From a virus, in the IMG/VR virus record IMGVR_UViG_3300029264_000336, positions 1 to 35,451 of that record: DNA of 35,451 bases; one strand, given 5' to 3'. How positions within the stretch are numbered: position 1 is the stretch's first letter; each line of letters starts with the position of its first letter. The position numbers and the translations under genes are program-made. The notes under the pieces were generated by a model. The model worked only from the letters and a program-made list of their open reading frames with translations, was not told the DNA's origin and made no database searches. Positions 1 to 35,451 of the stretch are shown here, one piece after another.

Positions 1-141
1 TGCCGCATGTAAGAAAGCCGCTGAAGATCAGGGTTTTCACGCATCATAATCGCCTTAGCGCGATCCCGGAAAGTATTTACCGCGTCGCGCACCACTTCAG
101 CTTTCATGCCGTCCGGCCCATCAGAGAGCCGCTTGAAGCCA
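1..141. repeat. Left copy of exact 141-bp terminal overlap
   Basis: Bases 1-141 are identical to 35311-35451 in the same orientation. Joining the ends gives a 35,310-bp circle in which the minus-strand frame crossing the junction stays open (35,310 is divisible by 3) and ends at a proper stop at 35276-35274. The repeat lies inside a coding sequence, and its length equals a common maximum k-mer of de Bruijn assemblers. I read it as an assembly overlap of a circular or permuted molecule, not a packaged direct terminal repeat. Confidence 0.93.
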
Positions 142-3100
142 GAAGAGGCGACCAGCTTGTCCAGATGTTCCTTCAGGGGTTGCCCCGCCAGGCGGCTAAA
201 CTCCGAATACTGTTCACCGGAAAGCGCCACGCCCTGGATCGTGCGCGGGACGTTGCTGATCCTGATTTGATTGTCCAGGATCACCTGGGTCACAGGGTCA
301 GGATTGTCAGCACGGGACGCGATAGGGGACAGGAAGTCATAGCCCCAGCCCAGGCCGGAAGCCCGGTCAATCGGTTCCCCGAACAGGTCGCGACGTGGCG
401 GCAGGTCTTCCCCCATGCCTGGGATCGACTTCCGAACCCCGGCGATCAGGTTGTCAAAGTAGGTTCCAACCGGATCGACCTTGCCGTCGTCGCCATATTG
501 CGACCCCCGCGTCTCCCTGATCACCGTATCGGTTGAAGAGGCGACGCCACGAAGGAACGACGAATATGGCGTCATGGACCCGGCAAAGTCAGCGATATAT
601 TTGCCCGGCGTGTTGGTCGGGTTTGACGGGTCAATCGCGCCAATGAAGTCATAAATCCCGGTCATGTAGGTCTTGTTCGCCAGGTTGTTCGCCAGGGCCA
701 GGACCGCCGCCGTCGCCATCATTTCACTGTCTTCAGCGTTCGCGTTCGAAGTCAGTTCAGCAATGTCAGCGCCAATGCCCATCATCATCCCAATCGGGTC
801 AGTGCGCGAATACTGATACCAGCGATCCCCGACCTTCACCGAATAGGGCATCCATCCCGTGTTCATCTGCGCAGCACGAAGCCGATTGTCGGACGGCCCG
901 CGCCCGGTGATTGACCCTTCAAGCGCCATGTCAGACACCGAGAGCATCACGATTGAACCCAGGGCAACCCGTGCGTGAGCCTGTGCCGCCCGCGCCCCGC
1001 CCGCCGCAATGTCAGCCCGGATCGCGCCGGACATGTAGGCCAGGGGCGTCCGGGCGAAGGTGTACTTCACGATGTTTGTGGGGGTACGGATAAACGGCAA
1101 AACCAGCCTTGCGGCTGGTATGGCTTGAACAGTGCTTTGGAACTTCCTTCCGGTCTTCCCTAGTTCGTTCGTGAAAGTCATGTAATGGGCCGCGTCCAGG
1201 GCGTCAGCCTGAAGCCGATCAGGCGGGTTTGCCAGGATATCAGCAACCCGCTTCGCCGCGCCCTCACCTTCCAGACCTTCAGACGCCGCCGTCCGATAGG
1301 CCAGAGCGTTCAGTTCCATCCGGTAACCGATGGACTTGAAGAACTTGTCTTCGCCGCCGAGCAGAGAGCCAGGGACGTTCACGATCTTACCAAGCATGTC
1401 CAGGCCGCGCCCGAACGCGCCTTCCGACCCCAGGCCGAACGCTTCCGCCGAGATATCGCTTACATGAATTTCACTCTTCCCGAAGGCGTCGAACACGTCG
1501 CCAATGCCTTCCATGCCCGCCGCGTTGTTCCCGTGCCAGATCAGGCGCAGCCCGTCGCGCATCCCCTTGACCATGCCGAACACTTGCGCCGAGGCTTCGC
1601 CAGGGGCGACTTCCCCATCATAGAACGCCTTAGAAATACCCGAAGCAAGGTAGCGCTCCGGGATCGAATAGGCCGCAACCATCGCGTTTGAAAGCATGTT
1701 GACAACGTGCGTCTTGGGCGAAGACAGAAGGCCGTTGATCCAGACTTGATACATCGCCCGACCAAACTTGCCCCGGCCAAGTTCCCGCGTCATGGCGTTG
1801 AGCGCCGCAGGGTTTTCGCCTGTGGTGCTGACCGCCTTCGCCAGCGCTTGAAGGTCACCTGACCCGCCGTTCTGCATGATCAAATCGGTGATGGCTTGCG
1901 ACCGCGCCTTCGTCGCCCCGGCAGGGATCGACCAGGATTGAAGCGCCCGCGCCGTCTCCGTCCGGGCCGCGATCACTTCCGACTGGATGGCGTAATGCAC
2001 CGACATAGCGCGGCGGAAGTTGAACAGGTCAGCCGGGGAAGCATCAGCAGCGGAAGCCCGCTTCGCTAGTTCGACAATCTGTTCCCCCGAAGAGGTCAGC
2101 AGCTTCCGGGCCGCGACCGCTTGTGCCGCAGACATGGGCCCAGGGGGCCGACCGATCAGATCATCCAGGTCGCGATATTCTTGCGAACTTTCCTTCAAGG
2201 TCTGTTCGTTCGTTACCGTCCCGCGTGTCTTTTCCTTGATCGCGTCGGCGTCCATATCCGCCATCTCTTGAAGAACCGCCTTCACATCATCGGGCGAATT
2301 GATCCGGGAATGATTGATGAAGACCTTGGGTTCAGGCTTGGGCTGCCCCGCGTCGCCTTCCGCCTGAAGTTCAGCGGTTTCCCGATCATAGGCGTCGTCA
2401 AGAATGTCTTCCAGGTCAGCGGGCCGCGCCCCTTCCGGCGCGAACTCACGCGCCAGGGCTTCTTCCTCTTCGATAATTTCGTCAAGGCGCTTGCGGATAT
2501 TGGCGTTCGACATTTCTTCAGGGTTCAGGCCCAGCGCCCGCAGCTCTTCCATGAGGTCTTCAATGGGCTGGATATCGTCAGCATAGCGCGTTTGCTCGTC
2601 CAGGGTCCGCCAGGGGTTGCCCGCCAGTTCGTCCTGCATCGCGTCCAGGAAGGCTTGTTCCGGCACATAGCCATTGCCGTCGTCAAGGTTCTTAGCCTGG
2701 AAGATAGGTTGTTCAGCAACCGGGACGTTATCCAGGCTGGTGATCCCGCCCTTCTTGAACAGTCCGGGGTGTGTCCGGCTGGTAACACCCAGGTTGCGTA
2801 GTTCAGCCGCGACACCCGAAGTAGGGTCAATCCCGCCCAGAGACTTCAGGATCGTCGCGACAGGTTTGGCCGCGCCGCCGGAAGGGACCGTCCCAGCCCG
2901 GACAGCGTTCAGCATGGCGTCAAGGCCGTCTTCCGGGGTATCAACCCCCATGCGGGCCATTGCACCTTCAGCAGCCGCAGAAATCCGGGCCAGCGCGTCG
3001 TTCCGCTTCAGCGATGCCGCCGCCCGCTCTTCAGCGTCGACCCCGCGAAGGTAAGCCTGGATCGTGGTTTCGCCTTCCTTCATTTCGTCAAAGCGCATCA

Positions 3101-4121
3101 GGCGCGGGCCGTCCGGTGTACCCAGGCCAGAAAGGGCCGCGTCCGGCACGTCCTGGACCAGTTCTTGACGGGCCGCTTCCTTCAGCGCGTCGCGCCCCGC
3201 TTGCGCCTGTACTGAAGGCTGTTCGGGCGCGAAGTTTGCACCCTGCGCCCGTTGAACCTTGTAGTATTTGAAGGCCCGGAAGAGAGCGCCCGCCGCTTCA
3301 GTCGTCAGGCCCAGGCCCGCCCCCTCAATCGCGTTCTTGATCCGGCCTTCCCAGGAACTTTCCGTTTCCGGGTTGTTGTCCGCCAGGTAGTCCGAGACGT
3401 AAGGCTCCAGGACCGGGACTTCGTTAAGGAACGTCGAAAGGCGATCTTCATGGGGATCGAAGACCACCATATCCGCGACAGCACCCGCAGCCATTGGGGC
3501 CGCGATCTTGCCAGTCAGGCCGACAGCCTTTGCGCCCTTCAGCGCCGGGATGAACCCAACCAGGAATTGAGACGTGGCCCGGACGAAGCCGCCCGTGGTG
3601 CTATCGGCGTCTTCCGTCGAAATGGCGTTGACCAGGCTATCACCGCCCGCGTCCTGGAACTCTTCAAAGTTCAGGTACTTCGGGTTGAAGTCGCCCAATG
3701 TCCCGTCTTCGTTTTCGTCAAAGAACTGGACCCCGCCGATCCCGGTAATCTCACCGAGCAGTTGCCCGGCTTCCCCGAAGGCGTCAGCGATCCCGCCGAC
3801 CACCTGCCCAGGGGCTTCGACAACGCCCCGGCCAATATCAGACGCCACATCGCCCACCGCGCCCAGGAAGCCACCACCTTCGTCTTCCGGCGCACCAGGG
3901 GCAGCGGCGGGCTTTGCCCCCTCTTCCTGGGGCGTTTTATCAGGGGCAGCGATAGGGGCAGGATCAGCAGCCGCCCCCTTGCCTAGAAGTTCGGCCCATT
4001 GACGATCCTCAACCGCAGCGCCTTGCGCCTGGACAACCTCCATATAGCCAGAAGCCGCGTCCTCTTCAGGACGCGGCGGATCAATCTGGACAACACCCAA
4101 ACCAAATTCATTTTCAGCCAT
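1..4121 (-). CDS. Large internal virion / DNA-ejection protein (T7 gp16 counterpart), cut by window edge
   Basis: Starts with ATG at 4121 (MAENEFGLGVVQID) and runs off the left edge. Its last residues and stop are at 35450-35274, so the closed gene is 4,158 nt and 1,385 residues. It is the last and largest of three ejection-type genes following the tail nozzle, the position of T7 gp16. The N-terminus is acidic, Pro/Ala-rich and probably disordered. Long alanine-rich helical stretches follow. A conserved-looking stretch at 1680-1760 contains YQVWINGLLSSPKTHVVNML, which I associate with large phage internal virion proteins. Such proteins are stored in the capsid and cross the envelope at infection to help DNA enter. 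No lytic domain is evident here; the upstream gene carries one. The start overlaps the previous stop as TGATG, implying coupled translation. The role is inferred from position, size and composition. Confidence 0.85.
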   Translation of the reverse strand, partial: MAENEFGLGVVQIDPPRPEEDAASGYMEVVQAQGAAVEDRQWAELLGKGAAADPAPIAAPDKTPQEEGAKPAAAPGAPEDEGGGFLGAVGDVASDIGRGVVEAPGQVVGGIADAFGEAGQLLGEITGIGGVQFFDENEDGTLGDFNPKYLNFEEFQDAGGDSLVNAISTEDADSTTGGFVRATSQFLVGFIPALKGAKAVGLTGKIAAPMAAGAVADMVVFDPHEDRLSTFLNEVPVLEPYVSDYLADNNPETESSWEGRIKNAIEGAGLGLTTEAAGALFRAFKYYKVQRAQGANFAPEQPSVQAQAGRDALKEAARQELVQDVPDAALSGLGTPDGPRLMRFDEMKEGETTIQAYLRGVDAEERAAASLKRNDALARISAAAEGAMARMGVDTPEDGLDAMLNAVRAGTVPSGGAAKPVATILKSLGGIDPTSGVAAELRNLGVTSRTHPGLFKKGGITSLDNVPVAEQPIFQAKNLDDGNGYVPEQAFLDAMQDELAGNPWRTLDEQTRYADDIQPIEDLMEELRALGLNPEEMSNANIRKRLDEIIEEEEALAREFAPEGARPADLEDILDDAYDRETAELQAEGDAGQPKPEPKVFINHSRINSPDDVKAVLQEMADMDADAIKEKTRGTVTNEQTLKESSQEYRDLDDLIGRPPGPMSAAQAVAARKLLTSSGEQIVELAKRASAADASPADLFNFRRAMSVHYAIQSEVIAARTETARALQSWSIPAGATKARSQAITDLIMQNGGSGDLQALAKAVSTTGENPAALNAMTRELGRGKFGRAMYQVWINGLLSSPKTHVVNMLSNAMVAAYSIPERYLASGISKAFYDGEVAPGEASAQVFGMVKGMRDGLRLIWHGNNAAGMEGIGDVFDAFGKSEIHVSDISAEAFGLGSEGAFGRGLDMLGKIVNVPGSLLGGEDKFFKSIGYRMELNALAYRTAASEGLEGEGAAKRVADILANPPDRLQADALDAAHYMTFTNELGKTGRKFQSTVQAIPAARLVLPFIRTPTNIVKYTFARTPLAYMSGAIRADIAAGGARAAQAHARVALGSIVMLSVSDMALEGSITGRGPSDNRLRAAQMNTGWMPYSVKVGDRWYQYSRTDPIGMMMGIGADIAELTSNANAEDSEMMATAAVLALANNLANKTYMTGIYDFIGAIDPSNPTNTPGKYIADFAGSMTPYSSFLRGVASSTDTVIRETRGSQYGDDGKVDPVGTYFDNLIAGVRKSIPGMGEDLPPRRDLFGEPIDRASGLGWGYDFLSPIASRADNPDPVTQVILDNQIRISNVPRTIQGVALSGEQYSEFSRLAGQPLKEHLDKLVASSGFKRLSDGPDGMKAEVVRDAVNTFRDRAKAIMMRENPDLQRLSYMR

Positions 4122-6313
4122 CAGTTCAAATCCCCTTGAAGTCTTGCCCATTCCATTACGAGCGCTCTTTGCCGTTTATACGATGCCTCTGAAATTGTCC
4201 CTGCTTCCTTCGCAGCGTCCAGGGCCGTCGCTGTTTGGCGAACGTCAATCTTGCCGTCAGTGCCGGAAGTAACCGCGAACCGTGGGCGCAGCATCCGCTG
4301 AAGCTGTGCGTTCTCAAACGCCACGGTTTCACGTTGCGACCGATCGACAATATCACGCGCCACGACCGAGGGTGGTTCACCTTCAGCAATCCGCTTCCGG
4401 TATTCGTCTTGCGCGTTGAAGGCCCGCATTGTCGCGCCCGCGTCAAGCTGTGCCAGCATCCCTTCAGGCGCGACCGTTTGCCGGATCATCGACAAATACC
4501 CGCGCTCTTCTTCCGTCATGGTCGAAGCCTTTTCGCTGTTCAGGCTTTGGTTTTTGCCGAGAAGCGCCGAAGCGTCAGCCTTCGACAATTGGCTAAGATT
4601 GCCCTGGATATCCTCTTCGATATCTTCCCCGGAATACATGCGCCGCTGAAGTTCTTCGAAGACCGCAGTATTGGAATTGTCCGGCGCAGGTTCCGCCAAC
4701 CACTTCAAGACTTCACGCGATTGCGCATAGCTTAGTTCTTGGCGGCGAAGCATCCCTTCCACCATGTCCCGCGTCAGCGGGTCAGTGCCTTCGACCTTGC
4801 CGCCGTTCAGGTAGCTATCAAGCGCCAGGGTAAAACCAATCTCTTGACGTTCCGCGTGTGCCTTTTCCTCTTCCCGTTCTGCCCGATCAACCTGGGCGTT
4901 TTGGAAGCTGATCCGGGAACGCATTTCGCTTTCCAGACGCGCCATCGCGGCGGGCGTCATGGTCTTGCGCATGTCGACAGATTGCTTGCCGCCAACCGTA
5001 TCCATCGGGTTTGCCCGGCCCCGCGCAATCGCCGCGCCGAAGGTCGGGTCCAGGTCGCGGCTTGTGGTCGACGGCCCCCAGGCCGCAGCCTTGCCGCCGC
5101 CCACATGGACCCCCCAATCGTAATGCCCGATCCCGGTGAACCCAGCCGCCGCCGCGTTTTCAAGGAACCGCTCATAAAGCGCAGGATCATCGCCGGGCCG
5201 GATTTGCTGGCCGTCCCGGATTAGGATGATATCGCCCGCTTCCCCGTGGTCGTGGCGGTCGGAACCTGTGCGCTTCGCACCTGGTCCCTTTGGGTCTTGC
5301 CCCCCAGAGACAAGGCCAATCGAAAGGTTTGGATCAGTCGCCACCGCAGCGGCAGACATGCGGGCGCGAACGTCCTGGGAAATCGGCTTGTCGCGAATTT
5401 TGCCCTGGGTCATATCCACGATAGGAACGCTGGCTTGGGAAACGTCCATGTCGAAGGTGAAGTCGCCTTCAATGAAACGTGTGTATGCTGAAGCCTTGTC
5501 CTCTTGCTGGTCAAACCAGGAAAGCGTTGCCGTCTCGAAAACCCGTTCATTGAACGCAGCCCGCGCCTTCGCCTTTTCGGTCGCGCTGTAAAGCGGCTTG
5601 CCCGTGGTAGGATCAACCGCGTCATAGACCCGCATCATTTCTTGGCCGACCACAGCCAGGGCCGATGCCGCAGCCTGGGACCGCGCCGGGTTGGCGGAAA
5701 ATAGGTTTTCGGAATGTGTGGTCAGTTCAGCGTCAAGCGCCACCTGACTTTCAATCAGCGCCGCGTTCGCCTGGTCCCGCGTCAGCGCGAAGCGGGCATC
5801 CCGCGCCGCCTCAACAGCCGGGATCGTGCGCATCGCGGCCCGCTGAAGATAGGTCGCACCCGCGCCAGGGGACACCCCGTTCAACTCGCCAGCAACGCCC
5901 TTGTGATACTGTTCCATCGCCATCGCCATCCCTTCCGGGTCATTGGCATATTGACGCTGAATTTCAGCCGTGCCGAAGATCGACCGGGTTTCCAGGGTTG
6001 CAACGAAGGTCTGTATCCCGGCCTGATTGAACGCCCGGTTGCGAATGGTGGTGTAGTCTTTCGTCTCGAACTCACCAGACGCGCCAGCCGCAGCACCTTC
6101 GACCATACCTTCAGCTTGCGCTTGCTGGTCAAGTTCGTCTTCCACCCGCGAAGACATCTGAAACATGTCGAACGAGAAGTCAGACAGAGCCTTTGCCGTG
6201 CCTGTTGAGAACTGGATACGCGGAACGGAAGAAGCGGGCGTTACGCCCGCTCTTTGACCATTGACCGATGTAAGTTCGCGGGGAACCCCGACCACTGTTG
6301 CTTTTTGTGCCAT
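4121..6313 (-). CDS. Internal virion protein with M15/DUF882-like zinc peptidase domain
   Basis: 730 residues, middle of the three ejection-type proteins (compare T7 gp15 by order). Most of it is Ala/Glu/Gln-rich helix. Near residues 350-410 there is a compact domain with the motif H354-x2-G357-x-A359-x-D361 (RHDHGEAGDI), then GIGHYDWGVHVGG with H404. This matches the HxxGxAxD plus downstream His zinc-ligand pattern of M15/DUF882-type D,D- or L,D-peptidases that cut peptide cross-links in murein. I infer that the particle carries its own peptidoglycan-opening enzyme for DNA entry, separate from the endolysin at 29522-30001. Start ATG 6313 directly follows the TAA of the previous gene (6316-6314); its stop overlaps the next ATG as TGATG. 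Peptidase assignment rests on motif reading; substrate bond is unknown. Confidence 0.82.
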   Translation of the reverse strand: MAQKATVVGVPRELTSVNGQRAGVTPASSVPRIQFSTGTAKALSDFSFDMFQMSSRVEDELDQQAQAEGMVEGAAAGASGEFETKDYTTIRNRAFNQAGIQTFVATLETRSIFGTAEIQRQYANDPEGMAMAMEQYHKGVAGELNGVSPGAGATYLQRAAMRTIPAVEAARDARFALTRDQANAALIESQVALDAELTTHSENLFSANPARSQAAASALAVVGQEMMRVYDAVDPTTGKPLYSATEKAKARAAFNERVFETATLSWFDQQEDKASAYTRFIEGDFTFDMDVSQASVPIVDMTQGKIRDKPISQDVRARMSAAAVATDPNLSIGLVSGGQDPKGPGAKRTGSDRHDHGEAGDIILIRDGQQIRPGDDPALYERFLENAAAAGFTGIGHYDWGVHVGGGKAAAWGPSTTSRDLDPTFGAAIARGRANPMDTVGGKQSVDMRKTMTPAAMARLESEMRSRISFQNAQVDRAEREEEKAHAERQEIGFTLALDSYLNGGKVEGTDPLTRDMVEGMLRRQELSYAQSREVLKWLAEPAPDNSNTAVFEELQRRMYSGEDIEEDIQGNLSQLSKADASALLGKNQSLNSEKASTMTEEERGYLSMIRQTVAPEGMLAQLDAGATMRAFNAQDEYRKRIAEGEPPSVVARDIVDRSQRETVAFENAQLQRMLRPRFAVTSGTDGKIDVRQTATALDAAKEAGTISEASYKRQRALVMEWARLQGDLN

Positions 6314-6856
6314 TTATCCACGAGCCTCCCGACGTTGGAACAGCGACGCACCGCCCTTGATTGCGCCGAACAAACCAGAGGTATAAGCCCCCCGGCCCGT
6401 CTCCCGCGATTGATCAGCCTGGCCCCGACGCGCCGCCGACTGGTAGGCCGCGTTCGTCCTGGACATGTTGATGTTTTGATCGCCAACCTTCCGGGCTTCA
6501 TTCTGCGCGGCCAGGACCGAGCCTTCGCCACCGCCGATCCCGGACGCATAGCCAGCAACCGCGATCTGCGCCATGTCACGATTGAGCGCCCGCATGGACT
6601 GAAGCGCGTCTTCACGCCCCTTGATCGTCTCTTGCGTCGCGGCCATTTCTTCGTTCACGGCAGTCTGTTCCGCCGCGTTCTTTTGCTGCGCCCCGGACAT
6701 GATCGACGCCAGGCCGCCCACGACAGTCATTGCGGTCGACGCCACGCTAAGACCGCTTGCCGCCGCCGTCGCCCCGCCAGCCGCCGCACTACCGCCCGCG
6801 AGTGTTGCCGCGCCAGCCTTCAGGCTTGCCAGCATTGTTGCCATTAGTGTTGCCAT
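6314..6856 (-). CDS. Internal virion protein, T7 gp14-like
   Basis: 180 residues. The N-terminal ~55 residues are Ala/Gly/Ser-rich and hydrophobic, fitting a membrane-inserting segment. A helical, Gln/Ala/Glu-rich middle follows, then a Gly/Arg-rich tail. The stretch VAGYASGIGGGEGSVLAAQN resembles the 'GYxSSGIxxxxGSxLA' signature I associate with gp14-type ejection proteins. It sits between the tail nozzle and the peptidase-bearing ejection protein, where gp14 is found in T7-like virions. Likely forms the outer-membrane part of the ejection channel. ATG 6856 lies just after the nozzle stop (TGA 6862-6860); an in-frame ATG at 6844 is an alternative. No strong Shine-Dalgarno is visible, suggesting translational coupling. 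Confidence 0.8.
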   Translation of the reverse strand: MATLMATMLASLKAGAATLAGGSAAAGGATAAASGLSVASTAMTVVGGLASIMSGAQQKNAAEQTAVNEEMAATQETIKGREDALQSMRALNRDMAQIAVAGYASGIGGGEGSVLAAQNEARKVGDQNINMSRTNAAYQSAARRGQADQSRETGRGAYTSGLFGAIKGGASLFQRREARG

Positions 6857-6859
6857 TGC

Positions 6860-9031
6860 TCAAATACTCACAGCATAGGAAAGGCCAAGGATCGTGCCTT
6901 TCAGTGATTTGTCAGACCCCAGAACGACCGAGCCATCATAGTCCCAGCCGAGAAGCCCCCGGATATGTTTTACCCCACTGAACGGGGTCACCTTCTTATC
7001 TAGCAGGTTTTGCCCGAATTGTTGAAATGGGATAACTGCCCCATTCAAAGACAGCGCCGACGTGTTGTGAAGCCTAACGGATACATTCACCACCCGCCGC
7101 TTCCGCCCCAGGCTTGCCCCGTCCGGCAATTCAATCTCAAGCGGCAGCGTCTTGACCAGCCAGATCAGATCAGGGAAATCATCATCCGGCACGGCATACC
7201 GCAGCCCGGCCATCCAGGTCGAAGCCGCGGCGCGGCGGAACCCCAGAACCCCAGAGGCGTCCGAGGTCTTTTCTTGCTGGATCACCCCGTCTAGAAGATG
7301 CTCGATTGTGGTGGATGGAAGGTGGGCCAGGGTTGCCGATGTTGCCGCGCCCCCGGAAAGCCCGCAGTCGACCGTGAAGTCGTCGTCCATCACTTCAATG
7401 AAGGTCTTCGTTTCCCCGTCGATTGTCCGGTCAACCGCGAAATAGACCTCTTCCAAAACCACGCCGACAGCCCGATATGACCCTTCCGTCTTCCATAGGG
7501 TCATGGCGTTCACTTCCTGGGTCCGCAGGGTGCAAAAGACCGTCATGGTCCCGTCGATGTTGACCAAAAATTCGTAATCCGCATCCGTCGTGGAAGTCGA
7601 ACGGCGCAAGGCGAAGTCGATAGGGTCACGCATGAGGTGAGGGGACAGCAGGGAAATATTGTTCGCCTGGTAAGCCTGTTCCGCATCCGCGAAGATCATT
7701 TCCCGCAGAGCGCCCCCGCGCCGCTGGACAAAGTGCGTTCCCCCGTCGACCTCGAACACGCGAAGGCCAGGCTTGCAGCCCCGCGAGGTGGTACGACGCA
7801 AGGCCACGTTGCCCGGCGTAATGGCCGACCGATCAGAGACGGGCACATAGAACTCGCCCGAACGGCTGAAAAACTGAAGGTGACGCCCCGCGTAGATCGC
7901 GCTGAAGGCCGGCACGTCGTCAGTATCGGCTGGAACGGCGATCCCATAGTCGTCAGAGAAGAGTTCAGAATTGAAATCGTCCGGCGCACCCGTGCGCGAT
8001 GCCCAGACGTAATGCGGCAGCGTTGGAGTGCCAGCCACCCACAGGCGACCCTGGAAGAACACGCCGCAACGTGGATACCCCCGATCAGCAGAGAACACGA
8101 CTTCACCAGGGCGTTGCCCCTTCCTCTCGACAATAATGTCGATTGTCGGAACCTGTTCCGCCGAAATGGTCTGGTAGTAGATCGACCCCCAGGGGCGTTC
8201 ACCATCATCACCGGAGAACGTCACGGTGAAGGAGCCTTGGCTAACCTGTGTCCCGCCAGTGTTGTCGAAGATAACTGATATCCCATCGGCTGACGTGTTC
8301 TTCAGTTCACGCAATGCTTTTTGAAGGGCGAAGGCCATTGCCGCGCCGTCAGCAACGAACTTAATATTTTCGGTTTGCTCGTCTTCCAGGATCAGCGCGA
8401 ACGTGTCGCCAACAGTCCAGTTGCCCTGGTTGCCAGGCGCGGGGAACTCTATTTCCTGGACCTCGTTCACGCCAATTTCATCCGGGTCAGTGTAGTCTTC
8501 CCCGAAGTCATAGCGCGGGACGTTCTTCAGTTCGTATTCCGCCAGCGTCCAGCTTGTGTGCGACCCCTGGCGCTTCAATTCCTGGATCGCGAAGTTCTCA
8601 TGGAACAGAAGAATGGTGTCTTTCGATTGCGTCCAGTAAACGCCCGACGACACCAGATCACCTTCAGGGGTTTCTTCAGCGACAAGATCACCCGAAGAAT
8701 AAGGCGAAGTCAGCGTCGCGACGACAGCCCCATTTCTGAAGATCGTGATTGTCTTATGGTGCAGAACGATCAGATAGGTCTGTTCCGTGTTGAACTTAAA
8801 TTCGACCAGCCGGACGTTGCTTAGACCGCCCCCGTCGACTTCAGGGATCAGCGGAACTTCCCACATGTAGCGAGAGCCGGGCCGGATCGACGCGCCGCCC
8901 TGGGGGATCACGATAGCGTTTCGCACCCGTTCCCCGGCGTTGTAGTAATGGCGGATATCCGAACGTGCGAGAAGCAGAGGATCAAATTCCCCTGCCACAA
9001 AGTTCGTCTTCAGTTGGTGAACGCGAGGCAT
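6860..9031 (-). CDS. Tail nozzle protein (tail tubular protein B, T7 gp12-like)
   Basis: 723 residues from ATG 9031. The N-terminus (MPRVHQLKTNFVAGEFDPLL, then LLARSDIRHYYNAGERVRNA and GGASIRPGSRY) is the hallmark opening of gp12-type nozzle proteins of short-tailed phages. It is predicted to form the distal tail tube on which fibres sit. A possible GTG start at 9040 would add three residues, but ATG 9031 forms a TGATG overlap with the adaptor stop, the coupling used throughout this operon, so I prefer it. The size is close to that of T7 gp12 (about 790 residues). The adaptor lies upstream and the ejection proteins downstream, as in T7. Confidence 0.9.
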   Translation of the reverse strand: MPRVHQLKTNFVAGEFDPLLLARSDIRHYYNAGERVRNAIVIPQGGASIRPGSRYMWEVPLIPEVDGGGLSNVRLVEFKFNTEQTYLIVLHHKTITIFRNGAVVATLTSPYSSGDLVAEETPEGDLVSSGVYWTQSKDTILLFHENFAIQELKRQGSHTSWTLAEYELKNVPRYDFGEDYTDPDEIGVNEVQEIEFPAPGNQGNWTVGDTFALILEDEQTENIKFVADGAAMAFALQKALRELKNTSADGISVIFDNTGGTQVSQGSFTVTFSGDDGERPWGSIYYQTISAEQVPTIDIIVERKGQRPGEVVFSADRGYPRCGVFFQGRLWVAGTPTLPHYVWASRTGAPDDFNSELFSDDYGIAVPADTDDVPAFSAIYAGRHLQFFSRSGEFYVPVSDRSAITPGNVALRRTTSRGCKPGLRVFEVDGGTHFVQRRGGALREMIFADAEQAYQANNISLLSPHLMRDPIDFALRRSTSTTDADYEFLVNIDGTMTVFCTLRTQEVNAMTLWKTEGSYRAVGVVLEEVYFAVDRTIDGETKTFIEVMDDDFTVDCGLSGGAATSATLAHLPSTTIEHLLDGVIQQEKTSDASGVLGFRRAAASTWMAGLRYAVPDDDFPDLIWLVKTLPLEIELPDGASLGRKRRVVNVSVRLHNTSALSLNGAVIPFQQFGQNLLDKKVTPFSGVKHIRGLLGWDYDGSVVLGSDKSLKGTILGLSYAVSI

Positions 9032-9657
9032 CAGAACCACCCCCCGCCGCCGTGCCGGGCATTGACGAACACGTCAGACAGTATCCCTGAAGTCCCGTTG
9101 CTTTGGCCGTCCAGGGTCATTGCGTCGCCCATCGCGCCACCGACCCCGCCTTCAGACGGCGACCCATAGGCGCGAAGCGTCCAGTTGTCCGCAACGCCTT
9201 GCTGGTCTGTGACCGCGAAGGCAATTTCAGCGCAGAGGCATTTGACCATCAGGTCAGTGAAGAAGGGGGGCCAGGCGTCTTCCTTCAGGTCGGACGTGTA
9301 ATCCATGATCACCGCCTCGAAATTGCAGTACACCCGACGCCCGAACACTTCGAACTGACCTTCGCTAATCCGGTCAAAGGGGGAACTGAAGATCGCATTA
9401 GGAAGGCCAATGGCATCGCCTGGGATCACGTAGGAATATCGCCACTCGCCCACGGGCGCGACACTATCGCGGGTGAGCTGTTTCTTCTTCATGAGGAAGC
9501 GCCACTGGTAGCGGGACATGATCCCGGCCTTCAAGCCTGGGTACACGTTCGCGCAGATGGTCGCGGTGTCACCTTCAGCGGCCAGGAAGGACGAAATTGG
9601 CTTCGCCCCCAGCGACACCAGCGCCCGCGAACAGATTGAAATTGAAGTTTCCGGCAT
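9031..9657 (-). CDS. Tail adaptor (tail tubular protein A, T7 gp11-like)
   Basis: 208 residues. The opening MPETSISICSRALVSLGAKP and the following ANVYPGLKAGIMSRYQWRFL are typical of gp11-type adaptors ('ICNxALxxLG ... YxxxRxxxLxxxxWxFA'). These proteins form a 12-mer ring between portal and nozzle. The C-terminus is Gly-rich and ends GGGGWF. Start ATG 9657 has an AGGGGA Shine-Dalgarno five bases upstream. The gene follows a Rho-independent terminator (9675-9710), so tail genes should be expressed below capsid level unless an unseen promoter lies between. Confidence 0.9.
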   Translation of the reverse strand: MPETSISICSRALVSLGAKPISSFLAAEGDTATICANVYPGLKAGIMSRYQWRFLMKKKQLTRDSVAPVGEWRYSYVIPGDAIGLPNAIFSSPFDRISEGQFEVFGRRVYCNFEAVIMDYTSDLKEDAWPPFFTDLMVKCLCAEIAFAVTDQQGVADNWTLRAYGSPSEGGVGGAMGDAMTLDGQSNGTSGILSDVFVNARHGGGGWF

Positions 9658-9674
9658 TTGGTTCCCCTATTATG

Positions 9675-9710
9675 AAAAAGGGGCGGGCCGAGTTACCCCA
9701 GCACCGCCCC
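9675..9710 (-). terminator. Rho-independent terminator between decoration and adaptor genes
   Basis: On the minus strand GGGGCGG (9710-9704) pairs perfectly with CCGCCCC (9686-9680) across a 17-nt loop and is followed by TTTTT (9679-9675). It lies after the small decoration gene and before the tail adaptor, placed to reduce read-through from the capsid promoter. Confidence 0.75.
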
Positions 9711-9741
9711 CCGCGTCACCCCCAACAGCAAGGGCGATTGA

Positions 9742-9987
9742 TTATGCGAAGCTATCCAGCGCCGCAATCGTGACCACACCCGCCGCAACGGTACACTTCA
9801 CCAGCATCGTTGCGTCCGACGCGACGATCAGAAGCGCCTTGGTGTTTGCCAGTTCGCTTGCCGCCGAGTTGAAATAGCCGACGCCTTTGACAGTCGCCTT
9901 TGCGTCAGTGGTGGAGTAGATGCCGACCGCGCCCGCGCCTTTGGAGCCGGAGCCAGTGGGGTCAAGTTTTGTCTTCGAAAAAGCCAT
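9742..9987 (-). CDS. Small capsid-associated protein (decoration/head-fibre-like)
   Basis: 81 residues, beta-strand rich with alternating small and hydrophobic residues. It contains a TTDAKATVKGVGYFNSAASE stretch that resembles a short module I know from phage head-fibre or decoration proteins ('AATVxAxGYFNxAAxxL'). It directly follows the major capsid gene and precedes a strong terminator, so it is co-transcribed with capsid and probably made in similar amounts, which fits a stoichiometric capsid-surface protein. Start ATG 9987 has an AAGGGAAG Shine-Dalgarno. The 60-nt gap to the capsid stop contains a GC-rich hairpin (GCGGG/CCCGC) without a T-run. The structural role is an inference from module, size and position. 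Confidence 0.6.
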   Translation of the reverse strand: MAFSKTKLDPTGSGSKGAGAVGIYSTTDAKATVKGVGYFNSAASELANTKALLIVASDATMLVKCTVAAGVVTIAALDSFA

Positions 9988-10047
9988 GATTTGCTTCCCT
10001 TGAAAGTTTCAGAAGGTCAGCGGGACCGAGCGCCCCGCCGCGTTTTC

Positions 10048-10893
10048 TTAGGCTTCGGTCGTGGTAATCTCGACAATGCCTTCGGCGTCGATTGCGACGG
10101 AACCCGCGCTAAAGATACCGTTCGCCAGGTACGAGGTTTTGACCGGGATATAGTTGACTTCGGTGCGCATGTTGATGCCCACAGCCAGGCCCGTCGACGC
10201 CTTGTGATACGCGAAGTTCGTGCGATCATTGGAGGTCTTGGGAAGACCGCCTTCGTCACGCTCTTCGACCTCAATGAAGTCAAAGCCGACCCAGTGCGAA
10301 ATTTCGCCATCGTAAAGCGCCTTGATCACGTTCTTATCGACCGTGTTGGCGTCGCCATCGCCAAGAAGCTGTTCCATGCCTTCCGAGGAAATCAGGAAGA
10401 CCCGTTCGCCCTTGGCCTTCGGTACACCCTTTTCGTTCAACAGACGACGGGCCCGGCGACACTTGGCCGTGTTCAGGCCGCTATCTACCCCACCGATATC
10501 GGTGTCGACGGTCAAGGTGGTCGCGGCAGCGTCCAGCGCGTCGATGATCAATTGATCTTCACGGCGACCGATTGCGTTGGCAATGATCGTCGCCAGCTTG
10601 TCCTGTTCCTTGTAGGGAACCTTTTGCTGATTGAAGATGCCCGTATATTCAGCCGCGTTCCAGTCTTCCAGCGTCGCAGTCGCGTTGCCGTGCGTGATGT
10701 TCATGGGGATCACGTCGGTCTGGTCAATGCGCTTCGTCGCCATGCCCTTCCCGATCTTGTGGAAGCGGTGCGTCGAACCGACGATATTGTCAGCAATTTC
10801 GACCGTGGCGCGGAGCATCCCGCCCATTTCATAGGCCGATTTTACCCGCGCATCGAAGGACGCCTGTTCGTTTGTTGTGAGATTGCGAGACAT
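10048..10893 (-). CDS. Major capsid protein
   Basis: 281 residues from ATG 10893 (MSRNLTTNEQ), which has an AAGGGGAAA Shine-Dalgarno; an upstream in-frame start at 11028 would lie in the leader and lacks a ribosome site. The sequence has the HK97-fold capsid composition of podoviruses. A strand-rich N-terminal region (DVIPMNITHGNATATLEDWN) is followed by a helical stretch with ANAIGRREDQLIIDALDAA, a spine-helix motif common in these capsid proteins, then RVFLISSEGMEQLL. The gene has its own consensus-like promoter (11061-11090) behind a perfect terminator, and the preceding gene is a scaffold protein. No N-terminal protease or delta domain is seen; the separate scaffold gene fits a T7/P22-type assembly route. 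Confidence 0.9.
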   Translation of the reverse strand: MSRNLTTNEQASFDARVKSAYEMGGMLRATVEIADNIVGSTHRFHKIGKGMATKRIDQTDVIPMNITHGNATATLEDWNAAEYTGIFNQQKVPYKEQDKLATIIANAIGRREDQLIIDALDAAATTLTVDTDIGGVDSGLNTAKCRRARRLLNEKGVPKAKGERVFLISSEGMEQLLGDGDANTVDKNVIKALYDGEISHWVGFDFIEVEERDEGGLPKTSNDRTNFAYHKASTGLAVGINMRTEVNYIPVKTSYLANGIFSAGSVAIDAEGIVEITTTEA

Positions 10894-11060
10894 AATGTTT
10901 CCCCTTGTCCGCGTTTCAGTTTGTCGGTGAATTGCGGTTAGGGCGAAACTTGGTTTGGGAAGGCCGTTTCCGGTTAGGTTCCCGTGGCTGTTTCGGGCCG
11001 CGTCGGTTGACGGTCTAGCCGGGCGCAAAGTGAGCGATTAGGGGCCTTCCGTTGGCGCTG

Positions 11061-11090
11061 AAAATAGGACCGCTTAGATATGCCTGTCAA
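11061..11090 (-). promoter_or_regulatory. Sigma70-type promoter for capsid and decoration genes
   Basis: On the minus strand a perfect TTGACA (11090-11085) is followed after 18 bp by TATTTT (11066-11061). It sits just after a strong terminator and about 170 nt upstream of the capsid start. This gives a long leader and an independent transcription unit for the most abundant protein. No phage RNA polymerase gene is present, so host polymerase use is expected. Confidence 0.7.
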
Positions 11091-11097
11091 GACAAAG

Positions 11098-11133
11098 AAA
11101 AAGGCCCGTTGCCAACCACAGCAACGGGCCTTT
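11098..11133 (-). terminator. Strong terminator after scaffold gene
   Basis: AAAGGCCCGTTGC (11100-11112) pairs perfectly with GCAACGGGCCTTT (11121-11133) around an 8-nt loop. On the minus strand the stem ends in a T-rich run (11102-11098). It isolates the capsid promoter from the upstream packaging/portal/scaffold transcript. The core AAAGGCCCG/CGGGCCTTT is shared with the terminator at 28992-29017. Confidence 0.85.
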
Positions 11134-11185
11134 CGCCAGCACAACGCTTCACTCGCCAGAGAGTAAGGACACCCTACCCCGCAGA

Positions 11186-12163
11186 TCAGCGGCGGGTCAA
11201 TGACTTTTCAGTATCGACACCACCGCGCCGGGGGGCTTGGCCCAGGTCCATCGCGTCCAGTTCTTCCTGGCGCTTGTAATCCTTGGCCGCGACCGCTTGC
11301 TTGTATTCCTCGTGCCACTGTTCCGCAGACATGCCCCGCGCCCCGGTAGAAGGCACAATCGGGATACGCTCTTCACCCGCCATCGAACGCATAGCCACCA
11401 GGAACTTCAGGCCCTTGGCCGTTTGCTGAAGTTCGTTCACGACCTCGATATCGTCTTCAGACAGCTTGCCGGATCGTTCCGCCCCGTCAATCCAGGTGTA
11501 GACGCCCTCGACAACCGCAGCCCCGCCCTTGCCCAGCTTTTCAAATTCGGCTTCAGGGTCCAAAGGTTCAGGCGCATATTCGTTCATCATCCCAAACATG
11601 TCTTTTGCCAGGTCGACCGCCAGTTCCTTGCCGATCCCGCGCTTGTGGCAAACCTCGCCCCAGGCTTTCAAGCCAGGATCGTCCGGCCCGTCGACGGTCA
11701 GGCGGTCAACTTCGCTTCCGAGTTCCAGCCCGTCCTTGAAGTAATCATCGGCGCTTTCCGGTACTTCCCCGCCAATGTTCTTTTCGCGCTTCAGCTTGCC
11801 ATGCGCCTTTTCGAGTTCGGCATACGCCTTGCCCAGATCGTCGGATTTGACCGCTTTCTTTTCCGCATCCCAGAACTTTTCAGGGATACCTTCAGGCCGT
11901 CCATCATCCGGCGCGGTCTTGGTGGTATCCTTGCCCTGGTCCCCCTCGCCCTCTTCCTTCTTCCGGCGATCCAGCAGACCCCGGCCAAGACCCGACTTGT
12001 GTTCCTTTTCGCCTCGGTCGGTCCCTTCGTCGCCCGTCCCCTTGTCGGCGTCGCCACCTTCCCCGCCTTCGCCCCCGTCGCCACCAGCGCCTTCATCCGG
12101 CTTGTTCATTACTGGCCCACGGTGAAAGCCCATGAGCATTGCGCGTCGTTCGTTCCAGTTCAT
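11186..12163 (-). CDS. Capsid scaffold (assembly) protein
   Basis: 325 residues, highly charged, no obvious globular motif. An acidic Gly/Glu/Asp low-complexity segment spans about residues 20-65, and the rest is Lys/Glu-rich helix (FWDAEKKAVKSDDLGKAYAE). Composition, length and position between portal and major capsid match T7 gp9-type scaffolds. The 'PxKFWD...' segment followed by a 'SLxKAYxELE' helix is a common scaffold feature of short-tailed phages. The basic Arg-containing C-terminus (ESLTRR-like) may contact the capsid shell. ATG 12163 has an AAGGA Shine-Dalgarno eight bases away. It is followed by a strong terminator, so it is the last gene of the packaging/portal transcript. Confidence 0.82.
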   Translation of the reverse strand: MNWNERRAMLMGFHRGPVMNKPDEGAGGDGGEGGEGGDADKGTGDEGTDRGEKEHKSGLGRGLLDRRKKEEGEGDQGKDTTKTAPDDGRPEGIPEKFWDAEKKAVKSDDLGKAYAELEKAHGKLKREKNIGGEVPESADDYFKDGLELGSEVDRLTVDGPDDPGLKAWGEVCHKRGIGKELAVDLAKDMFGMMNEYAPEPLDPEAEFEKLGKGGAAVVEGVYTWIDGAERSGKLSEDDIEVVNELQQTAKGLKFLVAMRSMAGEERIPIVPSTGARGMSAEQWHEEYKQAVAAKDYKRQEELDAMDLGQAPRRGGVDTEKSLTRR

Positions 12164-12187
12164 TTTGATCGTCCTTGCTGTTGTAGA

Positions 12188-12215
12188 AAGGGGCGAAGCA
12201 CAATGCCCCGCCCCT
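12188..12215 (-). terminator. Weak hairpin terminator or attenuator before scaffold
   Basis: On the minus strand AGGGGCG (12215-12209) pairs with CGCCCCT (12195-12189), followed by a short TTTCT tract. It lies between the signal-bearing virion gene and the scaffold gene. The T-run is short and interrupted, so it may only attenuate transcription or protect mRNA. Confidence 0.4.
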
Positions 12216-12240
12216 GTATTACCTCATTTTTGCGCCAGGA

Positions 12241-12909
12241 TCAGCCCGCTTTTTCGGCCCGTTCCCGCGCCTTCGTTTCCGCCCGCGCCTTGCGGTTCTT
12301 TTCGGCACGATCATCACGCCGCGCATCCAGCCGGGATTGAACATCCTTAATTTCGGCTTGCGATACCTGGTAGCCGCGAACCAAGGTCTGAAGCGCATTG
12401 TTGCGGCGGTAGCGATCATCCTGCGCAGCGGTGACAACCGCTTCCATCAGGATCACGGGATTGAAAGCCGAGCCGTCGAAGGAGTTATTCAGGATAGCCC
12501 CGACCGTCGCAGCGACGCCCGTCAGTGGTACGCCCGCAGCTTCTTCGTTTCCCGTGGCCCCGGATTGCTCACCCAGGTCATTGGCCGGGGGTTGAACTTG
12601 GGTTGCAGATGCATCGGAGCCAGCTTCAGAAACCTTACCATCATCTGCCCCCTTCAGTGTTTCCCGGTTGAAGCCTTCCGGCGCGGCCTTGCGCACGTCG
12701 GCCCGCTTCAGGTCTGGGTTGCCCGTGAGTTCTTCGATACGCGCCATTGCGGGTTCACCGCCCTGGGTCCAGTCTTCTTCGCGATCATACTTTAGAGCGC
12801 CGATAGCCTCTTCAAGCGTCAGGGGCTTTTGCCCCGATCCACCACCACTGTCAGCGGCAGCCATTGCCACCAGGGGCAAGCAAGCGCCCAGGATCATAAG
12901 TCGTTTCAT
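12241..12909 (-). CDS. Unknown virion-module protein with signal-peptide-like N-terminus
   Basis: 222 residues from ATG 12909 (AAGGAG Shine-Dalgarno eight bases upstream); a GTG at 12918 would add three residues. The N-terminus MKRLMILGACLPLVAMAAAD has a basic n-region, hydrophobic core and A-M-A cleavage-like site, as in Sec signal peptides. A small domain follows at residues 32-85 (DREEDWTQGGEPAMARIEEL then KRADVRKAAPEGFNRE), resembling short 'dxxWTxxGxPxVxxL..TRAxxxxAxPGFxR' modules in phage head genes. Next come a low-complexity linker, a helical stretch and a very basic Arg/Lys/Glu C-terminus. Because it lies between portal and scaffold, it could be a virion protein, or exported during infection. 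I do not recognise a function. Its GTG/ATG region overlaps the previous stop (12917-12915). Confidence 0.7.
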   Translation of the reverse strand: MKRLMILGACLPLVAMAAADSGGGSGQKPLTLEEAIGALKYDREEDWTQGGEPAMARIEELTGNPDLKRADVRKAAPEGFNRETLKGADDGKVSEAGSDASATQVQPPANDLGEQSGATGNEEAAGVPLTGVAATVGAILNNSFDGSAFNPVILMEAVVTAAQDDRYRRNNALQTLVRGYQVSQAEIKDVQSRLDARRDDRAEKNRKARAETKARERAEKAG

Positions 12910-12914
12910 GTGCG

Positions 12915-13148
12915 TCACTCCTTTTCCGGCTTTGTTGCGGCCTTAACAGCCCACATCGCAGCACTTTCAATTTCAGTTTGGGCCAGCGCCTTCAGCCGCC
13001 CCGCTTCATTCCCGCGTTCCGTTTCGCGATCACTGGGAACTTGGTCAATCAGGTCAATCAGGTCAGCCGCAGCCCGCTTGATCTTCCCGACCATATCATC
13101 ATTGCTCGGATTGAAGTTTATCCCGACCCGATATTCGCCCTTGTTCAT
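12915..13148 (-). CDS. Acb2/Tad1-like small protein (possible cyclic-nucleotide sponge, anti-CBASS)
   Basis: 77 residues, two predicted helices joined by a short loop. After YRVGINFNPSNDD comes an amphipathic helix (KIKRAAADLIDLIDQV), a polar loop, then RLKALAQTEIESAAMWAVKA. The pattern 'FxPs...aa.L...i...R...LA.T.lE.A.MWA.KA' is the signature I associate with the Acb2/Tad1 hairpin family. Acb2 proteins bind cyclic di- and trinucleotides made by bacterial CBASS (and Thoeris) immunity and so block effector activation. Start ATG 13148 forms an ATGA overlap with the preceding stop. It is unusual for an anti-defence gene to sit inside the head operon, so late expression or a virion-related role should be kept in mind. 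Assignment is from pattern memory, not a profile search. Confidence 0.65.
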   Translation of the reverse strand: MNKGEYRVGINFNPSNDDMVGKIKRAAADLIDLIDQVPSDRETERGNEAGRLKALAQTEIESAAMWAVKAATKPEKE

Positions 13149-13507
13149 TCTTCGTCTCCCTCAAATTTTGGCGGGTTCTTCGCCAGTTCGATTTGGTCAA
13201 GAAGGAAGCGGATAACGCTGTTCTGCCCTTCCCGAATGTAGGCCCAGTCCGAAGGGGCAAGCGCTACTTCGCCCGACACCAGAGAACCGGAAACCTTCAT
13301 GAGTGGCGCACCCTGGGTCATGCGATAAAGCCGATCCATCAGGTCAATCCCCTGGGGCGTCTCGAAGACATTATGCACGAGCCGGGCGAGTTCCATTTGC
13401 TCTTCAACCGCTTCGCGCATCATCGCTTCGTTTTGTTCCGACGCGCCATTGTCTTCAACGCCAGAAGCGCCCGACAGCCAGTCGAACGCTTGATTACGAT
13501 CCATCAT
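13145..13507 (-). CDS. Bbp19-like virion-associated protein
   Basis: 120 residues from ATG 13507, chosen because AAGGTG lies six bases upstream; ATG 13504 and GTG 13516 are alternatives. The C-terminal half (LVHNVFETPQGIDLMDRLYR ... DWAYIREGQNSVIRFLLDQI) follows the pattern of Bbp19-like phage proteins ('F.t..G..vL..L...t........REGqRsvv..I'). These are small proteins commonly found beside portal genes in Bordetella phage BPP-1-like and other short-tailed phages; their function is unknown. The portal stop (13520-13518) lies just upstream and its own stop overlaps the Acb2-like start as ATGA. Confidence 0.65.
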   Translation of the reverse strand: MMDRNQAFDWLSGASGVEDNGASEQNEAMMREAVEEQMELARLVHNVFETPQGIDLMDRLYRMTQGAPLMKVSGSLVSGEVALAPSDWAYIREGQNSVIRFLLDQIELAKNPPKFEGDEE

Positions 13508-13517
13508 GTTGTTCACC

Positions 13518-15164
13518 TTATGCGGCCAGGGGGGCTTGTCCGGCCTGTTGCTGTTGTGGTTGCGGCATCACGCCGCCAGCCCCACCGACGGGGGGTTGCC
13601 CCATCGCTTGCGCGGCCTGGATTTGGCCCGCTTGCTCTTGTAGCTTTTTGCGCTCTTCACCGCTACGCATAAGTTCAGGAACCACGCCCAGCTTCGAACC
13701 GACCCACGCGCCAAAGTCTTCGATCTTGAAGTTCAGGCCGACCGCTTCGTCGCCCGCGCTTTCCTTCGTGATCTGCATGGCGTTCCGCGCCGCTTCGACT
13801 TCCCGGATCGACTGGCCTTGAACCAGCGGAGAAGCGAACTTCACGTCAATTTCGCCATTGTTCAGCTTGATCTTGCGGTTGGCCTCAACCGGGATAACGC
13901 CCTGTTCAGCCAGTACCGCGATTGTCGCTTCGAGCATCGGGACGATGCCTTCCTTCAGGATACGAGCGAAGGGAGCGCCCAGCGATTGCTGAAGTTCCTT
14001 CATGCGCTCGACCAGTTCGGTCGCGGTGCGAACGCCTTCCGAGATATCCGGCATCCCGTCGTTCATCATGATTTGGTGGATGGAGTTCACCAGGTCGCGG
14101 ATCACCAGGTCGGCAAGGTTCACGTCCCCAGTCACAGGCAGCGGAGCAATGGAAGCGCCAGCCGTCCCGCCCGTGGATCGTACCGGGATCGTCGCGCCTG
14201 GGAAAACCCGCACGTTGTTCGCGTTGACCACGCCGTCATTCTTGACCATGAAGACGCCGCCAATCGCAAGGGCGGCATGGCGCAGAAGGTAAGACTTGAT
14301 CGCGGACAGGACGCGGGCATCCGGCAGCGCTTGCATGACCAGCGAACGGCCCTGGACCTCTTCCGCCGCCTTGTTCCACCGGGCAATGACCCAGGGGCAA
14401 ATCTGGTATTCGCGTTCAACGACCCGCTTTTCGTCCTTCGACTTCAGCCCGCCCGTGACGATCACGTCATAGAACCAAACCTTATCCTTGAACGAGTAGT
14501 AGCACACGTCAACCAGGTCGACTTCCGCGTCCTCTTTCCGCTCTTCGTCGGTGATGCTGAAGTTGGCATCCGGCCAGGTCTGTTCGACCAGGCTGATCCG
14601 CATTTTGTGGATACGGGAAATCAGGTCAATCTTGCCCAGCGCACCTTCACGCAAGGCGACATGCGATTGCGAAACCGCCTGGTAAACGACCGGGTTATCT
14701 TCATCCCCCGGCGTGACCATCATGCAAGCCGTGCCAGCGACGACCAGTTCAAGCAGCCATTCCGAGATTGCCAGGTCAAAGTTGCTGAAGCTGATGGAGG
14801 TGAAAATCACTTGCTGCAAAGCGTGAAGGTCACGCCGAGCCTGTTCTTGCGCTTCAGTCTGGACGAACGCCCCCGGAAGGAACGAAGCCCACTGGTGACC
14901 AATGGGGAACAGTTCGTACTGAATGCGGTTTGTGATCTTGATTGCGTCGTTCTGAAGGGTGCTATCGAAGACCCGGCGCGATGCCTTGTCCTTTCCCTTC
15001 TGCCCCGCGCCGCCCTGGGGTTTGCCTGTGCCGTTGCCGTGATAGGTGTTGCGATCTGGCAGGGCGTATTCAAACGCTTCCTTGATCAGATCATCGAAAT
15101 GCGACTTGGCGTTCCAAGCCTTATCGGACGCTTCCTTGACCGTTTTGATATTTAGACGCGCCAT
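13518..15164 (-). CDS. Portal (head-to-tail connector) protein
   Basis: 548 residues, the expected size of T7 gp8-type connectors (about 540). The N-terminal region includes DLIKEAFEYALPDRNTY, then RVFDSTLQNDAIKITNRIQY, the conserved start of the 'head-to-tail connecting protein' family. WLLELVVAGTACMMVTPGDE and NSIHQIMMNDGMPDISEGVRTATELVERM match the clip/wing and tunnel regions. The C-terminus is Gln/Pro/Gly-rich and flexible. It forms the dodecameric DNA channel at the capsid vertex and docks terminase. ATG 15164 lies 13 nt after the stop of the small gene before it, with a purine-rich AAGGCTGGGAA upstream. Confidence 0.92.
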   Translation of the reverse strand: MARLNIKTVKEASDKAWNAKSHFDDLIKEAFEYALPDRNTYHGNGTGKPQGGAGQKGKDKASRRVFDSTLQNDAIKITNRIQYELFPIGHQWASFLPGAFVQTEAQEQARRDLHALQQVIFTSISFSNFDLAISEWLLELVVAGTACMMVTPGDEDNPVVYQAVSQSHVALREGALGKIDLISRIHKMRISLVEQTWPDANFSITDEERKEDAEVDLVDVCYYSFKDKVWFYDVIVTGGLKSKDEKRVVEREYQICPWVIARWNKAAEEVQGRSLVMQALPDARVLSAIKSYLLRHAALAIGGVFMVKNDGVVNANNVRVFPGATIPVRSTGGTAGASIAPLPVTGDVNLADLVIRDLVNSIHQIMMNDGMPDISEGVRTATELVERMKELQQSLGAPFARILKEGIVPMLEATIAVLAEQGVIPVEANRKIKLNNGEIDVKFASPLVQGQSIREVEAARNAMQITKESAGDEAVGLNFKIEDFGAWVGSKLGVVPELMRSGEERKKLQEQAGQIQAAQAMGQPPVGGAGGVMPQPQQQQAGQAPLAA

Positions 15165-15177
15165 TCATTTCCCAGCC

Positions 15178-15387
15178 TTAACCCAGAGTATCCTTGACGC
15201 CAGCCGCGCCGCCTTTGCGAGAGAAAAGCCCCCCGCCAGAACGGGAGGCTTCAGCCAGGCGGTTACGTGCGCCGAGTTCACGGGCTTCTTCCGCCGTTTG
15301 GTCTTCAATCTGTTTCGACTGGCGACGCTGCGCTTTCTGCATCGCTGCATCCGGTTTGGGCTTTTTCATCCCGAAAATGTTCGCCAT
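15178..15387 (-). CDS. Small basic protein upstream of portal
   Basis: 69 residues from ATG 15387 (MANIFGMKKPKPD), which has AAGGGG eight bases upstream; an ATG at 15396 would add MKI. The protein is rich in Lys, Arg, Gln and Ala with a helical middle (AEEARELGARNRLAEA) and a glycine-rich end. Short basic proteins with an opening such as 'MxxxFxxKxPxPP' directly before the portal are frequent in short-tailed phages; I know no function. The gene overlaps the preceding one by 83 nt in another frame, unusually long for this genome. Confidence 0.6.
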   Translation of the reverse strand: MANIFGMKKPKPDAAMQKAQRRQSKQIEDQTAEEARELGARNRLAEASRSGGGLFSRKGGAAGVKDTLG

Positions 15388-15832
15388 GATCTTCACCCCT
15401 TGTGACCAGTTCGCCCCCGTTCCGAAGTAGCCACCTGGCGAAATGCTCTGGTGTCCAAACGTACCAGGCGCTAATTCCGCAGATTGCTTTGATCACCGAA
15501 ACGCAGGTTAAAATTCCCCTCGGAACGTAGTCCCGAAGCCCGCGTCGGTCAACTCGGAATTTGATGGCGCATTTCGCGCCCTCTTTCAGCAGGTGATCAA
15601 CCACGTCACGCGGCGGCATGAACAGCACGTCAACCGAAACGTGATTTGTCCTGGGATCAATCACCACCGAGTTACGCCCGGCCATAAGCCCCGCAGCCGG
15701 GTTGTAAGCCGGGACGATCACGAAGCAGTGACGCCAGCCCCGCTTCGTGAACAGCCGCCAGAACTGGCGATGATCTGCGCCCTGGAACACGATCCAGGCA
15801 TCGAAGCGTTCATTCGACAGCCCAGCGATCAT
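15305..15832 (-). CDS. Conserved phage protein of unknown function ('WRHCFV' family)
   Basis: 175 residues from ATG 15832, chosen because it makes an ATGA overlap with the stop of the 53-residue gene before it; a GTG at 15847 is a poorer option. Segments such as RFDAWIVFQGADHRQFWRLF, KRGWRHCFVIVPAYNPAAG and PRGILTCVSVIKAICGIS resemble a small family found near the terminase or portal in many tailed phages ('FRHCFa ... CVs.vK..lGi'). The conserved His-Cys pair and late Cys would suit an enzyme, perhaps a cysteine hydrolase-like fold, but that is speculation. The last 83 nt overlap the next gene. Confidence 0.7.
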   Translation of the reverse strand: MIAGLSNERFDAWIVFQGADHRQFWRLFTKRGWRHCFVIVPAYNPAAGLMAGRNSVVIDPRTNHVSVDVLFMPPRDVVDHLLKEGAKCAIKFRVDRRGLRDYVPRGILTCVSVIKAICGISAWYVWTPEHFARWLLRNGGELVTRGEDHGEHFRDEKAQTGCSDAESAASPVETD

Positions 15833-15990
15833 GCCCAGAAAACCCACTGCCAGAACCGAGCGAAGGCAGCGATCATGCCCGTCATTGTGAACACGGGAAC
15901 CGCGATCAGGCCCAGGTCAATCGCCCGTTCCTTCACCCCGAACCAGACCCACTTTCGATAAATCCTGAATTTGTCCCATTTCGTAAGCAT
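15829..15990 (-). CDS. 53-residue putative membrane protein
   Basis: Short gene starting at ATG 15990 (MLTKWDKFRIYRKWVWFGVK) with a strong GGGGG ribosome site (16002-15998) and ending at TGA 15831-15829, which overlaps the next ATG as ATGA. The first ~20 residues are basic and Trp-rich. The rest is one hydrophobic helix (IDLGLIAVPVFTMTGMIAAF) followed by ARFWQWVFWA. A cytoplasmic-N, single-pass inner-membrane protein is plausible. It is the first gene after the terminase and its repeat-rich intergenic block. The ribosome site may be controlled by pairing with an upstream CCCCC (see 15998-16026). Function unknown. Confidence 0.65.
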   Translation of the reverse strand: MLTKWDKFRIYRKWVWFGVKERAIDLGLIAVPVFTMTGMIAAFARFWQWVFWA

Positions 15991-15997
15991 AGGTTTT

Positions 15998-16026
15998 CCC
16001 CCTCATACTCCCCCTTTAGGGGGTGT
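15998..16026 (-). promoter_or_regulatory. Possible ribosome-site switch hairpin
   Basis: On the minus-strand RNA a CCCCC (16023-16019) can pair with GGGGG at 16014-16010 across a UAAA-type loop, or instead with GGGGG at 16002-15998, the Shine-Dalgarno of the 53-residue gene. The first pairing would free the ribosome site and the second would hide it. There is no T-run, so I do not call a terminator. Confidence 0.35.
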
Positions 16027-16029
16027 TAT

Positions 16030-16152
16030 GTCTGTATTGTCTGTCTGTCTGTATTGTCTGTCTTGTTACTCGGTAGATGATCAGACTGGTAACCAATTTG
16101 ATAACCAGCCCGTTATTTTCTGATAACCAGAACGAAACGCTTTGATGATCAG
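16030..16152. repeat. Iteron-like array and TGTC repeats upstream of the portal-side genes
   Basis: The longest clearly non-coding stretch of the late region (15991-16197). It begins with TGTC-type tetranucleotide runs (16030-16064). Then come four related 9-mers in the same orientation: GATGATCAG (16076), GATAACCAG (16100), GATAACCAG (16122) and GATGATCAG (16144), spaced 24, 22 and 22 bp, about two helical turns. Bases 16055-16088 match 21899-21932 at 32 of 34 positions. Regular spacing suggests protein binding on one DNA face: a replication origin, a terminase recognition (pac/cos) site, or an operator. Confidence 0.65.
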
Positions 16153-16197
16153 TAATTCCGTTGAAGTCTCAACTTCCGGTAAATCGCGCAACCCTGA

Positions 16198-17841
16198 TTA
16201 GAAAACGTCGAAGTCGGTCATGCTCGAACCCTGGTTCCCCCAGTCATTTCCGTCACCGCTCAACGGGTCAAAATCAGACGAAGCATCGCCCCCCATTGTG
16301 TCGATTGCGGCGACCGGAAGGGCGAAGGTCAGGATACTTGCGTCGAACAAGTTTGGCGACCGAATACCCTTGGATCGCATCCATACTTTCGACATGAGTT
16401 GCCGACGTTGCTGGCTATCCGTTGGCGAGATAACCGACGCCAACCAATCCGCCTGGAAGTCGTCTTCATCCGGTATGTTTGCCCCGCCTGGGTCTTCCAG
16501 CCATTCCTTTGCCGTCCAGGCCATTTCGGCCCGCCTGTTCTTGTACCGTTCAGGATCAAGCGCCTGTTCCCCGAAGTTGACCGGGACCACGATCCCGACG
16601 CAATCAGGCCATTCGATCAGCTTGTCGTATATCCCGATCCCCAAACCACCAACGTCGATAAACACCTTGATAGGCCGTTCGTTCTTGATGATCCGCCTGA
16701 TCAGCGCCGCGATCTGCATTGTGTTCAGCTTCGACAGCTTTTGCGGGTTGAAGATACGACGGCCCCGACGTCGGACGATCCCGGTCGGGTCACCTGTTTC
16801 GCCTTCACCACCAGGATCGACCCCGATGATCAGTTGCCCGGTGCTTGCCACGTCAGACTTCCGCGCCTTCAGGACGAACTTCCGCTTGATCAAGCTGTTG
16901 CCCGCGCTGGACGATTGGAAGGCTTCGTCAGGCGTTGCGGGGTATTCTTCCTTGAACTGGAAATACCCGTCTTCACCACCACCCAGTTCGATGATCTTCA
17001 TTCGACGCCAGAACATCTGACCATCATTCAGCTTGTAGGCTTCCTGATATTCGGCTTCCGTAATCTCGCCTTCCGGGACCGCCTCTTCATCATACGATAT
17101 TTCGAAATCAGGGGGCGGGGTCCGGCTGTATTCCTCTTGCCAGAACCACGGGACGAAGACGGCGATAAAGTCAGATTGCCCGCGTTCAGCCAGCACCCAC
17201 TGTTTATGAAACACATTGCCGACGCCCTTGGCCGTGCTTTCCAGGATCACTTCCGTCCCAACCGCCAGGGGTACAGCCTGAAGCATCCCGCCCAGGTGGT
17301 CTTCCGCCTTTTCCCAGAACGCGACTTCCGATCCATGCACGTTGGTCAGGGTTGCAGATCGACCCGCGCCCTTCGACCCAGCCGTCGCCACCTGGTAGCG
17401 ACTGTCCAGCTTATCGAAGACCAGTTCTTTCGCGTTGTCCTTGCCCACATAGGGCCGGACGTGAACAGGCGCGTTTGTGTGGTAGCGATCCACCATCCCG
17501 AACAGGTTGTCCGTAGCTTCCGCGCTGTGGGTCAGAATATATGTTTTCTCCCCCTGGTTTTGCGTCGTCTTCCAGTAGAACCGCCCTTCGGTATAGGTGC
17601 TTGCCCCTTGCTGGCGACCCTTCAGGATCATCACCCGGACGTAGCCTACCGCCGCTTTCTGTTCCTCAATCCGCTTGTGAATATACCGCTGCGCCGCGTT
17701 GAACTTGAACGGCACGATCCCCCGCTTCCCCTTTGCGTCAGGCTTTGCCAGCACCTTCAGGCATCGGGGCGCGTAGTATTCGAAGTCATTCTTCAGCCTG
17801 GCCCGGATAGCCTTCACACGCTTGGGGTTTGCTTCGCTCAT
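16198..17841 (-). CDS. terL: Terminase large subunit (packaging ATPase/nuclease)
   Basis: 547 residues from ATG 17841, which overlaps the preceding stop as ATGA; an upstream GTG-type start at 17931 is rejected. ATPase part: a Walker A variant KGRQQGAST at residues 74-82 and a Walker B-like region LTNVHGSEVAFWE at about 165-177. Nuclease part: IIGVDPGGEGETGDPTG around D342 and VFIDVGGLGIGIYD with D396, followed by a late SPNLFDASILTFA segment that supplies a further acidic residue. These are the RNase H-like metal ligands of terminase nucleases. The protein pumps DNA into the prohead through the portal and cuts it. The 'KGRQQGxST' form is common in terminases of alphaproteobacterial prophage-like elements. 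The small subunit is encoded three genes upstream and the iteron-like array lies just downstream. Confidence 0.93.
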   Translation of the reverse strand: MSEANPKRVKAIRARLKNDFEYYAPRCLKVLAKPDAKGKRGIVPFKFNAAQRYIHKRIEEQKAAVGYVRVMILKGRQQGASTYTEGRFYWKTTQNQGEKTYILTHSAEATDNLFGMVDRYHTNAPVHVRPYVGKDNAKELVFDKLDSRYQVATAGSKGAGRSATLTNVHGSEVAFWEKAEDHLGGMLQAVPLAVGTEVILESTAKGVGNVFHKQWVLAERGQSDFIAVFVPWFWQEEYSRTPPPDFEISYDEEAVPEGEITEAEYQEAYKLNDGQMFWRRMKIIELGGGEDGYFQFKEEYPATPDEAFQSSSAGNSLIKRKFVLKARKSDVASTGQLIIGVDPGGEGETGDPTGIVRRRGRRIFNPQKLSKLNTMQIAALIRRIIKNERPIKVFIDVGGLGIGIYDKLIEWPDCVGIVVPVNFGEQALDPERYKNRRAEMAWTAKEWLEDPGGANIPDEDDFQADWLASVISPTDSQQRRQLMSKVWMRSKGIRSPNLFDASILTFALPVAAIDTMGGDASSDFDPLSGDGNDWGNQGSSMTDFDVF

Positions 17842-18035
17842 TTCCAGCCGTTCCTTATGCACATGATCCGGTAGTCCCGGAGGTTGGTTATTTGGTGGAC
17901 AGCGGCCCGTAGGCCGTTGCCCTCTTCCCACATTTCAGTGAGCCGGGCGCGGTAGTGATCGAAGCAGACATTCACGTCGACGTGACGATCACAGGCCCGC
18001 AGTTCGTCCTTTATGCGCTCGACTTCAGGCGTCAT
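17838..18035 (-). CDS. Small hypothetical protein between terminase genes
   Basis: 65 residues, charged and helical, with two cysteines in the first half (LRACDRHVDVNVCFDHYRAR). ATG 18035 follows the TGA of the 28-residue peptide gene without a gap, and its stop overlaps the terminase start as ATGA. The tight packing supports a real translated gene. The family is not recognised. Location between terminase subunits could suggest a packaging accessory role, but nothing in the sequence shows this. Confidence 0.6.
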   Translation of the reverse strand: MTPEVERIKDELRACDRHVDVNVCFDHYRARLTEMWEEGNGLRAAVHQITNLRDYRIMCIRNGWK

Positions 18036-18122
18036 TCAGAACAACTTTTCCGCCAGTATCCACCCAAAGGAAAAGGCGTAGAGCAAGAACCCAACGCCTA
18101 TCACAACACCCGCCCCGGTCAT
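18036..18122 (-). CDS. 28-residue single-pass membrane peptide
   Basis: ATG 18122 opens MTGAGVVIGVGFLLYAFSFG and then WILAEKLF before TGA 18038-18036; an in-frame ATG at 18131 would give 31 residues. Almost the whole peptide is one hydrophobic helix with a charged C-terminal AEKLF. It fills the otherwise unexplained gap between the small-terminase-like gene (stop 18126-18124) and the next start at 18035, with direct stop/start abutment on the downstream side. Function unknown; a lysis-timing or membrane-signalling peptide is possible. Confidence 0.5.
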   Translation of the reverse strand: MTGAGVVIGVGFLLYAFSFGWILAEKLF

Positions 18123-18123
18123 G

Positions 18124-18399
18124 TTATTCATCATCATCGTCCAGGCTTGCGATCCAGTCTTCATGTGACATTTCTGTCGTTGCGACGTGGGCTTCGACGT
18201 TCGCCAGCTTGGGAAGACGATAGGGCAAAAGCAGCTTGGCCGCTTCGAACTGGCGGTCGGTGATCTTGTTGTTGCCTTCCAGCCCGTGCATCACACGAAC
18301 GACCAGTTCTTCAGGCGACGGCCTTTCTTCCGACCCGTCGAACATGCTGGCGAAGTTGCTTGCCGCTTCCTTCTTGCGCGGGCTGATCCCCTTAGACAT
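18124..18399 (-). CDS. Putative terminase small subunit
   Basis: 91 residues. The core ITDRQFEAAKLLLPYRLPKL followed by a short linker and SHEDWIASLDDDDE matches small proteins found before terminase large subunits ('m..aA+aLlPYrhPKL..ve'). In podoviruses these act as DNA-recognition subunits. The acidic tail is common in such proteins and may contact the large subunit. The N-terminus is basic (MSKGISPRKKEAAS). Start ATG 18399 overlaps the stop of the preceding gene by several bases. No clear helix-turn-helix is visible, so the assignment depends on the core pattern and synteny. Confidence 0.6.
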   Translation of the reverse strand: MSKGISPRKKEAASNFASMFDGSEERPSPEELVVRVMHGLEGNNKITDRQFEAAKLLLPYRLPKLANVEAHVATTEMSHEDWIASLDDDDE

Positions 18400-18574
18400 T
18401 GGCTTCGTTCTCCTTCTTGATCATTTCGTCAGCGATGGCGAAGGCGTGTCGCGCCGCGTCTTCCATCGAATGGGCGTACCCGTGGCAGTTCGACCCAGGG
18501 TTTGCCAGTAGGCCAGTTAGGGCAGCGCAAGCATACTCACGCCGCCGCTTTTTCCGTTCTTCATCCATGAGCAT
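18392..18574 (-). CDS. Small hypothetical protein
   Basis: 60 residues from ATG 18574 (MLMDEERKKRRREYACAALT), chosen because GGGGG lies five bases upstream; ATG 18568 would remove two residues. A basic, Arg-rich N-terminus is followed by a helical segment with YAHSMEDAARHAFAIADEMI. It overlaps the cysteine-rich gene before it by 14 nt and the terminase-like gene after it by 8 nt. No family recognised. Confidence 0.55.
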   Translation of the reverse strand: MLMDEERKKRRREYACAALTGLLANPGSNCHGYAHSMEDAARHAFAIADEMIKKENEANV

Positions 18575-18773
18575 TTGCGCCCCCTTTGTTGTGGTATTCA
18601 TAGGCGCGACCGCAGTTGATGCAGTCGCCTTGTGCTTGCAGGTCTGGACGGTAGCGCGGGCATTGCCCAGCGCCTTCCGTCGCTTCACGCCCCAGGCCGT
18701 CACACGAAGGGCAGTCAGCCCCGTTGATCCAGCCCAGGCCGTGGCATCCGGTGCATTGGCGGGTATTGCTCAT
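18561..18773 (-). CDS. Small zinc-binding protein with DnaJ-like CxxCxG motifs
   Basis: 70 residues with two zinc-type motifs. The first is C7-x2-C10-x-G paired with C21-x2-C24-x-G, as in the zinc centre of DnaJ. The second is C38 with C51-x2-C54-G and H61 (CINCGRAYEYH), a pattern of many small phage proteins. It probably folds around one or two zinc ions and may bind nucleic acid or protein. ATG 18773 forms an ATGA overlap with the preceding stop. No enzymatic residues seen. Confidence 0.65.
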   Translation of the reverse strand: MSNTRQCTGCHGLGWINGADCPSCDGLGREATEGAGQCPRYRPDLQAQGDCINCGRAYEYHNKGGANAHG

Positions 18774-19210
18774 GACGCCACCCCGAACGCTTCCACGACC
18801 TGGCCCGCGTAGTGCGCTTGGGCCGCAGCTTTTAGCGGCTCGATATCATCGTCGCGGTGATTGCCCACCAGTTGCTGCGACGTTGAACGCACATGCTGCC
18901 ACCAACGCACATCATCGCACGAAACGAAATCAAGATAAGCCCCGGTGAAATCGTCAGTGTCGTCGCAGATGAAATACCCGCCACCTTTCACCAATGCCCG
19001 CGATAGGACAGGCTCACCGTTGAGAGGGTGATCTTCCCACTCAAGCGGCATCACCATGCCCGGCAGCGCGGCGATGATCGCGTCAGCCCGTGATAAGTGC
19101 TTGCAGCGGGTGTGTTCACCAGCGTTTAAAATGTCGCATGAAGCGCCCCCGTCCCGTGACACCTCAAGATCAAGCAACGCCTGTGCCATCTTTTCGCGAA
19201 GTTCATTCAT
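18770..19210 (-). CDS. Accessory phage protein of unknown function
   Basis: 146 residues from ATG 19210, which overlaps the preceding stop as ATGA; a longer frame to 19321 is not needed. It contains a helical N-terminus (MNELREKMAQALLDL), SRADAIIAALPGMVMPLEWE, and an apparent beta-rich part with GGGYFICDDTDDFTGAYLDF. Proteins with 'adaIiaaLPgMv.pLeW' segments are frequent accessory genes in phages and prophages of Alphaproteobacteria and lack a known role. Several Cys and His residues (CKH, CDD) are present without a clean zinc motif. Confidence 0.6.
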   Translation of the reverse strand: MNELREKMAQALLDLEVSRDGGASCDILNAGEHTRCKHLSRADAIIAALPGMVMPLEWEDHPLNGEPVLSRALVKGGGYFICDDTDDFTGAYLDFVSCDDVRWWQHVRSTSQQLVGNHRDDDIEPLKAAAQAHYAGQVVEAFGVAS

Positions 19211-19515
19211 GACGCCACCCGCGCCGCAAGCATCGCGTCGGCTTGAGCGTAAGCCCATTGTGCGCGGTTCAGTATCGCCTTTGGGTCGGACAAATCCCCA
19301 CTTGATCCCATTGGCATCCACGTTCCTACAGCGCCAAGCGCCAGGCCCGCGAAGTAATCCCGAAGCGTCATGCCCCAGTCAGTATCCACCCCGTCAGATA
19401 CCGGGAAGGCAGAGCCGCCCCAGTCCTGTTCAGGCTTGGCAAGCTGGCCGCGCAGTTCAGTAATCATCCGCTGCGCTTCCGACAGCGTGTTCGGCATGTG
19501 GTCTGGTGTGGTCAT
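19207..19515 (-). CDS. Conserved phage protein ('GGSAFP...GMTLRDYFA' family)
   Basis: 102 residues from ATG 19515, with AGGAGA seven bases upstream. The central WGGSAFPVSDGVDTDWGMTL then RDYFAGLAL is the signature of a widespread short phage protein family of unknown function. The C-terminus is a helix (RAQWAYAQADAMLAARVAS) also typical of it. It is the first gene after the intergenic stretch 19516-19650 and probably heads the long leftward late transcript. Confidence 0.68.
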   Translation of the reverse strand: MTTPDHMPNTLSEAQRMITELRGQLAKPEQDWGGSAFPVSDGVDTDWGMTLRDYFAGLALGAVGTWMPMGSSGDLSDPKAILNRAQWAYAQADAMLAARVAS

Positions 19516-19650
19516 AATGGTATCTCCTGACTGTGGTTTTTGTGTGCGATAGTGTTGCATAAATGCTTACAACCCCCCCTTAAACACCAACCTTGCTACA
19601 ACGGTGCGCGGGGGATTTGGGTTTATTTGCTAGAGGTTTTGCCCCTGTTT
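19516..19650 (-). promoter_or_regulatory. Intergenic control region ahead of the late leftward genes
   Basis: Non-coding gap of 135 nt between the helix-turn-helix gene and the first late gene. It is more AT-rich in its right part and contains an imperfect dyad around 19553-19571 (GTTGCAT AA ATGCTTAC on the plus strand). I see no convincing -35/-10 pair. A regulated late promoter or antiterminator target is expected here because the next downstream gap of comparable size lies beyond the terminase. Confidence 0.4.
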
Positions 19651-19905
19651 TTACAATAGCCCCTTGATTTGGTCGACGGTGCTAGGGTGATCAACGCTTT
19701 CCTGAAGGGGCGCATAGCCGTCGCGATATGTGCGCGAGGGGGTAACGCGGAAGCGGGAAGACCAGCCTTTTGCCTGGCAAACCCGGACGGCAGCGCGGTA
19801 GCTGATGCCCAGTTCGGTTGCGGCTTCGCGCAGGGTCAAATCCCATGATTGCGCTTCGGATAGCGCCCAGATACGAAAGGCGATTGCTTCGGAACGTGGC
19901 GTCAT
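19651..19905 (-). CDS. Small helix-turn-helix protein, putative late regulator
   Basis: 84 residues. DLTLREAATELGISYRAAVR followed by VCQAKGW is a classic helix-turn-helix: a helix, the ELGIS turn and a recognition helix. It is the last gene of the leftward early operon, directly before the late control region, the place of antiterminators or late activators such as lambda Q, so I infer late-gene control. ATG 19905 forms an ATGA overlap with the preceding stop. The C-terminal part is polar without a known domain. Confidence 0.7.
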   Translation of the reverse strand: MTPRSEAIAFRIWALSEAQSWDLTLREAATELGISYRAAVRVCQAKGWSSRFRVTPSRTYRDGYAPLQESVDHPSTVDQIKGLL

Positions 19906-20507
19906 TGGATACGCCCCCGATCCTGCATTTTGTGTTTGGCGTCTCGATCTTCCCCGATCAGGTCGGGATTGCGCACATTGAAGTGATGCCAGACTTTGAC
20001 GATCATGAGGCGTTCGCGCTGGCCCAGGGCTTCCCAGGGCTTGCCGTGGATAATGGCCGAGGGGAGGTAGTTTGCGCTGGCGGTATCCTGCGAGGCGAAG
20101 GGGGTTCCTGCCCCTTTTTTGGACCCGCCCACGGCCTGGGATTGCCGCTTGTGTTCGTCTTGCATCATGCGACGGCCCTTATCTTCCCACCAGGCGGCAG
20201 AGCGGCGAAGGGCTTCCTCAACCGTCATTCCGGTATCAAGCCGAAATTCCTTACCGCCGATCAGGATGATCTGTTCGTTTGTCGGTTTAACGACCCCGTT
20301 GACTTCAGCCGGGGGAACCTGGAAGCGCATTTCTGCCCCGCAATCACACTGGAATTTTTCTTCGAAGGCGTAGGACTTCTTGATCGTCTCATACCAGGCG
20401 TTGCAGCTTGTGCATTTGCTTTGGAGAACCCCTGCGCTTTCCCGTCGACGCTCAAAGAGTTCAGACGCTTCCGGCGTTAGGGGTTGCAGGTCAGGTTTAT
20501 CTGTCAT
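19902..20507 (-). CDS. Zinc-ribbon protein of unknown function in replication operon
   Basis: 201 residues. A zinc-ribbon-like pair lies near the N-terminus: C32-x2-C35 (CTSC) and C54-x-C56 (CDC). A helical segment with two Trp (ALRRSAAWWEDKGRRMMQDE) follows, then a Ser/Gly/Gln linker and a C-terminal LMIVKVWHHFNVRNPDLIGE. The zinc ribbon suggests nucleic-acid binding. Its place after the replication initiator and helicase-loader-like genes suggests a DNA-metabolism role. I do not recognise the family. ATG 20507 lies inside the last codons of the 58-residue gene before it (11-nt overlap). Confidence 0.65.
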   Translation of the reverse strand: MTDKPDLQPLTPEASELFERRRESAGVLQSKCTSCNAWYETIKKSYAFEEKFQCDCGAEMRFQVPPAEVNGVVKPTNEQIILIGGKEFRLDTGMTVEEALRRSAAWWEDKGRRMMQDEHKRQSQAVGGSKKGAGTPFASQDTASANYLPSAIIHGKPWEALGQRERLMIVKVWHHFNVRNPDLIGEDRDAKHKMQDRGRIQ

Positions 20508-20673
20508 TTTTGAACCCTTTGATGAAATGAAGCCCGGCTTCGATCAGGAGGAAGCACAAGGCCAGGTGGATCAGGCCCGAACCGTAGCCATGTTGGTCAA
20601 TCGTGTCCCCTACTTGCTCGGAAAGCCAGAAAGGGATTGAGCCGACAAGGCTATCGCGAACGAGCCTGATCAT
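20497..20673 (-). CDS. 58-residue putative membrane protein
   Basis: ATG 20673 follows the preceding TAA (20677-20675) with one base between. The product begins MIRLVRDSLVGSIPFWLSEQ and has a C-terminal hydrophobic helix (GSGLIHLALCFLLIEAGLHF) followed by a basic IKGFKNDR tail. The stop TAA 20499-20497 lies inside the start of the next gene. It fills a gap of about 165 nt in an otherwise gap-free operon, which supports coding. Single-pass inner-membrane protein of unknown role. Confidence 0.6.
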   Translation of the reverse strand: MIRLVRDSLVGSIPFWLSEQVGDTIDQHGYGSGLIHLALCFLLIEAGLHFIKGFKNDR

Positions 20674-20674
20674 T

Positions 20675-20902
20675 TTATTCCGGATCTTTGGTGCTGGTTT
20701 CGGAAGTTTCTGGCGTGGCTTCCCCGAAATCGTAAGAGCCTACGCGGGCCGAAACCTCTTCGGTGAAGGTGAAGCCAGCCGCTTTTGCCGCCTTTTTCAG
20801 TTCGTCCAGCTTGCGGGCAGCGTTGCCCACGTCCTCAAAATCGCCTGGATTTACCGGAAGTGCCATGTCCATACGAATACGCATTGCTGTTGATCGTGCC
20901 AT
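20675..20902 (-). CDS. Small hypothetical protein
   Basis: 75 residues. A short N-terminal strand-like stretch (RIRMDMALPVNPGDFEDVG) is followed by a basic helix (AARKLDELKKAAKAAGFTFT) and an acidic Ser/Thr/Glu tail. ATG 20902 abuts the preceding TAA (20905-20903), which supports coupled translation. No family recognised; the fold could be a small nucleic-acid or partner-binding domain. Confidence 0.55.
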   Translation of the reverse strand: MARSTAMRIRMDMALPVNPGDFEDVGNAARKLDELKKAAKAAGFTFTEEVSARVGSYDFGEATPETSETSTKDPE

Positions 20903-21475
20903 TTAGTCGTTCCTTTGTGTGTTGCCGCCTATGGAAATTCCTTCCGCTTTCAGCACGTCCATAGGCGATAAATCACCGTGCTTGTCGCGGAACGCTTGAC
21001 GGGATGCAGCGCGTTCGGCCTCTTCCCGTTGTTCCTGTTCGCGCCGATCATGTTCAGCAACCATACGCCGGGCGATTGATCGCGCCGCGTTCAGCTTGCC
21101 CATGATGGCTTCACATTGTTCGTTTATTTCGGCCCGTGTGGGCAAGAATTTGCTCTTTAGGGTCAGTTGATCGACCGCCGCCGCGCCGACATGGGCGGGG
21201 AATTTGTTTAGGACCGAGACGATCCCCCGCGAGTAGATTTGCGGGTCTTCTACCGCGTGGCGAGGGTATGACCCCAGGAGAACTTCCGCCGCACGTTTCG
21301 CCTGTTCGGTATCGCAAGGCACAGCCGCTTGATCCAGGCCCGCGATCATCCCGCCGAGTTCTGACCGGGGGACCAGCGACCAGGTTTGCGAGGGCTGGCC
21401 CATGTTGGCGATCAGACCTTCGACGGCCTGGCGATCAAGCGCGGTGCTTTTCGGGAGTGCAATTTCGTTTCCCAT
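20903..21475 (-). CDS. Helicase-loader-like replication protein
   Basis: 190 residues. The segment AAEVLLGSYPRHAVEDPQIY ... VLNKFPAHVGAAAVDQLTLK ... FLPTRAEINEQCEAIM follows a pattern of phage replication proteins encoded after an initiator gene ('LLgsYP.....dp..Y..a....L..yP..vv..A........flPt.aEl...c'). I compare these to lambda P-type helicase loaders. The C-terminal half is a long charged coiled coil (RRMVAEHDRREQEQREEAER). It directly follows the initiator gene (TGA 21479-21477, one base, ATG 21475). No DNA polymerase or helicase is encoded here, so recruitment of host DnaB fits. Function is inferred. Confidence 0.6.
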   Translation of the reverse strand: MGNEIALPKSTALDRQAVEGLIANMGQPSQTWSLVPRSELGGMIAGLDQAAVPCDTEQAKRAAEVLLGSYPRHAVEDPQIYSRGIVSVLNKFPAHVGAAAVDQLTLKSKFLPTRAEINEQCEAIMGKLNAARSIARRMVAEHDRREQEQREEAERAASRQAFRDKHGDLSPMDVLKAEGISIGGNTQRND

Positions 21476-21476
21476 T

Positions 21477-22349
21477 TCAAATCCCTCTAATGGCTTTCAT
21501 TGTGTCCGAGCCGCCGCCAGTTGCGCCGCCTTCGCTTCGATACGGTTGGTAAGACCGCTCCATCACTTTGTTCAGGCTTTTCGGCTGAAGAAGGAAATCG
21601 AATGACGCCTTCCAGCTTTTGCCTTTGACCCGACCGCAAAGAAAATCACTATCAGCCACGTTATGGACGGCGATCTTCCAGCCTTCAATTCCGCCCAATT
21701 CCTTCAGGCGTTCGGCCAGCTTCTTCCGGCGATCCGCCGACTTGGATTGAACCAGGGGCAAGCCTTCTTTTGCCGCCATTTCGCCCCAGATTGCGACGGC
21801 CTCTTCGAACGGGTCTGAATTTTCCTCTGAAGGGATCAGATCGAACTGTTCCCCCACACCCCCTTGTGTGTCCTCTCTGTCTGTCTTGTCTGTCTGTCTG
21901 TCTGTCTTGTTACGCGGTAGATCATCAGACTGATCATCAGGAAATTCCCGACTGATAATCAGATCAATTTCCGCCTGTTTCTTGCCGTTGAACTTGAGTT
22001 CCCGACGACGACGGGAGATTGCAGCGCCACGTTGACGGGCCGACATGCGACCGATGCTATCGCGAAGACGGCCTTCCGTTGAGTGAACCAGGACGCCACC
22101 TTCGACAACCGTGACCTTTTCCAGTTCAGACAGGAGTTCGACCGCTTCTTCATACACTTCCAGCGGAACCTTGCACCGCATGGCGTTGCGTTTGGCCGAC
22201 CCCGAAACCACGGGATCAGCCTTTTCATAAGCGATCAGGCAAAGCCGGAAGAATACAAACTCCGTCATGGCGTCCAGTTCAGCGGTTCCAGCCATCCAGC
22301 GGGCGGGTTCAAATTTGATCCAATCGGGTCTTGCTTGATCGTTTGCCAT
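21477..22349 (-). CDS. DUF1376-like replication initiator (lambda O-like role)
   Basis: 290 residues from ATG 22349 (MANDQARPDWIKFEPARWMA), one base after the preceding TAA; a longer frame to 22427 overlaps the previous gene. The N-terminal ~90 residues (WMAGTAELDAMTEFVFFRLC ... CKVPLEVYEEAVELLSELEK) match DUF1376-type winged-helix domains of phage replication initiators. A basic stretch (ISRRRRELKFNGKK) and a low-complexity linker KTDRQTDKTDRED follow. The C-terminal domain (FEEAVAIWGEMAAKEGLPLV ... WKASFDFLLQPKSLNKVMER) resembles DnaD/loader-interacting tails ('W...fdfLl...nl.kvleG'). The DNA coding for the linker holds TGTC repeats and iteron-like 9-mers, recalling lambda ori inside gene O. 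Confidence 0.75.
   Translation of the reverse strand: MANDQARPDWIKFEPARWMAGTAELDAMTEFVFFRLCLIAYEKADPVVSGSAKRNAMRCKVPLEVYEEAVELLSELEKVTVVEGGVLVHSTEGRLRDSIGRMSARQRGAAISRRRRELKFNGKKQAEIDLIISREFPDDQSDDLPRNKTDRQTDKTDREDTQGGVGEQFDLIPSEENSDPFEEAVAIWGEMAAKEGLPLVQSKSADRRKKLAERLKELGGIEGWKIAVHNVADSDFLCGRVKGKSWKASFDFLLQPKSLNKVMERSYQPYRSEGGATGGGSDTMKAIRGI
21871..21962. repeat. Candidate replication origin: TGTC repeats plus iterons inside the initiator gene
   Basis: TGTC tetranucleotide runs (about 21877-21908) are followed by iteron-like 9-mers GATCATCAG (21920), GATCATCAG (21932) and GATAATCAG (21954). The last two share the longer form ACTGATNATCAG. The block lies in the linker-coding part of the putative initiator gene, as lambda ori lies within O. 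Bases 21899-21932 are nearly identical (32/34) to 16055-16088. Confidence 0.6.
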
Positions 22350-22350
22350 T

Positions 22351-22671
22351 TTATTGCCTTCCAGGGAGACGACTTGCGAGGGCTTCCAGGTCTTGCGAGG
22401 AAGAACCCCCGCCGCCTTTTGCTTCACGATAAGCCCGACGTTCCCGAACTACGCTTTGTTTGATCATTTCCAGGGCTACCCGCCCCGGCGTCTTGTTCGA
22501 AACCTGGCAAACCCAGGCAAGGACTTCCTGATCACGCTTGGGAAGAAGTTCCATGAGCGCCCCAGCGATCCGCTTTTGCGCCCGGTCTTCCAGGCGGTCG
22601 CGAATGGCCCGTCTTTGCTTCGCGAGTTCATCCGCCGCCCGGTCCTGTTCAGCGTAGTCTTCACTCGCCAT
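22351..22671 (-). CDS. Small basic helical protein before the initiator
   Basis: 106 residues from ATG 22671, overlapping the previous gene by 11 nt; an in-frame GTG/ATG upstream (22683) is possible. It is rich in Arg, Glu and Ala. The segment KRIAGALMELLPKRDQEVLA is followed by CQVSNKTPGRVALEMIKQSV, which could be a helix-turn-helix or ribbon-helix-helix-like domain, then a basic helix and Gly/Ser-rich tail. Its position suggests a role in replication or in control of that operon. Not a recognised family. Confidence 0.55.
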   Translation of the reverse strand: MASEDYAEQDRAADELAKQRRAIRDRLEDRAQKRIAGALMELLPKRDQEVLAWVCQVSNKTPGRVALEMIKQSVVRERRAYREAKGGGGSSSQDLEALASRLPGRQ

Positions 22672-22996
22672 CGGTCGCACCATCGGGGTTGCCTTCGAAC
22701 AGATCACCCTGGGCCGAGACAGGAAGCCCAATGGCTTCGCGGACGATATCATATGCGATATCAAACCCTTCGCGCTTGTCCGGGTCCATATTCATATACT
22801 GCATAGCCATGTTGAGCGCCTTCTTGTGGACGCCCTTGGCTTCCAGGTCAGACTTCACCGCAGCGATTGCTTGGTTTGCCGCAGTTCGGTCTTCAATATG
22901 GCCGTTGATTTGCTTGACGCCTTTGGAAATATCTTCCTTCAGCTTTGTGATATTGGAACCAGCTTGAGCCAGCCCGGCAGTCTCTTCTTTCGCCAT
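22661..22996 (-). CDS. GapR-like (DUF2312-like) helical protein
   Basis: 111 residues. ITKLKEDISKGVKQINGHIE, IAAVKSDLEAKGVHKKALNM and REGFDIAYDIVREAIGLP form a helical layout like 'I.rLe.ei......I.....ea.s.GfdkkAl..vi...' of GapR/DUF2312 proteins. Those bind overtwisted DNA in Alphaproteobacteria. The C-terminal extension (SAQGDLFEGNPDGATDGE) is acidic. Phage copies commonly sit in replication operons. ATG 22996 has AAGGGG seven bases upstream. The match is distant: one should expect a coiled-coil DNA-binding or architectural role rather than certain GapR activity. Confidence 0.55.
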   Translation of the reverse strand: MAKEETAGLAQAGSNITKLKEDISKGVKQINGHIEDRTAANQAIAAVKSDLEAKGVHKKALNMAMQYMNMDPDKREGFDIAYDIVREAIGLPVSAQGDLFEGNPDGATDGE

Positions 22997-23009
22997 CGTT
23001 ATTCCCCTT

Positions 23010-23474
23010 TCATGAGGTCAGTTTTACAGGCTTGCCCATTGCAGCCATCCACTTCAGCTTGAGTGCCGCCGTATCCGTCAGCGCCCCCTTGAAGTCTTCG
23101 ATCACCTCTTCGCCGTCCTGGCGATAGGTGAAATCTGCGATATATGTCGCGACCTTGTTTTCGACTGTCCGGCCCGCAATCTTGGTCGCGGCCATGAGGT
23201 CAAAGCGGACTTGCCGTCGAAGGTCGCTGATCATGCCCCGGCCTTCCATCAGTTGCAGCGTTGCCCAGCGGCCCGCTTCCCCGGTGCTATCGAAGGACGA
23301 GAAGGCCAGCCCGCCGCATGAGCGATCCATGCAGACTTCAGGCTTCTTCCCTGGCGGGTGCTGTATGCCGCACGATTTGCAGACGTAAACCCGCACCGCG
23401 ACCTTGCCAGCTTGAGCGCCAGAGACACGCTTGAACGAACTGGCCTTCCGGCCCTTCCATGCAGCCTTAGCCAT
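23010..23474 (-). CDS. DUF1064-type PD-(D/E)XK endonuclease with zinc ribbon
   Basis: 154 residues from ATG 23474; an upstream frame to 23522 overlaps the RHH-like gene. A zinc ribbon comes first (C32-x2-C35, C48, C53). The nuclease domain follows: FDSTGEAGRWATLQLMEGRG with E66, LRRQVRFDLM, then YIADFTYRQDGEEVIEDFKG with D114 and E126-D-x-K129. This acid/ExK layout is the PD-(D/E)XK active site of DUF1064 phage proteins. These are thought to act on DNA during recombination or replication (junction or flap processing). The N-terminal zinc ribbon is an added DNA-binding part. It is the second gene of the leftward early operon. Substrate is not determined by the sequence. Confidence 0.75.
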   Translation of the reverse strand: MAKAAWKGRKASSFKRVSGAQAGKVAVRVYVCKSCGIQHPPGKKPEVCMDRSCGGLAFSSFDSTGEAGRWATLQLMEGRGMISDLRRQVRFDLMAATKIAGRTVENKVATYIADFTYRQDGEEVIEDFKGALTDTAALKLKWMAAMGKPVKLTS

Positions 23475-23634
23475 TGGACGCCGCCGCCTTGTTTTCGGCC
23501 CGTGCCGCCAGCGCTTCTTCAATCAAGATCGCGGCTTCATGCTTGAAATGCCGACGCGACTTTTCTTTTTCAGCCATGACCTGATTGAAGGTTTCCTCAC
23601 TGAACGGGATCAGCCGTTCCTTGTCTTGTGCCAT
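23467..23634 (-). CDS. 55-residue putative ribbon-helix-helix regulator
   Basis: ATG 23634, with AAGGCGGTG upstream, opens MAQDKERLIPFSEETFNQVM and continues as charged helices (AEKEKSRRHFKHEAAILIEE) to TAA 23469-23467. The layout, a short strand-forming 'RLIPFS' followed by two helices, fits Arc/MetJ-type ribbon-helix-helix DNA-binding proteins. It is the first gene of the leftward early operon beside the divergent control region, where an autoregulator would sit. It overlaps the nuclease start by 8 nt. Function is inferred from size, layout and position. Confidence 0.6.
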   Translation of the reverse strand: MAQDKERLIPFSEETFNQVMAEKEKSRRHFKHEAAILIEEALAARAENKAAASNG

Positions 23635-23777
23635 ATCGTTCACCGCCTTTGTAAATATTCAATAGGTACTTGTACAAATATCAGAAAAGGGAAGTCAACG
23701 ATATTTTTTGTCTTGACCTGTGGCGTTGGTTGTTTATGAAGGTAATCACCAACCACGCCAACCACGGAGCCAACCAC
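23635..23777. promoter_or_regulatory. Divergent early control region with repeated operators
   Basis: 143-nt AT-rich gap between the leftward and rightward early operons. Rightward: TTGACC (23713-23718), 16 bp, TATGAA (23735-23740). Leftward: TTGACT on the minus strand (23698-23693) with only a weak -10. Repeats: CCAACCAC at 23749, 23758 and 23770, and an inverted GTTGGTTG at 23725-23732. A palindrome TTGTACAA lies near 23670-23677. The repeats overlap the start of the rightward transcript, as expected of an operator. Confidence 0.6.
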
Positions 23778-24167
23778 ATGATTGACCCAAACAACCGCGA
23801 ATTTATCCTGAAGGGCAAAGCTGCCCCGATCCGCCTGGCCCGCATTTACGCCCAGGGCATGGGCTTGCTGGACGCGGCCTATGTCACCAACTGGACGCCC
23901 GGCCCAGGCTACGGAACGCGCCGGGAAAGCACATGGGCCGAGAAGCGGGCGCGGGTTGCTTCCTTCATGGACAAGGCCAAGGCAGCGCTTGCGAAGAGCC
24001 AGGCTTACACCGAGCGCCAGGAACGCGCATGGCAGGAACACGGCGCGGAATTGCTGGCGATCAAACGGCAGATTGAAGAACTTGAGAACAAGCCCGATCG
24101 CTGGAACACGAAGCCGGACCTGGAATATCTTCAGAGCCGCTACGACGCCATCATCGAAGCCGCATAA
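23778..24167 (+). CDS. Coiled-coil early protein of unknown function
   Basis: 129 residues from ATG 23778 (MIDPNNREFILKGKAAPIRL) with GGAG eight bases upstream; ATG 23736 in frame has no ribosome site and would translate the operator repeats as NHA/NHG units. The first half holds ARIYAQGMGLLDAAYVTNW. The second is a long charged helix (EKRARVASFMDKAKAALAKS ... ELLAIKRQIEELENKPDRWN) likely to form a coiled coil. It is the first gene of the rightward early operon, 30 nt before the GHKL-like gene. First-transcribed early genes are often host-takeover factors, but nothing in the sequence shows which. Confidence 0.65.
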   Translation: MIDPNNREFILKGKAAPIRLARIYAQGMGLLDAAYVTNWTPGPGYGTRRESTWAEKRARVASFMDKAKAALAKSQAYTERQERAWQEHGAELLAIKRQIEELENKPDRWNTKPDLEYLQSRYDAIIEAA

Positions 24168-24197
24168 TCAACCACCACACCAGAGAAAGAGAATAAA

Positions 24198-25355
24198 ATG
24201 AACGTATATTTTGCAAACCCCGGCGCACTTGATCCTTCCGTTATCACGACAATGGGGGTTTCAGTTAAGCAGAAAAAAAGCCCCATTGGGTTCTTTGGGA
24301 CGGGTCTGAAATTCGCTATTGCAACGATCCTGCGCCTGGGCTGCAAGATCACAATTAAGACGATTGACGCATCAGGCCAGCCCTTCGAAATGAAGTTCAC
24401 CACCCGCCGCGAAAGCATCCGGGGTGAAGGCTTCGACGTGATCTATATGAACGAAGAGCGCTTGGCCTTCACAACCCAGCTAGGTCGCAACTGGGAAATG
24501 TGGCAAGCCTACCGTGAAATCCACTCTAACACGTTGGACGAAAACGGGACGATCAGCGCGGAAGAGACTAACAACGACACCGTGATCTGCGTGACTGGCG
24601 ACGCCTTCTTCAATGAGTTCGAGAAGCGGGACGAACTGTTCCTTACTGGTGAACCTATCGCAGAAACAGACGGGCTTCAGGTCTTCCGGGGTTCAGGCCG
24701 TTATATCTATTACCGGGGAGTTCGGGCCGGGAGTTTGCCGGAAGGTGCTTGCTACAATTACAACCTAACAGTCACTTGCGAGTTGAGCGAAGACCGCAAC
24801 TTCAAAAGCAACTGGGACGTTGAATATAAGATTGCCAACCGTATCCCGACACTTCGAAACCCTGAAGTTCAATCTGAAATCTTGCGGGGTTCTTCGAAAT
24901 GGGACCAGTGCTTAACCTTCTACGGTGACGACGCTTCCCCAGAGTTCTTGAACGCCGCCGAGCAGAACAGCAGCAACGCCCAGATGAACGACAGCGCCCG
25001 GCGTATTGTTGAGCGGAAGAAGCAGGAAACCAGCGGCTTCGAACCTTGCGAAGTGTCGGTCGAAATGGCCGTCGAAATGGGTAAACAACTGGACTTCCTC
25101 AAGAAGAAGTTCGGTTGCACGGTTACGATTGACGATCTGAATGTCAGCGAAGCGCTAGGGCCATCGGTTGCGGCTTGCTTCCACGTTTCGACAAACCGGA
25201 TTTATCTGGCGAAGCAGACCGTGGAAATCGGGGGTGACGTTCTCGCCGCCGCGATCCTGGAAGAGTGGTTCCACCAGAAGCATCATCACAGCGACGAAAG
25301 CCGCAGCTTTCAAAACTTCATCATGCTGAAGCTGGTCGGGACGGCCCGCAAATGA
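24198..25355 (+). CDS. Divergent GHKL-like ATPase with EExxH C-terminus, uncharacterised
   Basis: 385 residues, ATG 24198 after AGAAAGAGAATAAA. Residues 6-55 (ANPGALDPSVITTMGVSVKQ, then KSPIGFFGTGLKFAIATILR, LGCKITIKT) resemble the ATP-lid region of GHKL ATPases (gyrase B/Hsp90/histidine kinase/MutL type): a 'N-P-G...D' turn, G31-FFGTGLK glycine box and an amphipathic helix. The canonical upstream N-box helix is absent, so binding may be unusual. The middle is beta-rich (FRGSGRYIYYRGVRAG). Near the end come NRIYLAKQTV and AAAILEEWFHQKHHHSDESR with E355/E356-x2-H359, a reversed or degenerate zinc-peptidase-like EExxH motif, then SFQNFIMLKL. I know similar uncharacterised phage proteins. It could act as an ATP-dependent switch in takeover or anti-defence. 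Role unknown. Confidence 0.7.
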   Translation: MNVYFANPGALDPSVITTMGVSVKQKKSPIGFFGTGLKFAIATILRLGCKITIKTIDASGQPFEMKFTTRRESIRGEGFDVIYMNEERLAFTTQLGRNWEMWQAYREIHSNTLDENGTISAEETNNDTVICVTGDAFFNEFEKRDELFLTGEPIAETDGLQVFRGSGRYIYYRGVRAGSLPEGACYNYNLTVTCELSEDRNFKSNWDVEYKIANRIPTLRNPEVQSEILRGSSKWDQCLTFYGDDASPEFLNAAEQNSSNAQMNDSARRIVERKKQETSGFEPCEVSVEMAVEMGKQLDFLKKKFGCTVTIDDLNVSEALGPSVAACFHVSTNRIYLAKQTVEIGGDVLAAAILEEWFHQKHHHSDESRSFQNFIMLKLVGTARK

Positions 25356-25429
25356 AGGGCGAAATCCGCAGCGCAATCGCCATGCTGATCATCCTGGTCG
25401 GCTGCATGTATATCACGCTTTCACTTTGA
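25352..25429 (+). CDS. 25-residue membrane peptide
   Basis: ATG 25352 overlaps the GHKL-like gene's stop as ATGA. The product starts MKGEIRSAIAMLIILVGCMY and ends ITLSL before TGA 25427-25429: one hydrophobic helix with a charged N-terminus. The ATGA coupling and clean hydrophobic profile support translation. A small membrane partner of the GHKL-like protein, or a signalling or toxic peptide, is conceivable but not shown. Confidence 0.5.
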   Translation: MKGEIRSAIAMLIILVGCMYITLSL

Positions 25430-25437
25430 CGCATCGA

Positions 25438-25460
25438 CGGCCCCGACCAGCGCGGGGCCG
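25438..25460 (+). promoter_or_regulatory. GC-rich hairpin before the RecE-like gene
   Basis: CGGCCCCG (25438-25445) pairs perfectly with CGGGGCCG (25453-25460) around a 7-nt loop, but no T-run follows. A second small hairpin (ATGC/GCAT) lies just downstream, then the GGAG ribosome site of the exonuclease gene. Likely an mRNA-processing or stability element, or a weak Rho-dependent pause, rather than a terminator. Confidence 0.45.
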
Positions 25461-25498
25461 CACCATGCGCCAAGCATGACAACAGCAAAGGAGACGAC

Positions 25499-26494
25499 AT
25501 GACCAACGAAACCCCAGAGACAACCGCAATCGAACTCTTGCCGGACGGTATCCACTTCGACCTTCCGTTCGAAAAGTATCTTGACGACGAAGCGCTAGGA
25601 TCATCCGACCTGAAGAACCTTTTGATCAGCCCGCTTCAGTATTGGGTCAACAGCCCCTTGAACCCCAACCGCGCACCGCGCAAGGACACCGACGCGAAGC
25701 GCCTGGGAACCCTGATCCACGAAGTAATTCTGGAAGACCCCGACAAGACGTTTGCGGTCAAGCCTGAAGGCATGTCGTTCTCAACCAAGGCCGGGAAAGA
25801 ATGGCGGCAACAGCAATGGGACCAGGGCGCGGAAATCCTGACCGAAGACGAGAACCGGACGCTCAATACCATCATTGAGGCTTGCAAGCGTTCGGGCGTG
25901 ACCGAGACGATCCGGGGCGCGATCCCGGAGGTGTCTTACATCTGGACCCATGAGAGCGGCCACCGTTGCAAGATCAGGCTGGACGCGATGAAGGCCGACA
26001 TGGCGTTCGACCTGAAGACCTTCGCGAACCAGATGGACAAAGACCTTGAAGTCTGCATCGCCTACGCGACCGGGAACCTACGCTACCACGTCAGCGCGGT
26101 ATGGTATCGCCGGGGCATCGACCACATGCGCCAGGCGATCCAGGGCGGAAGCGCAGCGATCCACTTCCACGACGACAAGCGCGACCAGGAACCCGTTGCC
26201 GCCATGCTTGAGGGCTTCGAGAAGTACCAGGGACACTACCCGCATTGGTACATCTTCCTTGAGAAAGACGGCGTTCCCAACGTGATCCCCCGGCAGTTCG
26301 TCAACCGTTCCGGTGATCCAGGCGTCCCGGCCAACGAGTATTGGAAGTCGGCTTGCTTAGGCGTCGACCGGGCCACCACCATCTTCGCGGAACACAGCGC
26401 CGAGTTTAAGCGCGGCGAAATGTGGATGCGCCCGACGCATTGGAAGTCGTTCACCGATGAGGAATTGGGCGCGGCGCGTTCAATCTTTGAGTGA
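25499..26494 (+). CDS. RecE-like (exonuclease VIII type) PD-(D/E)XK exonuclease
   Basis: 331 residues from ATG 25499 with AAAGGAG upstream. LGSSDLKNLLISPLQYWVNS and KRLGTLIHEVILED (H74-E75) match the opening of exonuclease-VIII C-terminal domains. The active site is HRCKIRLDAMKADMAFDLKT with D162 and D171-x-K173. Such enzymes chew 5' strands of double-stranded DNA to expose 3' single strands for annealing, and pair with an annealing partner; here the Sak4-like ATPase two genes downstream is the natural partner. It ends with TGA overlapping the next ATG (TGATG). Length suits the catalytic domain alone, without the long N-terminal part of E. coli RecE. Confidence 0.85.
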   Translation: MTNETPETTAIELLPDGIHFDLPFEKYLDDEALGSSDLKNLLISPLQYWVNSPLNPNRAPRKDTDAKRLGTLIHEVILEDPDKTFAVKPEGMSFSTKAGKEWRQQQWDQGAEILTEDENRTLNTIIEACKRSGVTETIRGAIPEVSYIWTHESGHRCKIRLDAMKADMAFDLKTFANQMDKDLEVCIAYATGNLRYHVSAVWYRRGIDHMRQAIQGGSAAIHFHDDKRDQEPVAAMLEGFEKYQGHYPHWYIFLEKDGVPNVIPRQFVNRSGDPGVPANEYWKSACLGVDRATTIFAEHSAEFKRGEMWMRPTHWKSFTDEELGAARSIFE

Positions 26495-26832
26495 TGCCCA
26501 TTAGCCCAGAAAAGGCGAAGAACTATCCAGGCGGTTCTATAAATAGCAAGGAATGGAAGGCGTTTCGCGCCTTCCTGTTATTCCGCGCCGCGAACCGATG
26601 CGAGGGGACGCCGCAGCACCCTGATTGCAGGGCGCACAATAAGCAACCACACCCGGAAACCGGGGGGCATGTCGTCCTTACGATTGCGCACATGGACCAC
26701 GACGAAAGACACGCCGACCCGGAGCGATGCCGGGCGCTTTGTCAGCGGTGTCACAACAAATGGGACGCCCCGTTCAGAGCCGAAAACAGAAGAAAAAAGA
26801 AAGCAAAGGACCAATTATGTTTGAAGTTGTAG
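26494..26832 (+). CDS. HNH endonuclease-like protein
   Basis: 112 residues from ATG 26494 (TGATG overlap with the exonuclease stop; a GTG at 26491 is an alternative). It carries paired cysteine motifs and an HNH-type core: CEGTPQHPDC (C-x8-C), VLTIAHMDHD with the His-rich beta strand, and ALCQRCHNKWD (C-x2-C-H-N). These form the zinc and metal sites of HNH nucleases. Sitting between an exonuclease and an annealing ATPase, it may work in recombination or be a free-standing HNH helper; it does not look like an inserted homing gene because both neighbours are intact. The tail is Lys-rich and overlaps the next gene by 16 nt. Confidence 0.75.
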   Translation: MPISPEKAKNYPGGSINSKEWKAFRAFLLFRAANRCEGTPQHPDCRAHNKQPHPETGGHVVLTIAHMDHDERHADPERCRALCQRCHNKWDAPFRAENRRKKKAKDQLCLKL

Positions 26833-27815
26833 AAGCCAAGCGCGAGAGCGCACCAATCACCGCCGCGTTCATTGGCGGGTCCGGGTCCGGGAAGACCTAT
26901 TCCGCCCTACTGTTCGCCCGTGGCCTGGTCGGCCCCGATGGCGTGATCGTCGTGATCGACAGCGAAGGGGGACGCGCAAAGATTTACGCCGACGATCCCG
27001 ATATTGGCGGGTTCAAGATGATCGACATGGTGGAGCCATACACGTCAGACCGCTTCCGGGACGCCTTCCGGGCAGCGGTCGCGCACGGGGCCGACGCCGT
27101 GATCATCGACACGATCAGCCACGAACACGAAGGCTTTCTGGAATTTGCTGAAGCCGAACAGAAGCGCATGAATTTCAACGCGGCTTCGAACCGGAACAAG
27201 TGGATCAAGCCGAAGGGCCAGCGCAAACGGTTCTATTCCGCGATCAGTTCCAGCCATGCCCATGTAATCGCAACCATCCGATTGAACCGGATCGTAGACA
27301 TGGACACCAAGCCAGCACGGGAAATCATGAAACCCGAATGTGACAAGGACTTCCCCTACCGCATGGACCTTTCCGTCCAGATCGAACCAGACCACAAGAC
27401 CAAGGTGATCAAGGTTCCAAAACCCCTGGTCGGCATTGTCGAAGATGGCGTCTTCATCACCAAGGAACACGGCCAGCGCCTTGCCGCCGACAACGACCAG
27501 CAAGCGAAGCCTGACATGGAGGTGATCCAGGTGATGGCAAAGCTGGAAAGCGAGGCATACGCCGGGGAAGATAGCCTACGAACCGCCTATCAATCCGAAT
27601 GGAAGAAGGCAGGGCCAAGCGGCAGCAAGGAAGAACTTAAGACGATCACGCCCGTTCGCGCCGAAATGCAGAAGCACCTTGAACGCCTGAAGACATTGGC
27701 CGCTGAAGCCGACGAACGCCCGAAGACCGAGGCGGGCGAGTTTGGCGACATGCCCAACAGCCAGCCCGAAGAAGACCACGGGCCAGGCCAGTTCGGGGGA
27801 GGGGAAGGGCAGTGA
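26817..27815 (+). CDS. Sak4/AAA_24-like recombination ATPase
   Basis: 332 residues from ATG 26817 (AAAGGA upstream). Walker A is AFIGGSGSGKTYSALLFARG (residues 18-37, GGSGSGKT). A RecA-like strand carries VIVVIDSEGGRA with D48/E50, and Walker B is DAVIIDTISHEHEG around D98. This is the layout of Sak4-type single-domain RecA-like ATPases that assist single-strand annealing in phages. A later MEVIQVMAKLESEAYAGEDS helix region and an acidic, Gly/Gln-rich C-terminus follow; such tails often bind single-strand-binding proteins. It lies after the RecE-like exonuclease, forming a recombination pair. Its stop overlaps the next start as GTGA. Confidence 0.8.
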   Translation: MFEVVEAKRESAPITAAFIGGSGSGKTYSALLFARGLVGPDGVIVVIDSEGGRAKIYADDPDIGGFKMIDMVEPYTSDRFRDAFRAAVAHGADAVIIDTISHEHEGFLEFAEAEQKRMNFNAASNRNKWIKPKGQRKRFYSAISSSHAHVIATIRLNRIVDMDTKPAREIMKPECDKDFPYRMDLSVQIEPDHKTKVIKVPKPLVGIVEDGVFITKEHGQRLAADNDQQAKPDMEVIQVMAKLESEAYAGEDSLRTAYQSEWKKAGPSGSKEELKTITPVRAEMQKHLERLKTLAAEADERPKTEAGEFGDMPNSQPEEDHGPGQFGGGEGQ

Positions 27816-28276
27816 AGAAGGAACTGACGCACCGTTCCCTTCCGATCAAGCCCACCGACCAGATGATCGAAGCCGCCTACCCCCTGTTGTCAAGTATGAC
27901 AGGGGGAACCCCGGCCAGGGACAAGAAGATCATCCGGGCCATATGGGCCGAAATGATAGAGCAATGCCCGCCGCCGCTGATCCAGGGATTGACCAAGAAC
28001 CAAGCCAGCGTTCACCAGTTCATTGAAGCCTACATCGCGCAGCACCAGCTTTCCCCGACCTACCAGGAGATTGCCCAGAGTTGCGGGTTTGGCGGCAAGG
28101 ATGAAGCCTTCGTCGTGGTCAAGGCATTGGAGCGCAAGGGGATCGTAAAGCGTCGCGAGGCGGGCCAGCCCCGTTCCTTGGTGGTTCTTGTGCCGACCGG
28201 AGCAAAGCCGAAAAGAAATTATATTTTTGCGCGTGGCACAGTGCCACGTGTGCGAGGTCCGAAGCGTGGCACATGA
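27812..28276 (+). CDS. LexA-type HTH protein without protease domain
   Basis: 154 residues from GTG 27812 (GTGA overlap with previous stop); ATG 27863 is a shorter option. Residues 60-125 (LTKNQASVHQFIEAYIAQHQ, then LSPTYQEIAQSCGFGGKDEA, VVVKALERKGIVKRRE) are a LexA DNA-binding winged helix. LexA's self-cleaving Ser/Lys peptidase domain is missing: the protein ends about 30 residues after the wing. The N-terminal 55 residues (MIEAAYPLLSSMTGG ... IRAIWAEMIEQ) are a helical accessory domain. Could repress phage early genes or occupy host SOS operators; being unable to self-cleave, it would not respond to DNA damage like LexA. Confidence 0.75.
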   Translation: MKKELTHRSLPIKPTDQMIEAAYPLLSSMTGGTPARDKKIIRAIWAEMIEQCPPPLIQGLTKNQASVHQFIEAYIAQHQLSPTYQEIAQSCGFGGKDEAFVVVKALERKGIVKRREAGQPRSLVVLVPTGAKPKRNYIFARGTVPRVRGPKRGT

Positions 28277-28601
28277 TCCCCAAACAACCACCTGCATCGA
28301 CTGTGGCGGCGCTTTCGAGGCGCGGCGCAAAGATGCCGAGTTCTGTTCAGCCGCGTGTCGACAGGAGTTCAACAAACGCCGCCAGCTTCGCGGGATGCAG
28401 CTTTACGATCTAATGATGATCAACCGCAACGAAAGGAAGCTGGCGAACGCGGCAAAGGTCTGGTTCCTGATCACGCGGCTTTGCATGTATTGGCGGGACC
28501 AGGACAAGGCCGAGCGCGAGGGGCGGCGATCCTGGCGCAAGCCGTCGAAGGTATTGGAAGCAACAGCATGGGCACGGGCAACCGTGGTAGATCGAAAATG
28601 A
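28266..28601 (+). CDS. Small zinc-finger phage protein ('FCSxxCRxxFNxRR' family)
   Basis: 111 residues if started at GTG 28266, overlapping the previous stop; a GTG at 28188 would add 26 residues but overlap the LexA-type gene by 90 nt. CIDCGGAFEARRKDAEFCSA followed by ACRQEFNKRRQLRGMQLYDL carries four cysteines (C-x2-C, C-x3-C) and a basic stretch typical of a small zinc-finger family common in phages. A positively charged helical C-terminus follows. Likely nucleic-acid binding. Stop overlaps the next ATG as ATGA. Confidence 0.6.
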   Translation: MAHDPQTTTCIDCGGAFEARRKDAEFCSAACRQEFNKRRQLRGMQLYDLMMINRNERKLANAAKVWFLITRLCMYWRDQDKAEREGRRSWRKPSKVLEATAWARATVVDRK

Positions 28602-28990
28602 AACTACCGAAACCACCAGCCCGCCCATGCGGATCATGCCCATATCGAAAGGACGTTCCTTCCGGCATCTGGCATGAAGAGGAATATGCGAAACTTCCAG
28701 GATATGACGGCAGCATCATCGAACAGCTAGGCAACGGCGGGGTTGGCCTGTTCATGTGCCACCAGCGGGATGGCTGTTTGTGTGGTGGATGGCTTCAGAC
28801 ACACGGGTCTGACAACCTGGTCGCGCTAAGACTATCCAGCGTTGACCCTTCAGCCTTTGGCTACTCTTCCGACGTGCCTTGCTTTGACAGCGGCCAGGAA
28901 GCGGCCAGGCATGGCATCCAGGATATCGAAGACCCATCACCGGAAGCCATGCGATTGATCGACGGCCTGGTCAAAGCCAGGGGGAAATGA
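28598..28990 (+). CDS. DUF6283-like cysteine-rich protein
   Basis: 130 residues from ATG 28598 (ATGA overlap). PARPCGSCPYRKDVPSGIWH, then FMCHQRDGCLCGGWLQTHG, give six cysteines plus His in the layout 'C..CP.R.D.P.G.W ... F.CH.....C.GW' of DUF6283 proteins. These are present in many phages with unknown function; the cysteines may bind zinc or an iron-sulfur cluster. It is the last gene of the rightward early operon, with its stop two bases before the bidirectional terminator. Confidence 0.65.
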   Translation: MKLPKPPARPCGSCPYRKDVPSGIWHEEEYAKLPGYDGSIIEQLGNGGVGLFMCHQRDGCLCGGWLQTHGSDNLVALRLSSVDPSAFGYSSDVPCFDSGQEAARHGIQDIEDPSPEAMRLIDGLVKARGK

Positions 28991-28991
28991 G

Positions 28992-29017
28992 AAAGGCCCG
29001 GATCACACCGGGCCTTT
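28992..29017. terminator. Bidirectional terminator between convergent operons
   Basis: AAAGGCCCGG (28992-29001) pairs perfectly with CCGGGCCTTT (29008-29017) around a 6-nt loop, with T-runs on both strands. It ends the rightward early operon and the leftward late/lysis operon. The stop of the leftward Rz1 gene (TGA 29005-29003) lies in the loop, so the last Rz1 codons form one arm. Confidence 0.88.
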
Positions 29018-29305
29018 CCCTATGACGGCAGATCGCAAGCCTTCATGCGCTTCGACCGCGATCTTCTTTTCAGCCCCGCACTCTATCAGCGCGTCCCCCA
29101 GCCGCCCCATCCGGTTTTCATCATCACCAACCGACGAGCCGATCACCGTGGCGATCACAGCTTCAGGGCGAGGGCATGGGGCTTTGACATTGGCCGGGAG
29201 AGGGTCAGGGCTCACCCCAACGCCGCTTGAGCCGCTGCACCCCGCCAGAGCCAATGCCAGGACGATCCCCAGCGGCCCGCGCTTCCTCTTCCAAAGATAA
29301 GACAA
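29003..29305 (-). CDS. Rz1-like outer-membrane spanin lipoprotein
   Basis: 100 residues if started at TTG 29305, which has an AAGGGAAGAAC ribosome site; no ATG is suitably placed. The N-terminus has a basic KRKRGPLG run, a hydrophobic core and the lipobox LALAGC, as in lipoproteins processed by signal peptidase II. A Pro-containing segment (VSPDPLPANVKAPCPRPEAV) and short helix (MGRLGDALIECGAEKKIAVE) follow, the usual o-spanin layout. It begins inside the Rz gene in another frame and extends beyond it by about 200 nt. With the Rz protein it would fuse inner and outer membranes at the end of infection. The non-ATG start is a prediction. Confidence 0.78.
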   Translation of the reverse strand: MSYLWKRKRGPLGIVLALALAGCSGSSGVGVSPDPLPANVKAPCPRPEAVIATVIGSSVGDDENRMGRLGDALIECGAEKKIAVEAHEGLRSAVIGKGPV

Positions 29306-29525
29306 GTTCTTCCCTTTCCCGTTGCAGCGCCAGAAGTTCCCCGGCCTGTTGCGCGATCTTTTCGCCAAGCCGATCCAGTTCGACCTGGGTCTTGGCGCGG
29401 GCTTTGTCCTGTTCGGCCCGCTCATGCTTGACGCCCGCATCATACCCGCGCCACTTCCCCACAAAAAAAGACGCCCCCGACATTGCCAGGGACGCCACGA
29501 TCAGAATTGCGTAAAGCCGGATCAT
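29205..29525 (-). CDS. Rz-like inner-membrane spanin
   Basis: 106 residues. An N-terminal membrane anchor (MIRLYAILIVASLAMSGASF) is followed by a long charged coiled coil (KARAKTQVELDRLGEKIAQQ, ELLALQREREELVLSLEEEA). This is the i-spanin layout. Its ATG 29525 forms an ATGA overlap with the endolysin stop, and it overlaps Rz1 by 101 nt in another frame. Together they would complete lysis by disrupting the outer membrane of a Gram-negative host. Confidence 0.82.
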   Translation of the reverse strand: MIRLYAILIVASLAMSGASFFVGKWRGYDAGVKHERAEQDKARAKTQVELDRLGEKIAQQAGELLALQREREELVLSLEEEARAAGDRPGIGSGGVQRLKRRWGEP

Positions 29526-30001
29526 CCCCGAAACATTTCCCAGTGGGGGCCGTCATTGAAAGCCCGCTTGCCAGCCGCCCGCTTGCGCTTCACATACGCC
29601 GCGACCCAGTTTTCAGGCGACCCGGCCAGATTGTGGACAGGTTCCCAGCACCCGCCCCAGCGAAGTTTGACACCGAGTTCGCGGGACGCCGTGACCATCG
29701 CGTCAGCAATGACGTAGATTGCATCCCAATCCCAAACGGCCCGGCCATTGATCCAGGGAACCAGGTCAACCGCTTCGCCGTATCCGCTGGCCTGTTGCTG
29801 GTGTTTCCCGATCTTGGTGTAGCCGTCGATTTGCGACGCGCCCCGCTTGTATAGCGCCCGCTGGTCAGCCGCCGTGCGTATGCCGTCGAAGACCGTGAAG
29901 TCCTGTTCGGTTATTTCGATGGCGCGTTCGACCACCTTGACCAAATCAGGATGAACCCCCTTCAGTTCGTTTCGCGAAGAAGTACCCAGTTTGTAGCCCA
30001 T
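29522..30001 (-). CDS. M15-family endolysin (L-alanyl-D-glutamate-type peptidase)
   Basis: 159 residues from ATG 30001 (TGATG overlap with the preceding stop); an in-frame upstream extension to 30082 is rejected. KGVHPDLVKVVERAI and FTVFDGIRTAADQRALYKRG form the typical opening. Zinc ligands appear as H67 (GKHQQQASGYGEAVDLVP), D79 and H153 (DGPHWEMF), and WDWDAIYVIADAMV ... LRWGGCW matches phage M15 lysins. The H-x2-G spacing is stretched by a short insert (HQQQASGYGEAVD). It cuts peptidoglycan stem peptides at lysis. No signal sequence, so it needs a holin; membrane proteins next to it supply candidates. Confidence 0.88.
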   Translation of the reverse strand: MGYKLGTSSRNELKGVHPDLVKVVERAIEITEQDFTVFDGIRTAADQRALYKRGASQIDGYTKIGKHQQQASGYGEAVDLVPWINGRAVWDWDAIYVIADAMVTASRELGVKLRWGGCWEPVHNLAGSPENWVAAYVKRKRAAGKRAFNDGPHWEMFRG

Positions 30002-30435
30002 CACTTTTTCCCTTTGCGTTTGAAGAGGCGAAGCGCACCAAGCGCCCGGCCAAGGTGGATAGGGTGGTTCCATGCCGTCCACATGGAATATTGGTCACGC
30101 TCGAACAGCGGAACCAGGAGGTGAAGCAGCTTCAGAAGATGCAGCCCGCCCCAGAGAAGAACCAGGTTAAAGGCGACGTTCGCTTCGACACCGCCGAACT
30201 GATCCCGGACAATGATCCAGCGTTCAGCACCGAGAGCCAGGCGCGACAAATCCCAATAGATCGTTCGACCAACACCGCCGACCATGCACAGAATAAACGC
30301 CATAGCCAGATGGAAGGCTTCGCGCCGCGTCGGTTGCATCAGGTGGGGAAACAAGCCCCGGACCCCCATCAGAATAACCACGGTCGCAATGCCGCCCGTG
30401 ATCACGTTGGCGGTCAAGTTAGGTAGATTGAGCAT
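30001..30435 (-). CDS. Multi-pass membrane protein, holin candidate
   Basis: 144 residues with about three or four hydrophobic segments: ANVITGGIATVVILMGVRGL, FHLAMAFILCMVGGVGRTIY, and NVAFNLVLLWGGLHLLKLLH. It ends in a basic tail (ALGALRLFKRKGKK), as holins often do. It directly precedes the endolysin with a TGATG overlap. The family is not certain, so 'holin' rests on position, size and topology. ATG 30435 overlaps the preceding gene by 17 nt. Confidence 0.62.
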   Translation of the reverse strand: MLNLPNLTANVITGGIATVVILMGVRGLFPHLMQPTRREAFHLAMAFILCMVGGVGRTIYWDLSRLALGAERWIIVRDQFGGVEANVAFNLVLLWGGLHLLKLLHLLVPLFERDQYSMWTAWNHPIHLGRALGALRLFKRKGKK

Positions 30436-30598
30436 TGCGCCGTTCCTCGTTCGTTTGTGACATTTGGTCTAAGACAATTTGCAGCTTGCTTACCGCGTTC
30501 TGCGCATCCTTGACCGCCGCCGCGCCTAGCATCTTTTCCGCCTCGATAGCAGGATCGACACCCCGTTTTTTTCGCCGTGACGTAAAGACATTAAACAT
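30419..30598 (-). CDS. Small hypothetical lysis-cassette protein
   Basis: 59 residues from ATG 30598 (MFNVFTSRRKKRGVDPAIEA). It has a basic N-terminus, helical middle (KMLGAAAVKDAQNAVSKLQI) and polar end. No membrane segment, so it may be cytoplasmic and could regulate lysis. It overlaps the next gene by 17 nt and the preceding by 8 nt. Family not recognised. Confidence 0.5.
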   Translation of the reverse strand: MFNVFTSRRKKRGVDPAIEAEKMLGAAAVKDAQNAVSKLQIVLDQMSQTNEERRNAQST

Positions 30599-30818
30599 TG
30601 CGCCGGTCCTCCAATACACGGGTCAACCCGTTGATCGCGTCCCTTGATCCATCAGCAACCTGACGCAATTCCTTGCTGTGTTCCTTTACATCGTTCAGGC
30701 GTTCGTCCGCGATCTTGTTGCCCCGAAGGTACAGCCGCCAGCAGAAAAACACCAAACCAACAATAACGGCGGCGGATAACCCGCCGCCTATTTCCTGTAT
30801 GAGAGCCAGCCAGTCCAT
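30591..30818 (-). CDS. Single-pass membrane protein, possible holin partner
   Basis: 75 residues from ATG 30818, which overlaps the tailspike stop (TAATG). The N-terminus MDWLALIQEIGGGLSAAVIV continues GLVFFCWRLYLRG as one hydrophobic helix; a charged, coiled-coil-like tail (DERLNDVKEHSKELRQVADG) follows. This layout is shared with short phage-encoded membrane proteins between tail and lysis genes. It could be a holin or antiholin. The neighbouring 144-residue multi-pass protein is the alternative holin. Confidence 0.55.
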   Translation of the reverse strand: MDWLALIQEIGGGLSAAVIVGLVFFCWRLYLRGNKIADERLNDVKEHSKELRQVADGSRDAINGLTRVLEDRRNV

Positions 30819-32545
30819 TACAGCAGCCACGTATAGCCAGCAGCGCCGCCGATGTAGCGAGACATAACCTCAAGTTTTGCAACGAACTGATTGGAAGACG
30901 TGCTGTCTGTCCAAATCTGTAGTGTCCTCTTGTCCGCAGTCAGCGCCCCGTCTGTGGCGTCTTTCCACCTCAGAGTAAGCTGCCCTGCGTTCACCTCTAG
31001 GTTTACGGCGCTGTGGTAGATAATCCCGTCGCTTGCGCTGGCCGATATGGACGCCTTACCTACGCCCGCCGAAGTGGTAGCGTCGCAGCCGCCGACGGTC
31101 ACAGTAAAGGTTCCGCGATCACCGACAAGCAGAAGGTCAACCCAACCCGAACTGACTACGTCTAAGTATTTTCCGGTAATTTCTATTAGTGGAGGTTGGC
31201 CGTTTTCACTTAGGGTGACGTGGGCGGATGAATAGTTGCGATCCGGCACACCTGTGCAGTTCTGCACTCGAACTTTCTTATTCGACAGATCGCCCAATTC
31301 AAGCGCAACCCCGTCACGCCGCTGGACGTTCACAAGGCTGGAATACTCCCCCAAGGTCGCCCCGAAGAACACAGGCAAGCCTAGCGAGATATTCGTGAAG
31401 TGGCAGTCTTGTAGATCATTGGTCGCAGAGTTGGCGATCATGCGTTCTTCGAAATAGGTGTCTGTAACGTACAGCCCTTTTGTGATTGCTACTCCATCCA
31501 CATCCCCGCGTGTTCGGATATTCGCGGGTGACGCGCCGTTGTCCTTGTAACTACCGAAATAGCACTTGTCCAAATACACGCGGCTATATCCATCAGTAGT
31601 GAAAGGGTCGCCCGTGATAAACTGGTGAGAACCCGCAACCGGAGACCCCGCAAGAAACTTCATTCCCGTGCAGTAAATGCCGTAAGCGATAGCCCCGCCA
31701 GCGGGTTCGATGTCGAACAGATAAAGGCTGTGGTAGCCGTGCGAACTTGAGGTGTAAACGCCCTCGTTCCACGCGACGCACTCACCGTCAAAGCGGTAAT
31801 TGTGACCCGCTACAATACTGACCACGTTGCGCGCGCAGTCGCCAAAATCACAATCAATCGCGTTAAAGGAGGCATCGCCGCCATTTACGTCAGCTTCGAC
31901 ACGGCCATACAGGCTGTCGTACCGGAAGCCGCGCAGCTTGCACTTTTCCGCCGTGAACCAAGGACCGTTAATCTCGAACCCGTGCAGTGCCTTTGTGTTC
32001 TCGTAGCCGCTTCCCAGCAACACGCCTTCTTGTGCTTGAGTTTGGCCGCGAATGTCCGCACCGTAGATGTAGTTTGGCCCCGTGACCGTATCGGTGTTGC
32101 GCACCACAGACCCCGTGGTCGCCCCGCGCAAGATCGTACCCAACTCGCAGACAATACGGACATTCTTCGCGGCGTACTGGATGCGCACCGGATAGTCGCC
32201 AACGGGCACGTTGATTGTACCGCCGCCCTTGTTTTCAGCATAGGACACCGCGATGTTGAACGGTGTTTCGTCTGACGACACCCCGTCGCCAAGTGCGGCG
32301 AACGCCTTGACGTTTACCGAGTTATCCGCCGCTGGCTCCACAAACAGCTTCAAGCCGCCCGTGGTCAGCAGGGGATACCCGTCAACGATAGGTTCGTCAG
32401 CAGGGGCCACCGTATACCAGTGCGCCCCTGCCTGTACTTTCTGCCCCTCGCCATACGACGCATAGGCCGCACCGCTAAGAAGCATCACCAGCGGCGTGAG
32501 GAAAAAGCTGCCGCTCATGCGGTTCATTGATTTAGTCAGTCCCAT
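30818..32545 (-). CDS. Tailspike with pectate-lyase-like beta-helix
   Basis: 575 residues. VKAFAALGDGVSSDETPFNI then KGGGTINVPVGDYPV is the start of a right-handed beta-helix of the pectate_lyase_3 family, used by tailspikes to bind or cut polysaccharide. Parallel-strand repeats follow, with an Asp/Asn-rich middle, and a beta-rich C-terminal domain ending GAAGYTWLL. The N-terminus (MNRMSGSFFLTPLVMLLSGA, then AYASYGEGQKVQAGAHWYTV) looks like a signal peptide followed by a small adaptor repeat; whether it is really exported is unclear. The gene follows the gp17-like fibre and precedes lysis genes; a Shine-Dalgarno AAAGGAC lies before ATG 32545. Active-site residues cannot be assigned. Confidence 0.75.
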   Translation of the reverse strand: MGLTKSMNRMSGSFFLTPLVMLLSGAAYASYGEGQKVQAGAHWYTVAPADEPIVDGYPLLTTGGLKLFVEPAADNSVNVKAFAALGDGVSSDETPFNIAVSYAENKGGGTINVPVGDYPVRIQYAAKNVRIVCELGTILRGATTGSVVRNTDTVTGPNYIYGADIRGQTQAQEGVLLGSGYENTKALHGFEINGPWFTAEKCKLRGFRYDSLYGRVEADVNGGDASFNAIDCDFGDCARNVVSIVAGHNYRFDGECVAWNEGVYTSSSHGYHSLYLFDIEPAGGAIAYGIYCTGMKFLAGSPVAGSHQFITGDPFTTDGYSRVYLDKCYFGSYKDNGASPANIRTRGDVDGVAITKGLYVTDTYFEERMIANSATNDLQDCHFTNISLGLPVFFGATLGEYSSLVNVQRRDGVALELGDLSNKKVRVQNCTGVPDRNYSSAHVTLSENGQPPLIEITGKYLDVVSSGWVDLLLVGDRGTFTVTVGGCDATTSAGVGKASISASASDGIIYHSAVNLEVNAGQLTLRWKDATDGALTADKRTLQIWTDSTSSNQFVAKLEVMSRYIGGAAGYTWLL

Positions 32546-32592
32546 AGTGTTTGTCCTTTAAGTTTACCTGCCATTTATCCTAGCCAACGGGG

Positions 32593-35274
32593 TTATCTCG
32601 GCGCACCAAGCCCCACACAGCGCCACTTGCCCGCCCTCATTTGGAACGTAGCGCCACTGTAGAAACTGGCCGAATTTCCAAGGCCAAACGCAGTGCTTAT
32701 ATCCATATGAGCGCCACCAGTGGCAAACGAGACATTCCAGCTATCGCCGTCAACGTAGATCACACGGCCCTCCGCAATTCCCGCGCTGCTGATCTGGAAC
32801 CCTGTCCGGTTTGCCGAAACGCCAGTGATTTTGAAATGGTCTGTATAGTCCACAATCCCCAGCGTTTGATCGTTTCCGGTTACGTTGAGAGTGAAAGGGT
32901 TCCTTGTAGGGGCCGCTGCGCCGCTTGCGCCTTGATAAGTGCAAGAACCGTCGTCCGTTGAAACCGCCCCGTAATGCAACGCGATCGGGTTGTCGTGCGC
33001 AGACGGGGTTCCTGTGGTTGATCCCGACCGCCGATTAATCGAACCGCCTTTCATAATGAAGCGTTCGGTATGGGAAACGGCGTTCAGATCAACGTCGCAA
33101 CCATAACACGTCAAAAGGCCGGTGATGTCGGCGTAGGTTGCGTCGATCCGTGCGTTTCGGATTGTCCCGGCAAGACCGCAAACTACGCGGCTCACGGCGG
33201 TACTTCCACGGAATACCAGCCTTGTTCCCTCCGCGTTAATTGTACCACTTAGGGAATACGCGTTATTGACTGAGATTGTACCGCGCCCGCCAAGAACCGA
33301 CGAACTGCCACCGCTTGCGCTACCTGTGTTGGAAAGGACTACAGCGCTTTCGTCAAACGCGAGAACGGTATTTACCGACCCGGTAAGATCGCCGTCGCCT
33401 GTAATCTCAGCAAACCCGCCAGATTCAGCGACGACACACTGCGCGGCGTTCGCCCCGCCTGTAATATCCACGTTAAGGGTTTGCAGGTAGCTTGCGCGGT
33501 GGGCAGTCGCCAGCGCGGCACATGCGGCAGACGTGTCTATCGTCAGGTCTTGCAGGCCCAGATTACTGGCCTGCGTAGCATACGCCCCATAGGTGAATGA
33601 GTTCGCACCTACTCGAAAGATTGTCCCGGCCTTGCTGTCGCCTTGCACAATGTAGCCTTTGCGCAAATTGCCAGAAACAACCGCGCTCCGGTCAGACGAT
33701 AGACCCGACAAGTAGAGCAAGGCGGGCCTGTCCATTTCGCTGGCCGCTACTGCGCTGTCTTCGTAAACTCCGTCCGCGACACGGACTAGGTAAGTAACCC
33801 CTGTGTCCAGCTTGGGCGGCAGAAACTTTCGGGCCATCCCTTCTGTGGCGAACGGATAGTCCGCCGACAGGCCGTGATTGTCTGTGTCGCTACCTGTTGT
33901 GGCGACGTATGCAGTCACGTCCTCCTTGAGCGGCGCTATCGTGGACAGGGGAATAGAAACGCCTCCGACGACCACCCCGCCGACCCCGTGATGTGGGATA
34001 GCTTTGCGCGGAAAGTTACCAGTCACGGGGTAGAACTCGTCAAAGGTTACCGCGTCCGCGAAGCTGTAGAGCTTCGTCAGCGCCGCCGCATTGTCGGGGG
34101 CGGATACGTCGCAACCTACTGTCGCCGCGTTATAGGTGCCGTCGTCACCGCGCTGCACGAGAACTTTGTTCCCGCCTGTCGTTTCATAGTGTTCGCCCGT
34201 CGAAACCGCTTTGACACGGTGAGGGCCGAATTGAAGTACCGCCCCTGTCATGTCGCGAGGGTCCGCGTTGAACTCTGCCCAATCCGCATAGACCGTGCGT
34301 AGGCTTTCCAGATTGCCGCCCGACGCGCTGGCCCAGACCGTGCCGTTGTTCGGCGTCAAGCTGCTGGACGTGTCCAGTTGGAACGCCTCAATGCCGCCAT
34401 TGAAGGCATCGGCAGCGGAATAGATACGCCCGTCTTTCAACTCGCCCGAAGCGGCCAGTGCAGAGCGCGAGGGGTAGATATCGCCGGGGTCCGACACGTT
34501 CACCGCGAAGATCAGCGCTTGAATTTTCGACTTTTTAGGTGGGGGCGATACAAAGGTCAGTTCGCGCCCGTCGACCTCAAAGGCGTCGCGGTGCTGGACC
34601 GTGCCGTCAATGCTTGGGAATACGTTCGCCTTGGTTTGCGCCAGCGTCGACATAGTGAAAGTCGGGGTCACGCCGTCGCCCGTAAAGGTGTCAGCCACCA
34701 GCGACGAGGACGCCAGTTCTGCCCGATCAGCCGCGTCTTTCGCATCTTGAGCGTAACCGTTTGCCGCCACAATCTCCGCGACCGTCACGCCAGGAACAAG
34801 GTTCCCGTCAGCATCCACGACCAGGACCGTCCCTTCCGGGCCGCGCTCAATCAGAAGCCCGGTTTCGCCCAGGGGGACCAGGATGGCGCGGTCGATATCC
34901 CGCTGCATTTCCTGCATCATCATGGTCTGAAGGTCTTCTTCCTCGTTCACCGTTTCCGCCAGGAAGTCGCCCGATTGCTGGAAATCCGCCAGGCGCTTGA
35001 TAGGCGTGTCGCCATAGATCACCACCATGTCACCGACCGATGTGGTCAGGCTGTTCAGGCTAATCGTCCCGCCGTTTGGATTGTTCAGCCCGGCGATCCC
35101 AAAATCGGCCGGAAATGAGAGAGCCACTTGAGCGCCGCCAGATGCCGGAACGTAAGTCGCTGAAACCTGATCCCCAGTGAAGGCCAGGAAGTCGAAGTCA
35201 AAGTCGACCTGGCCGTCAACCGTGGCCGTCACGATGATCAGACGATCATTTTCATTTACTGGAATGTTAGCCAT
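32593..35274 (-). CDS. Tail fibre/spike with T7 gp17-like N-terminal adaptor
   Basis: 893 residues from ATG 35274 (TAATG overlap with the stop of the large ejection protein). The N-terminal ~150 residues (YVPASGGAQVALSFPADFGI, YGDTPIKRLADFQQSGDFLA, LQTMMMQEMQRDIDRAILVP) are the gp17-type domain that anchors fibres to the tail of T7-like phages. Next comes a module with FTGDGVTPTFTMSTLAQTKA ... FVSPPPKKSKIQALIFAV, a widespread host-range adaptor. From about residue 470 a beta-helix-like region begins (YVATTGSDTDNHGLSADYPF) with many small-residue strand repeats and a terminal beta domain (YVDGDSWNVSFATGG). Likely trimeric receptor-binding protein. Together with the downstream tailspike it suggests two receptor-recognition proteins. 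Confidence 0.85.
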   Translation of the reverse strand: MANIPVNENDRLIIVTATVDGQVDFDFDFLAFTGDQVSATYVPASGGAQVALSFPADFGIAGLNNPNGGTISLNSLTTSVGDMVVIYGDTPIKRLADFQQSGDFLAETVNEEEDLQTMMMQEMQRDIDRAILVPLGETGLLIERGPEGTVLVVDADGNLVPGVTVAEIVAANGYAQDAKDAADRAELASSSLVADTFTGDGVTPTFTMSTLAQTKANVFPSIDGTVQHRDAFEVDGRELTFVSPPPKKSKIQALIFAVNVSDPGDIYPSRSALAASGELKDGRIYSAADAFNGGIEAFQLDTSSSLTPNNGTVWASASGGNLESLRTVYADWAEFNADPRDMTGAVLQFGPHRVKAVSTGEHYETTGGNKVLVQRGDDGTYNAATVGCDVSAPDNAAALTKLYSFADAVTFDEFYPVTGNFPRKAIPHHGVGGVVVGGVSIPLSTIAPLKEDVTAYVATTGSDTDNHGLSADYPFATEGMARKFLPPKLDTGVTYLVRVADGVYEDSAVAASEMDRPALLYLSGLSSDRSAVVSGNLRKGYIVQGDSKAGTIFRVGANSFTYGAYATQASNLGLQDLTIDTSAACAALATAHRASYLQTLNVDITGGANAAQCVVAESGGFAEITGDGDLTGSVNTVLAFDESAVVLSNTGSASGGSSSVLGGRGTISVNNAYSLSGTINAEGTRLVFRGSTAVSRVVCGLAGTIRNARIDATYADITGLLTCYGCDVDLNAVSHTERFIMKGGSINRRSGSTTGTPSAHDNPIALHYGAVSTDDGSCTYQGASGAAAPTRNPFTLNVTGNDQTLGIVDYTDHFKITGVSANRTGFQISSAGIAEGRVIYVDGDSWNVSFATGGAHMDISTAFGLGNSASFYSGATFQMRAGKWRCVGLGAPR

Positions 35275-35450
35275 TAGTTGTCACCTTTTAGAATGTTTGC
35301 GCGTTCAAGTTGCCGCATGTAAGAAAGCCGCTGAAGATCAGGGTTTTCACGCATCATAATCGCCTTAGCGCGATCCCGGAAAGTATTTACCGCGTCGCGC
35401 ACCACTTCAGCTTTCATGCCGTCCGGCCCATCAGAGAGCCGCTTGAAGCC
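35274..35450 (-). CDS. C-terminal end of the large internal virion protein (continues from 4121-1)
   Basis: Last 58 residues and stop (ending MRQLERANILKGDN) of the gene that starts at 4121 and is interrupted by the window edge. On the circular genome the frame is continuous, since 35276 and 4121 are in phase when the genome length of 35,310 is used. The stop TAA 35276-35274 overlaps the gp17-like fibre ATG as TAATG. The first part of this stretch (35311-35451) duplicates positions 1-141. Confidence 0.9.
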   Translation of the reverse strand, partial: GFKRLSDGPDGMKAEVVRDAVNTFRDRAKAIMMRENPDLQRLSYMRQLERANILKGDN

Positions 35451-35451
35451 A
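35311..35451. repeat. Right copy of exact 141-bp terminal overlap
   Basis: Identical to 1-141. It adds no new sequence and should be removed when the genome is written as a circle of 35,310 bp. See the left copy. Confidence 0.93.

Follow-up and report, generated by a model that had tools for sequence, protein, structure and literature searches.

A phage protein family with a circularly permuted GHKL-like ATPase domain and an altered zincin-like C-terminal domain

Introduction

The GHKL ATPases, among them gyrase, Hsp90, MutL, MORC, and the histidine kinases, are some of the best studied nucleotide machines. In Hsp90 and GyrB, the N-terminal arm swaps between subunits, and in every GHKL member that we know of, the N-box lies ahead of the G1 and G2 motifs. 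GHKL ATPases also occur as parts of restriction operons (PMC2292703), and a Shedu-type defence protein is a GHKL-nuclease (PMC12137116). In phages, the canonical GHKL order is found in the proteins of phrog_6077, such as the 'histidine kinase-like ATPase' of Acinetobacter phage ABPH49 and gp71 of PaMx11. None of the open-access papers searched describes circular permutation in a GHKL, Bergerat, or HATPase domain, although such a description may exist elsewhere, and the protein described here goes unnamed in the phage literature searched.

That protein is encoded in a viral DNA of 35,451 nucleotides (IMG/VR record IMGVR_UViG_3300029264_000336, positions 1 to 35,451), the whole of which is referred to below as the window. 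Direct homologues are YuA gp29 and phrog_8203, 33% identical over the full length and with the same permuted order and layout. The window protein shares with the phrog_6077 proteins the motifs RExxxNxxD, LGxSxK, IGxFGxGxK, and L-x-R/E-D-R followed by a helical region, and is homologous to them across most of its length after rotation, but in phrog_6077 the N-box lies at about 22-32 and G2 at about 70-88, and the aligned members have no zincin-like C-terminus. The 'ATP-binding proteins' of Croceicoccus (WP_047824690.1), Salinibacter (WP_231847039.1), Natrinema (WP_226778665.1), and Moorella phage MTATph1 combine, like the window protein, a GHKL domain, a transducer, and a C-terminal zincin; unlike it, they have the canonical order, DxGxG in G1, and an intact HExxH...D...FE site. 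In its predicted structure, the window protein also appears to resemble Hsp90/TRAP1, GyrB, and MORC in a Bergerat-type ATP site and an S5-like second domain, whereas those proteins are unpermuted, much larger, and carry other C-terminal domains. The Wss1, SprT, and selecase zincins resemble residues 283-385 at the level of fold only (Z < 8) and differ in the first metal His, which is Glu in the window protein.

Results

The ORF encoding this protein is a genuine gene (Table 1). The product matches the phrog_8203 profile almost end to end (E 4.7e-71, residues 3-381 of 385 onto 4-384 of 394), and homologues, mostly at 30-37% identity, are present in 73 phage records, the phages being mostly those of Pseudomonas (YuA-like) and Bordetella. 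Most of these homologues were deposited as hypothetical and some as HATPase, ATP-binding protein, or metallopeptidase. Scans of viral contigs with the single sequence returned zero relatives, and only alignment-based scans recovered them; the resulting alignment of the permuted family holds 79 members drawn from IMG/VR and GTDB genomes. The Pfam GHKL models matched neither the window protein nor any of the 79 members, and Pfam and NCBIfam gave nothing usable for the window protein, with Pfam remaining blank even after its sequence was reordered, so the link to GHKL proteins was made through the canonical phage and cellular relatives. A PDB sequence search with the permuted profile returned chance matches only and hence no solved relative by sequence. 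An identity with T4 rIIA-type proteins was considered and is unsupported, the fold match being weak (E 0.06). The proposal of the preliminary description, made from the DNA alone, that a GHKL-like ATPase is joined here to an EExxH-ending domain was borne out by profiles, motif invariance, predicted structure, and the zincin-like character of the C-terminus, and the conservation of the GFFGTGLKFA and EExxH-ending motifs among the 79 relatives places both beyond chance.

Table 1. Positions in the window of the gene, the parts of its product, and the neighbouring genes
Feature	Position	Strand	Remarks
Upstream co-directional gene, unknown family	23670..24167	+	No PHROG match
Complete gene, coding for a permuted GHKL domain, a transducer-like region, and a zincin-like C-terminal domain	24198..25355	+	385 aa
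G1 strand and loop, residues 2-12: N7-x-G9, D12	24201..24233	+	Residues 6-57 map to phrog_6077 49-101
G2 box GFFGTGLK, residues 31-38	24288..24311	+	G31, F33, G34, T35, G36, K38 in 79/79
Displaced beta-alpha-beta block, residues 86-125 (E87-92, H101-114, E118-120)	24453..24572	+	N-terminal in canonical relatives
N-box E107xxxN111xxD114	24516..24539	+	Invariant in 79/79; aligned with canonical RE25xxxN29xxD32
S5/transducer-like region with L-[ST]-E-D-R motif	24573..24806	+	L196, E198, R200 invariant
Zincin-like C-terminal domain, residues 283-385	25044..25352	+	VIA-align Z 7.9 to Wss1; hhalign E 5.1e-11 to the HExxH domain of the cellular proteins
Altered metal site E355-E356-x-x-H359 ... D366 ... 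Q372	25260..25313	+	Equivalent to H437-E438-x-x-H441 ... D448 ... E454 in cellular relatives
Exonuclease VIII (RecE)-like neighbour	25499..26494	+	phrog_412 E 4.8e-35
phrog_1366/Sak4-like annealase neighbour	26727..27815	+	phrog_1366 E 3.5e-49; phrog_124 Sak4-like E 3.5e-8

The alignment of 79 members has 21 invariant columns (G20, K24, G31, F33, G34, T35, G36, K38, R46, R75, W99, R106, E107, N111, D114, E115, G117, T128, L196, E198, and R200), and the elements of a GHKL ATP site can be followed through them. The chain begins at the strand leading into G1, where N7 is kept in 78/79, G9 in 71/79, and D12 in 76/79 members. This G1 has no DxGxG, an Asn standing in place of the adenine-contacting Asp in 78/79 members, and nucleotide preference or affinity may differ as a result. 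The G2 box carries a full GxxGxG, with G31, G34, and G36 present in all relatives; the segment GFFGTGLKFA (residues 31-40), likened earlier to an ATP lid, is this G2 box. The same description held that the canonical N-box helix is absent, which is wrong: in the stretch RE107-IHS-N111-TL-D114-E115-N-G117, the canonical spacing of ExxxNxxD is intact and the motif invariant throughout the family, but the stretch lies after G2, 70 residues beyond the glycine box. E107 is the predicted general base and N111 a predicted Mg2+ ligand. In the transducer-like region, the L-[ST]-E-D-R motif has LDRDR and NRERS as its canonical counterparts, and R200 is a candidate gamma-phosphate contact.

Four tests concur in showing that the predicted Bergerat domain of the window protein is circularly permuted, with block 86-125 placed behind G1, G2, and the central sheet, all of which it would ordinarily precede. 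These are the placing of HMM pieces, a scan of profile rotations, the succession of secondary structure elements, and alignment to solved GHKL structures. For the first, residues 1-85 match positions 49-101 of the phrog_6077 HMM and residues 86-126 match positions 6-39; the sequence in native order gives three stretches (E 1.9e-11) and the reordered sequence a single one (E 5.7e-16). Profile-profile comparison behaves in the same way, the native order yielding two matches that are not collinear (4-303 to 48-350, E 9.1e-15; 85-137 to 3-55, E 7.5e-7) and the rotated order one (E 2e-22). The rotation scan against phrog_6077 peaks at a cut of 75-85, and that against the second canonical family, the cellular two-domain proteins, peaks at about the same cut. 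Scored against the canonical profile, the N-box piece reaches 55.9 and the best of 60 column-shuffled controls 19.0. The order is G1, G2, N-box in all 79 permuted members, with G2 near residue 30 and the N-box near 100, while canonical viral relatives have the N-box near 22-32 and G2 about 50 residues further on, the exceptions being N-terminal extensions and a few proteins with one motif that does not fit the pattern. Two N-boxes flanking G2, the intermediate expected from duplication and trimming, were not seen in the canonical loci scanned.

The structural evidence comes from an AlphaFold2 model of the window protein (pLDDT 93.3) and, as a control, a folded canonical relative (L225, pLDDT 85.7). 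The control runs E4-8, H19-37 (N-box), E43-47, E50-55, H62-66, H85-96 (G2), E100-105, E108-116, E124-131, E141-146, H150-157, and the window model runs E2-7, H14-17, H35-46 (G2), E50-56, E62-74, E77-84, E87-92, H101-114 (N-box), E118-120, E128-133, H135-142. Moving one beta-alpha-beta block makes the N-terminal elements of the model those of the control, with the sole exception of a short control helix, H71-75, which lies in the lid, where confidence is low; the correspondence extends to the final six elements of the C-terminal domain. Alignments to solved chains were read against what we take to be the N-box positions in Hsp90 and GyrB. The alignments of the canonical control begin at chain residue 12-29 in Hsp90 and at 14-22 in GyrB (Z 11-13), and those to Hsp90, TRAP1, and GyrB start before the N-box, for example from residue 21 in 7z37 (Z 12.3) and from 15 in 5zxm (Z 11.4). 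For the window model, alignment with these chains starts only beyond the N-box (at residue 82 in 7z37, Z 6.2, and at 67 in 5zxm, Z 5.1), and its Z scores against Hsp90, GyrB, and MORC, all in alignments beginning past the N-box, are a moderate 5-6. Block 86-125 would presumably pack in the canonical place of the N-box. A plain Foldseek search of the PDB with the window model gave no significant match, as is expected when a sequential aligner meets a chain that is permuted.

The C-terminal domain has Wss1 and selecase-type zincins as its top structural neighbours. The match of residues 283-385 to Wss1 (rmsd 3.3 over 95 residues) falls below a Z of 8 and is by itself suggestive only; the same residues are homologous to the HExxH domain of the cellular relatives. 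Between the cellular and the permuted family, the site changes from HExxH...D...E to EExxH...D...Q, with E355 conserved in 77/79, E356, H359, and the third conserved acid of the motif, D366, in 74/79 each, and Q372 in 75/79. HExxH itself is not found, the first metal position being Glu in 77/79 and never His, and the HHH run of EEWFHQKHHH (residues 355-364) is unconserved. The earlier view of the C-terminus as zinc-site-like therefore holds for the domain, through its Wss1, selecase, and SprT-like matches, but not for the first His of HExxH, which is replaced by Glu family-wide. The paired H-to-E and E-to-Q changes suggest that the metal site has been altered rather than has decayed. Yet the motif or the domain has been lost from nine of the members examined (L021, L093, L100, L104, L105, L106, L107, L008, and L011); eight of these keep the ATPase residues intact, and the distant L011 retains most of them. 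As such losses occur while the ATPase residues persist, the ATPase is the constant part of the family, and the permuted ATPase can stand without the zincin-like domain. The genes L008:4995-6065 and L011:3983-5242, together with L104, L105, L106, and L107, are permuted and have no zincin-like domain or no motif for it.

Relatives in canonical order occur in phages (phrog_6077), in cells, and on plasmids, and genome searches with N- and C-terminal profiles found cellular proteins with both domains in that order. One of these (L127, 471 aa) carries an N-box, ENWEMHHAIREIIANALDE, followed by DFGRG, GKFGIGLK, and HELIHAKTGHDDVTREFE. Its match to HATPase_c_3 (E 3.4e-5) falls just short of the curated cut-off, that to SprT-like is sub-threshold (E 0.006), and in a PDB search by sequence it matches GyrB weakly (E 0.017), in direct order from the N-box through G1. 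Its relatives, at 41-48% identity, lie on plasmids of Priestia, Croceicoccus, Salinibacter, Euzebya, and haloarchaea, and a canonical two-domain protein is also encoded by Moorella phage MTATph1. Compared with the cellular two-domain family, the window family gives E 5.8e-20 without the N-box in native order and E 3.9e-24 end to end once rotated. In a tree for which the permuted rows were rotated ahead of alignment, all permuted proteins fall on one side of a branch that has 100/100 support and is present in every bootstrap tree; because the permuted proteins form one clade, the permutation probably arose once. The two arrangements divide the Mesyanzhinovviridae, YuA (Rabinowitzvirinae) having the permuted and PaMx11 (Bradleyvirinae) the canonical protein. 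The canonical PaMx11 gene adjoins a DNA ligase gene. An inserted stretch splits the cellular GHKL-zincin gene of L128 and L130 (genome G095) and contains an ORF that, judged by eye, resembles an IS200-type transposase.

Exonuclease VIII-like, HNH, Sak4-like annealase, and repressor-like genes are co-directional with the window gene. The gene had been assigned to an early operon, and these neighbours would fit an early recombination module. The HNH ORF (26491-26832) overlaps the Sak4-like ORF by about 100 bases, and translation of the Sak4-like gene probably starts at an ATG further in (MFEVVEAKRE...). A recognisable replication or recombination gene lies within 7 kb at 42 of 95 loci of permuted genes, with counts over the 95 loci of 21 for primase, 14 for ATP-dependent DNA ligase, 10 for DNA polymerase, and 20 for recombination or exonuclease genes, and some permuted phage members lie near a Gam-like gene. 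Two cellular homologues, each a canonical GHKL + HExxH gene, have other surroundings. On Salinibacter ruber pSR56 (L138:3962-5404), the gene is flanked by hsdS and hsdR in a type I restriction operon of the order hsdM-hsdS-ATPase-hsdR and has a gene for a SprT-family metalloprotease downstream, and its product is a candidate defence component; on a Natrinema zhouii plasmid (L142:3983-5377), it stands two genes upstream of Piwi-domain and phospholipase D family genes. PADLOC models gave no match to the window protein and one marginal DrmB match for YuA gp29.

Discussion

It is highly probable from these results that the window protein is a permuted ATPase, able to hydrolyse ATP to judge by its conserved residues, and that its zincin-like domain has been altered. 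Since E107, N111, D114, G31/G34/G36, and R200 are all invariant, we infer that the ATP pocket still forms unchanged from the permuted chain. Binding of ATP would then close a dimer or clamp of the Hsp90/MutL type, and hydrolysis would reopen it. The C-terminal domain would be the part that holds or cleaves the substrate, with a metal perhaps held by E355, H359, and D366 instead of two His, and the substrates of the clamp would be DNA-bound proteins during early phage DNA metabolism. As a role, we tentatively favour, at somewhat under an even chance, an ATP-gated protein or DNA clamp that acts in early phage DNA metabolism or in protection of the phage DNA. The broader evolutionary reading appears to us evenly poised between right and wrong: a phage permutation of the Bergerat fold, of single origin, would have yielded a true ATPase in which the N-box helix exchanged its place in a free N-terminal arm for a fixed one between ATP site and transducer and in which the zincin metal site was re-tooled from His-His-Asp to Glu-His-Asp, the whole being a relative of a defence-linked cellular protein.

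The main rival to a clamp in DNA metabolism is counter-defence, which we regard as a doubtful but serious contender. A phage would have taken a GHKL-zincin protein from a cellular defence island, permuted and altered it, and turned it on a host defence complex, for example a type I restriction system, which it would block, mimic, or process. The positions of the cellular homologues between hsdS and hsdR and near Piwi and phospholipase D genes lend this idea indirect support, as do the GHKL ATPases of restriction operons (PMC2292703), the Shedu-type protein (PMC12137116), and the Gam-like gene near some phage members; the absence of a PADLOC match to the window protein and the recognisable phage neighbours, which are mostly replication and recombination genes, speak against it. 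The host-takeover or counter-defence function first suggested for the protein thus gains from its cellular homologues and loses from its phage neighbourhood.

An active metallopeptidase, in which EExxH...D binds metal and cuts DNA-bound proteins under ATP control, much as SprT and Wss1 act on DNA-protein crosslinks, seems to us unlikely. Its first metal His has become Glu in nearly all members and is His in none, and nine members dispensed with the motif or domain while keeping all or, in distant L011, most of the ATPase motifs; it draws some strength from the closeness of the domain to Wss1 and selecase-type zincins, from the cellular sibling with a complete HExxH...D and a sub-threshold SprT-like match, and from the retention of E356, H359, and D366. 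It is very improbable that the N-box-like helix arose by chance or by convergence in a domain other than a permuted Bergerat fold, for although Pfam GHKL models are silent and the structural Z against GHKL chains is moderate, the ExxxNxxD block is invariant, its score far exceeds the shuffled maximum, the rotation scans against two canonical families peak at about the same cut, and the secondary structure corresponds one-to-one with the canonical model.

A permuted GHKL protein in nature is an experiment on which parts of this fold need to be linked, and in which order, above all with regard to the N-terminal arm. If the proposed ATPase with its N-box helix in a fixed place is correct, that placement would alter how closure upon ATP binding is coupled to dimerisation. 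Domain libraries miss the family because its chain order is permuted, the Pfam GHKL models matching none of the 79 members, and dozens of phage genomes have consequently been left with a conserved ATPase that is unannotated. The canonical cellular relatives, whose zincin is intact and one of which is encoded within a restriction operon, point to an uncharacterised family of ATPase-proteases that may have a role in defence.
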